Below are positions 1 through 64,000 of a stretch of DNA of 64,000 bases, in pieces. Within the stretch, counting starts at the first letter, position 1; each line of letters opens with the position of its first letter. Origin of the DNA: Paramacrobiotus metropolitanus (Eukaryota; Tardigrada; Eutardigrada; Parachela; Macrobiotidae). Made by a program: the position numbers and the translations under genes. Under the pieces are notes generated by a model, which was not told where the DNA came from, ran no database searches, and was given only the letters and a program-made list of their open reading frames with translations. Location of the stretch: NCBI RefSeq assembly GCF_019649055.1, contig NW_026570269.1:744001-808000 (forward strand), given 5' to 3'.

Positions 1-969
1 GTTTTACGTTGTGGCTAAACATGGTGCTTATGTACCGCGCCTGATTTAACCGTATGTATTGCCGTAACGTCACACTCCAGGCGGCTGACGACATCAAGTA
101 CAGGAGTGCTGGCCTCATCAGTAAAATTCCCCCTACATGAAAAAAATCGAAGTATGAATAATGCAGCGTATTCTGAAAGGAGTAAATATCGAAAGCCATC
201 CACGGCCATATAACCATACTGTATAACCATCAGCCATATAACCATCACACACACACACGGAATTCATTCTGGGTATTTAACGTAATAACATTAGTACCGG
301 AAATATAACATAATTCAGATACACACATCGTAAAATAACTGTGAACTTGTCTCGTCTCGCCGTCTCGTACACACCAGTCTGACTCGGGAAGATCAAAATG
401 CGGCTGCGGCGGCATGTCCAGAAACCTGTAGTCCTCCACGACGAACGCTCCAGTGCCGTTTTTCCATCCAATCAGCGCCGTAATGACCCCCGTGACCACC
501 ATTTGGAGATCCAGATTCTTTCCCACAACGATGATTCGCTGTGATTCATCCTCTATATATAGGGTGTCAGTGTCACTAATGTAGCGTGGTAGCACAATCT
601 GTCCATGAATTTCAAAGTCTTCGTGCATTTCCCGCAAGATGTTGGGCTTTAACTCCATCTCCTTGTAGAGTGTTCCAATCAGGCATACTGTCTCGTTCTC
701 CACGACGTCGCTCACGGTACATACTCTGTACTTGTACCCTGTAGTGGATAAATCAGTAGTTGCAGATAAAAGGACTCCACAGAGCACGTCATTTGGATTG
801 CCAACGCTTTGGACTTACCCCATGTCGCTTCAACCACCGATAACATGCGAGGTCTCAGCACAGTCAATCGCTGATAATACAACTGAGCAAACTGAGCATT
901 AACTGTTGTCGCATAGCGAGTACGAAAAGATTCGCTTTTATCAATAATATTACCACCCTTCCGGGACAT
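1..969 (-). CDS. POLD2: DNA polymerase delta subunit 2 (5' part, runs off the window)
   Basis: This is the N-terminal part of the small regulatory (B) subunit of replicative DNA polymerase delta, a nuclear protein that holds the catalytic and other accessory subunits together. Exon 1 is 969 to 819 (ATG at 969) and encodes the FAQLYYQRL and LRPRMLS stretch typical of the family N-terminus. A GTAAGT donor at 818 and an acceptor ending at 739 define an 80-bp intron, and the frame is kept across it. Exon 2 runs from 738 to about 377 and carries CLIGTLYKEM, LKPNILRE and FVVEDYRF, the OB-fold region seen in POLD2. A third exon probably lies between about 165 and 20 and contains TPVLDVVSRLE. Its acceptor is uncertain: the TTTCAG near 163 would keep a family-like YAALFIL strand but gives a frame problem, while the TGTAG near 132 splices in frame. 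The phosphoesterase domain lies beyond the left edge. The identity is strong and the exon 2/3 border is not. Confidence 0.88.
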
Positions 970-1022
970 TATAACTCAGAAAAAAGGTGAACCAACTTAT
1001 AACAAAAACATGTGGTAATAGT

Positions 1023-1215
1023 CAGTGGCGAATCTAGGCGAGTTTGGACGGGAGGGCTAGAGAACTCGCACCAAAGGGGGGAGTATTCTCTCGCGTTTTC
1101 GGCGACCTCGGGCGTAAAAAAATTCGCAACGTACCCCCCTCTTAAGAATTTTTTTGACGTCCAAGTTACGGGGGGGGGCATTAGCCCCGGGAGCCCCCCC
1201 TTAAATTCGCCACTG
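1023..1215. mobile_element. hAT-type MITE (193 bp) with 8-bp target duplication
   Basis: A short element begins CAGTGGCGAAT and ends ATTCGCCACTG. It is flanked by perfect 8-bp direct repeats GTAATAGT (1015-1022 and 1216-1223). An 8-bp duplication with CAG/CTG ends is the hallmark of the hAT superfamily. The interior holds G-runs on the left and C-runs on the right (for example around 1171-1200) and no transposase, so it is non-autonomous. It sits about 50 bp upstream of the POLD2 start codon, where it could touch the promoter. Confidence 0.88.
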
Positions 1216-1339
1216 GTAATAGTAGGCAGATGAACGTTCTAATAAATATGGAAACATGTGGTTCATAACGGTCACAAAGACTCCATGCTGCAAGTAATTG
1301 CGGAACACAGCTGCCATACGAGGGCGATATGCAGTACGT

Positions 1340-1680
1340 TGTAGTGTAATGTTTTCTTGTGGTCGCCACAAAAAAATCTCATGATGCCGGTAGTGTAATG
1401 TTTTCTTGTGGCCGCCACAAAAAAACTCATTATACCTGTAGTGTAATGTTTTCTTGTGGCCGCCACAAAAAAATTTCATGATGCTGGTATTGTGCTGTTT
1501 TCTTGTGGCCGCCACAAAAAAACTCATTATACCTGTAGTGTGCTGTTTTCTTGTGGCCGCCACAAAAAAATTTCATGATGCTGGTATTGTGCTGTTTTCT
1601 TGTGGCCGCCACAAAAAAATTTCATGATGCTGGTATTGTGCTGTTTTCTTGTGGCCGCCACAAAAAAACTCATTGCATTA
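1340..1680. repeat. 49-bp minisatellite with palindromic core, array A
   Basis: About seven tandem copies of a 48-49 bp unit start near 1356, 1405, 1453, 1502, 1550, 1599 and 1648. Each unit contains the near-perfect palindrome CTTGTGGCCGCCACAA, followed by an A-run and CTCATTAT or TTCATGATG. Two spacer variants alternate (TAGTGTAATG and TATTGTGCTG types). The open frames across the array are only repeat translations. A single reverse-oriented copy lies at about 1728-1760. Confidence 0.9.
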
Positions 1681-1790
1681 CGAGACATGTGTTTGTCACT
1701 ACAAATATATTAACATCTCACATTAGTGCGATTTTTGTGGCGGCCACAGAAAAACGCATAGTAGCAATGCGGTGGGAATTTTGTGACAAC

Positions 1791-2316
1791 CAGACTTTGA
1801 CCATCTTTTGGTTGTGCTGAAAATTTTCCCCATCTTTTCCAGCCCATACCATTTTTTAGATGAAAAGGGGATGGGATGAGGACAAGCAGCGGATGGGCTG
1901 AGATGGGATGAAAAGGTTGGAAGATGGGATGGGATCAAGAAAAACGATTTTTAAATAAATTTTTTAAATTTTCATAACTTTCTTCGCTAAAAACTCACCG
2001 AAATTCATCTTTTCAGTCGAAAAAATACAAAATTTCCGCGCTCCGCGCGGATTTTAAGCTGTCTGTTGTTCAAGCTTCTAAATTCGCCAGGAAATTTTGG
2101 GCTACGGGTTGAGTTTTACACGTTAATTTTTCGCTTTTTTTAATCTTCAACAATTTATAGCACTGAAAATTGTTAAAAAAAATGGGCTGAAAATGGGGCC
2201 TCAAAGCTGGACAGGGCTGGTAAACTAAGGTAGCTGGAGATGGGCTGGGATGGAAGTTGCGCACGGCAGATGGGGATGAAATGGGGATGGGAAAAGTCGA
2301 AGATGGGCAAACTCTG
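1791..2316. mobile_element. hAT-type MITE (526 bp) inserted beside the minisatellite
   Basis: The ends are CAGACTTTGACCATCTT on the left and AAGATGGGCAAACTCTG on the right, imperfect inverted repeats with about 15 of 17 matches. Perfect 8-bp direct repeats GTGACAAC flank it at 1783-1790 and 2317-2324. The interior is rich in degenerate GATGGG motifs on both flanks, has an A/T-rich centre, and contains no transposase. The 8-bp duplication assigns it to the hAT superfamily. It separates the two minisatellite arrays. Confidence 0.85.
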
Positions 2317-2348
2317 GTGACAACCACACAAACAGATATGTTTGCATT

Positions 2349-2682
2349 ATGACAGACTTTTTGTGGCCGCCACAAAAAAAACTCATTATGCCTGTAATGT
2401 GGTGTTTTCTTGTGGCCGCCACAAAAAAAACTCATTATGCCTGTAATGTGGTGTTTTCTTGTGGCCGCCACAAAAAAACTCACTATGCCTGTAATGTGGT
2501 GTTTTCTTGTGGCCGCCACAAAAAAACTTCATTATGCCTGTAGTGTAATGTTTTTTTGTGGCCGCCACAAAAAATCTCATTATGCCGGTAGTGTAATGTT
2601 TTTTTGTGGTCGCCACAAAAAATCTCATGATGCCGGTAGTGTAATGTTTTTTTGTGGTCGCCACAAAAAAATCTCATTATGC
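2349..2682. repeat. 49-bp minisatellite with palindromic core, array B
   Basis: Seven more copies of the array A unit (palindrome starts near 2361, 2409, 2458, 2506, 2556, 2604 and 2652). Here the spacer is mostly GCCTGTAATGTGGTG or GCCTGTAGTGTAATG. The last three copies carry a longer T-run, and the last two carry GGTCGCC instead of GGCCGCC, so the array is graded along its length. A full unit in reverse orientation lies at about 2916-2975. Confidence 0.9.
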
Positions 2683-2699
2683 ATGGGATGAGATAATTG

Positions 2700-2746
2700 G
2701 ATCAAAATGACATTTTGATCGACAACCGCTCTGGATGGCGGTTGTC
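2700..2746. repeat. Two adjacent perfect hairpins
   Basis: GATCAAAATG-A-CATTTTGATC (2700-2720) is a perfect 10-bp palindrome. It is directly followed by GACAACCGC (2721-2729) and GCGGTTGTC (2738-2746), a perfect 9-bp stem with an 8-nt loop. They lie just outside minisatellite array B and may mark the end of a composite repeat. Function unknown. Confidence 0.7.
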
Positions 2747-3108
2747 TAGAGAAATTGGCTTTGACCACGGGTAAATGTACAACTTAACAAGGAACGAACT
2801 GTTAACGAAGTTGTGACCCCTATGAAAATCGTAATCTAAGAAAACGTTAGTACTGTTATCGGGTTAATGTTGGGTTTTCGGTTGACAGACTGGAACCATC
2901 ACGTATAAGCAACATGTGTACTTCTTGTGGCGGCCACCAGAAAACGTCAGATACACGCATAATGAGATTTTGTGTGGCGCACGCACCCAAACCCACAAAC
3001 GCAAGGAGAGGGACAGGAGGGTCCGGGTGGCGGTACCGGAGGCGGTGGTGTGCCTACACCATCCCCCAGTGGCGGAGGCGGTGCCGTTACCAGCCCGGTC
3101 AAACTTCT

Positions 3109-3369
3109 TCCAGACCAATTATCAGTTCACGTCAACGGCCTGCACGACGGGATCGGTGGTGGGCACCGTTTCCGCACAGTTCTTTGGCGACGGATTGCAG
3201 TAAGCATTATAAGACTGCTGATAGCTCGCACCTTACCAGTAGCCCTCGTCTAAATGCGCTTTGTACCAGGTACTCCATACAAGGTGGTAACGCGTTTTTC
3301 GCAATAAATCTCGTCAATGGACAGATAACCATCAGCAATCCACCGCCTCCTGGTACGGTGCAGTCATAA
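3109..3369 (+). pseudogene. Cadherin-repeat-like fragment, probably a gene relic
   Basis: A possible exon starts after the acceptor CTTCTTCCAG (ending near 3108) and reads GSVVGTVSAQ and FFGDGLQ. Splicing a short intron (donor GTAAGC near 3199, acceptor TTTGTACCAG ending near 3269) restores the frame into YSIQGGN, FFAINLVNGQITI and then a stop at 3367-3369. V-G-T-V-x-A, followed by Y-x-I-x-G-G-N and F-x-I-N-x-x-x-G-x-I, is the usual order in an extracellular cadherin repeat. The calcium motifs LDRE and DxNDN are not seen, and no signal peptide or membrane segment is nearby. A glycine-rich stretch precedes it in another frame. It may be a broken or young duplicated fragment rather than a working gene. 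Confidence 0.4.
3131..3168. repeat. 38-bp direct repeat, copy 1
   Basis: These 38 bp (starting GTCAACGGCC and ending GGGCACCG) recur exactly at 3668-3705, outside the cadherin-like frame, so a piece of the coding-like segment was copied about 540 bp downstream. Confidence 0.85.
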
Positions 3370-3562
3370 ACAGGCTTAACCTTTATGCATTCATTAATAA
3401 CAATGACAAAGTTTAGTATTTAGCAGAAATTACAGACAATATCGATTCACCTCCTACTTTACTGCAGGCTGGTTTTGGTTCCAGTTTAAACACTTGTTTT
3501 ATTTTATACAGGAACCTGGTCGCAGACGTTAACGGTAAATGGGTCTACACACAAGTAGTGGA

Positions 3563-3566
<4 letters not shown>

Positions 3567-3602
<36 letters not shown>
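3567..3602. repeat. TA dinucleotide microsatellite
   Basis: An uninterrupted run of about 18 TA units. It sits just before the 31-bp duplicated block and may have promoted the local rearrangements. Confidence 0.95.
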
Positions 3603-3606
<4 letters not shown>

Positions 3607-3618
3607 AAGGAGACTATG

Positions 3619-3740
3619 TAAAATGGATGTACATTCAAGATGAGCATTACATTACGTAGGTTGTAATGTCAACGGCCTGCACGACGGGATCGGTGGTGGG
3701 CACCGGTGGTAAAATGGATGTACATTCAAGATGAGCATTA
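3619..3740. repeat. Local duplication: 31-bp repeats flanking copy 2 of the 38-bp repeat
   Basis: TAAAATGGATGTACATTC and the bases after it occur identically at 3619-3649 and 3710-3740 (31 bp). The second copy of the 38-bp cadherin-fragment repeat (3668-3705) lies between them. The arrangement looks like replication slippage or template switching. Confidence 0.8.
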
Positions 3741-4105
3741 ACGTCCGTACCACCTTCACTACCAAACTACGGTACTTACTTACTTTTACTGATTCCGGTT
3801 CTAACGCGGTGCAAACTGCAAAGAGTTGTGAGAATCTCAGAATTTTGAGTTTTTCAGCGTTTGGCATTCACTGTTTCACACTCGTAAACTGATTTATGGG
3901 TTTCTTGCTGAGTCTTGCACGATATTTGGACTGAGTTTTACAAGGAATACACTTTCAGTTTCAGAGTTTTTGCTTTGGTACCTCACGTTGGACTTACTTC
4001 GGAGCAGCTTTTCTGGTGTTCTGCATTGTTGGCAAGTCGCTGCCGCGTTAGCGTTGGGCTTCAGAGCATTCTCATCCAAACAGAAAGTACCACGCGCTTT
4101 CCATA

Positions 4106-5157
4106 ATGGCTGATCATCTTACTCAGTTCGAACAAATCGGCCAGGCATTTGTGAAGCACTATTACACACTGTTCGATAATCAACAGTCGCGGACCGAAAG
4201 CCTGATCAATATGTACTATGTAAGTTGTGGTTCTTGATTTGGTCGTCTTGTCGATACTGCGGACTGTGAAATGAAATTAATATGGGACTAGTCACTGACT
4301 CACTGGTGACGGCACCACAAGTCTTTGGTCGCATGGTAATTTTACGGTCCTGAATCCAGACTCAAAGCTATGCAAGCGCCGCACTTGGGATGCTGTTAGA
4401 GCGTTGTTTCTGGTGCTGTGTCATGTCGGATGGAGAGTGGAGTTTGAATAACCTTGCAACGGATTGTATTCTGTTGATGGTTTTAAACACTTACCATTTT
4501 CGTGGTATTTGACTGCATTCGACAATAGCATGTGATAATTTATGGGTAATTGTGTTGCAGCAACAAGGATGCTTTCAGACCTTCGAAGGCAATCAGGCTG
4601 CCGGTCACGATGCCATCAGGCAGAAGCTCGCGGTAGGTTTCTAAGGGTAAAACCGCAAAACCATCCGGTAGAATTTATTTGGAACGTCACAAATGTGATA
4701 AATAGGTAGCAGATATGTTTGCGAGCATTGAACAGTTTGGGTTGTAGGCGCTGACCTTCCAAAGAATTGCCAGGAGCATCACATCGGTGGATTGTCAGCC
4801 GCTCCCGGATGGTATCATGGTGGTGGTTCTCGGACAGCTGAAGGTTTGCTCTTAAATCAACTATTTTAAAAGCTGTCGGCGACTTTTCTACATAGTTGAG
4901 AACTCCTGTATTTGACCAGATTTTAGTTTGAATGTAATTTACGTTCTTCTTTGAAATTCATTCACCATGATATTACAAAGCGAACAGTTTTTGCAAACTT
5001 GACGAGTTAGCTTCGCGAGGGTTTTCCAGAAGTTTCTTGATTGCAGACGGATGAAGATCAGCCGCAGTCCTATGTGGAAAGCTTTGTTTTGAAAGCGAGC
5101 GGCGGGAATTATTTCATCACCAACAATGTTTTCCGTCTTGTTCTGCACCATATGTGA
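4106..5157 (+). CDS. NUTF2: Nuclear transport factor 2 (RanGDP import)
   Basis: NTF2 is a small homodimeric protein that carries RanGDP back into the nucleus through the pore. Four exons with GT-AG borders join in frame: 4106-4219, 4561-4632, 4748-4843 and 5047-5157, giving 130 residues (the family is about 127). The start is MADHLTQFEQIGQAF. Exon 1 carries FVKHYYTLFDN, exon 2 QTFEGNQAAG, exon 3 ITSVDCQPLPDG and VVLGQLK, and exon 4 ends ITNNVFRLVLHHM. All align in order with the cone-shaped NTF2 fold. The Trp common in the strand before EG is replaced by Phe here. It converges on PSMA7 with about 500 bp between the stop codons. Nothing in it is broken. Confidence 0.95.
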
Positions 5158-5660
5158 TTTTAAGGATTAAGTGATGGATATTGGGACGTGCAAAATTGTT
5201 CTGCCCGCGGAGCGGCTCCGTCATTGATGAATTTCTTGATAAGGAAACTTATTAGACACTAAGATGTTTATTTGATTCGTTTTGTAATTCTGGCTCTTAT
5301 GGGTGTTTTTGTTTTGTGTTTCGGCACGATGCATGCGTATACCATGTTCTTTTAAAGTACTTTTTCTTGCACTGCGAATGCTATTCGAATGCTTGTGCTA
5401 TCTAGCCAGTCTTCGCCCTGACTGCATTGCGAAGTTTTTGACCCAAAAAACGTTTATTATGCTGTAATTTCGGACACAATATTGCCAATTCACTTCCATG
5501 ACATTTTGCAAAGCCATGTTTTATTTGAAATTTCGGCATAAAATTCATAACAGTAAAAGATCGGTGGAAAACGCAGTAAGATTAACTGACATAAACATGA
5601 ACTACAAAGTACCATAACATTTCGAAATCAAAAAAATGAAAAAATACGCGCCAAGAAAAG
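5158..5660. other. Convergent intergenic region between NTF2 and PSMA7
   Basis: About 500 bp holding the two 3' untranslated regions. I see no ORF or structured element of note. Confidence 0.6.
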
Positions 5661-7323
5661 TTATTTATTCTTTTCCTGTTCAGCTTTCTTTTTAGCTGCT
5701 TCTTCTTCCTTCTCTTTTTCGATCTCATTGACAATTTTTTCCAATTTCTCATGATCCAGCATCTGCGAAAACAACACATATCATATGACTGGCGTCAGTT
5801 GATTCAGAAGTCAGAACGAAATGAATCATGCAGTTACAGTCCCTCTTCATTAAATTAGCAAGTGGTAAAGCATTAAAACAGGAAAATCAAAAGCATAGGA
5901 AACGGAAGCTAACCTCCATTGGTTTATCTCGTTTAAGAACAGCGATTTCGATATTTTTGGCGCTGGACTGCACGACCTCCATCAAACCGCGAATAGCCAG
6001 ACGGACAACCTGGTCGTCGGAGTTTGCGACGTCATCGTTATATTGCTTCTCTAAAAACTCCTCCACTGTCTTGGAATTTCGTCCTATAGCACTGGCCTGT
6101 AATGGACAGAATTATTTCGTATTTCAAGTGCAGTAATTAAAAGCCCTTACGTACAAGTAATTAAGAATCATCTGGACCAAATGGAATTAATTTAACAAGC
6201 TTACTCAGTTCATCTTAACAAATTTTAAGGTAGAAGTATCTATATTTGCAAAATTAAACACTCTATGCAGTATGTACCTACCTTCCATTCGTAGTACGAA
6301 CCAGAAGGATCGGAGAGGTACAAATGTGGTGAACCGTCGAAATCGAAACCGGCCATCAACACTGATAAGCCAAATGGACGGCGTCCACGGCTCTGGGTGT
6401 ATTTCTGCAATATGTATAAACATCGCAAGCGTTGTCCTATTACCCTGGAGGTATAATCTTTTACGGTATCCGGATACACAAGCGCTTAATCATTGAATTT
6501 GTAATATAGATATATTCAATAACAAGCCAGTACCTGCATTATTCCAGCGACGTATCGGGCAATATATTCCATTGTAACGGGATCCTCCACTGTTAATTTG
6601 TGACTCTGGCATTCCACTCTGGCTTTGTCAACCAAAATTCGAGCGTCCGCTGTGAGACCTGGCGCAACAAATAAGACCAGCGGATCCAGAAAAATCCGGC
6701 AAAAATACGCCCGTGTATGTAATTCTATCTATAACCACTTACCAGCAAAGCACATCACGACGTGATCGTCCAACAAACAGATCTTCCGAACTGTGCGATC
6801 GATCTGCAACTTCGGTACGGCCTTTTTCTCCACTCCGAGAACAACAATATTTTTCCCTCGAATACCAATCTACGACACGAAGGAAAGCTGGAACATTGCG
6901 AACTTCACTTTGTGTCAACAAATAACAAAAACATCAAAATTCAAGAAGGAGAACCGCAGTCGAAAACTAAGTAAACTGTAAAGACTAGCAAGCCTTGTAG
7001 ATGTGCAACAAACTTTATGTAGTAGTCACTAGTACAGTACTTGGTTAGAAAACACTGTCTGACTTACACTGTTTATGCAAAACGAAGAAATGAAACAGTT
7101 CACCAAAGCTTCGTCAATAAAACCTTAAGGTATCAACTACTACCAAGAAAACTTTGCTGAATATAAAAAACAATGACGCTAAACTCTAAAGTTCTAAACA
7201 ACGTAAACGGTAACTTACGGCTGTAGAGCCTCTCTTGACTGCCTCTTGTGCGTACTCCACTTGAAACAAATGCCCATCCGGGGAGAAGACTGTTACGGCA
7301 CGATCATACCGATTGCCAGCCAT
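5661..7323 (-). CDS. PSMA7: 20S proteasome subunit alpha type-7
   Basis: A structural alpha-ring subunit of the 20S proteasome, acting in cytosol and nucleus. Six exons on the minus strand join in frame: 7323-7219, 6869-6743, 6658-6534, 6404-6282, 6096-5914 and 5762-5661, giving 254 residues (family about 248). The start is [17 protein letters not shown], followed by [16 protein letters not shown], which is the alpha-subunit signature. Later exons carry [14 protein letters not shown], the highly diagnostic [11 protein letters not shown] with GFDFDGSP, and [14 protein letters not shown]. The C-terminus is a Lys/Glu-rich tail ([11 protein letters not shown]) as in alpha-7. The order and the RRPFG block separate it from other alpha subunits. 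The start codon is upstream of a 330-bp region that ends at the left tip of a P-like transposon. Confidence 0.96.
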
Positions 7324-7656
7324 TCTGAAGTACTCCGCGGAAGAAGATCTGTTGGAACCTGGAATCGAGTTCGATATGAGATTGCAGCTGGCAAGGGAAC
7401 GCGATTCAAATTTCGACTAGAGGATTTCCCGAAGGCAGTCAATCAGGCAAGATCAACAGTTCTCTGCGCACTTTCATGTTTCCACAGTTAAAACTTTAAT
7501 TACACTTACGAATTCGGCTATCCCACTAGCAGCTTCCAAGGTACATCGAAATTCAGTTGAGATTTCCAGCGAAATCTGAGATGTTTCACATAAATTCAAG
7601 CAGCAAAAGTGCAAAACGAAACTCACATTCAGTGACTATACCGAACTTTTTCAATG

Positions 7657-7749
7657 CACTGCCAAAGTGAATAATATTTAAAGTGTCGAGGGAAAATCGA
7701 ATTTACTGAAAATCAAGCGTAACTGGCATTCGACTGGGTGATCGGGGAG
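7657..7749 (+). repeat. Left terminal inverted repeat of the P-like element
   Basis: 93 bp starting CACTGCCAAAGTGAATAAT and ending GTGATCGGGGAG. It matches the reverse complement of 13522-13614 with three mismatches (positions 3, 15 and about 79). Confidence 0.92.
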
Positions 7750-7930
7750 ACGATACGCTGCTGCATACGCTACGTTGCGTACACTTTACGGAACGCACTT
7801 CACACACGCAACTTTCCGTATCATGTCTGACAATTTTATTAGCAGTTTCGATTAAAATTTAAACCAAAAAATAGCAATCCAAAACATTGTAAACGCTTGC
7901 ATAATATTATTCATTCACCCTTGAGAATTT

Positions 7931-10900
7931 TCAACTTTCGCTTCTTAGAATCGTCACTTTTTGACCATTTTTGCCAACCTTATCGTTCATCAACTTGACA
8001 TAAAAATGAATCCGTATTTGGAAATAATAAGTTGCACTTTTACGAAAAATTTCGGTCCAAGAGCAATCAGCAAGGCATGGGGACCGTAAATTACATTTTC
8101 TGGTAACGAAATCCTCCATGGCGTATTTTTCAGCGAAAGCAAGAAGTAATTGGCGCGGAGAAAGGTAAAGGACTTCGTCAATCTGTTTCTGGAATATCCG
8201 CTCAAGACTGCACATCATGTCATAAAAGACACCCCAACAAAGTTCAAACCTCCGTCGTCTTTCATTTCTGTCAGTTGGGCAAAATCAGGAGTCCCTTTCG
8301 AAGAATCTAACCAAAATAGCTCCAACCGACAAGAATCACACACTTCGGCCTCCAGCTCTTTTCTTTTATTTGTGAATCCGCTCAAATAGTAAACGACATT
8401 TTTGACAATGTTATCTAGCTGGAACCCTTTCGGTAAAGGTTCTAGTTCTGGAATAACTGGATCTGATTGTGACAGCAGCGCCAGGGTCTTAGCCGCATCG
8501 AGCTTTTTCGAGTACTCTTCGGACAAGTCGAAAATGTTCATTGAACCAATAACATTCTCATCGTCGATTTGCTCGATATTCGTTTTCAAATGCTCGCAAG
8601 CTTTCTGGATATTATGGAACGACAGAATTCGAAAAATAACCAGCATGTTCTCAACTGTTGGATTGATACAGGATCCTCCCAGTTGTCGACACCGTGCGAA
8701 GTACCTCTAGAAAACAAAGAATCATGGAAAAGCTATAAAGAGTTTGCCTAGTATGGTAGAGTATTACCTCGTGCATATCGTTGTTTAAATTCTTCGTTTG
8801 AACGTAAAGCATGCCTTCAGCGAGAAGTTCGGTAGAAAGCCTCTTTATGCTATCCAGGGTGACAACGAGGTGGTTAATTGTACGGTTGCAGAGCCTGTCT
8901 TTCTGGTGAACAGTTTTCTTCCAACGCACCAATCGATCAATATCCGCTTGGATCTTGTCAAGTACATCATTCTCGAAGCGAATGGGAGTGCGCCCAGGAT
9001 GAGGATCGGCCAAAGATGAGTTCATGTGATCGATGCAGCCGTTAAAAAACTCACAATACCGCCGCGTGCAAAGGGTTTTACTCATACGCCCGGCATCCTC
9101 AAGCATTTCCAGTGTGCGTGCGCTTGATGCTGACAGCAGTACAGCCGCATAGTTTACCCTCTGTTGATTGAAGCCATCGGGATAAACCATGGGCTTTTTC
9201 AGTTTGGGATGCATTCTAATTCCTTTGCGATCAGTGTGAGTATCGATGTCGTACATTTGCCGAAAATGACCGAAATCGACATGGAGAACATTACCGTCTT
9301 CGTCAGTATAGAAGTTTCCGCTCTCATCGATGAACTATTAATAATTAATAACAACATTAAATGGTTGGAAAATATCGAGAGGTGTAACCTGCGTTATTAC
9401 CTTAAGCTGTCGGCTACAAATTCCACCCATTTCACTGTTGCGTTTAAACATTCCATTCCGGACGTTTTTCCAGTCGTGTGGTGGGTCAATAATGATGTAT
9501 CTCGGCTTTCCGTTAACTGTGACAGTTGGAGTATCATATTTTTCGAAATCAAATCCGAATTTTGTAATGGCTTGAATGTTGCTTGTACCGGCATCCACGA
9601 TAAACCCGCGCGTTTGTATTCCAGTCTGATCCAAAAGTTCAATTCCTTCCTCTATAATCTTTTTCAGAATGAAGCCAGGAGTCTGAGAATTAGACAGAAA
9701 AATGCCAATCGGTTGAAATAGCTTTCGCTTTATACTTCGCACCAACAACCAGGGCGTGATCGGCAGGCTTCATGAGTTGTTCTTCCGTGAGTTCTGCGTT
9801 ATGTTTACCAAAGTCCACCGTACCCAAAACACGATCTTCAGAATGCACGTATCGATAGTTTTTCCTGCTGAGCTGCAGTTCATCGAGGGTCATCATGAAA
9901 TCCTGCTCGCCTTTAGGTCGCTTTTCAGCCCATTTTTCTACACAATGGAGCACTAGCTTATCGAAACCGGTGTCTTTGGAGAAACGGGCTACACGCAATC
10001 GTATTGTTTCCGGATGCGGCAACGGAATTCCACGATCGCGCAGAAATGCGTAAGCTCTCGGGCTATAAAGTGCAAGCGCACAGCGAAATCCATATAATCA
10101 GATTTATACTTGGTTCTGTCGAATTTATTTTTGCGAGAAATGTCCATAAATTCGGTCAAAAGGTTACGCGACTCTGCAGGCACTAGCTTGGATTCTTCCA
10201 ACTCTTTAACCATTACCCGCAATCGTTCCAGTTCGTCGTCTTGCTTGCGTATTTTTGATTCCCGTCGACTGACGCGTGCTCTCAGCGCGTTCTGGGTTTT
10301 AGATGCGGACTCGGAGCGACTTCGCAGGGTTTTCACGTAATCCGCAGTTGACAGGTACTGCTTCCGGTATTCCTTGCATGATAAACAACATGACCTTTTT
10401 CCCAGGTAAGCTAGTTCGCAACCAGCATTCGCTTCGTACGACGGACATAAATTGCTGGTGCCAGATGAGTTGATGCCAGATCCACGACTGTTTGAAAGCT
10501 GGAAATCTGAGTCACAGTGATCTCGTTACCGGTATACAACTTGTTGCGAATGCGCAGTGTGATATGCAGCGTGCTTTGGATTCCAATCGTGAAAATGTTC
10601 TCAAAGGTCACCGGATTAACACGAAGAACGACAACAGCATTCTCGCTTTCCACTACAAATGCGACCCAAAACGGAGGAAGGCGCAGTAAGTCCAGATTAT
10701 TTTCCAGCATTTTAAAGCTGAACACGACATTTTCAAGGTCAATTTCAACTGGCTCACACGTGGACAATCCTCCAAAGCTAGCGTTAAGTTCACTTATGCT
10801 GTCGTTCAAATTCTTCTTCTTATCTACACGTGAGAGCTCACCAGATGAATTCATTTGCTGCTTGCCGCGCCCTACAAGCAGCGGTTCCGAGCGCCCAATT

Positions 10901-11258
10901 TTGGTGATTCAGCTGCTTTCCGCTGACAAATTTCAAGGGGGAAGCTCTGATTTTCTTCCGCCGGGATATGCCCAAGAAGGATCGACGGTACTGCTGTTGA
11001 TCTAAGTCGGAGACCTCCTTTCGCCGTAGTTTCGTAGCAATCATTGTGGAAATGATCTGAGCACAGATAAGAATGACGTGTAGGCTTCCATGATGGGCCC
11101 TGTCGTGCAAAAGCTATCCAAAGGGCAGACCGCACACCGTCAGCGCTCGCATCAGGAAATTTGTGGAATGTTTGCAAGCATTCAGCCGCTGCCAGACTTG
11201 CTGACTTGAAATTCGGGCAGGCAATACATTTGCGTCCGCCCATTATCTCTGCAATCAT
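7931..11258 (-). pseudogene. P-element-type transposase with THAP domain, frame-broken
   Basis: The N-terminus (ATG at 11258) is a THAP zinc finger: CIACPNF, FHKFPD, W-x-x-F and YLCSDHF give the C2CH pattern. Then come a variable region (10854-10411), a coiled-coil segment (about 10336-10150), and the P-type block YSPRAYAFLRD with GIPLPHPETIR. The catalytic domain shows LDELQL (candidate first Asp, codon 9882-9884), IIDPPHDWKNVRN (second Asp, 9485-9487) and LNNDMHE followed by YFARCRQLGG (candidate Glu, 8768-8770). Two introns are clean and keep the frame: 9335-9400 and 8707-8767. The frame breaks three times without room for an intron: near 10064-10072, 9735-9750 and 8205-8225. It is therefore probably inactive, unless these are sequencing indels. 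The family identity is strong. Confidence 0.85.
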
Positions 11259-11533
11259 GCAAAATATTTTTTCTTTCGAGTGCCCAGATGCGTTTATTTA
11301 TGAGCATATCGAATTACCCCAATACTGCTTGCAGAACATGATCTTTGGAATTTGTGGTTTATTGGGGATAGGGCACAATATTTCTGTAAGGCCTATGTCT
11401 TTTAATGCATCAAATCTGATTGTAGCATATGTTTACTGAACGCAACCATAACTTACTAGAAAACAAGAAACTTTATTTCAAGCAAGAAGCAAAAATTCAG
11501 GCCAACAAGCAACGACAACTCAAGATAACAGTT

Positions 11534-12196
11534 TTACTGCAGCTGCTGAAATTTTGCAAGCGCCGGCTTATCATGCGCTCGCGCATCGGCTAATTCAAGA
11601 CAGCGAACTTTCAGCTTTACCACGTTCTCAAAACCCATATTCTTAATGGCAAAATCAGTGTTGCTTTCCTCTTCTTCGTCAAACTTTTTACGTGCAACAT
11701 CAATGTTTGTGCAGCGATCATCGAGTACGCTCAACAAAAATCCCCAGCGCACGTCTTGCTGGCGCTGCAACTCTTCCTGACTCACATATTCCGGGAAAAG
11801 CACCCCTGGGGCGTTCACCAGGGAACGAAAATCTGATGGCAGATTTTCCGGAATGGTGCCGGTGGCCACTTGCTTTCGCCAGCACACATGAGCCTTTGCG
11901 ATTGGCGTAAGTCTGATGCGCTTTTCGAATAGAACAATAAAACGTTCAGACCAATATTCAATCCAGCCATCACACGTAGCCTGATTTGCAATTGTTGCCA
12001 GAACTTCATCGGGAGTAACTTTGCTTTTGGTCAACTGATGTTGATACAAGATGTTCTGATGGGTCAAATCTCTGTTATGCTTCGAAATCTCGGCGATCTT
12101 AGCCGCATCTCGCTGTTGGTCTTTTTTCAGCGTAATAATTTCCGCTTCCATCTCGTCTTTCGTCTTTTCAGGGATTCTCGGGATTCGGTAAGACAT
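11534..12196 (-). CDS. Unidentified 220-residue coiled-coil protein inside the P-like element
   Basis: I do not recognise this protein. It is an intact ORF starting MSYRIPRIPEKTKDE, with a charged, probably coiled-coil N-terminal third (residues about 10-55, many E, K, D, Q), then a mixed region with WIEYWSER and VCWRKQ and an acidic patch DEEEESN near residue 175. No signal peptide, membrane segment or zinc pattern is seen. It lies on the transposase strand about 275 bp upstream of the THAP start codon, within the inverted repeats. It could be a second transposon gene, an upstream gene captured by the element, or a host gene into which copies inserted. That it is open while the transposase has three breaks is notable. 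Confidence 0.55.
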   Translation of the reverse strand: MSYRIPRIPEKTKDEMEAEIITLKKDQQRDAAKIAEISKHNRDLTHQNILYQHQLTKSKVTPDEVLATIANQATCDGWIEYWSERFIVLFEKRIRLTPIAKAHVCWRKQVATGTIPENLPSDFRSLVNAPGVLFPEYVSQEELQRQQDVRWGFLLSVLDDRCTNIDVARKKFDEEEESNTDFAIKNMGFENVVKLKVRCLELADARAHDKPALAKFQQLQ

Positions 12197-13521
12197 TCTA
12201 CAGAATTACAGAAATTAAGACCATTAATACCGTGTCCTAGGCAATGTCGGTCGCGGACTAAACATAACAAAATTTTGATGTCCACTGTATTTGAAATTAG
12301 CACACTACTCATTTGCTTTTTCTTATGTACTGCTCACTTTAAGTGTATTGTTTCATATTCCGGTCACCGGTCACTGGTGCGACCGCACATGTGGCGCACT
12401 ACATGAACAAGTGCTAATCGGATTGCCTTTAGCTACCCGTCAAATGTGCAGTTCGTTGAGCAGGTCCACTCCAACTTCACATTCTCAGGGGTCAATTAAA
12501 TTTCATTTGCATAAGATAATAAACGAAAAGGCCCGGTGTTTTGCGTCTCACCCGATTCAGAGTTTCTGGTATCTATTTTGTTTTCCATAGAAATTCATTG
12601 ATGTTTACGGTTAGATTTCATGAAAAAAATCGTTTTTATAAAAATTAATAATCACTGTGAACTTCATTTTGTCAGAAAATTTAACTACTTGGTGATCGGA
12701 ATATGAAACCATACGCTAAAAGTGACCGGAATATGAGGAAAAGCGAAGTACCAAAATAAACACAAATCAAAAAAACTGAGTGTTTAAAGCGCATAAAAAA
12801 TAATTGTATTGGTGGCCACGTTGCTACCGCCCATAGTAACGGTAGGATGTCAGGGAGCCGGCAGTCCGAAATTTTCTCCGCAGTAGGAATCTGCCCCGGG
12901 CAAGATTTACGGACGCCTATCGGAAAGTATCGGCCATCACAAAAGTTGCACCTTATCGCTTCACTGTGCATTGTGTATTGGTGCGGATGACGTAATTTTG
13001 GTCTCGTGGTTTTTTGGTCACGTGTTTTTTAAAAAAAATTGAAAATGCCACTTTCCTCTCAGTGTACTCATATTATAAAAACACAAAATGCATGCACTTT
13101 GTGTTTTTACATACTGACACTGGTGTACAGTGCGGTTATGCGTGCATGCACGAAGTGAAAGGACGGAAAAGAACGGATACAAGTTCAAGAACCTCTGGAG
13201 TACCTGTTGCGCAGTCACGTACTTGCCGTATGACGAAGAGAAGAAATGAGTACGATGTCAATGTGGCAAAACAGAATAGATACGCGAAGACACAATCCAA
13301 GGATAACACGTCTATTGACACGGCTTTATTTATTTCTTTAATATTGCGTTTTCCAACATCCGCTACGTTAATTTCGAAAAAAGTCAGATCTTCAAGAAAG
13401 ATAAGATCTACCGATCGAAAAGACGCAATCAATTCGGAAAACGTCATGGGGCACTGCGTCACACACCAGAGCATGTATACAAACTTACAATACCGCAGAG
13501 TGTATATTATCTATTTTTGTG
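12197..13521. other. Non-coding right part of the P-like element
   Basis: About 1.3 kb between the 220-codon ORF and the right inverted repeat. Open frames here run on both strands and into the inverted repeat, and none resembles a known domain. It may contain the element's promoter and transposase binding sites. Confidence 0.4.
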
Positions 13522-13614
13522 CTCCCCGATCACCGAGTCGAATGCCAGTTACGCTTGATTTTCAGTAAATTCGATTTTCCCTCGACACTTTAAATATTAG
13601 TCACTTTGGCACTG
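13522..13614 (-). repeat. Right terminal inverted repeat of the P-like element
   Basis: Inverted partner of 7657-7749, 90/93 identical. The outer tip reads GGCACTG at 13608-13614, followed by a short (ATGT) repeat. Confidence 0.92.
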
Positions 13615-14241
13615 CTATGTATGTATGTATTGTACAAAAGTGCATTGTCAGACCCACGGTTAATGCGGCGCCGGACTGGGTGAGTTCATCGGTCGGACTG
13701 TAAACCGTTACACCGGATTCGACAAAGCCGGCCCGAGACCGAAATAACCCAAAGCCTCAAACCAAACTTTCATACCAAATTTTGGTTAAAATTAGCATGC
13801 ATATCTTCAATTGCTATCACAACATTCAAAATAAGAAGAAAAGTCGAAATTCGACAATATACTAGTGTACGCAAACGATCAAAATGTTGAGAGAATGGTT
13901 AAGCAAGTCATTGCTGCAGTTCGGCAAAATGCACAGTTGACTTCCGGTCTGTCAGCGTGCTGAGCATCGAGCGAGTGCACAAATCGAGCTTTCGAGCATA
14001 CAGTACAGTACGTCTCGTAAGTTGGGTTGTTTGAGTGATGATCTTATCTCAGTTATCGGTAACAACTTTTGAAGTGTAACAACTTATCTTGTGCAACCTT
14101 GTGCTGTTCACTGGGCGAAATTCGAAAAATTCTATGCTTACTGCATAGTAACGTGCAAGAGCGTCTTGAAGTTTCCTTGCGACATGCAGCGCTCTTCGAA
14201 ATTTGGGATGTAACACTCGTTCCGTGGAGAATTTCTGCATC

Positions 14242-17200
14242 ATGAGCGAAGGGTACGTTTGGATGGCTCGGCCTCGCAACTATCTGCGGGAACGCCGGGA
14301 TTTCGCACTAGACCGCCATTCAACGGCAAAACACCCACTGATCATCGCTCCGAAACCTGTAGCCTCGTCAGAAACCTCGGTGGGAGTCCCCAATGGCCCG
14401 CTTCTCCGTTCCACCTCCTCGGCGCCGAAAACGACCAGCAGTACGTCCAGCAGCCCTCGCGTTTCGGTGCCAGCGGGTTTCATTGATCCTTTATCACAGA
14501 TGGCTCTGGGGGATGATTTGGGGGCATTCCGTGGAGAAAGCAACAAGAAGGCAGAGGATAGGGAGAGACTCTTGGGGCCATGGGCCGCAAAAAAGGAAAA
14601 CATTCTCAGCAAGTTTGCTACGACGGAGAAACTAACACTGACATCCAGTTACCTTTCCGACAATGATCGTGTAGTGACAGTTACGAAATCGAGCGCAGTG
14701 GCTGACAAAATTCAGGTAAAGCTGTAGGCTTAACATTTTTTGGTTGTAGTATTCATGTTTGCGCGCTAGCAGTTTTCGGCAATAACCATAGCAGGTAGCA
14801 AAATTTGAACAGCTCCAACAATTTGCAGTTACCTATTGCCATGCATCCATCATTTGATTTTTTGCACATGTCGAATTGTTGTTAGAACTGCAAAGTTATT
14901 GATTTTTGTTATTATTTATCGTCATGTTGCGTCGTTTAATGTTCCTGGACGTTTTCGGTTCGTAAATGAGTGGTTTTGACAGAGTCGGTTGGAGCAGTTG
15001 GATAATTTCGAAGCCGGATCCATGAAGGAAATGATGAATTTATCCCAGCAGGAGTACATTAGCAAAATCGATCAGCTGCACAATAAATTGCAGCAGGCCT
15101 GGCGCGAAGATCAGCGTGTGACGGCCTTGAAGATATCCATTCAGCTGGCGAAATTATTGTCCGACACGTATCCGCTACAGTTTTATCCCAGTAAATTTGT
15201 CCTGCTGACGGATGTGCTGGAAACATTTGGACAGCTAATTTATGATCGAATTCTGGATAAATCGGGTACGGTGTTCGGCGACTCCTCCCCGGATCGGACA
15301 CCGGAAGCAGCCAAGGAAACCTGCAGGAATTGGTTTTTCAAGGTTGCCAGCATTCGCGAGCTACTACCTAGATTATATGTGGAGATTTCTATTATGCGAT
15401 GTAGCTCATTTCTGGAGGATAAAACGACATATTTGGAAATTATACCTAGGTAATATTCTGTGGGTTATTTTGAAAAATCTTCCACAATTTCACTAACGTG
15501 AGCATGCTGATAATTTCCTTTTTGTACAGTTATTCTCAAGCTTGAACAAGTTGCTTGAGAGAATTTCCAATTTGAATTTACTGTGTATCAGTAATAAGTA
15601 AACTTGTTTTGTTAACAACATCCAGGTTTGCGAAAATGATCCGCGGGATCGGTGATCACCTCGTCGCTTCGTATATGCGCTGCTACCTAGCGCGAATGAT
15701 TTTGCAGGTGGCGCCGGAAAGTGTGCCACATTTTTTTATCCTTATTGAGGATTTTGTGATAACGACTCAGCAGTTGCACAGAGAGAAGATGCTGGAATCC
15801 CGGTTGTCGGAACAAAAACTGAACATGTCATCCTACCTGTTGCTTCACCAGCCAGCGCTGGAATGGATAACAGAATGCTATGCTAAGCAAACCGGAGCCA
15901 GAGGAATGGAGCAGTTACTTGCCTTGGCTGAAGGCAGCCGTTATTCAGGATTATTGTTGAACTGCGTTATGACCAGTTTTAAAGCCGATCTCGTTGCTCA
16001 AAAAACCCATGTTCATCTGTGCCTTAATTCGTAATTCCAGTGATGAAGTCTTCCCTACACATATCCTCTGCCGCACATTAGGTATGCATCAATTGCGTAT
16101 GGATTGAACGTTGGTCGCCCACTCACATATTTTCACTTAAGTTATAAAATTTGGACGTTTGTTGTTTCAGGTTCCTGTTAGACGGTTGTTAAATTAAGAT
16201 TGATTAGATAAAACTTTTAGACAGAAATGCGTGCAACTGACTTGTACATATCCTATTACGATTCAGCTGTCATGTGCGCATCAACACCGTGCAAATAAGC
16301 TTTTGTGTTTGCCAGGTTTGTGCTTACTGGGAGCGGACACGGATCCCAAAGAGCGGAAAAAGATTATGAATGAAATCTGGTCCATGATTGTTGAACAAAA
16401 GGATTCCCAAAGCTACATTTCGGCTGCCGAAATTTGGGTGGAGTTTGCCGCCAAGTTCTTCACTGTCAAAGAAGTTAATCGCATTTTAAGTGACATCATA
16501 TCGCGCCTACTTCCCGATCGTGCGTACGAAAGCTGTGCCAATACTCTGCTACAAATTACCGAGAAAATTGTTCGCCATACTAGAAGTTTCACTCTGTTAC
16601 TGAGCATGGATAAATTTATGCCCTTTCTGGATTTACTGCAAAAGGAAGACATCCGGATGAGTGCTGCTAAATTGCTGCTTGATTCCTATTTAAAATTTGA
16701 GCGAGACAGCACATCGGATCCTGTGGTGTTGAACGGTGCCATGTTTGCATGCAAAGTGATACACGATGGGATTTCGTCGCTTTCTTCGGATGACGAAAAG
16801 CGGGCAGCGGCAGGTATTATTGACTTGAAATAGTTTAATACTAGCGGTGGTTGTTAACCACATTATTGCACGAGCGCGAGCGCCAATACCACTGAGTAGT
16901 GGTACTGGGTTTGTCGAATTGGAAAAGTGAGCGGTGACGCTCTTCGTGGCGTCAGACAAATTTAAGCTCTTGACGATCAGTTATTGCAGCATCTCGCGCT
17001 CGGTGCAAAATATGACATCGACCAACCAAGTGCTTAGCTGCTGTATAACGGAATTGCCGTGCTAAACTTAAGCGTATGTGTAATAATCATTTCCGGCCAA
17101 TTGAATATACGATATCTTAAACGAATACCAGAAATCTATAAAGAATGGTACAGCAGTACAGCTGCTGACTATGTATCGGATGGAATTAGATAAGCTGAAT

Positions 17201-18616
17201 CGTTTTGTATTATGAAATTAGTAAAACACTGAAATTTTTTGGAGGAACAGTATTCGTCTAAGATGCTGGCAAATCATTGATCTTGCAGCTTTGATATGTG
17301 GTTTTATTCGGCGAGTGGATTTCGGGAAAGATTTTGAGCGACAGTTATCGTTTTATGGAGAATGCCGCGAAGCCTTCCACAATCTGGACGACGTGGCGGA
17401 GTTCCTTGTACACTGCGTGAACCATCTGGCCATGTCCACCCGGGCAATCCAGAAAGGCCAGCACAATCGGCGGACCGCAGCCTTTGTACGAGCCTGTGTA
17501 GCGTTTTCGTTTATTACCGTTCCTTCCTTGTACCACATTCCCAGCCAACTTCATTTGTACCTTGAGTGTGCCCAAGTAGCCTTGGCGAATCAGTGTGTCG
17601 GCCAAGTAGAGGCCTTGATCAAGGCAGCCATCCAGCTGTTTAATAGTTCCAAGGACGAACTGGAATCCTTCGCCACGAAAATGCATCCGGTGCATCGCAT
17701 TGTCATTGAATTTGCCAGCGACTTGTTGGGGTTACTGTTAATTGTCCCGGATCCGCCTGAACAAGGCATGTTGTACCTGGTGAGAGGGTTGATGAACAGT
17801 ATTCAGGGATTCGATCTCGAAGTGAGGATGGCATTACAGGTATCGTTAAGAAGCTATAAAGATTAATTAATTCAAGTTAAAACATGCAAGTGCGTGGCTT
17901 GCTACTTCTTAGTACATAGACATTAATGTTGTTAGTAGCCGGAGAGTGCTCAAGGCTTTTGTCATCGCTAAATTGGCCGTACTTGCGACATTGAAGGATG
18001 TCGCTTGGTTGGACTTAGTCAAACAGAATACTGCAGCCTGCTTGACATTCTGCTTTGGCATTTAACTGTTTTGTTCCCCCTGGTGGCACATAACGAGATC
18101 GATTGCTTCGCCTATTTGGCGGCATAGACGCATTTGTTAGTGTTGGCTCATAGTGCCTTAGCGGATGCTCGATTGTTTACTCACGTCTCACGGGCAGTGT
18201 TTTTTTACTCCGTACAGCTACAACTGTTGGTGTATTGTTCCGCTGCGGAACAGGAAGATTACATCTACCATGTGGACGGTGTGGACTCCAATGATCGCCT
18301 GTACGGCGGGGATCCGGATTTCGTCACGGAGATCCAGGAGATGGGTGGTGTCTGTCTGTCCCACCTGATCAGCATTGTTAATGAGCTGAAGTGTGCCAAG
18401 CAGGCGGGGCAGGCGGCGAAGTTGGCGCTGGATGTGATCGATGTCCTAATGAGCCATGGGGATGTGGGGCGTGTGAAGGGAGCTCTGAAAGTGATGATCG
18501 GTGTGGTGAAGAGCGCCGGACAGCAATTGCCAGCTTCAGACGGGAAAAGGTGGCAGAGTTTGCGTAGTGTAATACGGAGTAGGCCCTGGGCAAGTGATAT
18601 TGGTGATTTGCTCTAA
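14242..18616 (+). CDS. VPS35L: VPS35L, retriever complex subunit (one apparent frameshift)
   Basis: VPS35L is the VPS35-like scaffold of the retriever/Commander complex, which recycles integrins and other cargo from endosomes to the plasma membrane. Six exons: 14242-14715, 14983-15449, 15626-16081, 16316-16813, 17289-17839 and 18218-18616, about 947 residues (human 963). A Ser/Thr-rich N-terminal linker precedes DPLSQMA. Diagnostic blocks follow: LLSDTYPLQFYPSKF, WFFKVASIRELLPRLY, MIRGIGDHLVASY, DFGKDFERQLSFY, TAAFVRACVAFSFIT, CAQVALANQC, LLIVPDPPEQG and YHVDGVDSNDRLYGGD. In exon 3 the frame is lost at a run of six A (16000-16005). With one A fewer the reading continues as MFICALIRN to THILCRTLG and the exon 4 phase fits. 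This is either a sequencing homopolymer error or a real 1-bp insertion. The remaining phases are consistent. Confidence 0.93.
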
Positions 18617-21505
18617 AAGAGATTGTGCAAAGAGGTTGCTCTAAAAGAGGTTTTCCTTTGTGCAGAGTAATTTTTTCTGAATGTTGGGGTAGGGTTATGG
18701 ATGTTGGTTTGCGTTGTGCTTTCTTTCTAGTCACTGTTCCATTGATTCATTTTGTAATTTGGTTTTACATTGCCGTTTAATTTAAAGCGTTGGTAAATTT
18801 CTCTGCGGTGGTGTTGAACTTTTAACCATCGAAAAACATAAAAACCAGGGTAAACCATACCCTAATCAGTGATTATGTGTGTGGACGGTATTAAAGAGTA
18901 ATATGGTTTTCAGTACTTAGTTAGTAACCGTTTGCAGGAGAGCTGAAAGAGTGGGGAATCCACTGCTTTAACGATGCTAATTTCAGGAGCAAGCAATGCC
19001 TCTAGTTCAAGCAGGTAGAAGACCTCGCTACAAATAGAGACATACGAGAGCTACGAAAGCGAAATGAACCATGTTAATCAGCAGAAAATTTATTTTAAAA
19101 AGGCTCAATAAAAGGCAAGTGAACAAGCACCAAAACGTGTTTCCAGAAGATAATAATATCATTTGCAGGCTTGCAGCAACATACTGCACGTATTTAAGTG
19201 ATGAGATAAATCTGAATTCGCAGGCATAAAAGTTTGTATTGTACAAATACGATTTATAATGCTGTATTAATTGAAGAATTTGTATCAATTGTGCGTGTGT
19301 AATATGTAGTATTTGCAGTCTCGGTTATTTGCCGGTTTAAAGGAAACTGCTCAGCGCTCATACTATTACTAAACTGCTACTGGGAAAAATATTGGACAAC
19401 TTTAAAATTAAGTGATCAAAAACGATGTGAAATTCCCCTGCTAAGGTTGTGCTTACTTGGAAGAATTAAGTGAGATACAGTTGACGTTAACGTTGGTAAG
19501 CCGTCGCAATCATCATTTGCAGCAAGGACAAATTGCTTAAGTAAAAGCATTAAGATTTAATCCGCCGCGGCTTAATGCGAAGTACATTTGGCTGCCGGAA
19601 GTAAGCTGGAGCACTAAAGCATTAGGATGCCGACGCACCCGGCAACCGGCCCGCCTAACTGATTATTTGGCTCGACAATAAAACGCTGGGTTGCACGGCA
19701 TTGGCCGGCTGTATAAGAAAGGGTCGACCGGCGCATGCGGCTTTCCTGCATGCTCGCAGAATCATATCCTCCTTCTTCCGGAACAAACGGATTTCCAGCC
19801 ATCAGCAAGCCATAACATTCTATCTCCTGTTGTAATCTGTTGGCCGGCGCCGATTCCTCTGTGCAGCGGGTATATATTGTATTGTGTACATGAGCAGCTG
19901 TCGTTTTTTTCTGTGCGGGACTCGTTTCCTTCGTTTAGATATATGCACAAATAATTCAGTGGTATCTCAATTTGCAAATTTGCTCCTCGCTCATTCAAGT
20001 GTTTCCCTTTTCTGTTGACTATACAGACTTGTGTGAGGAACGGATAGTCAGCCATCTGTCGCAAATCACTATCCACATTAACCGTACTTCCGGTAGACTT
20101 TCCCCGGCAAACATATCATCACCAATCATCCCCTCCATACACGGGACAGCTGCGCTTTTCTTGCGCTGGTAATCCGCTAGCGCACAGCACTATATTCCAC
20201 ATGCGGACAAGAATTTAACATTTTAAAGCCCCTCGGATAGCGCCGTTTTCTTGCCAATTAGTATTTATGTTATGTCCATTGTGCCATAAACTGCAAGATT
20301 TGATTTGAGAATTATCTCGGTTGGTTTCGTAATCAAGAGGTAAGGACAGCTTTGTCAGTTATAAATGTGTTTTTACTGGTGCTTCCGAATTTGCTTACAA
20401 CTGCTTGCACATAGCGAAACAGGGATAACGACACATCACTGCCGGTAGCTCGTATACACCGCCAGCTGAAATGCAATGGTGCAGCAAAACAGATTCAGAA
20501 AAAACAGAATAGACTAAAATATAACGGAAACTAAGAACACACTGAAATATAACGGAAACTACATACATATGTACTTCTGTATAAAACTAAAATTCGTAAA
20601 GAAACTGCTCTCCGTTTCTGCGTGATTGATGCATTTGGATATCCTTTTAAAAATCGATTTGTTATCAGTTGAGTAATGGCATGACCGGTAAATGTCCAGT
20701 TTCCGTGTCACGGTCAGAGGGCTTAATTGTGCTTAGTGTAGCGGTAAATTGTTCAGGATACGTTAGCTTTTTGGCTTTCGGCACGATTTGTACTTTTAAA
20801 TTGGTTTGAATAATTTTTTCGTTGGTATAACGTATTCGAGACATTCGAGAAAGCTCTACGCAGAGTTAACGTTGTACAAAACTGAAATTAATTTGGTTGA
20901 AGGGGTTAGAGAAGGACAGCAAATTTGTGGTGTATATACAGCAATTGTGTTACACGAGTAAAATGTAGATGCCAGTATGTATTGGATAGTGGCAGCATAT
21001 ACTCGTAATTTATGAGTTGTTTCTGTCGCAGAAAGAAAAAGTGTATGATACTTTCTGTGATCATTTCTGAAATTAAAATTTTCCACGATCGTTTTATACC
21101 TAACAATCAATGCAATCAATGCAATGCAATGAAATCTGAATTTGATATAAGTTTACCCATATTCGCTATATACATATTACTGACATTGATATAAGAATGT
21201 TACTGGGATTAACACTAGAGTATTGTTTGAAGACATTTTTCTGCTACATAAAACATAGGTCAACAGCGATCCTAGTGACTTTTGTTATGTGATTCGCAAA
21301 CTTTACACCGCGCCACTCAAATTTGTATTGTAAATTTTTGGTGTCAAACACAGAGCCGAAGATGCTGGTATACAAATCAATGTTTCCCGCTTAATGGATT
21401 ATCCACCGCAGTAGTCCGGGGTTATCTGATACTGATTCCTGTTGCAGAATTTGATTAGCACACAGTACACATCGTCCCACACAAAGTCAAGCGGACTTTT
21501 TGAGG
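18617..21505. other. Intergenic region between VPS35L and GCHFR
   Basis: About 2.9 kb. No ORF here looks like a real exon. The segment just before GCHFR ends with a possible 5' UTR acceptor (CCTGTTGCAG near 21447), so a non-coding first exon of GCHFR may lie in it. Confidence 0.4.
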
Positions 21506-21811
21506 ATGCCGTACATGATAATCAGCTGCAGCACGCCCTCGGAGTACTTCACATCCAATGGCCCGACGACCGTGGGTGATGCCAGCTCCGACAGTAATTT
21601 AATGGCCTATCTGCGCGCCGCACCCAGCCCATATGGAACATACGACTGCGCCCAGGGGCCGCGTTGGGTGCTGGATAAACTGGAAGCACGCGGCTACCGG
21701 GTGGTGGCCATGTCCAGCATCACCAAAACCAACGGTAACCGCATTACCAGTTTCTGGACGCTGTACGCCGCGCCGCCCATGCAGCATAGCAACTCGCAAC
21801 AAAGAGGATAA
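21506..21811 (+). CDS. GCHFR: GTP cyclohydrolase I feedback regulatory protein
   Basis: GFRP binds GTP cyclohydrolase I as a pentamer and mediates its inhibition by tetrahydrobiopterin and stimulation by phenylalanine, in the cytosol. This single-exon ORF of 101 residues starts MPYMIIS, matching the family's MPY-L-I-S start. It continues GPTTVGDASSDSNLM, PRWVLDKLEARGYRVVAMSS and a final strand SFWTLY. The family length is about 84. The extra residues are in the middle loop (APSPYGTYD) and after the last strand, where the tail HSNSQQRG is non-conserved. An ATG in strong family register sets the start. The pathway partner is not in this window. Confidence 0.93.
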   Translation: MPYMIISCSTPSEYFTSNGPTTVGDASSDSNLMAYLRAAPSPYGTYDCAQGPRWVLDKLEARGYRVVAMSSITKTNGNRITSFWTLYAAPPMQHSNSQQRG

Positions 21812-22497
21812 TTTTTCATTCAAAGCGCCTGCACCGTCTTCAGCAGTTTCTACATCAGTTACTTCTGTCGCCATTTTCCCTGCTTCGTTCGTAATGGTGA
21901 TGTCTTACCTCGTGCTGATTAAATATTTTCAACCAAAAATATGAATGCGTGACTTGTAATTATTGCACTATAAAATTATTTGCGGGGATCGTATCGTTCT
22001 TACTTGTCGCAGCGAAGCATCGCTATGTGTTGTAGGTGCATCTCTACGAGTTTCTTTTGTTTTATACTAAATATACGCTTCCAGCGGAAATTATTGCAAT
22101 ACGAGTATACATCGGCATTTTAGTTTTTATTGGGCTTTGAACTTTCGATATTAAGCGTTTGGCTACGTCGTTCAAATGACGAATATGTTCATATGTTAGC
22201 GTTGTGTTTCTGCAATTTAATAAAATTTATCGACGTAAAAAATACGTCTTATAGTAAATCAGTTACATATGAGTATTTATGTGAATATTTATTGTGGTCA
22301 CCAAATGTTTGATCTGATACTTATATACCATTAGATATACTGCGCATATCTGCATGCTGCAGAAAAATTAATTGTAAACTGAAATGCTGCGAAAACGAAG
22401 GCAGCGCATATGACACACATCAAAAGGGTTACGGCATGTGTAAAACAGTACATCTTCTTCTATCGACCCCATACTGCGTCCAATGTTCGTAATTTTT

Positions 22498-23330
22498 TTA
22501 TTGGCCTAGTACCAGGTTTATAGAGTATCCTGTTGCACATTTACCATAAATTGTTGTCCTTTCTGCACCATTGTTGAGCCAGCATGTTTCTGCAGCTGTC
22601 CAACGCGATTCTCCCTCGTTAGAATTGCGGGTTATCAGATCATGATCGATTTCGAAGTCTCTTGAGTTTCCCCAATGAACATTGATCAGATTGCACACAC
22701 GCCGCTGGCGCGGGAAGTTTTTTTAGTGCGATGAGTGCCCGGTGTGCCGGTCAAGTCCAATTGTAATCTTTAGTTTCATCCTGCCGCTGCTACGGGCGCC
22801 GACAGATCATAAGTGTACGGGATGGCTGTGTGAGTTTCCATCCGAATGAACCGGCATCCCTATTGATTAAATGCCCAAAGAAATAAACCGCAGAGTTTAT
22901 GTAGATGATGCCGGCAATTGAAAGTTGTGAATGTTTTTAATTTTCTGCATGATAGATGGATGACTTGTCTGGGAATTCGACGGTCTATCATGTCGGCGCT
23001 GGGCTTATCCGGTCGGCTGGTCGATAAGAGGGCTTGGTTGATTTTTTTGTGGACATTCATGTGGAAAGCACACTTCCGGTCCGAGTAATTCGTGTAGTTT
23101 ATACGGATACCATCGGGCATTTTTTATCCACCGCGCGAGCCAATCAAAGCTTGCATTGCTGTTGCGTCCTAAGTTGTAACATCGCTTGCGTGCTTCTACC
23201 GGCCTTTGAGACTTGAGTAAAAAACGGGAAACGCATCTGACCTGAAACAAGCGCATAGTGATTTGTACCAGCAGGCACAACATGCTGCTGAGAACGTAAA
23301 GCGCCACAGCAGTCACGGTAGGTAGGGTCT
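22498..23330 (-). CDS. Possible multi-exon membrane or secreted protein (unidentified)
   Basis: Several minus-strand segments look like exons. At about 23329-23243 a segment between a TTATTATTCAG acceptor and a CAG-GTCAGA donor encodes a hydrophobic stretch (AVALYVLSSMLCLLV), a likely membrane helix. At about 22860-22783 the segment reads IPYTYDLSAPVAAAG. At about 22710-22498 the terminal segment reads VCNLINVHWGN and ETCWLNNGAERT and ends at a stop. No start codon or complete phase chain could be fixed and no family is recognised. Confidence 0.22.
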
Positions 23331-23346
23331 GAATAATAATAATCAA

Positions 23347-24530
23347 TAATTATAACAGCTACAGCTTTAGTAATATAGGTATATTCCTTTTTAAATTAAC
23401 TTAAATCTTTCATACAGTTAACGTTAGCTCATATTTGTATCGCATTATGGATAAATTTATGTCTAATGGATTATGCAAAGTAGTAGTGAAAGTACAACGG
23501 AAAATTAAAGATTAAAGGTGCGAGAAAACTGGCTCTTCAAGAAACAACAAATAACTATGCAACATGTGCAACTATGAATATACCATAAAGTATATTTTAA
23601 CTATACTGTGTATTATACTCAGTATTTAGCGATAAAATAGCTAACCAACTCATTCAAGGTAAACTTATCAAGCAAGGCACTCATTCATTAATAAATTCTT
23701 GCCGATCTGGAAAACTCCTCCGACCGTCTTCGGCGCTGCGCATCCTTTTTTTCGAGAATTCCTCAGTCATCAATGCTGTGACACGTTGTCCATTATAAAT
23801 TAAAGAACCCTATTTGTCGTCGGTGACGAGGGCACATAGACCGGGTCAAAATTCAGAAAAGTATTATTTTTTGTAGAAAGGCAGTATATAACTACCATAG
23901 TACTATGCTCAAAAACGCTTCATCTTCAATAGATGCCCCTTACTAAGGTAAGAAGGGGCATATCTTCAATGGTCAATAGGGCGTGGTCAAGTAAAAAAAG
24001 TAAACTGTAATTATCAGCTTCGAGTGGTTTGTTTTAAATTAGCAGTAAAAACATTCGTGCAAAAAAATCTTTTTACAAAATATAAGCAGATCAGACGCAC
24101 TTCTGAACGAATTTTAAAATATGAAAAGATAAAATTCATATGAAAAGATGGTAAATAAGCTGCAAGACTCAACAGTCAGCGCAACTTCGATCTGCCATTT
24201 TGTAATTACGAAAGTAAATCTGAAGAACTTTGCGCAACAAGAAAAAACGCTTCTAATGGTAAGAAGTACGTCTAAAACTTAAATTCAACTGTCACAAGAT
24301 CTGCAAAACTATTAATAGAATATTCCTAACATTTTCCTCGAACCCAAAATGGTGGCGAAGACCTCTCCAATGGACCGGTGGCAGCATCTGCGGCTTCGAA
24401 ACTCGACAGCGATCATCTACCGCTTCTTCACGAACGATAACGTACAAATCTCGGGGAATTAAGTCTGCGGTATTCTGTTTTTACGGTAGTACAAATATTT
24501 ACGGTAGCTGCGTTCGCTTGGACAAAGTTC
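23347..24530. other. AT-rich intergenic region
   Basis: No coding sequence seen. A small hairpin (ATGCCCCTT paired with AAGGGGCAT, about 23933-23962) is the only clear structure. Confidence 0.4.
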
Positions 24531-24555
24531 GATCAAGCCACGGTCGCTCTAAACG

Positions 24556-24760
24556 TCGGATAAACTCCCGTTCCTCGGACACGCCCTCAGCAAAGACGGA
24601 GTCCAGACCGATGATGTAAAGGTAGCGGCCACTGCGCAACATGACATCCGAGAACTGCACGACAACTTCCTCAGATCGGCCAACTACTACCGGAAATTTA
24701 TATGTACGGAATTATGCCCAGAAAACACCCTCGCGAGCACGTAGTACCTACTACCTACCA
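24556..24760 (+). pseudogene. Decayed Ty3/gypsy-type reverse transcriptase fragment
   Basis: One frame reads KLPFLGHALSKDGVQTDD (about 24558-24611), then LRSANYYRKFI (about 24674-24706). FLGH-x-x-S-x-x-G-x-x-x-D, followed about 25 residues later by L-x-x-x-x-Y-Y-R-K-F-I, is the end of the reverse transcriptase (thumb/connection) region of gypsy-like LTR retrotransposons. The expected W-P-x-P segment between them is degraded and both ends are lost. No LTR was found nearby, so this is a short relic. Confidence 0.6.
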
Positions 24761-25227
24761 CTCAAACTGTCCGAAGAAACTTTCAACGATACCGGCTTTA
24801 ACAGGCTCGTGCGTTTGGGAGACGTCGAAAGAGAAGGACAGCAGGAACTGGGTGTCCTGTTTTGCACTTGACCAGCGCGAGATTTCACTTCATATGCTCT
24901 GTATGTACAAGTACTAGTTCATACTTTAAATGCCTGTCCTGTCGAACGCGTACCGTTCAGTGTTCCAGAATTTCAAAGGACAAAGAGTGGACGGAAAATT
25001 AAGGAATGGGCATTCAAACCTATTCCATAACGCACTGCGTTTGAATCGGTACTCATGCAAGTTGGCGCAAACAGAGTTTGCTCAAAATATATCGAAATTA
25101 ACACATGCAGTTTGGCATCGAAGTTGAAACGGGAATGTTTTCTGAACATCCAGCCATTTGGCAAAAAGTTACGCTTGAAGGTCAATTCGGAAGTACCGTA
25201 ACAAAACAAAAGAAACAAACAAAACAA

Positions 25228-25350
25228 CTAACTAAATAACTTGCAAAACAAAAGAAATAGCTTTAAAACAAGAAACAACAACAAAATAATAATAATTAAA
25301 ACAAGCAGCAAACAACAACAACTAAATAACTTGCAAAACAAAAGAAATAA
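25228..25350. repeat. A-rich repeat with 30-bp direct duplication
   Basis: AACTAAATAACTTGCAAAAC and the following AAAAGAAATA occur at about 25229-25259 and again at about 25319-25349, separated by CAA/AAC-rich sequence. Immediately downstream (25350-25510) the minus strand has an open, coding-like stretch (ERNDFPGNDHMDHEKE) that I cannot assign. Confidence 0.6.
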
Positions 25351-26315
25351 TTTTATCAAGGGCAGCCTTGGCTTCAGAGACGGAGCTGAAACATTCTTTC
25401 TCGTGGTCCATATGATCGTTCCCAGGGAAATCGTTCCGCTCTTTAATTTCAAATACATTCTGGCTTCCGACCTTCTCCTCCCGGTTGCTTTAGACGTAAG
25501 GAGCAACTGCATACAACCCCTGCACTGTTTGCAGTGAAAAAGTGAAACTTATAGCGTATCATTCCAGTAGTTAGAGTAGTAACCCGGCTTTAACACTTGC
25601 ATTTGCATGCTCCATGGCCAGGAAGTTTAACTTAGCATTTACCATCCATTCCAATCTTCCAAAATTTCTGTGATGTAGAAGACCGTGATAATTAGTCTCA
25701 TACTGTTGGTTGTACTGTACCTTACTGACCAGTGTGAGAATTCGACTGACAATGTTTTACAAACCCGGCGTCGTTTTTTGTTCATGCACAAACATCCTGC
25801 ACGAACATGTATGCGCTTTTATTTAATTTTATTTCGCAGCTCTAATGAGATCAGTTTTCTGAGGAAACTCATTGTTAGAATTTGAAGGGGATCTCTTAAA
25901 AAATTGCAATGAGCGGGGTAAAAACTTTCGTAACTCAGAACCGCAATCATCATAAATGCATTCACAACGGTTCCCAACAAAACCTCGAATTCGTTAAAAA
26001 ATTTCCTTGCATTGTAGCACACCGGTCGGTCGGTCGTCGGTTCATACGGCAGTTGCGGAAAGCATGGGAAGATCAATTATTGCATAAACTCCAAGTTGGC
26101 CGTCAGAACCTACGAATCAAATCACCGTTTCAACATCAAGGACATTTCGGTGTTCTTGATTTAGGACGCAGAGGATTGTTCTAATAGCGATGTAAGGTGT
26201 TCTTTAGGTATCATTTGCCTGCGTTAGGTCCCTATTGCAAGTGGGACTGTTTTGGATTACGTCTAAATTAGGCTATTTATTTGTTGCACTCTAGATGTGG
26301 TCGAACGTAAATATT

Positions 26316-29300
26316 TTAATCACCTGTTTTTTGACAAATCGTTTTGTATGTCGCAGGCGGCTGAAGGTTACTTTGACTCGCACAGCGATGCGAAGGAAAG
26401 TTGGGACGCTTTACCGCGTGATCGGTGTCGGCTTCGGATCGCTCCAGCGGATTTCCTTCCGTCCTGCGCTGCAATAACGGTGTCGTGACTGTCTTCGGTT
26501 CGCTCGTCTGCGCGGTATGGGCCGTTTCGCTGATGCCAACCCCAAATATGGTGTACAGAAAAATTTTTCGGAATTTTTTACTCATGGCATTGTATAGTAT
26601 CGGGTTTATTGCACTAAAATTAAAGACGAGGGTACTGTACAAGAATGTAACGCAGATTGCTATGCGCTACTATTGTACCGAATTAGAGAAAAACGTAACT
26701 TGTAAACCGGTTTATTCATTGATTTCATTATGATAATTGCAATATTTTTACGAATGGTGAAAAAGAACCGCATTGTCATCGATATCTTAAAAAATTGAAC
26801 TTAAAATAAATATGGTCGCATAATTATAATTAACACGTTCACGGCTCTAACCAGAGCCCCGTCACCGGCTATAAAATTTAAAAAATTTAATTTTTTTGTT
26901 TGAAGATGGAGTACTATTAGGGTAAGCATAAAAAATATTTTCAGCTGCTGTCGCCAACAGGCGTGGACAAAATAAAATTAAGAAGGAAATTCCACACGAT
27001 GATGTAACGGCGTAGCCTAAAGGCCACCACCACATCTGGCACATCATACGCTGTACCGTTACTGGAAAATATTTTTTATGATTACCCTAATGTTGCTCTA
27101 TCTTCACACAATAGATGGAAATTTTTGAATTTACAGCGGAGGCCGGGAATTTTTGAATTTTGAATGTCGGGGCCCTGGCAAAAGGTCGTGCACGTGGATG
27201 TATGCAGAACATATGACTGCGCGCGTACGAAATGCCTACCTGTTCATGTAGACCAAAGTCTGCAAAAAACAAAGATATCGGTGAACTGTATAAGCGGTCA
27301 GCTGCGATCTAGACTAATAGTTATCCCTTATAAGTTATCACTATGCGTATGCATATGCCTCAAATGAATAAACAATAATATATATACTGTACCTATGTAC
27401 AATACATACCTTGGCGAAAAGTAGATACCAGATGTCTACGAATCGTTTCCCAGGCTCGTACACGAAGGAATTGTAAACCAACAGCCCTCGATATGGTAGC
27501 CATAATATAGCGAACAGTGTGACAACCACCACAAGCATCCGCACAATCTGCACGAGAAAGGAGGGACATTATGGAGCATCATAGTTTGCAGGATACCGTT
27601 GGTTCATACATTTGTGATATGGAGCTTTTTAATTAATACTACCGTACACGGTACACTACTACTTACTTTATCGATACTTCTATACCATTCTTACTCTGCC
27701 GTAATACAATACTATTGGAACGTTTTCAAAACAAGTGAAACCAGAAATACAGCTAATCACAGACAATGGCTTATATAGACACTAATTTTAATTGAAATAG
27801 GTAGTAATCTGTTTATCTGTCTGTTGAGAAGCCAAGAAATCTTTGTAAACTTGCGAATCCTGGCTTTTCGAACAATGGAAGTATTCAAAACAATTTATAA
27901 TTAGTAATTCGTAATTAGTAAGGAATTTAAGCTATGAATTCTGTCATCCATGCTACGATAAAAGCGATGCAAACATTGTGGGCGAATCAACACTACTCTA
28001 CCAGTACTTAATTACAGCTGTTAGAATTACAGCAGGTTGGGTTTTTACGAAAGCTGCTAAGGAAACGAAAAGGTATTAATCACATATTAAACCATACCTG
28101 TACGCGTGCTTTATCTTGCTGAGATGCTTTCGAATCTGCTGCATTACCGGCATTTTTCGGAGTTATTACGCTCGGTGGCGTAGCTCCGTTAGCGTTGCAA
28201 CCGTTCAAGCGAGAGAGTTTGGTTTTGGATTTAAATGCACCCTTTCCCAAATTCTTATGCATTTTTGCGCTTTTTCTCAAGGTAAGCCCAATTCGAATGT
28301 ACAGAACTACCGAGACCACAAGAGGCGAAATGTAGAAAAACAATAAATCCGCCATGAACATATATACATATTGTTCGCGTTCCAACCGGAAGTAGCACTT
28401 GTACAGGACTGGATAGCCAGGATGTAATTCTGCTTTAATGGTTGTTAATCCCAGCCACTGGGCACAGTACAGTATTGCGAAAATCCAGATGCCGACAATG
28501 ATTTTTTTAGCGCGGCCTACAGAGCAGACTTTTTGGGCTAATAAAGGGTGGCAAATGCCTGTAAATTAAACAAATACAAGTAAGCGTAAGCAGAATCACA
28601 TAAAACTTATCTCGCCATGTCTGAAATAATCTTAGAAAAATAATTAAAATTTTATCCAGGCATCAGATGGAACGCTCTACCGAAGCATGATTTCACAATA
28701 ATTTCCGACATGCATCATCATTAGCAAAGTAATTGCTTTGGCTTGTGAAAGCAGTTAAATTTAAACAAAAAACATATTCAAGTTCACATGCTGGATCGTC
28801 AATCAGATTCAGCCTTAACATTGGATTAATTTACCGCAACCATCTCTAGATCTACCGTTTGATAACTCTAAATTGAAGTATAAATAAAATAAAACCTTTT
28901 AACGAATTTTTGTTAACTATTCCACTACATATCTGCAAATTGCACGTCACGTAAGCACACGGTTACAGAAAAACAAAACTTAGTACTGGGTAGTAATGGT
29001 AGCAGTTTATGAGCATAGACTGATGATTTTTCTTTCGCTGACTTTCCAGACACTTACCGATATATCGTTCGATTGTAAAGCACAATATACTGAAACCACA
29101 AAGCATAACAAATCATAAATAAAATGTCATTTGCTTTTCTGTTATGGAATCATTCTATATGAAGGATTTACTTCTCGAACCTTAAACTGCTGGCATTAAT
29201 ACCAAGGAAATTGCCGAACTGAAGTATGGAGCAACCTGCATGCCCGAGAACCCACTGTCCCTTATAAAGGTAATGAGAAAGCAGCTGCTCTGGCATAGCC

Positions 29301-30108
29301 GAAAAGAGAACCATCAGATCCGCTATTGACAATGATGTCTGAAAAGAAGCCAAGCCATACTTATATTAATTAAACCATGTAACGCAGATGAGTACATGAA
29401 TGTTGTATGTCCATAACCCACACAGATACGTCAACAGCCAGAACCCAGATCTTCAACAATCGTAAGGGTCGAGCGGTTGACCTTTAAATTTGTGCGGAGT
29501 TTAGATTGTCATGAATATAAAATGTGTACGTACTGAAAAAGACTGGGTTAGGTGCCACAATAAGATACTTAATACGATTAACTGAAGAAATTAATTTCTA
29601 ATTCTTTTCTAGTATACCCATATTTGTCTAAATGTCACACTGCATTAATGCAGCCATACTTCTTCAAACAAAAAAATATGCAGGCGTTAATTGATACTAC
29701 AAGATAAACGTTGTTAATCCGGGAAATCAGGTTTGATCGTATAAATGTTACAAAGATATTACGAGTACATAAAAATTAATAATAATGTCTTATTGATTTC
29801 TGAGAAGTGGAAGGCATGTCTTACAGAGAAATGATTTCTCGGTAAGACATGCTTTCCACTTGCAGTTTAATTGTTTGACTTACTAAATAACAATAAGTCG
29901 GAGTATGCATGCTTTTAGTTCGGCGCACGACAATGGCAAGAGAAATATTTCCAAACACTCCCGTAAAAAAAATCAACACATGCATAATAGTGGCCACAAT
30001 TCGATACTCCACAGGAAAAAATGTTGGAAGTGCAGATTTCGGATTAGCGGACTGATTAACGGACGTGATGTTGATAATGCCAATAAGCACATCCGTGGTG
30101 TTGAGCAT
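26316..30108 (-). CDS. TRHR: Thyrotropin-releasing-hormone-receptor-like GPCR
   Basis: A rhodopsin-class peptide GPCR at the cell surface. Six exons: 30108-29884, 29338-29181, 29089-29058, 28558-28098, 27547-27393 and 26613-26316, all phases consistent, 442 residues. The N-terminus has glycosylation sites (NTT, NIT, NQS). TM1 carries TGVFGN, TM2 LSIADLMVL, TM3 FLGINASSLS then FTIERYIGICHP (ERY in place of DRY), TM4 RAKKIIVGIWIF, TM6 FAILWLPYR and TM7 SAINPILYNAMS (NPxxY). GINASS, TIERYI, RAKKII and the TM6 motif are the signature of TRH/EFLamide receptors. The third cytoplasmic loop is long and Ser/Lys-rich. The exon 5 end is inferred at 27393 (VCIVH) so that it joins SAINP; a GTATGT donor at 27409 is the alternative but loses TM7 residues. 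ATG 30108 is preceded by an in-frame stop. Confidence 0.9.
26916..27091. mobile_element. Short inverted-repeat element (MITE) in a GPCR intron
   Basis: The left arm ATTAGGGTAAGCATAAAAAA (26916 onward, about 29 bp) and the right arm ending at 27091 are inverted copies with one mismatch and one indel. The 176-bp element has no ORF. Outer bases are TTA on the left and TAA on the right, so the target duplication (TA, TWA or none) is ambiguous. It lies in the last intron of the TRHR-like gene. Confidence 0.75.
29807..29859. repeat. Near-perfect 53-bp palindrome in GPCR intron 1
   Basis: GTGGAAGGCATGTCTTAC followed by AGAGAAAT pairs with ATTTCTCGGTAAGACATGC and TTTCCAC. The arms are about 26 bp with two mismatches and almost no loop. 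It lies 25 bp beyond the exon 1 donor of the GPCR on the transcript side. Confidence 0.85.
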
Positions 30109-33100
30109 TTCCACTCAGCGCTTTTGCAGACGTTTTTGCGCATAATATCTCCCACAGCTAAAGAGGAATAATTATGCGACTGCATAAAATATCCTAAATA
30201 ATACCATCCATTCAAACTGATCCGTGCAGATAAAAAAATCCAAATGATTGAAATCAGCGTCAACACGATCGACAGTGGCAGCAAGCCGGCGATTTTCCCG
30301 TTCAAATGATGTATTGACCATCACAAAGACATCCAATCCAGTTTATCCTTGGGGGTACGGAGCGATCAGTCACCATTCAGCCATGTCTGCTACAGTCAAA
30401 AATCTAACATCAGTACTGGAATTACTTTGAATTTAGAGGCTGCAGAAATTGGAAGCTGCTTTAGATGGCAAGATAATTACGGCCAAAACGAACGGCCAAG
30501 TAAAATGGATGAAGTACGTAGTTCATGTGCGAGCTAGCTCACCATATTAATAGTAGAAGTACAGATAATTAATCGGTAATACGAGATTATACAAAGGTCA
30601 CTTGAAATGCCGGAGATATTCCGCTGCGAGTGTATTACATCAATAATTCTCCTGTAAAGTCGAAACCTAAGACAGAAAAACAGACACAGTTGGTACCGCA
30701 ACAGCCAACATGCCCTCACTGTGCCGGTGCATGCCAAACTGGCCATCAGATATCGGCAGGGAAACGTGCAGCGGAAATGGTCCTAAAAGTAGCGGGTACG
30801 AACGGTGCACACCGGGAGCAGATAAGTGAACGCCCTGTGCGCGTATCATTATAAATCTAAATTATAAATAACACATTCATGCTGAGGAAGGATAGCATAT
30901 ATGAATGCAAACCACCTCAGAGTACGGCGCGCACCCACACAGTAGGATAGCGCTTATCATGGAGGAGCAGCTACAATGACAACATACCCGATAACCAAGT
31001 ATCCAAAGGGGAAATCGTTGTCAATCATAGCTAGGTATTATGGCTTATTGGCTGCTGCGGATGCTGATTAGGCATCCGTCAAATATGATTTGGGATTTCA
31101 TCGACTACACTGTGGTTACGGGCGTCCTTAAGAACGCGCGCGTATTCAAAATAACATTATTACTGTCGCCATCGTGTGCCGGCGCTGGGGCGCGCGCACA
31201 AGCTGTGCCACCTCGATCTTCCCAACCGGAACTCTGGCCGGTCGCTCACGCGCAGACCAATGCAATCCGCAATTCCGCTACATTGCGCCCGGATGCGCGT
31301 TTCGCGGCTTAATCCACTGTGCCCGTTCAACAGTGCTTCCTGTTGTGTGTTACGTTTGATTATCCTTTTGGATGGTTTAACATGTTTGCGAACACTATTC
31401 AAACAGATAATGATAACCGTACCGGTGTTGTTATGTTATTGATTATAAAATCGGTTAACTTAATTAGGGGAAGCGGTAAATTTGAACTAAACTTAAAGCT
31501 ATAATAGAACAGCAATAAATTCGAGTGCACCCTTCACAGGAGAAAACTTTAAATTAATGTCAAAATGTGAAAAAATTAATCCGCACGCAGCTTTTGCGAC
31601 AATCAAATACGCTGGAATTTCATTATTCTGGAATGGACACCCCGGCACATGTCTCATCAGCACATCGTAAAGAATAAGGTCACGGCGTGCGGAGTTGTAT
31701 TTTTAGAGTTATTAGGCTCAAATATCATAACTAATTTTCGTGGCTACTAGATTACTTTAAAAGCGGTTTAGTATGCCAACTTTTTGCTGTAGTGGTATGT
31801 GAATCATGTTTTTAATTTTTTAAAAAACTTTCACCGACTAGCCAACATATCAACCGGTGAGCATGCACGCTTCAATCGAGAAGGAATTTATCAATTTTCA
31901 AACGTCTTGGGAGTGTGATCGTAAGTTTTGCAGTCTGCAGGTCTGTTTTAGTAAACAACCTAAGAAACGATTTCTGCAGATTCTCATGTGAATAACAGTG
32001 ACTGATTGATATTCGGCATACGTCCAAGGACAGATGAATGATGTCGTAACAATTAACAATATCAATCGTAGACCGGTATCGTTTGCTTCCTCTTTGCCAT
32101 GCCCTGAAGTTTTCTCGGGCATGATCGCTTGTCAAGGGCTAAACTTTGTATGCGCGGTAATTAATGGCTGGAAAAGATCGAAGTTTCATATATCACGGCC
32201 TGTGTTTTCCTGATCAAGCTAACTTCAAAAAATCGATCTACGGGTAAAGCGCTGCATGTGTCAAGTGTGACGCAACGCACATACACTGATACACAGTACA
32301 CTGTAAGATGCTACCGTATCCGGCAACAATGTGTGCGTAATTCGCTACAGGAAATCGATTCTTAATCACAGCCTGCAATACCAGTCTGAAGAAGATCTTT
32401 TCTGACCACTCCTCAGCCATGTTGACGCCCTGATAATACGCTTTCCTAGATTAAAAACTTCAATTACTGTATATATGTGTGATTACAATGGCACTCAGTA
32501 AATTATACGTGTTAGTGTATTTAAAAAATACATACACAGTACCTTATGAATACATGATCGTTAAAAACATGAACACAAAATAAACATCTTAACGGCGTGA
32601 CATTTCACGAAGAGGCTTTAGTCAAACTACTACGCGGAGCAAAAACTTGATGATCCAGACGACAAGCTGATAATTGCCATTTGTTTTTCCACATTAACTG
32701 ACACGCTGTGTTCTTTGTGTTGGTGTTATATGTAGCCTGCAGTCCTTGAACAAACTGCTGGGACCCTATCATATTATCGTGTCGAAGTTGAAGCTGACAT
32801 CCACTGATCGTCGGCTGACAAGTGTGCGCTGAGTGTGTTGCGGGGAAAATGCGGCACATCCGGCGCCGTGTGGGTGTCAGCAGGTCACACTCTTAATCAA
32901 ACACAATGTGACACCTGAGATTTTCCAGCACGACACGGCCCGATAAGAGTTTGTGATTAATATATTTATTAATAAAATGTCAGAGGAAAAATGCCGCTGT
33001 GGACCAGAGTGGCAGCCGATAGTTTAATGATCCCATAGGAATATTGGGATCAATTCCAGCGGTGGGCCAAATGCATACAGTTTTGCCATAATTTGTTCGC

Positions 33101-36100
33101 CATATCCGTCATCAAGTATCATTTACACAGTTGCATGTGCGGTACTAGGCCACCGATCGCACTGGTAATTGTTTCCGGTTACCTCCTCATTCGGAAAATT
33201 ATCATTCGGCAGTGGCGTTGACACAGCAAATTAAAAAAACTGTTTTGATTAATATGAGAAAAAAGGTAGAAAAGGCTCCGTAGCGCTTTTCTTCTAATTG
33301 GTTCTTGCACTGCCTAATGCCTGTTTTTGAAAAAACAGGGTACAATAAGTCATCATACGAGCTGCCCACTAACTACCATTTTATGCCTAAGATAAGAAGG
33401 ATTTCAACTCTTCTTTCACGGGTGATTGGACATCACTTACAATTTAAAACTAAGGCGTTACTGTATTTAAGAGTCTCATGGGATTACGATTAATCCGCCA
33501 TATGGGACAACTCTCATGATTGAAGGTTATATCTTCATTGATCTTAATATCTATCGTATGCCCCGGTCTGGTGGAATGAACTTTGCAAAATGAAATCTTA
33601 ATGGCATTGCCAATTCCACACCAATTTATGTAGCGTTTAGTAAGGCAGCCGAACACGGTGGGCAGCATCGTAAAACGATGCCGATAGCGGTGCATTATAG
33701 TTTAGAGTTCCTGGTATTATACTGTATTTACTGGCAGGTTACGCCTAATCGCCATATTATAGCCTTAAGATTGAAGCTACAAACGTTATCACAAAATACT
33801 ACATTCATCATGCTTCATGCGCATCGGTTATCAGAATTCCCTTTTCCCAAAGCGTTTCGTAAAAGCCCATTAATACATCATCATGTCAATCATGTTTCTG
33901 TGTAGATGTGCACCATGAAATCAAGTGATGAAATTTTGACTTGTCGTCGCTGTTAATATCGTAAACACCCGTGAAATTCCATGTTCGTAATTTACTTTGA
34001 GCCATTTGGCGGCATTGCTTAAAACATAAAGCACCTTTATGACTTACTTCAGTTTTTGACTAAATTAAACTCGTCATATATTTCTGCCCTGCGCGGATTT
34101 TGCGTCATCATTATGCTAATTTGTGCGTTTAACAAATAGCAGCGTAACACTTCATTAATTTTTAAGTTTACGATAAATCATTTACAAAAATGTTACACAA
34201 GGAGATTTGGGAAAAATACAAAAACGAAAGGCAGTTTTGCAACGGTACTTTCTTTAACTCCTTTGTATTTTTGAATCTGGTACTTTCACATCTATGAAAT
34301 GTTTTAACGATGATACCCGTTTTCTTACCTCCTGCAGATTCGTCAGAAATCCTGTCACAAATAGGGGATCCAGTTAATTAAACAGTTCGCCTTGAGTAGC
34401 ACAGTAGTCAACCAATGTCCATATAACCTTTAATGACTACAGAGAATGACAATTTAATTGCGGCATCGCTCAGTCTTTTGTACAAATGTAGCTCACCGGC
34501 AAAATTGCAGTAAAATTCGTAATTTTGTAATACAATAAGTTCAGAAGCACACGCGCTGCTGTGACTGCAGTTTGATATCGTAATTGACTAATCAGTCATA
34601 ATATTTTCGATAACACCGTGTCTAACAAATTGGGGTAATCAAGCGCGCTACAGATCGAGAAAGTGAGAACGTCTCATCATTAAAACGGAAAGGTTTCTCA
34701 TCGAACAGGAAGATTTTGGATCGTATATAGAAACAACAGCTGGTGTACGATTCCCCATTGATTTACATCCCGGTTGGTCGATATGCGGGTGTATTTATTA
34801 AGCGTATCGTCGCACAGCAGCGCTAACAGTATTGTCAAACAATATTGCCAAGCGTTGGCGATGAAACTTGTAATTCGATCTCCAATATTTTGTAAATTTG
34901 TTATTAAACTTCCGGCAGCATACTTGCAATCCAATAAGCATCATGAACGTACTCGTGTTATTGAGATTTCATATGAGTTAGACATACCCGACAGTATATG
35001 GCTTTTATTGGGAAGAAAAATGGTGCTAGACGCTTAAAACTGGCACGGAAATAGTGTTGTTGTAATTATGGTAATCAGTATGCCGCCTTACATTATCCTG
35101 AGTACAAATATTGCCTGGAAAAAAATGAAACCAGGGAGTATGCAACGCTGTGACAACGGGAGTACGTAAATACACATATGCAACCAAAAATCTCATGCGA
35201 TCACGCATTTATATCGCAGTGTAAACAAGATCTGTTTGATGGACAAAAGACATTCTTAATGGACTAGGAAAGGCCTTTGGCAGCATCGATCGCGGTTGCT
35301 GGAGTGTTAGCGGTGGAGAACCCCAATAATCAGCCGATTTCAATGAGAACAATGGCTGTGGTTTTACCGCCTTCACCGGAGAAATGATCTGTGAAGTGAA
35401 ATTGTCGGGATGGCAATCGAAACGTCAATGAAGTCAGTCCACAAACGCGCTCTCGTTCCGGTGACTTAGTACAAATATACGCGGACATAGGTGTTATTGG
35501 AAATTCATTTTACACGTACAGTGTTGCAAAAATCGGCACGCAAAACGTTACCGGTCAACCCATGCCGGGTTTTTTTTGCGCAGCTCACACTGAGATCGTT
35601 AATTTATATAACCATCTGGGAAGATATCAAAGACGAAGGGAGTATTTTACTCATTATATTCCACGTATGACAAAACATTCATATAATTATGTTGTACTCT
35701 GTAGCTCGAGTCCCACGTTTGCCATTAAAAAATTAATTGAATAAGAATCGGCTATAAGCCCTTCCTGCCCCGTTCACTATTATGCACTCCGGCCCTTTTC
35801 AGTTATTTATGATAGCTATGTTTAACCTCGAAAATTTTTTGTTCAATATACGTATTGTTTAATACTTTAACCCCATTTGTTCGTGGGCTGTGGATATTTA
35901 TTTACAAAGCAATTTGTTTGGCTAAAAGTTTTTGACAATTTTTCTGTCAGTCCACGCTCTAATTTGGCATTCACAGTTCATTATGTGAATGCGCGTTATC
36001 TTTGGGTAGGTACTAGGTTACAGAACAGAAAACGCCTGTATACACACCTGTTACTGAAATAGTGTCAGACGAGATTATTACTAAAAGTAATGTAAAATAC

Positions 36101-38790
36101 TCGAACATATGATGCTTTTCCGCAGAACTGATAGTTCTTACAATTAGTACGAAACCGAATAAAGGCCGGTATTACAAGGCCTTAAACAATTAGCTTTTTG
36201 CAGTGATGTCTATAGTTTTTTCACTATACGGGATGCGTGCATTATGCAACTGAAAACGGGAGCGGGAGCCTCCGCTGAAACTGGGTGCAAAAAGGGTTGC
36301 CTACAGGCTACAGTAACCGGGAGAGGAGTGCGTATAGTATCATCCAGATAAATAATATGAATTGCGCCGAATTCAAACTAAGAAGTAAGTTGAAGGCTGG
36401 GGGAAATTTTATTAACAGTCTGAATGAGCATAAAATTTCAAGAATTATCTTTAATTTTGAGAATTATCTTTAATTTAAAAGAATTATCTTTAATTTTGAT
36501 CTAAATTTCCGTTAAAGTCCGATCGGATCGCTGTTATATCAATTGCATGTTTTTCACTCGCTTTGTGCAAGTTGTTTTCGGTGTTTATGAAGGCTCGTCA
36601 CGTGGGAAACGGTGGTTGTTGGCATCCATATAGTGTGCTGACCTTTCAGTTTAGGAACCCGCATTACGATTGCTCACACCATCACATATGCGGATGCACG
36701 GTAGTGTGCCAGCAGATTGGTCAAATTTCAGAACCACATAATTATATTAAAATTCGAACCCCATATCAAGGTCAGATGTGTAGATCATTTAAGTAGTCAC
36801 TCAGTGACCTTTATGGCGACGAGTCGTCGAGCATTCAATACAGGCTATAGAGAACGTCTATAATATTTCCTCGAGTTTAACGTATTTTCACCAAATCTTC
36901 AGGTTGCAAACGTGTGGTAGACACGCTTATTCCTCATGTTTAATTTAGCTGCTTACAACACCGATTTCAGTGGACTATTGTCTACAGTAATGCAGACAAA
37001 CCGAGTACTGGGCCGGGTAGGATACCGGGGCACTGGCTAAAAAGCACAGCAAGTCGATTGCCAGAACTTTCAATAACATGACTGCACGAAAAGACGCGCA
37101 TATAATTAAAAATTTTATCTGCTATTGAGTTTAATGCGCAATGTCCTAATTTCACGGTTTGTACTTTGCGGTGTCTTCGGCTTGCAGTTTCCAACTTTTC
37201 ATTAACCATCTACAGCAGTTTTTTAGGCACCTCAAAAACACTCGATGCCCGCTTGCAGCAGTAGTATGCGCAATTCCAGTGGGTGTGTGCACTGTGCACG
37301 GCACTACCATAGTATTAACTCACAAAACCGGTTTTTTTGTCGAGCACCGCTTTGCGTCCTTTGCTACAATACATCGAATGCCCATAAGCAGAGGATCGAT
37401 CAGCTTCCGGTCTGAAAGGGGGTATCGTATGCAGGGATACGAGTGCAGTACATTTGGACTGGTTAGATGCATATCGTATGTTTGTTCCGCAAAAGCGGTC
37501 TCGCCGTTGGTTTATGAGTTCGCGTTATGAAACGGGCTGTGATACCTTACAGTACAGTACGTAGATACGTACCGTGCTGCAGCCAACGTGGTTGTGCGGC
37601 AGTGCCATACTCGCTTCAACGAACCTTGACGTTTGAACCATAGCAAAATTTGGTTCTGCATTCAGCTATTATCCTTTGCAAATTTCGTCATTTTGCCTTA
37701 GCTTGCTCATCACCCGCACTAGCTACTGGGATTTAGTTTAGTGATTTGTGATTAGTTAGCATTTTCAACTTAAAGCTTCTAGCACAAGCGAGATACATAT
37801 ACTGTACGAACCGACCGGAAGTTTTGGAAGTCCGTTTTTAAAATTGTTACTGCATTTCTATCCAGGTGAGTGGCAACCATACTTCATCCTAACTAATCTG
37901 CTGCATTGTTCTTTCAAATTTCGCTGCGTTATTGTGGAGGATTTCTGTGATATATATATAAGAGTTCCAGTAGTCTGCACTAACAATATAAGTACAGTAA
38001 CATTTTCACCAAAGTATTCCGATTATTGCGATGTATTTATACGATATATCCGTAGTATGCGCACTTCTGTGCAAGTGCGTGAAGTACACCAGCATTGTCG
38101 TATTTCCTATTTGAAGACTGCAGTACCAGTAAGGTGTTTTTTGCTGGAAAGTGAAAATTAATCTAATACTGATATTAATGTGCCATTAAACTCAGAAGGT
38201 CCATTTGCAAAAACCCCATGCTTTACAATTTACATTAAGCATTTTACGTATGGTGCTGCTCGATACTGATATACTGACGTACGTAACGAATCAGTGTCCC
38301 AGTATAGTGCCGAAAGTTTTAGGCGTACTCTGTAGACTATTGTAGAGTCGGCTGTTGAAGCTCGAGCTCACTGGAACAGCGAGCCATTTATTAGCTGTTG
38401 ATAACTTGATATTATGTAAGTTTAATAGCACATGAGAAAGTTAACACATTTTTTGCTTTGCCTGAAGGAAGATGGTCTGCTCATAAATTTACTTGGATAT
38501 TATGTATCGCTTTCCTTGTCGAACATTCTAAATTCACAGACAGTTTTTGCCCTACTCGAAATCATCGTCAAGCCAATTATGTCAAGCCGGCCTGTGTTTC
38601 TCTACAGCATTTGAAAAGCAACATGATGTTTCAGTACGAGGACGAGCTTAGTACATGTGATAGACAAGTTTTTCCAGGCAGTTCTATTGCCCGCTTTGAT
38701 ATGTTAGTCGTTAGTTATCTGTATTGCAGGCTTGCAACTACCCCGTTGTGATACCACAGCTTGTAGTGGGTTACGGGCGACCTCCCCACC
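30109..38790. other. Gene-poor stretch of 8.7 kb
   Basis: No ORF here shows a recognisable domain or a coherent exon chain. A GC-rich pocket at about 31160-31330 could be a promoter or first exon. A minus-strand open segment at 30320-30170 (FERENRRLAATVDR) looks coding-like but has no partner. The 5' UTR of the scramblase gene probably begins near 38731 (acceptor TGTATTGCAG). Confidence 0.4.
36442..36498. repeat. Three tandem copies of a 19-20 bp AT-rich unit
   Basis: GAATTATCTTTAATTT occurs at about 36442, 36461 and 36481. Confidence 0.85.
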
Positions 38791-40994
38791 ATGCCGCGAG
38801 TACAGTCTGGAAGTAATCCCTTTCCGCCTGCAGATCCACAATTTGAAAGCCCTAATTCTTACCCGGCATACCAACCACAACCGCCACAACCAACAGGGCA
38901 GACAGTGTATTACCATAATCAACAACCTGGTAATGCTTCAGGACTTTTGTTGGAAATAATTATCTGCCATAATGTAGTATTATAATGAATGATGTTGAAA
39001 ACAAATGTAATAAAATAGCGGGCTACAGATATATTCACCTTGTTACAAATGCGGATTACTTTGTGACAATCACATTGGGTCCTATAAATTATACTCGTAC
39101 ATTACGAAGGAATAGCGTTACTTCACCATATTATTATATGCTGTATATCACTGTGCACCGGTCTCAGTCCTGTATTATTAGTGTTTTACCCCCGGCATCT
39201 TGTTCTTTTTTATGACTGTGTCTCTGTTTTCATTTAGGATATGAGCAAAATGTGGTGTATACACAGCAGGGTCCCGGAGTGGTTTACACACAACCCGGAA
39301 TGGTCCAGATCAACACGGTGATGCAGCCCGGTCAGATGATACCACCAGGACAGGTCGTGTGGGTGGCTATGCCAGAACCCATACCTGGTTGTCCGCCCGG
39401 ATTGGAATACTTGTACGCCATGGATTCGCTGGATGTTAAGCAGAAAAAAGAGTGGTTGGAAGGTATGAATTTATTGCTTTTTTCAAAGACGATTTTATGG
39501 GTTTCTAACGATATCTAATATCCATATCGATATTTTGCATGGAATACGTATTTACTGGTTTATCGATTATCATTCATTTATTTGTTTTGATAAAAATGTT
39601 GTTAACAGTGTTCAGTGGATTCGAGACATCCAACAAATATGTGATCCGAGACAAAATGGGGCAATACGTGTATTTCGCCGTGGAAAATTCGGATTTTTGC
39701 TCCCGGCAATGTTTGGGTACTCTTCGACCTTTTGATCTGGGTGTGTACGATAATGCGCAACGGCAGGTGATGAATATTCATCGGCCGTACAACTGTACCG
39801 GATGTTGCTGTCCGTGCTGCTTGCAGGTACGTACATAATCGGAACTCGGTCTGTCACAGTAATTTTTCGAAATTAATTCACGAACTCAAGATACTACTGT
39901 AGTGATTTGCCCCGGGACTACACTTATCCCTTACGAATGCGGCTCATAATTATGATTATAATAATTATAGATCTTAATAAAATATAAGTAAACAAACGAG
40001 AACCGAGCTACCTTTCACCACTTTTATCATCAGAACAACATAAAATCAAAAGTAACAAAAGTAGCCAATATCATCTGAAGGCAACTGTTTGTCACAAATC
40101 ACAATCATCTCACATTCATCCTAAATAGGAAAAAAGCACAGTAAGTATGTAGCCTATTCAGTACACCCTGCTACACTACTCAACACCGTATTTAGCGATT
40201 CTTTCGGCATTTTATGCACAATAAATTAGAAGTCACTCATACAACTGATTTGGCTACTCACTATAATTCATACCAGAGTAATTATATTTTCGGAATGTTT
40301 TATCGCATATTAACTACGAGTGCAGTTATTGAACCAAATCATTTGAATACGCTGTCTGCAGACCATGCAAGTAGAGGCTCCACCGGGCAATCCGATTGGC
40401 CAAATTGAAGAAAACTGGTCGTTCTGTCTGCCGCGATTCACCATAAAAAACAGGAACGGCGAGCCGGTTCTGAAGATCGAGGGACCGTGTTGCACTTCCA
40501 GCTGTTGTGGCAATGATGTTAAATTCAAGGTATGCATACATTACTTACGAGTATTAACAGTGTGTATTTGCCAGTTGGTATTTGGACCCAACATTCGCTC
40601 TGTGAAAAGTTTCCCCATAATTAAATTTTTTAGGTTGTAACGGCCGATGGGAAAGCAGAAATAGGTGAAATCTCGAAAAAGTGGGGAGGCCTTAAGGAGT
40701 TCTATACTGATGCCGACACCTTCGGAATTACATTTCCATTGGATATGGACGTGCATGTTAAAGCAACACTGGTTGCAGCATGTTTCCTGATTGTACGTTT
40801 AGTCTTTTATATTTTATGGAGCGATTTGAATTTGTAGTACTCAGATTATCTTTAGCATAGTCATTAAGGTAACCTTTAGGATTATGGTCTTCAGGATTAT
40901 AGTCGATTTCGGCCGTGCATATATACATTATATATGGCTTTCGGTTTTGCAGGATTTCATGTACTACGAACAAAGTGGCAACAACAACAATTGA
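38791..40994 (+). CDS. Phospholipid scramblase (PLSCR family)
   Basis: A membrane-associated protein of the family linked to calcium-dependent lipid scrambling between leaflets. Six exons: 38791-38929, 39238-39462, 39609-39826, 40362-40529, 40634-40792 and 40953-40994, 316 residues (human PLSCR1 318). The N-terminus is Pro-rich (PPADPQ, PQPPQPTG). The core starts MPEPIPGCPPGLEYL and continues SNKYVIRD. The palmitoylation-type cluster is CTGCCCPCC. IGQIEENWSFC and CCTSSCC follow. The predicted EF-hand-like calcium segment is DADTFGITFPLDMD, and the C-terminal hydrophobic helix is VAACFLIDFMYYE. In-frame stops upstream of the ATG (CCACCATGC context) fix the start. The short Asn-rich tail ends at 40994. 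All motifs needed are present. Confidence 0.95.
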
Positions 40995-41656
40995 AAGAGA
41001 TGAACCGCTACGCTTGGAGTGGCAGCGGTTATAATTAATCTGATTTATTTTTTACGCATTTGTACGCTTAAGTTTGTATTGTATTTACTGCTACTGTTTT
41101 GGTGGATTTTGAAACAATGTTGTCGCACTTTTGATCACGACGGTTTAGATTTTGGAGGTACAAATACTTTGCTTCAAACGATTCGCACACTGCAAACATG
41201 TTCAATTTTTGCCCCCGTAAATGTAATTACCTGTTAAGTCACTTTATTTGGTTGTTGATTTTACTGTAAATTAATTTCAGTTAATTGTGAATTATTAAAG
41301 ATGACGTCATTGTTGTACACTGACATGAGTGTTTTGCTAAATTTTGGCATTGAAAAGTTAATATTTTATGAGTAGTACGACAAAAGTCAACTACCAATAT
41401 CTTGATATCTGCATTCAAATCGTCGTATTTTACAACACGCTGTTGTTACAGTTTTACTACAGATTTTCCTACATTGTGATAAGCTAACCATAAGACCTAC
41501 TAATCATAAATGCACATCCGTGATTTACAGGCATACTTATATGTATTTTATTATACGGTACTGCTACTTCTGCTTCCCCGCATCACGTATGCTACAAAAT
41601 CTTTCGTAAATTTTACCACATCTGCTGGGAAATATTACTTAATCCGTGACATAATT
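40995..41656. other. Intergenic region, scramblase to lectin
   Basis: AT-rich, no credible coding sequence. The scramblase and lectin genes converge here, so it holds their 3' ends. Confidence 0.4.
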
Positions 41657-42058
41657 TCAATATTCCGGTTTGTTGAAACAACGATATCGTACGCGCAGTG
41701 GACGTCCGGTGCAACCAACTTCGGTCGAGGGATCTCTTGCTCTGAGTAAGCATCTGGACTTTCCGTGACAGGACTTTTTGACAGCTTCCAGTGCCACAGT
41801 AGAGCGACATTTTCGCTGATAGCTTCCCGTTACTTCTCGCGGGCCGTAATAGGCGCTATATATCATTATCAGCGGCCGGGTGGGACTCAAAACACAGTTA
41901 AGTGGCTGTTCACTACCATGGTCCAGAATAATATTCGTTACATTCACACCTTTCTCGATGGTTGTGAAGGAATGCGATGTGGCTTTTCTCTGTGCCGCCG
42001 TTTGCGTCCAAATTGATAGCAAAACTAGGATGGCAGATAATAGCGTTTTCTCATGCAT
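41657..42058 (-). CDS. Secreted SUEL-type (rhamnose/galactose-binding) lectin
   Basis: An intact single-exon ORF of 133 residues. ATG at 42058 begins MHEKTLLSAILVLLSIW, a typical signal peptide, with cleavage likely after TQTAAQ. An N-glycosylation site (NVT) follows. The SUEL lectin domain covers about residues 50-128: IMIYSAYYGP, QRKCRS, VKKSCHGKSRC and GCTGRPLRVRYRC, in the order C..Y-G-x..C..C-x-G-x-x-x-C..C..L-x-V-x-Y-x-C. Family members bind galactose or rhamnose and occur in egg lectins and adhesion receptors such as latrophilins. Here it is a single domain with no membrane segment, so it is probably secreted. Ligand preference cannot be read from the sequence. Confidence 0.88.
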   Translation of the reverse strand: MHEKTLLSAILVLLSIWTQTAAQRKATSHSFTTIEKGVNVTNIILDHGSEQPLNCVLSPTRPLIMIYSAYYGPREVTGSYQRKCRSTVALEAVKKSCHGKSRCLLRARDPSTEVGCTGRPLRVRYRCFNKPEY

Positions 42059-43770
42059 GTTTAGCAACCAAGCACAAAACAATATCGTAATGATAAAATC
42101 TTTCAGTTTTATTAGGTTAAATAATTTCAGTGATACTGTCTCGTTAAAAACCCTAGGAAGAGTCTAGTTTACTCGTATTTATAAGCACTGTATCCGCTCG
42201 GTAACGTTGCACCACAGAGTGCGGTGTTAAAATTAATGGTTTCATTACACTTTAACGCTCTCAGTGGTTGTTAAGCAAATATTAGTACTTCTACCTGTAC
42301 TCTCCATACGTAGATCTCCGTATATTCATGAGATGCGCAGTGACCGGAAGTATGGCTCTGTAATCAGTTCTTCATCTCATATCTGCCTTTTTGGCTCACT
42401 GTTCGGTACAGCAAGTTTTCTTAATCGATGGTATCAGATACAAGTACTGTACTAGAGTATGATAAATCTGACACCAACCAGTCCACTTCGTATGAAATAT
42501 AGCCGCTAACGTTGCAAAAAATCAACCTTCAGGGCCACATCAAACGCCTTGGTTACTATCCACCGACTACTTTTGCATTTGTACAACCATGCGTTTTCGA
42601 ATTCAAATGTCACAATTTCATTTCGTTAAATTAGTATATCAAATTTTTCAATTTGTGCAAAATTTTTGTAATGGTTCCAGATAGATCTAGAGTTCAGATC
42701 TGCCCAGTTTCCAGCAAGAGTACAACAATTTTCCAGAAACAACTCGGCACTGCCGAATCGAAGTTAGAGCTGCCGAAGAGTGCTTTTAGCTGGCAGTTGG
42801 TAGTACCGGTATCTGCGCCCTTGTTAGTAGCTATTTTAAGAGCAGTTCGGTTTTCAGACCACGAACTCGAAGATCAGATTCAGCAAAGATGTGCAATAAC
42901 TGCAAGCCTGCTGTAACATTATGGCTCTTAAAAAATTTAACGCAAGCCAAGTACGTCTCGCCGAAACGTATGCGCGACAACCTAAAAACACGTATCAATG
43001 TCGTCTAAAATGTTAAACATAGAAATACACCATCTCTGGTTCGCAAAAATGTATCCAGCTATTGAAGTAGCTTTTGAGATCATACTTTGAGCGAGGATCA
43101 CACTTTCACAGGAGAAACTGAAGTGGTGTTAATTACGCAAATTTCCTTAGCCAGTACACACCCGGCACTGGTAAAAAAATCGCTTAATAGGAAGTGTTTT
43201 TCTGAACGTCAAGAGATATGTAATAAGCCATTGTTGGAGCGAATGAGGCTGTATGGCAGCAAGTGGAATTAAATGGTTTTCTGATAAATTATGGATACAA
43301 AACCAGGTTTGCGCATGGTGAAAATTAAAATACTTTAATAATTCTACGACCTTTTCTACTCTACCCTAGACGACAAGATCGCAACTCGCAAGTAACAATC
43401 TCGAGAATCATTTTGCTAGCATCAAGTACAGATCCTGTGTATTGCTCGTTATACGGTTATACCGGCACGTTTATGTATTGTAAGTTAAGTTTTATCTATA
43501 GAAAATATTAGCAGCAGTTTTATGTGATACTTCATCTGTTAGTCTATAAAATATACGTATTGCCAAACCCGTTTTAGGTGGCTCTGGCACTGTCAGCGTT
43601 ACTCGCTCACGCTTCTGTCATCTTCTATAAATGCCTGTACAATATTATAGGAACTTCCCATTAAAGGCCTAGTGGATTTTTTACGGCGATTTTATAAACC
43701 GAATTTTACTAATCCGAGTTCGCCAACTGATACGAAGTTCTTACTTCTTACTAAGCTTTATTTTCAACAG
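42059..43770. other. Intergenic region, lectin to LITAF gene
   Basis: No certain coding sequence. An 87-codon frame at 42653-42916 has no recognisable domain. The first exon of the LITAF gene should lie somewhere here. Confidence 0.35.
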
Positions 43771-44460
43771 AAACTCATATTAGTGTATCACCGCCTTATC
43801 CCTTTCCGGGCCAGGCAGCGCAGCCGCATTATGGACAGGGTGCACCAGGACAACCGTATGTGCCTCTGAGGCCGACAACCACCGTTATTTACTCCTCTGC
43901 TCCTACTCCAGTCCTCTTGTCACTGGACCCTGTCACCGTTACGTAAGCAGCGGGTTATTAAAAAATTTCACTTACGAGATAACTATAACAAACAATGCTT
44001 TGGCATGGGTTGACGGTTGACCATACGTGAGTATTTTGAGCGTATTCACCGAAACTCAAAGATAAAAATAACATTATTCGGTGTTGCATTTGCATTTGTT
44101 GTTTTCTAGGTGTCCACACTGTGGTCAACAAGTTATGACCGTTACGCAGTATGAAAACGGTTTAGCAACATACCTCGCAATTGGCGCGTGCATCTGTTTC
44201 TGTGAGTTGTTGAACTTGCCGATGGAATCAGCTAGTGCTTTAATTTTTACCAACGGAAATTACTTCATTTCAGTGTGCATTCTGGGTTGCTGCTTAATTC
44301 CTTTATGGTAATAAGGATTGAATCATTTACATTATAAATTTTGTACAAACGAGTAACTAATAAATTTATTTGAGTTTTGTTTAGTATTGACGGACTAAAG
44401 GATGCTGTCCATTATTGTCCCAAGTGCCAACACGTTATTGGACGAACTTCCCGTTTATAG
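43771..44460 (+). CDS. LITAF: LITAF-domain (LPS-induced TNF-alpha factor-like) protein, first exon not found
   Basis: LITAF-like proteins are monotopic membrane proteins of late endosomes and lysosomes. Four exons chain in frame: 43771-43942, 44110-44201, 44274-44307 and 44385-44460. The first encodes a Pro-rich region (PPYPFPGQAAQPHYGQ, PYVPLRP) usual before the domain. The second has the zinc-binding knuckle TCPHCGQQVMT, followed by YENGLATYLAIGACICF. The third continues the membrane-inserting hydrophobic segment with LGCCLIPL. The fourth has CIDGLKDAVHYCPKCQHVIG, the second knuckle with the H-x-C-P-x-C pattern, and ends at TAG 44458-44460. Cysteine spacing and the LIP-L-C-I-D-x-L-K-D core match the family well. 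The start codon must be in an upstream exon I could not place. Confidence 0.88.
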
Positions 44461-44686
44461 GTTACTTATTATTAGAGAATATATAGACACTGAGTTTGCG
44501 CTGGTAATATTTAAAGGTCTCATAGGGATATGTCAGGATATGTCTGAAAGTGTTTGTGTATTGAAGCCCGCATGTGAAATGCAATACATAAGAAAAATTC
44601 TTATCGTTTTGTTAATTAATAAATTATACAAACGCTGATTCGATGATTTGATTTGTAGCAATTGTTAACAAGGTGAATTTTTAACG

Positions 44687-47600
44687 CTATGTCGGTCGAA
44701 TAAGTCCACCAGCAACGATTCCCAGTTGGCCGGTATGGTCCAGTCTGGCTTCCCAGCGAAACTTTTCAGGCGTTCCTTGGACTAGCAGGCATAAATTGTG
44801 CTTGGCTGTGCTAGAAAAATCTTTGCTTTCCTGCAAAGTTATGGTTGTATAACAATAATATACGTACAGTACACCTTATGGCTTATGCATTGTGGCAGAG
44901 TGGCAGCTGCACAAGTAAAGGTACGCGACTACGCGTATTTTATTTACCTGAATCACTTTCACAATGTTCATGCCATAAAGCCTTTCGTATTCCTTTTCCA
45001 CGTTTACGAGATCTTTTTCTGCCCGTAGCAAAAATATCCGGAGAAGATCTTTAATTTTGGTCTGTTCGTTGGCCTCACTCTCCATGACTTTGTTGATTTG
45101 TTTGGCAAAAAATAATTCTTTACACCGCACTAAACTAACTAAAATGCAAAAATATACATGCAGAGAATCGCATATAGCAAACAATGCAAATTAGGATGGT
45201 ATCTCTTAACGCACTTATGGCCAGTAGAATGGGAACAAGAGGTCCTTGCAGCCGGAAATGGACAATATCCTCGATTTCGGTGTTAGCTATGCTGGGCATG
45301 AGCATAATGGTATCGAATAGCTGCGCGTGGCTTCTCGTGGCGAAAATGTCAGCAAATATCCCGATATCCTCATTCTGCCCGGCCTCATATAAGGCTTTGG
45401 CGTCGCTTTCAATTTGATCCTTTTCCACTACATACGAATCGCTGTGTGTACCCTAGGCAGAAAAGTTTTTGATAGATTCCAGTACTTAGTGCAATAATTA
45501 TGGAAAAACAACTTCGTCTGCAACAAAATGTATGATACCAGTTGAGTTTAGTGTTAATGTTAACTCAACTTAACTGTTAAGTCATGTTGCGCAACAGCGC
45601 ACATTGTTAGTGTATAAAAAAGCGACCTTAAGTGTGCTCTGCGTAGTACTTTAATTGTACTGCACCTCTGCAAACGACACCAGCATCCGTAAAACTTCCC
45701 CTTCGTAATGGTGCGACAAATCGTTCGAAAATTTCAACATAAAGACTGCAATTACAGACGCCCAATAAAATATAGGTATTTTCCAAGTCGAGAGTTCCAA
45801 AAAGCACGGTCGTAGTTTACGCTTATTGAAAGGTTTCTTACTTTTTTCGTAAGCTTCGTTCACTAGTTTCCGTTCTGGGTCGTACATCGTATACAGAATC
45901 TCCAAAATCACTAGGTCATCCTAAACGTTTCGTCTGCTATTATATACAGTCAATACTTAATAATATGTTTCGGTGCTCTGGTTTACCTGGATATTTCTAT
46001 GCAGTTCTTCGGCAATGTAAAGAACATGGGGCAGAACCAGGGCGGCAATTACTGGGTGGTCATCAAGTAGGTCATGTTCTTGTAAATCTGCTGCTAAACC
46101 CTAAAATGAAGAGCTAAGAAGTAATGACTACCGGCTTACAGCTGTTGTTGTATTTTTCAGATGTTTTTCCTTTCTAATATAACAGTGTAGAACTATTAAC
46201 AAGGCAGGTTCAACCAACGCCGCGCTCCAGCAGTATTAACGAAGTATTATATATTATATATATTAGCAGACCTCAAGCATATCCAGCTTTATCATTCCCA
46301 GTCTGGTATTGCTTTAACAATTTTTTTGGTTCGAAGTCCAAAGAGATAAGCAATAACCAATAACAACACATACCGTTGGACTTATGCGAGCGATGTTTGA
46401 ATGCTACGCTTACTAGTCACGCATTACCGATAAAATGCATTTATCGTAAGACGATTTGCATGAGCGGCACTTGAGACTCGAAGAGCAGCTGAGGGATAAA
46501 GAATGAGAAATAACAGGAAATGATACTTCAAGAATTTTGACTAAAAGAACCTCATATTTTTCTTACAAAATAATTGTCGCTTTAAATTTTCTACAGAGAA
46601 GCTACGTATTACGCTGCTAATTGCACGTATAAGTGGGAAACAATTAGCGCGATGGATCAGAATGTTTTGCACCATTCTTCTGAAAAATATGCTGGGATAT
46701 TTTTCGCAAAGAAGGTTTCGCCTTTGTCAAAAATTAATTAATTAAGAAAATCCATTAACTAATTAAGCAGATCAGTTGCTAATTGAGTGTCAGTTCATTT
46801 TGTAGCGCTGAATTTGACTGGAAACGTTTACCGTTGTTAGCCTACATGGTAAAGCACATTTCTGAATTAATTAACGCAGTGTAAACTGTAATTGTAATTA
46901 ACGTACGTACAGATAAATTACCTAATAGTCTGATAATGGATTAATTTTTAATTGCTCATTTAGACGTTTATATATATGTATCAAAGTGTATGTGCGTAGT
47001 AGACTATTGTTTTCATGACTTGCACGCCTGATGCCGTGATGCGTATTTGCAAAACGGAGCTGTTCACGCGGGTATTTGTAAAAACGTGCCGTATCTTTCC
47101 TTCGACCCGTTAAAAAGCAGATCGGTTCGGAATGTTATGAATCATAATCCTGGTCAAAACAATACCAGACCGGAGATAAGAAAGCCAGAGGTGATTGAGG
47201 ACGCGTATTATATGTACAAATACAGTCTGTATACAATAAATACATACAGTAACAGCGGCGGTGGGACAACTTCAGTTTGCTTTTGAACATGTACAGTACC
47301 TTCTCGAACAGTTCTTCGTACATTTCCACCACATCTGCTCTTTGTGAAGCTGTTAGACAGAGTAATGATTCCACTAATTGTGGCGATTCCACATCTGCAA
47401 CCAGTTTCCGTACGAATAATTCGTCCCATACTTATAACGTACACGTTTGGTAAAAACGTTCTAAATATCTCATTTCTGCCAGGTCAAATGCAGATTGAAA
47501 CAAAATAGCGTTATGCAATAACGAAGGACAGGGTCAGTGTAAAAAATAGCCAATGACTATGTGCTTACCATTGCACGAACCGGTAAGTGCTTATACAGAC

Positions 47601-48098
47601 TGTGTATATTTTTAAAAAGTTTGGCATTAAATTATTCAAGTCGTACGCCCCTGTGATAAATAAATCTACGTAAAATGCGCGTTTAAGCGGCAAAACACGC
47701 GGCTGTTCAGCTGTTTTCCTGTCTTCTACGATCCTATGTGTTAATAGGCGGTAATCCACGTCAGACGCGCGTCTTAACATTTTGATTTACCATAGGGGCG
47801 CGGGAGCAGTTAAAGTTTATAGACAGTTTAAATGGGATGCGCTGTGTTTACATAATTTACAAGAAGTCAATACTATAAACAGTTTTGATATCTATTGTAA
47901 ATACTCACTTTTCATATGGTGAAGCAGCGAATGCAGGTGATGCGCTTCTGCACGAAGATCGCTGATATCTATCCGCGGGACAATGGCCGGAGCATGACGA
48001 ATATAGGGACCCATTTGGCCGGCAACCTTATTGCTTGTTTGGGGATCGGGATGTTTTTCCCTGTCGAATGCTTCGACTGCCATAAGACCTTCTGCCAT
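44687..48098 (-). CDS. Annexin-like protein without canonical calcium loops
   Basis: Annexins are four-repeat, membrane-binding proteins. Eight exons: 48098-47909, 47430-47300, 46100-45987, 45920-45842, 45745-45666, 45452-45215, 45138-44948 and 44830-44687. All phases fit, giving 388 residues. Repeat 1: ASQRADVVEMYEELFEK then LAADLQEHDL. Repeat 2: ILEILYTMYDPERKLVNEAYE with FSNDLSHHYEGEVLRMLVS. Repeat 3: DAKALYEAGQNEDIGIF, FATRSHAQLFDT and VPILLAIS. Repeat 4: MESEANEQTKIKDLLRIFLLRAEKDL with EYERLYGMNI. The G-x-G-T loop that binds calcium in type II sites is missing at all four places. The C-terminal exon (ESKDFSSTAKHNL onward) does not resemble the usual end. The N-terminal 60 residues are unique. 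The exon 5 donor (GTGCAG) is weak. The intron after exon 2 is 1.2 kb. Confidence 0.85.
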
Positions 48099-48397
48099 TG
48101 TGTAGCTTTGAATTCTCTTTAGGATTATCTTGGATTATCGTTTCAGATTGAATCACACATTAATAGTTTCACAAAATTAACTTTTGGCAAACCGAATTTA
48201 AATGGTACTTTCCGACAAGATTTGGCACTTCCCAGCCAGATATAAAGTATTCTGAAAATCGCTCATAATTGTGGAAAAGCGTTTTGCTTTTTGCTCACAT
48301 TCTTGTTTATTTGCCTCTAGGTTAATGTCGTGGACGTACATCATACATCCGTAAACAATGAATCAGCCAAAGTATTTATTTCCCGAAGCGTTTGTAC

Positions 48398-48969
48398 TAG
48401 AGATGGCAACGGCTCAGCCGAAGCCGTTTGAGCCGCGGCTAAGCCGGCTTCGGCTGAGCCGGCTCGACCCAAAAATGCAGCCGCAGCCGATGTCAGCCGA
48501 GCCGATTGAGCCGGCTCGGAGTCTCAGCCAGCCGCGAGCCAGCCGTAAGCCGATGTCGGCTAACGGCTTGCGTATTGTCGGGAAAAATGCGTCAGCAGGT
48601 AAAATTTTAGCTCTTTTGGACCGTTCAAAGCCGAGTTTGAGTCTTGAAACTCGATAATCTTATAAAAAAGCGCTGAATTTTTGCTTTAAAGATCCCTTTT
48701 CCCATTAGAAACTGATCAAAAACAGTTTTTCGCTTAAAAAAGAACAGAAAAAATTGTAAACATTTCTTTTTATTGAAAAAAAGACTCGAGTTTTTCCGCG
48801 CTAAAAAGCTATCGGCTAAGCCGGCTCGGAGCCGGCTTAGCCGGCTCGCGTTCAAAGCCGAGCCGTTTGAGCCGGCTCGGGTAGGTGAGCCGACTCTTCC
48901 GAGCCGGCTCGCTATTTTAGCCAGCCGCAGCCAGCCGATAAGCCGTTAAGCCAGCCGTTGCCATCTCTA
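48398..48969. mobile_element. hAT-type element (572 bp) packed with GAGCCGGCT repeats
   Basis: Ends TAGAGATGGCAACGGCT and AGCCGTTGCCATCTCTA are perfect 17-bp inverted repeats. Perfect 8-bp direct repeats GTTTGTAC flank it at 48390-48397 and 48970-48977. Both arms hold many copies of GAGCCGGCT/AGCCGAGCC and GTTGAGCC-like motifs. The AT-rich centre (48600-48790) has no transposase. It lies about 300 bp upstream of the annexin start codon. Confidence 0.92.
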
Positions 48970-49246
48970 GTTTGTACACACGTGCGGATAAACAAGCAAA
49001 TGCTGGCATTGGCAACTATTAAAGTCGCGCGATGCTGTCTCGCAGTCCATGTATATTTTTCAAAGTGCTTTTATATTTTGTCAGAGCTGATGCTCACAGT
49101 TTCCAAATCCGAATCCAAAAACCTTAACCTTCTCTTTCATTTTAATTGAGATTTGTTTAAAAAGATTACATACAAGTAATATGAGCTGCTTAACTGCTGC
49201 AGACAATTTATTTACAACGATAGCGTACCAGCAATATTGTCATTTA

Positions 49247-50185
49247 TGGGACACAAATATAAATATGCAAACCAAGAAAAGCACTTTTGTCCACGTCACA
49301 GGCAAAACGGAACCAGCCAATAAACCGTTGCCCATCTTCGTTGCGTAATTTATGCGCACTTTCTAGCTTTGTGATCCTTTTTCAAAACTGCATTTTACTT
49401 TACTGTAGCTTGTAAGCATATTACTGCGGTCTGTAACAAAAATCTTCCCAACGCATTTAATGTAGCTCCCTTCAAGCACGGTATTAATAAATTAAAATGT
49501 TAATTAAAATGTGTGAAAACTACAGCTCTTTTAGTTTTTCGTTTGTCAAAATCTCAAATTCGAGCAATTATGCGGGCCACGGCAGTGGGTTTCTCTCCGT
49601 CGCTTTTAGAACCAATCCCTGCCTCGTGATGTTTACCAAATTTAAATGACTTCCATCTACCAAAATCAGCTGCTCTGCCGCCATTTAACTAAAACTTGGT
49701 CTTTATGTTTCGACCAGTTTATGTATTTTCTTCAGACCGAACTGTGATCACCGTAGGAACAGGGTAGGAACAGGCACAGGTTCAGGTACTGATGGCTCGG
49801 AGACGAAGAGCAGAACATGATTAGTTCAGAAACAAGACGGAGTTACAGACTACCGTACTTATGGTTAGGTGCTAAACAAAACTATTTCAAACATAACAGC
49901 ACTAGTATGCGAAAGGAACATCACGGAAAACGTGAGGAACCTGCTGATAAGCCTCCTGATCTTAACACATTTCTGTACGATGTACGTTCAAATAAGCTGC
50001 TTATTTGAGTTGCCATCTCAAAAAAACTACTCTGGAGTAGTTTCTTTATTTTGCTTATTCTGGGCGGGATATGCAAGTTCTGCATATTTGCGTCACGCAA
50101 AATGGACCAACTGCCGTAAAGGGGAGGTCGTTGTGACGTGAACAAAAGTGCTTATCTGGGTTTGCATATTTATATTTGTGTCCCA
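49247..50185. mobile_element. Mariner-like non-autonomous element (939 bp)
   Basis: The left arm begins TGGGACACAAATATAAATAT (49247 onward) and the right arm, reverse-complemented, begins the same. The arms match over about 50 bp with a few changes (GCAAACC, AGCACTTTTGT and CACGTCACA are shared). TA lies outside both tips (49245-49246 and 50186-50187), as for Tc1/mariner insertions. Frames inside show no transposase motif, so it is non-autonomous or very decayed. Confidence 0.82.
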
Positions 50186-50283
50186 TAATTCTTATCGGCG
50201 TATATGAACACTTTTCAGCGCAGTAGCAAATTACTTCGGTAACGCAAAGAAATTACAGCAGAAACTACACGAAAAACTGGCGA

Positions 50284-50881
50284 TTACTTAAGATCGAATA
50301 TCTCTTCCCCGTTGCATCCGCTTTTATTGCAATTGCATACAGTGACTTTTGCTCCTGTTACTTCTGAAAAGCGCATACATTAAAATTTAATGGCTTAGAT
50401 GCATATGCTTTGAACTAACGGAAAGAAACTATCATGACGTCGTAGTGCTCACCTGTTTCCTTGCACTCATCATCGCCAACCGAAACGTTTGCTATACCAC
50501 GATATTTCCCGCAACCCCGAGATGCTGCTTGACCTACAACAAGACAATTTTTCCGATTTACAAGTTAGAAGCAATATCACTCTACTCACGATTCGCGGCA
50601 TTTACTGACTTACCGCTGCCAACTTTCGTAACAGATTTCCAACAAAATGTTTCGTTATCCGCGCTACATGTTTGTTTCATGTCGGCCCCTGGTTTCAGGC
50701 ATTGCGGCTGGTCGGCAGAGCAAATGTAGCACTCCATCGTACCCGCAGCGCCAGCGTCCAGAATGGCTGAAAATGTGTATTGTACTTAAAACGTTTCTGC
50801 AACATCAATTTTGTTTTACATTATCTTACCAGTGACGGAAGCCAGAACTACTATACCAAGTATAATACCGCATTTTGCCAT
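50284..50881 (-). CDS. Secreted Ly6/uPAR (three-finger fold) protein
   Basis: Four short exons: 50881-50830, 50766-50614, 50533-50453 and 50363-50284, all joined in phase 1, 121 residues. The start MAKCGIILGIVVLASVT is a signal peptide. The mature part opens with MECYICSADQPQC and continues KQTCSADNETFCWK, SRGCGKY and DDECKE, and ends VCNCNKSGCNG. That gives ten cysteines in the C-x-x-C opening and C-N-C-x-x-x-x-C-N closing arrangement of the LU domain. In this family such proteins act as GPI-anchored receptors or secreted modulators. No hydrophobic tail follows CNG here (it ends EEIFDLK), so it is likely secreted. It is compact, with introns of 63-89 bp. Confidence 0.88.
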
Positions 50882-52573
50882 ATTTGAGCAAATTAAGAAA
50901 ATCTGAGAAACTTAAAGTACAAACTTAGGCGCGCAAAGACAAAAAACCCAAAGAATAACCGCACAGATAAGTATTGCTTGCTAAAGTGTAAACGGTTTAA
51001 TCAACAAGTTTTGAAGTACTTTTTGATGTCAACGATTGCGCTATTATCGTACTATTATCGTACACTATGGAGGCAAAATTTTCTTGTCGGGGCCTGAGAA
51101 GAAATTTCCATTAAAGTTTGATATCCTGAACGATCCAATCTGTTTGTAGGCAGTCTTTTCTGAGAGCGAAATTTCGCCAGCCATATATAGAGGAGATCGG
51201 GAGTTTCCATGATTTGGTTTCTTACAACAAAACCGCAGCTTAATAGTTAATGTTTTAGATCTGTCGCTTTGTCAGTTATACTACAGAGCTGTAGCTGGGC
51301 GCCTTGAAATTAGTGTGCATATCACAAGCAAAAGGCAAGATTTTCCAAGATTGTCCGTGTAAAGTCCGTTGCACTTCTGCCAATTCGCCGTGCATCTTTT
51401 AGCGTTTTAGAAAGAAAGCGTTTTAGCGACGCCTGCTGCTTTACAATTTGCATTACAGTACGTATTTTAGTGACGTTAGAACCGTGCGGGCTTGTCTTAT
51501 GCATTTTTAATTAATGCATGTAAAGAATGACCTTCGCGTGGCTCAAAAGCATTGACTTGTGAGCTTTAAAAAAAACTATGCACTGATTTTCTTGGGTTTA
51601 GACGATTGGCTACTATAAGTAAAATTTTTACATTTTACTAGCAGACCCCGCGCAAATTGCGCGTAGTAATTAATGCGATGGACAAATCATAACCCACTGC
51701 AAAAATTAAGACTACATGCAGTACAGGTTTTATAGACGAAGCCGTCAAAGCGTAAAATTTCATAATACACCAAAGTCCACAACATGAAATGAAACATGAA
51801 AATTAATGTGAAATTTTCCTCCCAAAGGCGGATAAATTTGCTCACAACGCGTACCAGAAAATTTATATTAAAATAATGTTATAAATTTTTGGCTGGAGAT
51901 CATATCTTCGCATTAAATCTCATAAAGTTAAATCCCTATGTGTCAAATCCCTATATAGGCTGCGTTGAGTCGTCGGAACCAACAAAGACTTCCGCCTAGT
52001 TCAGCAAACCGTTTGAAATTTAAAAAAAATTGCGTGCGACTGCACTATGATTCCGGTACGATTATGTGCACGGTTTGCTAATGTTCCGACTAAAGACGTC
52101 AAGCAAAAATTCTTGCAGATTGTGTACTGTAATCCAATAGAATTATCCCCAATGTATCGCAAAGCCAGCATATTCTGAACCACACGATTTCAACCTGACA
52201 TCTCTTCTGCCGCTGGAAAATCCGCGCTAGGCACCAGGGACAAGCAGGTTTTTTTTAAAAATGAGTTTATGTGACATGAAGATGAGCCAAAATATTAAGG
52301 CTTTTGTTTGACAGTGAAGCACAAATACTAATGTACGTAAACGTAAACAGTACCCGACATATAAGAAATCCAGTTCCGGTTTAGTTGTGCAAATTGTTTT
52401 TGGCGAAATACAAAATTAATACTATTGGGGAAACCCAAAGTCCCGTAACCAACATTTGTCATACTTTTTAACATTGAATGTTTGTTTAACAGAATATTAA
52501 CTTTTCTGGACAGCTTTGGCAAATTATTTAAGCATTGTGACCTTTTGTTATATTATACTCGGCTAATTGTAAA
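50882..52573. other. Intergenic region before the Tg1-like cluster
   Basis: 1.7 kb, AT-rich. A GC hairpin-like segment (CCGCGCAAATTGCGCG, about 51647-51662) may belong to an old repeat. No coding sequence supported. Confidence 0.4.
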
Positions 52574-53186
52574 ATGTCTCGTTTGATCAAATTTCTGAAT
52601 ATTGGAGTAGGCACGCTAATCATTAGCTGCTTGAGCATCAATGCATTGACGACCCCTTTGAACGGCTCCAGAGGAAATTTAAACCTTCCTAATGTGCGAT
52701 GCTTTGTGCGCGAAAACTATCGGATTCCTCAAGCAGGAAAAATTGTGGTGGTATTTCATAACGCTGGAAACTGCACGTGCCAAGGGGCCGCGGATCAAGC
52801 CAGCATTCGACGTGGTAAATACGGAAGTAAAAAATTCCATGCCGTTTTAGTGGTTACGCACAAGCTCATACAGAAATTGTACTTATTGCACATCGCAGAA
52901 TACAAATTAGTTAAACCCACAAGTCTCATGTTAATGTTTCAAATAACAGCCAGCGATGGTAATTTGGGCGCATTAATAAATGCTTCCTAGACTACATACT
53001 CGGTTACTCAAATTGCTTCTGATTTCAGGAATCGCCGATTTTGTCCCACAGTGCATTTCCGGTGGTACCGGGTTTAACAAAACGCAGAAATGGAATTTCA
53101 TGAATCAATGGTGGTGTGTGGATCAAACTGGAAATCCCCGTACTGAACCCGCAGACATCAAGCCAGATCTCATACCGAGATGTTGA
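52574..53186 (+). CDS. Small secreted thyroglobulin-1-like protein, paralogue 1
   Basis: Two exons (52574-52826 and 53029-53186), 136 residues. A signal peptide (IGVGTLIISCLSINA) is followed by the first cysteine in VRCFVREN, then a GNCTC motif. After the phase-1 intron come FVPQC, QWWCVDQTGN and a final IPRC. The second half follows the thyroglobulin type-1 pattern (P-x-C, W-C-V-D-x-x-G, C). The Tg1 Q-C and the first C of C-W-C-V are absent. It is the most divergent of four neighbours: it has an expanded GGTGFNKTQKW loop, lacks the GW-x-NVGG motif, and lacks the second intron present in paralogues 3 and 4. A polyadenylation signal AATAAA lies at 53295. Related domains inhibit proteases or bind growth factors, but no function can be claimed here. 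Confidence 0.78.
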
Positions 53187-54378
53187 CCGCCACCACCACG
53201 ATACAGCTGAAAATGCTTGGAAGTTTAACGATGGGTTCTTTCATTTTATATTTATATATAGAATGTAAATTATATTATGTAGATAGCAAGCTTTAATAAA
53301 GCTTTGCGATAAAAAATTACTTATAACATAAACAATCTCATGATGTGATTACATATAAAAGTACTCGTCAATTTAAGTCGTTGTCTGCGTTTGACCGCAT
53401 CAGGCCGGCAGGTATAAAGGAAAAGCGCCTAAATTTGACTGAATGATAGTGAATACTACGTATATTGATTTATACTTCTTTATATCTGTAGTATAAAAAG
53501 GGTCACCTTGATATAATATAATTCACAAATTCCGCTCTTCCAAATTTCTTATTGCTGCTGCCTTCTGTAATTAGGGAAGCTGATTTTTGGCAAGAATGGA
53601 ACGTGAAACAACGTTGGATAATAACTAAATCTTGTGAGGTTTGCTTTTCAATCCTTCTAGATACTTCCGCACTTGATGGAACGTGCGTAATACTGGATCA
53701 TAAAGTATCACCGAATTTAGTGAGCAGGCTGTGGTTACTCGCACACTATCCAGAAAGGGCAGAAGGCAAATAGTTATGAATATTATTAAATTTTACTATA
53801 TTTACACTGTACTTCTATACACAGCATTCGAACAAGACAGTCAGCATATAAGTCTGCAATTGTGCGGTGATAGAAGTTTTTTATATATGGCGTGACCTTT
53901 AACGTACATTTATTGTTGATATTATAAGCACGAAAGTTTTGTTTTCCGTGTAGCGGCAATATTGCGCTGTTTTTCATTCATACATAAAACGCATGCTTCC
54001 AGTGAACAACACTTGTAAGCTGCATCATAATTTGCCTGTCAAAGCACTACTGATCTGACTAATCTGCCGAATAAGCTCAAAACCTTAGTGTTATTTCCAT
54101 ATCTTGACGCGTTCCTGGAACTTTTGACCAGTGATGATGGGTAATTATTTCTGAACCCGGAATGTATAAGAAGAAAAGCCACATAAATATTGCAAAATCA
54201 TAGAGCCGAAAATTCTATTGTGCAAAATATCGTATAAATTACTACTAAAGTGGAAGTCGGTCAAATATATACTAGAACGCATGCGATACACAACTCTAGG
54301 TCTGTGATAGTTTTGTCGGAAACTTTCCTACTGGACTCGCGGATTTCAATTTTTCATTTAGTGGATCAGCACAAAAAC
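53187..54378. other. Spacer between Tg1-like paralogues 1 and 2
   Basis: Holds the 3' end of paralogue 1 (AATAAA at 53295) and a TATAAAAAG at about 53492 that is not followed by a recognisable gene. No other feature. Confidence 0.35.
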
Positions 54379-55075
54379 ATGGAACAACAGCGCAGGATTT
54401 TAGTCATCTGTGTTGTTGGACTCTCTTTCCATGGCTTAGCAGCTGCACTCTGCTTTAGAACCGGTCTGATAACTGTGACAACCGCAAATGGACCCAGGGA
54501 GATTTCGGGATGGCAAAATGTTGGCGGCTGTACATGTGCGGAAGCTCGGGCAAGAGCTCTGAACGTCGATAAGCGGAGTAAGTGGTTTAAAACTGGCTCT
54601 CGATGTTCGTCGTCCATTAAATTTATCAAAAACAGTACCATATTACATGGAAAAAATGTATTTGTCGCAAATCAAATTGTGTGTAATCGTATGCACATAA
54701 TACGCTATATATTTTAAATGCGTTATAGTACTTAATAATTTTATCGATAGGGATTATAAAACGTCGTAATCTCTTGGATAATCATAAGCGATTGGTTGAA
54801 CCTTCAAGTTAATTTAAATGTCATGCCAAGTGAAGCGAAGATGATGATATTATTCTATTATTTCATGTATATGATTAATATCAATGCATTCACTTGCAGC
54901 GGTTGGACAACTCACGCCTAATTGCGACGACTCCAACCCCGACCGCTTCCAAGTGTACCAGCACTGGGGCGCTGTGGGATCTGCGTGGTGTGTCGATCCC
55001 GTAACGGGAAACCAGAATTCAGAAACAAGGTTCCGAGGCGTCGGTAACATTCCCTGCATGCCTTCAGCTGCATAA
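54379..55075 (+). CDS. Small secreted thyroglobulin-1-like protein, paralogue 2
   Basis: Two exons (54379-54577 and 54900-55075), 124 residues. MEQQRRILVICVVGLSF starts a signal peptide. The first cysteine is in ALCFRTGL, and the conserved block is ISGWQNVGGCTCAEARA. After the phase-1 intron the C-terminal half reads LTPNCDDSNPD, GAVGSAWCVDPVTGN and NIPC. Six cysteines remain in the mature protein, in the same order as its neighbours. Like paralogue 1 it has only one intron, so the second intron was lost or never gained. Confidence 0.82.
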
Positions 55076-56320
55076 CCACACTTCTGCTACGGAAAATCAT
55101 ACGTTGCTGCACTTGCGCGACTTTATATTGGTTCCTAAAGATCAAACGATTTTGCTTAAGAAATTCAAACAAAATCATTGATCCCGTCAGATTTTGTTGT
55201 TTGTCGAGATTAAAAGCCCATTCCTTTAGCATTAGTTTAGCTGCTTTAATTTCTTTAGCTTGCTGCCGTTGCAACCACAAAAATCGCATATTGAGTTTCC
55301 GTTGTCTCTGATTACGTCTTTGCGTGCTAATTGTTAGGATGATAATCATGTCGGTAAATAGTCAAATGAACAAGGAAAAAATTTTAAGTCCTGCTTTAAC
55401 TAATGATTACTATTCGTAATTATTTAACTAATTATTACTGGTCACACGCGTATCTCGAAATGTGCTTAAAATTGGTGCAAAATGGTAAGGTTTCATTTAG
55501 TTTAAGCGCGCACCAGGTGGAAATTACGTTCTTCCCTTGGAAAGTCAAGTTTTGAGCTTTGGGCATGTAGGAAGCATTTTTGAAGTTGTAGAGACATTAC
55601 GAAAGTTTTGATTCGTTATGACGACACTTCCATCAGAAGATGGATGTCTACCAAAAACAATTGAAAAAGATGGTAAAAGCAGTTGTAACATCTTAATTAA
55701 GCGACTAAGCTGCGCTCCGGTCTGCCAATGCACGCCAAAGTGCATTTTCATAGTTAAATTAGCGATAGTTTCCGTCAGTGCAAAATCATATAACGGAAAT
55801 GAAGTTAACATTTATTTAGCGTTCCTAAGACGCACTATATACTGCACTATAGCCGAAGCAAACCCAACCGAAGTGTTAGAAAACTATACGAGCTTAATTA
55901 ATTAACAACAACATTAACAATATTACGAACAATTATATGAGGCAACACTACACAAACTACCTTATAATTTTGGACTAAGAAGATAATAAACGTATTAAGA
56001 TTTATTTACAACAACTTTAAAAATACAAGAAGCTAGTAAGAAGTATTATTTTGTTTGCGTATTTGAACCGTCCACATACAACTGTATTTCGGTAATTCTA
56101 TCACCAAACCACATTATTATATAATGTCCAGGCATCGGTTAATTATAATTGGCGGCTATCTGCTGCTGCCAGCCAGTTACAACAACTGGCTACAGTTGTA
56201 AGCAGTATTGTGTAACGCTTTTTTAAGCCCCCGAGGAGAATGACGACTGCATATACACGTAAAAGAATTATTGAGAATTTTACATCCAAAATTCTGTACG
56301 ATCCCATACGAATTTCAAAA
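55076..56320. other. Spacer between Tg1-like paralogues 2 and 3
   Basis: AT-rich. A plus-strand frame at 55618-55905 contains several cysteines (SAPVCQC region) but has no signal peptide, no splice partner and no known domain. Confidence 0.35.
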
Positions 56321-57129
56321 ATGGCGAACACCAAATTCCTGGTCGCTAGTGTTTTGTTCTGCCTCTGTATCGAGGCCATATTGGCCAAGCCGCCCAAGAC
56401 ATGCATGGACCAGGGAGACGTTTTTGTGGCCGGTTCCAACAAGAGAATCCAAGGATGGACGAACGTCGGCGGCTGCACATGCGAGAGAGCCAGGAAGGAG
56501 GCTGATAAGCCAGGAAGTAAGAATTCTTAATTTTCCATTCTAGGAGCCCGTAAATTAACGCTGTGCACTGTTGAACCGTAAGGCGGCAGTTTGCATTCGA
56601 CAATCTACCGTTAAATTAAAGCTTGTGCATCTACCTAGATGTAATGTGATTCGGATCTGTACACACGTAAACACTGCCAAATAATAGGTTTTCGAGCTTC
56701 GTTATGACTGTTAAGAGCGCAAACTGTTCACAGGATTTAAGCACAAGCGGTAGTGCAACCTTTATTGTACATAATCATTTTCTATACTCTACTCGTAGGG
56801 ATTGGAGGGTACATTCCCCAGTGCGACGCAAGTGGCAAATTTCAACGTCGGCAAGGTTGGGGTAGTACCGGCAGTTCATGGTGAGCAAGAGTTGTCCTAC
56901 ATGTACAAAAACGTTTTAGGGTATTATGATTTGATCGGGAGTATGGTTTAAAAATGAACTGAAAAAGTGCTCCACAATAACTAAACAAATCCTTCAGAGG
57001 TATGATACTCGAACATAACGTAAGTATTAAAACTGCGTTGTCTTGTGCAGGTGTGTGGACGATCGCGGAAACCAAATCTCGGAAGTGAAACCACCGGGAC
57101 GAAGCTCCAACGTCAAACTGAACTGCTAA
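56321..57129 (+). CDS. Small secreted thyroglobulin-1-like protein, paralogue 3
   Basis: Three exons (56321-56516, 56799-56880 and 57051-57129), 118 residues. Signal peptide MANTKFLVASVLFCLC to ILA. The mature protein has CMDQGDVFVAGSN, IQGWTNVGGCTCERAR, GGYIPQCDASGKFQRRQGWG, SSWCVDDRGNQISE and a final LNC. Intron 1 is phase 1 before the GGY motif. Intron 2 is phase 2 and splits the Trp codon of WCVD. Six cysteines, with a Tg1-like second half: where Tg1 has Q-C this protein has Q-G-W, and where Tg1 has C-W-C it has S-W-C. It is very close to paralogue 4, indicating a recent duplication. Confidence 0.87.
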
Positions 57130-58704
57130 ACTACAAATGCATATTTTGCTGTAATGCGAACCTGTCTTCGTAAGGCGTGTTCTATATGCAACCTTTTGCA
57201 CTCTCGATGCTTCCGAATTGCTTGCCCGGTAGCTTGTAAATTTCTGAACTTCGAGTGCTTGACGTGCCGCGTATAAAATTTACGACAGCGTAAGTTAATT
57301 CGTGTACAATGTTAATTCGTTAATTCGTATACAAAAACAGTTTTACAAAAACAACAAAAGCTCATTTAACGCCGCCACCTCTTCCATTGTTCCGAGTGGG
57401 AAGCGGCATTGCCTCGCTGAATTTCACGCGACAAACGTCGGCGTGGAAATTCCTGAAAGCGAGGTTCACCCGTATGCATCTGGATTCCGAAATCGCTTGC
57501 CGATTTCTTTCACTAAGGCGGTGGCCGACTTTCTGAGCTTCCGACGCAAGAAGTGAAGTTGCCAATGATTTACCAAGTAACATCTACATACGCGGAGTTC
57601 AGAGAATTCCCGACCATGAAGGGCAATCATTTACTTCGAAATTAAAACATTTTGTGTTTGCGGTTTTAGTTATTTGACCTCACAGAACTTTTCAAAGAAG
57701 CACGACAACGTGCAACACAATAAATACTCTTATCGTTCCTGTTCTAAGTATTCTTAAGTACTGTATTTGCAATTACTGTAGTCTTGTGTTATCACTATTG
57801 CTGCCCATCATAAATAAATTAGTACGAGTAGTACTGCGCAGAAATATTTACATGATGGGCATAAATACTCACAAACAAATGCATACTGTCATAATATATT
57901 ACCAGTCGATTGTGCATGCCTCAAAACACTCAACTGCGTCTGCAACCACGGCCATATACAGCAACTACATACATAAACACTTCAGCGAAAACATTGGCTT
58001 TGCTGTGGAGGGGTTCGTAGCATAGATCCAGGAATTAAATACTTATAAACTGCGACAACTAAATAGTAGCGTAGCCTACGTAAGCAGTTCTCTGTACTGT
58101 AGATATATTCTAGGTCTTATAAGTTATAACATATCTGTTAACTTACTACTGACATCTGACAGTGTCTCTCTGTGGTAATTTTAAAAGAGTTTTCCAAAAT
58201 CGTGGAAACCTATGTTTGCAGTGGTTACTCGCTACAGAAGCACAACCGTTACAATAATATTTAATTATTTCTACCTCGAATATTCTGGCGATATTTTTAT
58301 TGTAATTTCAGACAATCAGTGGCATATCTGATGCGTATTTGGATTTGGTGGAATTCTGTGTGCAACGGTGAGTAATCTCAGAAATCTTGACCTTTGCAAT
58401 GTCGCATATCGACAGTATCAAGTACTATATATCAACAAACATTTCGTTTGTGTGTACGAAGATACCTGGAGCGCTTTTCTCTGCCAGTTAACCTGAACGG
58501 TAGTTTTCGAGGATTTTGCAGATGTTGAGCCGCGATAATAAGACTTCACTGCAGCTAGATTAAAACTTAACTGATAAAATTGACGGCTTTCCCACAATTG
58601 TACAGAGCCAGTATATATATCGGGAAACCGTTTCCTGTATAATTACTAAATTCTGTTGCAGACTTGCAGTGTCCCATTTCTTATTTTCAAAATACACCAC
58701 AGAA
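57130..58704. other. Spacer between Tg1-like paralogues 3 and 4
   Basis: A GC-richer open segment at about 57362-57556 (VEIPESEVHPYASG to a stop) looks coding-like but has no start or partner exon. AATAAA at 57720. TATATATA near 58611 is a plausible promoter for paralogue 4, about 90 bp before its ATG. Confidence 0.35.
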
Positions 58705-59312
58705 ATGGCGTGTCTTAAGCTGATCCTTAGCCTTGCCCTTGTCTTTTGTTTACTTGACCACATTGTCTGCGAAGAAAAGAAATGCTTGGAAAGGGCGGAT
58801 ATCACCGTGGCGGGTAGTAATAACAAAATCCAAGGATGGAAGAACGTCGGCGGCTGCACGTGCACGGAGGCTCGTAACTTAGTCAACAAACCCGGAAGTG
58901 AGCAGTGTGCCAGTGACCAACCGACTGATGATAAAAATGTAAATTTTAATCTGTTTTTACATAATGTCATTGTGTCCGCAGGGATCGGAGGCTATGTCCC
59001 TCAATGCGACGAACACGGTAAATTCCATCGCCGACAAGGGTGGGGTGGTGTCGGGTCTGAATGGTACGTGCAGGCTTTTTAATGAAAGTGTTTCTCTGCC
59101 CAAATTATTTGAATCTGACATGCGAGCGTTTCCTTGGATCAGTTGCATTATAAAAAGTACTTTGCATTATAAAAAGTACTAGCTTACCACTGTTAGCTAC
59201 GAGTATTATCAGTATTTTCGCATTGTGGGATTTTTGCAGGTGTGTGGATGAGCACGGCCACCAGATTTCCGAAACCAATTTCCGTGGTAGCCATCCGAAC
59301 CTCAACTGCTGA
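58705..59312 (+). CDS. Small secreted thyroglobulin-1-like protein, paralogue 4
   Basis: Three exons (58705-58897, 58982-59063 and 59240-59312), 115 residues. MACLKLILSLALVFCLL to CEE is a signal peptide. Mature motifs: KKCLERADITVAGSN, IQGWKNVGGCTCTEAR, GGYVPQCDEHGKFHRRQGWG, SEWCVDEHGHQISE and LNC. Intron positions and phases are identical to paralogue 3, and the spacing of all six cysteines is the same. A TATA-like box lies about 90 bp upstream. It is the last member seen in the tandem group. Confidence 0.87.
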
Positions 59313-60746
59313 GTGCCGATCCCGATCAGTCTTCATGATCCCACAACAGAAACGAAGATTCACACCTTTTTCTGTCTGAACTACAGCTGTTCTAAGTTCA
59401 CATTAAGTAATAATGCAAAAATTTGATGTTTGTTTTGAATTGTTGACATCGCAATGCAGCAGCTGCCCACTCTGATGTGCACTCCGAAATTATTCACAGG
59501 TATCCTAACACCTGGTAACTGTTACGAATGAGTACTGGAAGAAAAACGACGGAAAACCGGAATTTATAGCTGATTTCGTTCCATTCGTACCGCTTAATAA
59601 TTTGAAAACTGAAAACACAAACAAATGACAAGGTTTTCGTGTTGTGCTGTTGTGTGTGTTGCATCTGCAGTGTATATTTTGTGTTCACTGAAATTTGAAA
59701 TAACCATAAATGTGCCGGCGAATTGAGGCGAAAGAACCACTTCATGGCGGGCAATACCTCAGCGACGGCTTGACCTAACCCAATCCAAAAAGCTAATGGT
59801 AAGCCCCGCACAAAAGCATTGCGTCCGCCCTGTGGCGACAGCAGTATACCAACATTGAATCCGCAAGTAAAATTTTGAGTTCTGCAAAATGCCATTTTAA
59901 AACCGATAATTTACAGGAGGTTTTCTGCATTTTTATGGCCTTGTAGAATTCGATTAATATTGTTGGATTTCCCAGTATTTGTTATACAAAAACCGTTTGC
60001 GGGTTATATTTATAATATTAGGGCTTTTTTGAAAGACCACGATGTAGAACTCGTGAAAAACAAAGCCTTGTTATGGTATCCAAGAGCAAGTAGTAGTTCT
60101 CATAGCCAGACGCATGTACGCGCGCTCAGGTTTGCGCGCGAGCTAGCACCATGACGAGCCTTTTCCAACATCGTCATTCTTCCTTTCACTTCCTCTGACT
60201 TTGTGCTTCATGATGATCCACTTACCATATAACTCTGCCAATCATTCATTTGGGAAAAAACTTGGATTTCCAGGAACTACGTTAAACTGCTGACTCAATT
60301 TTCTTTAACCCGGACGATTGCCATCAGGTAAAACTGACTATACTAATTGTTATCGGTTAAACCTCATACTGGAAAATTTATTTTAATTTTTCTAAGTGTT
60401 TAGAATAAATGTTTTGTTTATTTTTGCAAAAACAATTGCACATTCAGTGAAATTATGAATAACTACGTATGTGAAATTAGGCAGTTTCATGCGGAGACCA
60501 CCCTCTTTTTTTGATTGGTCAAGCATATTTCAGCTCGTTCATTTCTGTTCACTGGCAATGTCAGTGAACAAGCAGCTTGCCGTTGCAAGGTTTAAGTCAG
60601 TTGATCAGTTTTGAACTTTTTTAGCTACGTCCGCCATTTTTGCAGGTCTCCAAAATATTTCACACACTTATTCCAGGATTTTCTTTCAAAACGTTGGGTT
60701 TTTTAAAACAGTTATTTTAATAAGGCAGTAGAACAACACTTTAAAC
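59313..60746. other. Intergenic region after the Tg1-like cluster
   Basis: A 133-codon minus-strand frame (59494-59895, starting MAFCRTQNFTCGFN) begins with a good ATG but has no recognisable domain. I leave it as a doubtful ORF. Confidence 0.3.
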
Positions 60747-61449
60747 ATGAATCGTACTTTGCAGGTGCTTTCGACAACACGGATTTCCAAGTCTTTCAGC
60801 CTACGCACAGTGAAAAAGAAACGTCCCTTACGGGTAAGTTATTACGGGAATGAAAACAGTGTTACTCCGTGTTTTTAAAAGTTATACGAAGTCTGCAACA
60901 ATATTTCGAAATATTGTTCATTCTTTCATAGGTGGCGCCAGTTTTGCTAATGCCAGCAAACGTCAAGCGCCTGCGCTCCAGTGCACTCACACTGTTGTGG
61001 TTTGAAGTGGCAGCAGTAACCTGTCTACTCTCAAACGGTAAGCTTCTTTGCGTTCCAGTTTATGTGTTTTTTTTAAAAACGTAAATTTTGGAATTCCGGA
61101 ATCTTAGTGATTAATGAACGGTAGACGCGCGAGAGATGCTTAGTGTTATTCGTTTGCATTTGCTCATGTTGCAGAAAAATATCTGAGTGACTCTTGGATA
61201 TCCATAATACTTAAGAGATGATTTAACAGTGGAGCAACTTGAGGTACGCAAAATAATTTTTTCTAAAAAATCTGGTTGTGAATAGAGAAAATAAAATTAT
61301 AAGTTTTCTGTGGTTGGATAATTTAACCACAGAGAACTTGCAGATTTTTTGAATTTTAGTTACAGACATTTTAAAATTTTTTTATTTATGCACGTATTCT
61401 TTTTGCAGGTTTTATACGCAAACAGCAAACGCCGTCACAAGTCACATAG
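60747..61449 (+). CDS. Candidate small three-exon gene of unknown function
   Basis: ATG at 60747 opens a basic, Ser/Thr/Arg-rich segment (RISKSFSLRTVKKKRP). GT-AG borders give 60747-60833, 60932-61037 and 61409-61449, 77 residues with consistent phases. Exon 2 ends in a hydrophobic stretch (ALTLLWFEVAAVTCLL). An alternative third exon at about 61681 (after GTTTGCAG) is also open. A basic N-terminus plus one hydrophobic helix would suit a mitochondrial or small membrane protein, but this is only inference from splice signals. Confidence 0.3.
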
Positions 61450-63415
61450 CGATTAAATTCATGTTAAGTTTGGATTTCCAGATTTTTATAGTGATTGATC
61501 TTATTACAGTGCTTTTTATAGTGTTTTTATTAGCTGACGCTGAAAAGGGTGCAATCAGTGTAGGGATGCTTATTTCTTCAGTTGCTACGTTAGCAAATTG
61601 CTTCAAAGCTCTTAGAAATCCACAAATGATAAATAAAAAAAATAAGTCGTGTGTATTTATGTGCTTTTGCCGTTTGCAGGACGAAGTTTGCCTGAAAATA
61701 CTCGGACTTCCAAGAAGATTTCTAAAACGATCGTACGGCAGCACAATGTAAGAACAAATTTTAGAAAATTGTTTCCCTTGCGATGATTTTAAGGTTTATC
61801 AAAAAATAATTTATGGTTATTATGGTTATTTTTAATTTAATTTAAAATAAGATCATGATTTTAAAAGCAGTGTGCTATACAGCGCGCAACATTCTTCTGG
61901 GTCCGATGCACAAGCTCGCAAAATAGGAGCGCTATCATCGCTACGATTCAAAAATTGTTCTTGGATTTCCCAAATTTCCTGATTGAAAATGTTAGAGGAA
62001 GAATAAAAAATCCGTTTGTGATAAGTACTTACGTTGAGTTAGCATTTCTCATGATTTATTTAATTTTAGATTTTATGGAAAATTCTGGGAAAGAGGCTGC
62101 GCCGGATTTCGGGGACTGAAAAAATCGCTGGAAAGAGGATTGTTTTCGATGGTTTAATTTGGATATCCGTGTCTGTTTGCAACCTCCAGAATCTATAAAA
62201 ATTTTCAGTAGATCTTGGCCGTGCTCTGTTTTTATTTCGGTAAATAATTTAAAGGATTTCCAAACTTGCTCTTCGTTTCAGAATTTTTGTTCGGTATTTT
62301 TAGTTCTTAGGTAAACCTATTTTTTTTGTGTAGGGAGAATAAAAGTGTGCTTTGCGTACGGTGATGGTGGTACAGACTATCCATAAATTATAGTACTTCC
62401 CTGAACTGCAGTACCAATGCATTAAAAAAGGTTTCTGTTGCGCAAATGCGCCGTATATAAGTCGCAATTAGTCCGCATATCATCCCGTAAAAACATACCG
62501 GAAGTCCCTAAAACGCGCCTTTGCGACACTTCCGCTGCAGTTTTGAGATGACCAACTCACTACAAAAATTCCACACTGGGATTTGCGTAAATTTTATTGT
62601 AAATAAGCCTAAAATTGATGGATTTTCAGCAATTACTTTCATACGGGAGCAATTATCGGCTGATTTGGCGTATTTCCGCCAAATTAGTTTCCGTATTCTT
62701 TTGCACTTTGCAGACCCTGTTGGGTATTTAGGCTTTAGCTGTAACAGCTTTCTTATATTAGTAAAATTCTGTATAAGCATTCTTTCTTTTGCGCACTCGT
62801 GGTTGATTGCGGAAAAATAGCATTATTAAGGATTACGCGCCTGCCTGTAGAAAATGAATTTGAAGCCAAAAAGATATGTTAAACATCTATTAATATTTTA
62901 ATACCAATTACGACTTGGCGAGTATTTGTTAGGTGGATTCAAGTTATTTTCGGAGTCCACACGAAGTAGGAATTGTTAATTACTAAAACTAATGTACATC
63001 TGCCAGCAGTTGTAAATTAGTCTTTTAGTAGACTTTTAGCCTTTTACGTACTGCAGTCTTCTACGTTAATTTCACGATACTGTATTCGTGGTAGTGGGAA
63101 ACTGAATAAATAATGAATAAATTATAAATGGATAAATCTATATTTCTATCTATCAATATCCATATTCTTTTGCGCTCGTAAGTTAGAAGCTATAAACAAC
63201 TCAGATATTCAAGCCCAATAACGCTCAATTTATTGAAGCTCCCGTATAGTTTAGTAAAAGCCAGTCTAAACACATCAATGATCAAACCAATATAATATTA
63301 TGATGTCTCAATTCGCCTTCGAAAGGATTCAATAGTGCAATTCACACAACTACACAAAGTACCTCTACAGTTGCACAGTAATATTCAAAATCATCAAAGC
63401 CATCCGCTGGATACA
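61450..63415. other. Intergenic region, 60.7-kb candidate to ATP5ME
   Basis: AT-rich, no supported gene. TTTATT at about 63229 provides an AATAAA on the minus strand, about 185 bp past the ATP5ME stop. Confidence 0.4.
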
Positions 63416-63802
63416 TTAGTGCTTCTTCGTCTGAACGATTGTGACGGTACTGTCAGGGATCTTATACTGCTGATCAAAATCCGCAGGGATGGGCATGTTC
63501 AGTTGGGCTGCCAGCTGAAGCATTTCCTCGCGGTTTCTAATGGCTTTCTCACGAGCAGCAGCAGCTTCACGTGCAGGACGATGTTTGTCTTCATATTCCT
63601 TCAGACGCTGTTCTTTTTTCTCCAGTCGACGATTACGATAGAAACCATAACCTAATCCAGCAATCAGTGCAGTCCATCGCGCCACGCGGATCGCAGGGGA
63701 AATCGCAGCGGGAGGCAAAAGGGGTTTTGGTGGAGGTTTCGTCGGAGGTTTCTGGGTAATTATCGCGGTACGCCGCGCCAAGCTCATGCCTTCCTCCGAC
63801 AT
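63416..63802 (-). CDS. ATP5ME: Mitochondrial ATP synthase subunit e (with long C-terminal tail)
   Basis: Subunit e is a membrane-sector (Fo) component of mitochondrial ATP synthase that helps dimerise the enzyme and shape cristae. The coding region is one exon of 128 residues. ATG at 63802 lies one base after an AG acceptor (TATACAG), and an upstream 5' UTR exon ends near 63863 (CTACAAG-GTAAAC), so the start is well set. After a Pro-rich leader (KPPTKPPPKP) comes the family core AAISPAIRVARWTAL, then a helix with the G-x-x-x-G motif (GLGYGFYRN) and a long charged coiled-coil region with RRLEKKEQRLKEYEDK. The family is about 70-90 residues; the leader and the C-terminal extension (NREEMLQLAAQ to KIPDSTV) make this one long. 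Confidence 0.78.
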   Translation of the reverse strand: MSEEGMSLARRTAIITQKPPTKPPPKPLLPPAAISPAIRVARWTALIAGLGYGFYRNRRLEKKEQRLKEYEDKHRPAREAAAAREKAIRNREEMLQLAAQLNMPIPADFDQQYKIPDSTVTIVQTKKH

Positions 63803-64000
63803 CCTGTATACGAACACATGTAATCAGTAAGAACGATACACAGCTTAAATTTTCGGTTTACCTTGTAGGGCTCACAATCCCTTCGAAGAAATCAAAAAAT
63901 GTTAAGTTTTCAAATACTACTTACTACTATCGTAGTATCGTCCAGTTTTAAAAATGATTTTTATTTCAATTTCCGCTACAAATGTAAGTCGCCCAGTGGT

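What the first reader, a model, noticed from the sequence alone, without database searches (positions are those of the whole stretch)
52574..59312. Tandem family of four secreted Tg1-like proteins with a rearranged disulfide pattern
Four neighbouring same-strand genes encode 115-136 residue secreted proteins. The second half is plainly thyroglobulin type-1-like (GGY-x-PQCD, G-x-F-x-R-x-Q, WCVD-x-x-G, final LNC). Two cysteines of the canonical domain, Q-C and the first C of C-W-C-V, which pair with each other in Tg1 domains, are missing together in all four. A new G-x-C-T-C motif appears in the first half. This looks like loss of one disulfide and gain of another within a lineage-specific expansion.
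Basis: partly seen in the sequence, partly recalled or inferred. Interest (0 to 1): 0.75.

Follow-up and report, generated by a model that had tools for sequence, protein, structure and literature searches.

The report
Secreted four-cysteine thyroglobulin-1 protein family
Four neighbouring genes, and some thirty relatives scattered over the same animal genome, make small secreted proteins built on a known protease-inhibitor-type module with one disulfide fewer than usual and an extra cysteine-bearing segment in front of it; this is a new variant of a known kind, not a new fold.

Summary
Four same-strand genes (52574-59312) give GT-AG spliced, secreted-looking proteins of 132, 124, 118 and 115 aa, all above the Pfam cut-off for thyroglobulin type-1 (Tg1), all lacking canonical Cys3 and Cys4. 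The interpretation needs correction. The second Cys of C-T-C is the domain's ordinary Cys1; only the first Cys of C-T-C and one N-terminal Cys are extra. Joint absence of Cys3/Cys4 is a known four-cysteine state (saxiphilin domain 2, some thyroglobulin repeats) and occurs in 8 of 22 non-family domains of this genome. The four genes belong to a genome-wide family: 31 second-half domains on 16 contigs, none with Cys3 or Cys4. A C-x-C of similar register joins the two Tg1 domains of the tick inhibitor IrThy. The origin of the extra segment is unresolved: tests for a truncated upstream Tg1 tail gave p 0.07 to 0.65. Best reading of function, inferred: thyropin-type cysteine-protease inhibitors with an added N-terminal clamp. 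Structure models were poor (pLDDT 44.6, 51.2). Genome statistics fit the tardigrade Paramacrobiotus. No other animal genome could be searched, so lineage specificity is untested.

The parts
52574..52814 (+). g1 exon 1: signal-peptide-like start, N-terminal Cys, G-N-C-T-C, Cys1 helix region
53029..53186 (+). g1 exon 2: P-Q-C (Cys2) to final Cys6, stop; no second intron
   Evidence: PF00086 25.0 bits
54379..54577 (+). g2 exon 1 (ends +49 nt from the first Cys of C-T-C, phase 1)
54900..55075 (+). g2 exon 2: P-N-C to Cys6 and short tail, stop; no second intron
   Evidence: 23.7 bits
56321..56516 (+). g3 exon 1
56799..56880 (+). g3 exon 2: P-Q-C to within the Trp codon of W-C-V
57051..57129 (+). 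g3 exon 3: C-V-D to Cys6, stop
   Evidence: 43.0 bits
58705..58897 (+). g4 exon 1
58982..59063 (+). g4 exon 2: P-Q-C to within the Trp codon of W-C-V
59240..59312 (+). g4 exon 3: C-V-D to Cys6, stop
   Evidence: 41.6 bits

Best explanation
The four genes are paralogues in a genome-wide family of small secreted proteins, each a single four-cysteine Tg1 domain (Cys1, Cys2, Cys5, Cys6 kept; Cys3 and Cys4 absent) preceded by a roughly 25-residue segment that starts with a Cys and ends at the first Cys of C-x-C. Shown here: the anatomy, the family in this genome, a phase-1 intron at a near-fixed place, the joint absence of Cys3/Cys4, and purifying selection between g3 and g4. Inferred: the N-terminal Cys bonds into the C-x-C, so that the segment is clamped onto the Cys1 helix. 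The tick inhibitor IrThy shows that such a C-x-C can pair crosswise, so 1-2/3-4/5-6 and 1-3/2-4/5-6 are both possible. Inferred function: thyropin-type inhibition of papain-like cysteine proteases, with loops L1-L3 presented to the active-site cleft; without the Cys3-Cys4 clamp loop L2 is freer, and it is two residues shorter in 12 of 21 aligned members, which would tune target choice among paralogues.
For: Tg1 membership: 4 of 4 window proteins over the cut-off; 21 of 21 aligned second halves match PF00086 at E <= 0.01, the first of them under the cut-off at 16.5 bits; their profile matches 10 stretches of thyroglobulin (E 2e-55), saxiphilin, p41 (1icf) and the tick thyropin 8r6t in the PDB. 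Cysteine pair: 31 of 31 family domains and 8 of 22 other domains lack both Cys3 and Cys4, 14 of 22 have both, none of the 53 has one alone (without L018up; Fisher p 3e-6 on the 22, which are not independent). 31 of 32 first-half carriers have a Cys 10-26 residues upstream of C-x-C; the exception, L045, looks decayed. Intron: donor +43 nt from the first Cys of C-x-C in 19 of 23 models (others +46, +46, +49, +49, same phase), acceptor -17 before P-x-C in 20 of 23; I chose sites with that place in mind, three of the donors are GC. IrThy: Cys61-Cys81 and Cys79-Cys103 around Cys79-Lys80-Cys81, inhibition of cathepsins V, K, L (PMC10889554: abstract, passages, section 2.2). Papain-like proteases are present in this genome (66 exon-level PF00112 matches).
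Against: I have no inhibition, expression or disulfide datum for any member. [quoted passage not shown] AlphaFold models were poor (mean pLDDT 44.6 and 51.2) and were made on single open frames, not on whole spliced proteins. The segment has no match in the PDB and none of note in Pfam (two single-member matches to unrelated families, E 0.046 and 0.073). Protease matches do not show co-expansion. Upstream-Cys counts are partly circular, since carriers were recognised by that pattern.
Confidence: 0.5

Rival explanations
1. The extra segment is the remnant (Cys5-Cys6 tail) of an upstream Tg1 repeat: the family arose by truncation of a tandem Tg1 gene, and C-T-C is the old Cys6-x-Cys1 junction.
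For: The tandem Tg1 gene L007 of the same genome has C-A-C and C-K-C junctions, lacks Cys3/Cys4, has one Q-V-W-G-S-T-G, and has candidate introns at the same places (+43/-17 and +37/-17); both L021 frames have a candidate donor at +43. IrThy has a similar register of cysteines. By eye G-x-x-I-x-G matches the Tg1 tail; local hhalign aligns that register.
Against: Statistics do not carry it: profile test p 0.07 against 18 of the 22 own-genome non-family tails, 0.60-0.65 against the family's own tails, 0.45-0.50 against seven junction tails, while the positive control gave p 0.0025, the floor of that test. hhalign: local probability 0.8%, E 0.072; global E 0.46 (one comparison each), and the query carried a constant C-x-C tail that I added. 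L022, L024 and L025 read straight from C-x-C to the next P-x-C without an intron. The C2 gene (L018, L029) seems to hold two copies of the segment, but the stretch between them, which I first took for a Tg1 domain, does not match PF00086, so it decides nothing.
Confidence: 0.3
2. The proteins keep the Tg1 scaffold but are not protease inhibitors: they serve as matrix, cuticle, egg-shell or ligand-binding proteins.
For: Inhibition is confirmed for few Tg1 proteins (PMC7863939 passages); the regions of L2 and L3 vary strongly between paralogues; L016 has lost Cys5 and Cys6.
Against: Equistatin, the salmon egg protein and IrThy, small Tg1 proteins with a tested function, are inhibitors (passages; that they are small and nearly Tg1-only is recalled for the first two).
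Confidence: 0.35
3. One reading: one disulfide was lost and another gained by rearrangement within the domain.
For: The mature proteins of g1-g4 would still have six cysteines (positions, assuming the signal peptide ends before the N-terminal Cys).
Against: The extra pair lies before the canonical domain; the Cys3/Cys4 absence also occurs in L007, L021, L022_1, L024_1 and L025_1, outside this family.
Confidence: 0.1

Closest known systems
Ir-thyropin (IrThy, Ixodes ricinus; PMC10889554; 8r6t in the PDB, named there a putative two thyropin protein, is taken to be it)
   Same: Small secreted Tg1 protein; C-x-C leading from an upstream Cys to Cys1 of the last domain; similar spacing (IrThy 17 and 21 residues on either side; family 22-23 upstream in 14 of 23 models, 19 downstream in 17 of 23)
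   Different: IrThy has two complete Tg1 domains and 12 cysteines; here the upstream part is about 25 residues without a Tg1 match; IrThy's C-domain has a D2 bridge, here Cys3 and Cys4 are absent
Saxiphilin Tg1 domain 2 and four-cysteine repeats of thyroglobulin
   Same: Tg1 domains without the Cys3-Cys4 bridge (alignments; passages)
   Different: Parts of large proteins; no C-T-C segment
p41 fragment of the invariant chain (1icf) and equistatin
   Same: Tg1 fold, proven cathepsin inhibitors (passages)
   Different: p41 has three disulfide bonds; six cysteines per domain of equistatin is recalled
L007 tandem Tg1 gene, contig C177 of the same genome
   Same: No Cys3/Cys4, Cys6-x-Cys1 junctions, similar intron places
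   Different: Three complete Tg1 domains in a row

Membership tests
Tg1 domain (PF00086) | Profile match over the curated cut-off | tested here: met
   4 of 4 window proteins
Tg1 type 1A | Six cysteines, C-W-C-V core | tested here: not met
   Cys3 and Cys4 absent in 4 of 4 window proteins and in 31 of 31 family domains (L018up set aside)
Tg1 type 1B | Four cysteines per domain | tested here: met
   Cys1, Cys2, Cys5, Cys6 kept in 4 of 4 window proteins. One search gives only the number of cysteines in 1B, not which two are missing; Pfam does not split 1A from 1B
Thyropin (MEROPS I31) | Tg1 domain that inhibits a protease | not testable with these tools
   No assay
IrThy-like short two-domain thyropins | Two consecutive Tg1 domains within 180 residues | tested here: not met
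   One PF00086 stretch per window protein; 0 of 19 N-terminal segments match PF00086
IrThy-like disulfide junction | Interdomain pairs through C-x-C | tested here: inconclusive
   Register fits; models of pLDDT 44.6 and 51.2 cannot decide

The most novel reading that the evidence does not exclude
A lineage-specific family of some thirty secreted inhibitors in which a Tg1 domain without its L2 clamp has gained an N-terminal cysteine-clamped hairpin of independent origin; through the C-x-C this adds a fourth, fast-varying contact edge next to L1, and the paralogues form a set of inhibitors with different targets.
Probability: 0.3. Interest if true: 0.5.

Novelty: new variant of a known kind. Interest (0 to 1): 0.35.

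Why it matters
[quoted passage not shown] some thirty small single-domain genes in one animal genome run against that. If they are inhibitors, they are a set of natural variants for learning how Tg1 loops choose cathepsins without the L2 clamp, and for testing whether a C-x-C junction can re-pair. I found no held paper that describes such proteins in tardigrades: 'thyroglobulin type-1' with 'tardigrade' gave 0 papers; the 8 papers for 'thyroglobulin' with 'tardigrade' were judged from titles and starts of abstracts; the Paramacrobiotus transcriptome paper PMC11191345 has no 'thyroglobulin', 'cathepsin' or 'protease inhibitor' in its main text.

Tried and rejected
Truncated Tg1 tail as the origin of the segment: attractive from introns and C-x-C, but three profile comparisons did not support it; kept as a rival. 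A two-unit gene on C2 as proof that segment and Tg1 are copied as one unit: withdrawn, because the upstream stretch (L018up) does not match PF00086; it is also taken out of the counts, which makes one search's 32 of 32 family domains 31 of 31 and the total 53.

Single clade: the tree of 49 of the 54 domains (left out: L010a, L010c, L013, L044, L018up) has 50 usable columns; against the 8 non-family four-cysteine rows the family needs two changes (shuffled mean 7.4), one origin is not ruled out, and 14% of 200 bootstrap trees show it as one side of a branch. The 14 six-cysteine domains sit together with 84/81 support, under the starred level, which would fit one loss of Cys3/Cys4, weakly.

Structure prediction of two open frames: no usable confidence, so no fold search was made.

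Organism: lipocalin searches and a telomere repeat (no match) did not help; genome statistics did. Literature on type 1B: one search gave one paper, a passage of which gives only the cysteine number; another gave none.

Rows not counted: L041 (second half without Cys2, decayed-looking), the broken second half of L009B, fragments at L008 149-286 (-) and L034 1133 (-), and L018up as said. L005 (no AG at the expected acceptor), L009B (stop in the second half) and L013 (frame shift) have no working model.
Full report
What is there. The four genes lie at 52574-59312 on the + strand. Splicing by GT..AG introns gives g1 (2 exons, 132 aa), g2 (2 exons, 124 aa), g3 (3 exons, 118 aa) and g4 (3 exons, 115 aa). 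All four start with a hydrophobic stretch and pass the Pfam cut-off for Thyroglobulin_1. After the likely signal peptide the cysteine order is the same in all: one N-terminal Cys, C-T-C, P-x-C, W-C-V, final Cys (positions). Aligned to the Tg1 domain, the second Cys of C-T-C is Cys1 (C-x-x-A), P-x-C is Cys2, W-C-V is Cys5 and the last is Cys6; Cys3 and Cys4 are absent. g3 and g4 share 55.7% of aligned residues, with dN 0.40 and dS 1.84; the other five pairs are saturated at silent sites, so these are old, constrained duplicates.

The family. The window is contig C49, 744001-808000, of a 169.8-Mb genome. Searches with PF00086 (40 matches), with g4 (41) and with two relatives (42 and 24) led to family loci L001-L006, L008-L019 and L040-L045; such searches score only the best candidates, so numbers are lower bounds. 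19 further genes could be given a two-part model (23 with the window's four), on 12 contigs; others are single exons or broken. I count 31 second-half domains on 16 contigs (without L018up): C2, C4, C5, C8, C13, C49, C51, C103, C109, C125, C169, C179, C213, C251, C276, C279; a decayed-looking copy on C54 (L041) makes a 17th. Two of the 31 (L010a, L010c on C169) are close copies of L008a and L008c on C179, perhaps the other haplotype. 21 of 21 second halves scanned match PF00086 at E <= 0.01.

Gene structure. The intron between Cys1 and Cys2 is phase 1 in all 23 models; its donor is 43 nt after the start of C-x-C in 19 of 23 and its acceptor 17 nt before P-x-C in 20 of 23 (g1-g4). I chose the sites with that place in mind, under the condition that the frame stays open; L014, L015 and L019 then need a GC donor. 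The tandem Tg1 gene L007 has candidate introns at +43/-17 and +37/-17 and C-x-C junctions; L022, L024 and L025 read through that place without an intron. So the intron belongs to part of this Tg1 lineage and is no proof for the origin of the segment.

Cysteine pairs. Over 53 domains of this genome, Cys3 and Cys4 are both present in 14, both absent in 39 (31 family, 8 other), and never alone (L018up removed). phmmer alignments of g4 with PDB chains show the same absence in saxiphilin domain 2 (Q-F ... Y-S-W-C) and in two thyroglobulin repeats (L-Q-A ... T-W-C; S-Q-R ... [quoted passage not shown] Thyroglobulin repeats with four cysteines are called type 1B (passage). The loss is therefore a known state. 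A Cys 10-26 residues upstream goes with C-x-C in 31 of 32 carriers, a partly circular count.

The extra segment. Its consensus is close to C-x(5-6)-[IV]-T-L-P-x-G-x-x-I-x-G-x-x-N-x-G-x-C (C, N, C, C are the invariant columns of 19 rows). A profile of 19 segments finds nothing in the PDB up to E 10; in Pfam two segments give one weak match each, to unrelated families. I tested whether it is the Cys5-Cys6 tail of a lost upstream Tg1 repeat: p 0.07 against 18 of 22 non-family tails of this genome, 0.60-0.65 against 17 family tails, 0.45-0.50 against seven junction tails; the positive control (family tails against the 18) reached p 0.0025, the floor of the test. Not decided. In the C2 gene a second, similar segment seems to lie upstream, but the stretch between is not a Pfam Tg1 domain.

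How it may work. Tg1 inhibitors bring three loops to the active-site cleft of papain-like proteases (PMC7863939 passages; PMC10889554 passages). In IrThy a C-x-C junction of two Tg1 domains is cross-paired (Cys61-Cys81, Cys79-Cys103; section 2.2). By analogy the N-terminal Cys and the C-x-C here hold the segment against the Cys1 helix, next to loop L1. Loop L2 lacks its clamp; in g1-g4 Q-x-W stands in place of Q-C, and 12 of 21 aligned members are two residues shorter there. Inhibition itself is an inference. The genome has 66 exon-level matches to papain-like proteases, so targets exist, which proves nothing about pairing.

Organism. G000 has 169,799,020 bases in 533 contigs; the published Paramacrobiotus sp. 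TYO assembly has 170,483,395 bases in 684 scaffolds with N50 1,033,707 (PMC8277472 passages); contigs C49 and C51 here are 1,043,520 and 1,033,953 long. G+C is 43.5% there and 40.8% in this window. This is an inference, not an identification.

Verdict. The 'rearranged disulfide' is better described as a known four-cysteine Tg1 domain with an added N-terminal cysteine-bearing segment.

Noticed in passing
window 8654-9769 and 10875-11297 (-): Frame with a THAP domain (PF05485) and frames matching TNP-like transposase domains (PF21787, PF21788): a THAP-type transposon by the look of it.
   Followed up: partly
window 41660-42163 (-): Frame with a SUEL lectin match just under its cut-off (31.0 of 31.4 bits).
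   Followed up: partly
window 50582-50785 (-): Short cysteine-rich frame upstream of the cluster that looks like a Ly6/three-finger protein by eye; no Pfam match at E 0.01.
   Followed up: partly
L008 (C179) and L010 (C169): Nearly identical stretches with two family genes each on two contigs: other haplotype or recent duplication.
   Followed up: no
L014, L015, L019: The conserved intron seems to use a GC donor (GGCAAG) at the same place in three members.
   Followed up: no
L022, L024, L025: Two-domain Tg1 proteins whose first domain lacks Cys3/Cys4 and whose second has them, joined by C-x-C.
   Followed up: partly
L018 with L029 (contig C2): A cysteine-rich stretch lies between two copies of the extra segment; it looks Tg1-like by eye but Pfam gives only a weak CBM_19 match (E 0.025).
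   Followed up: partly
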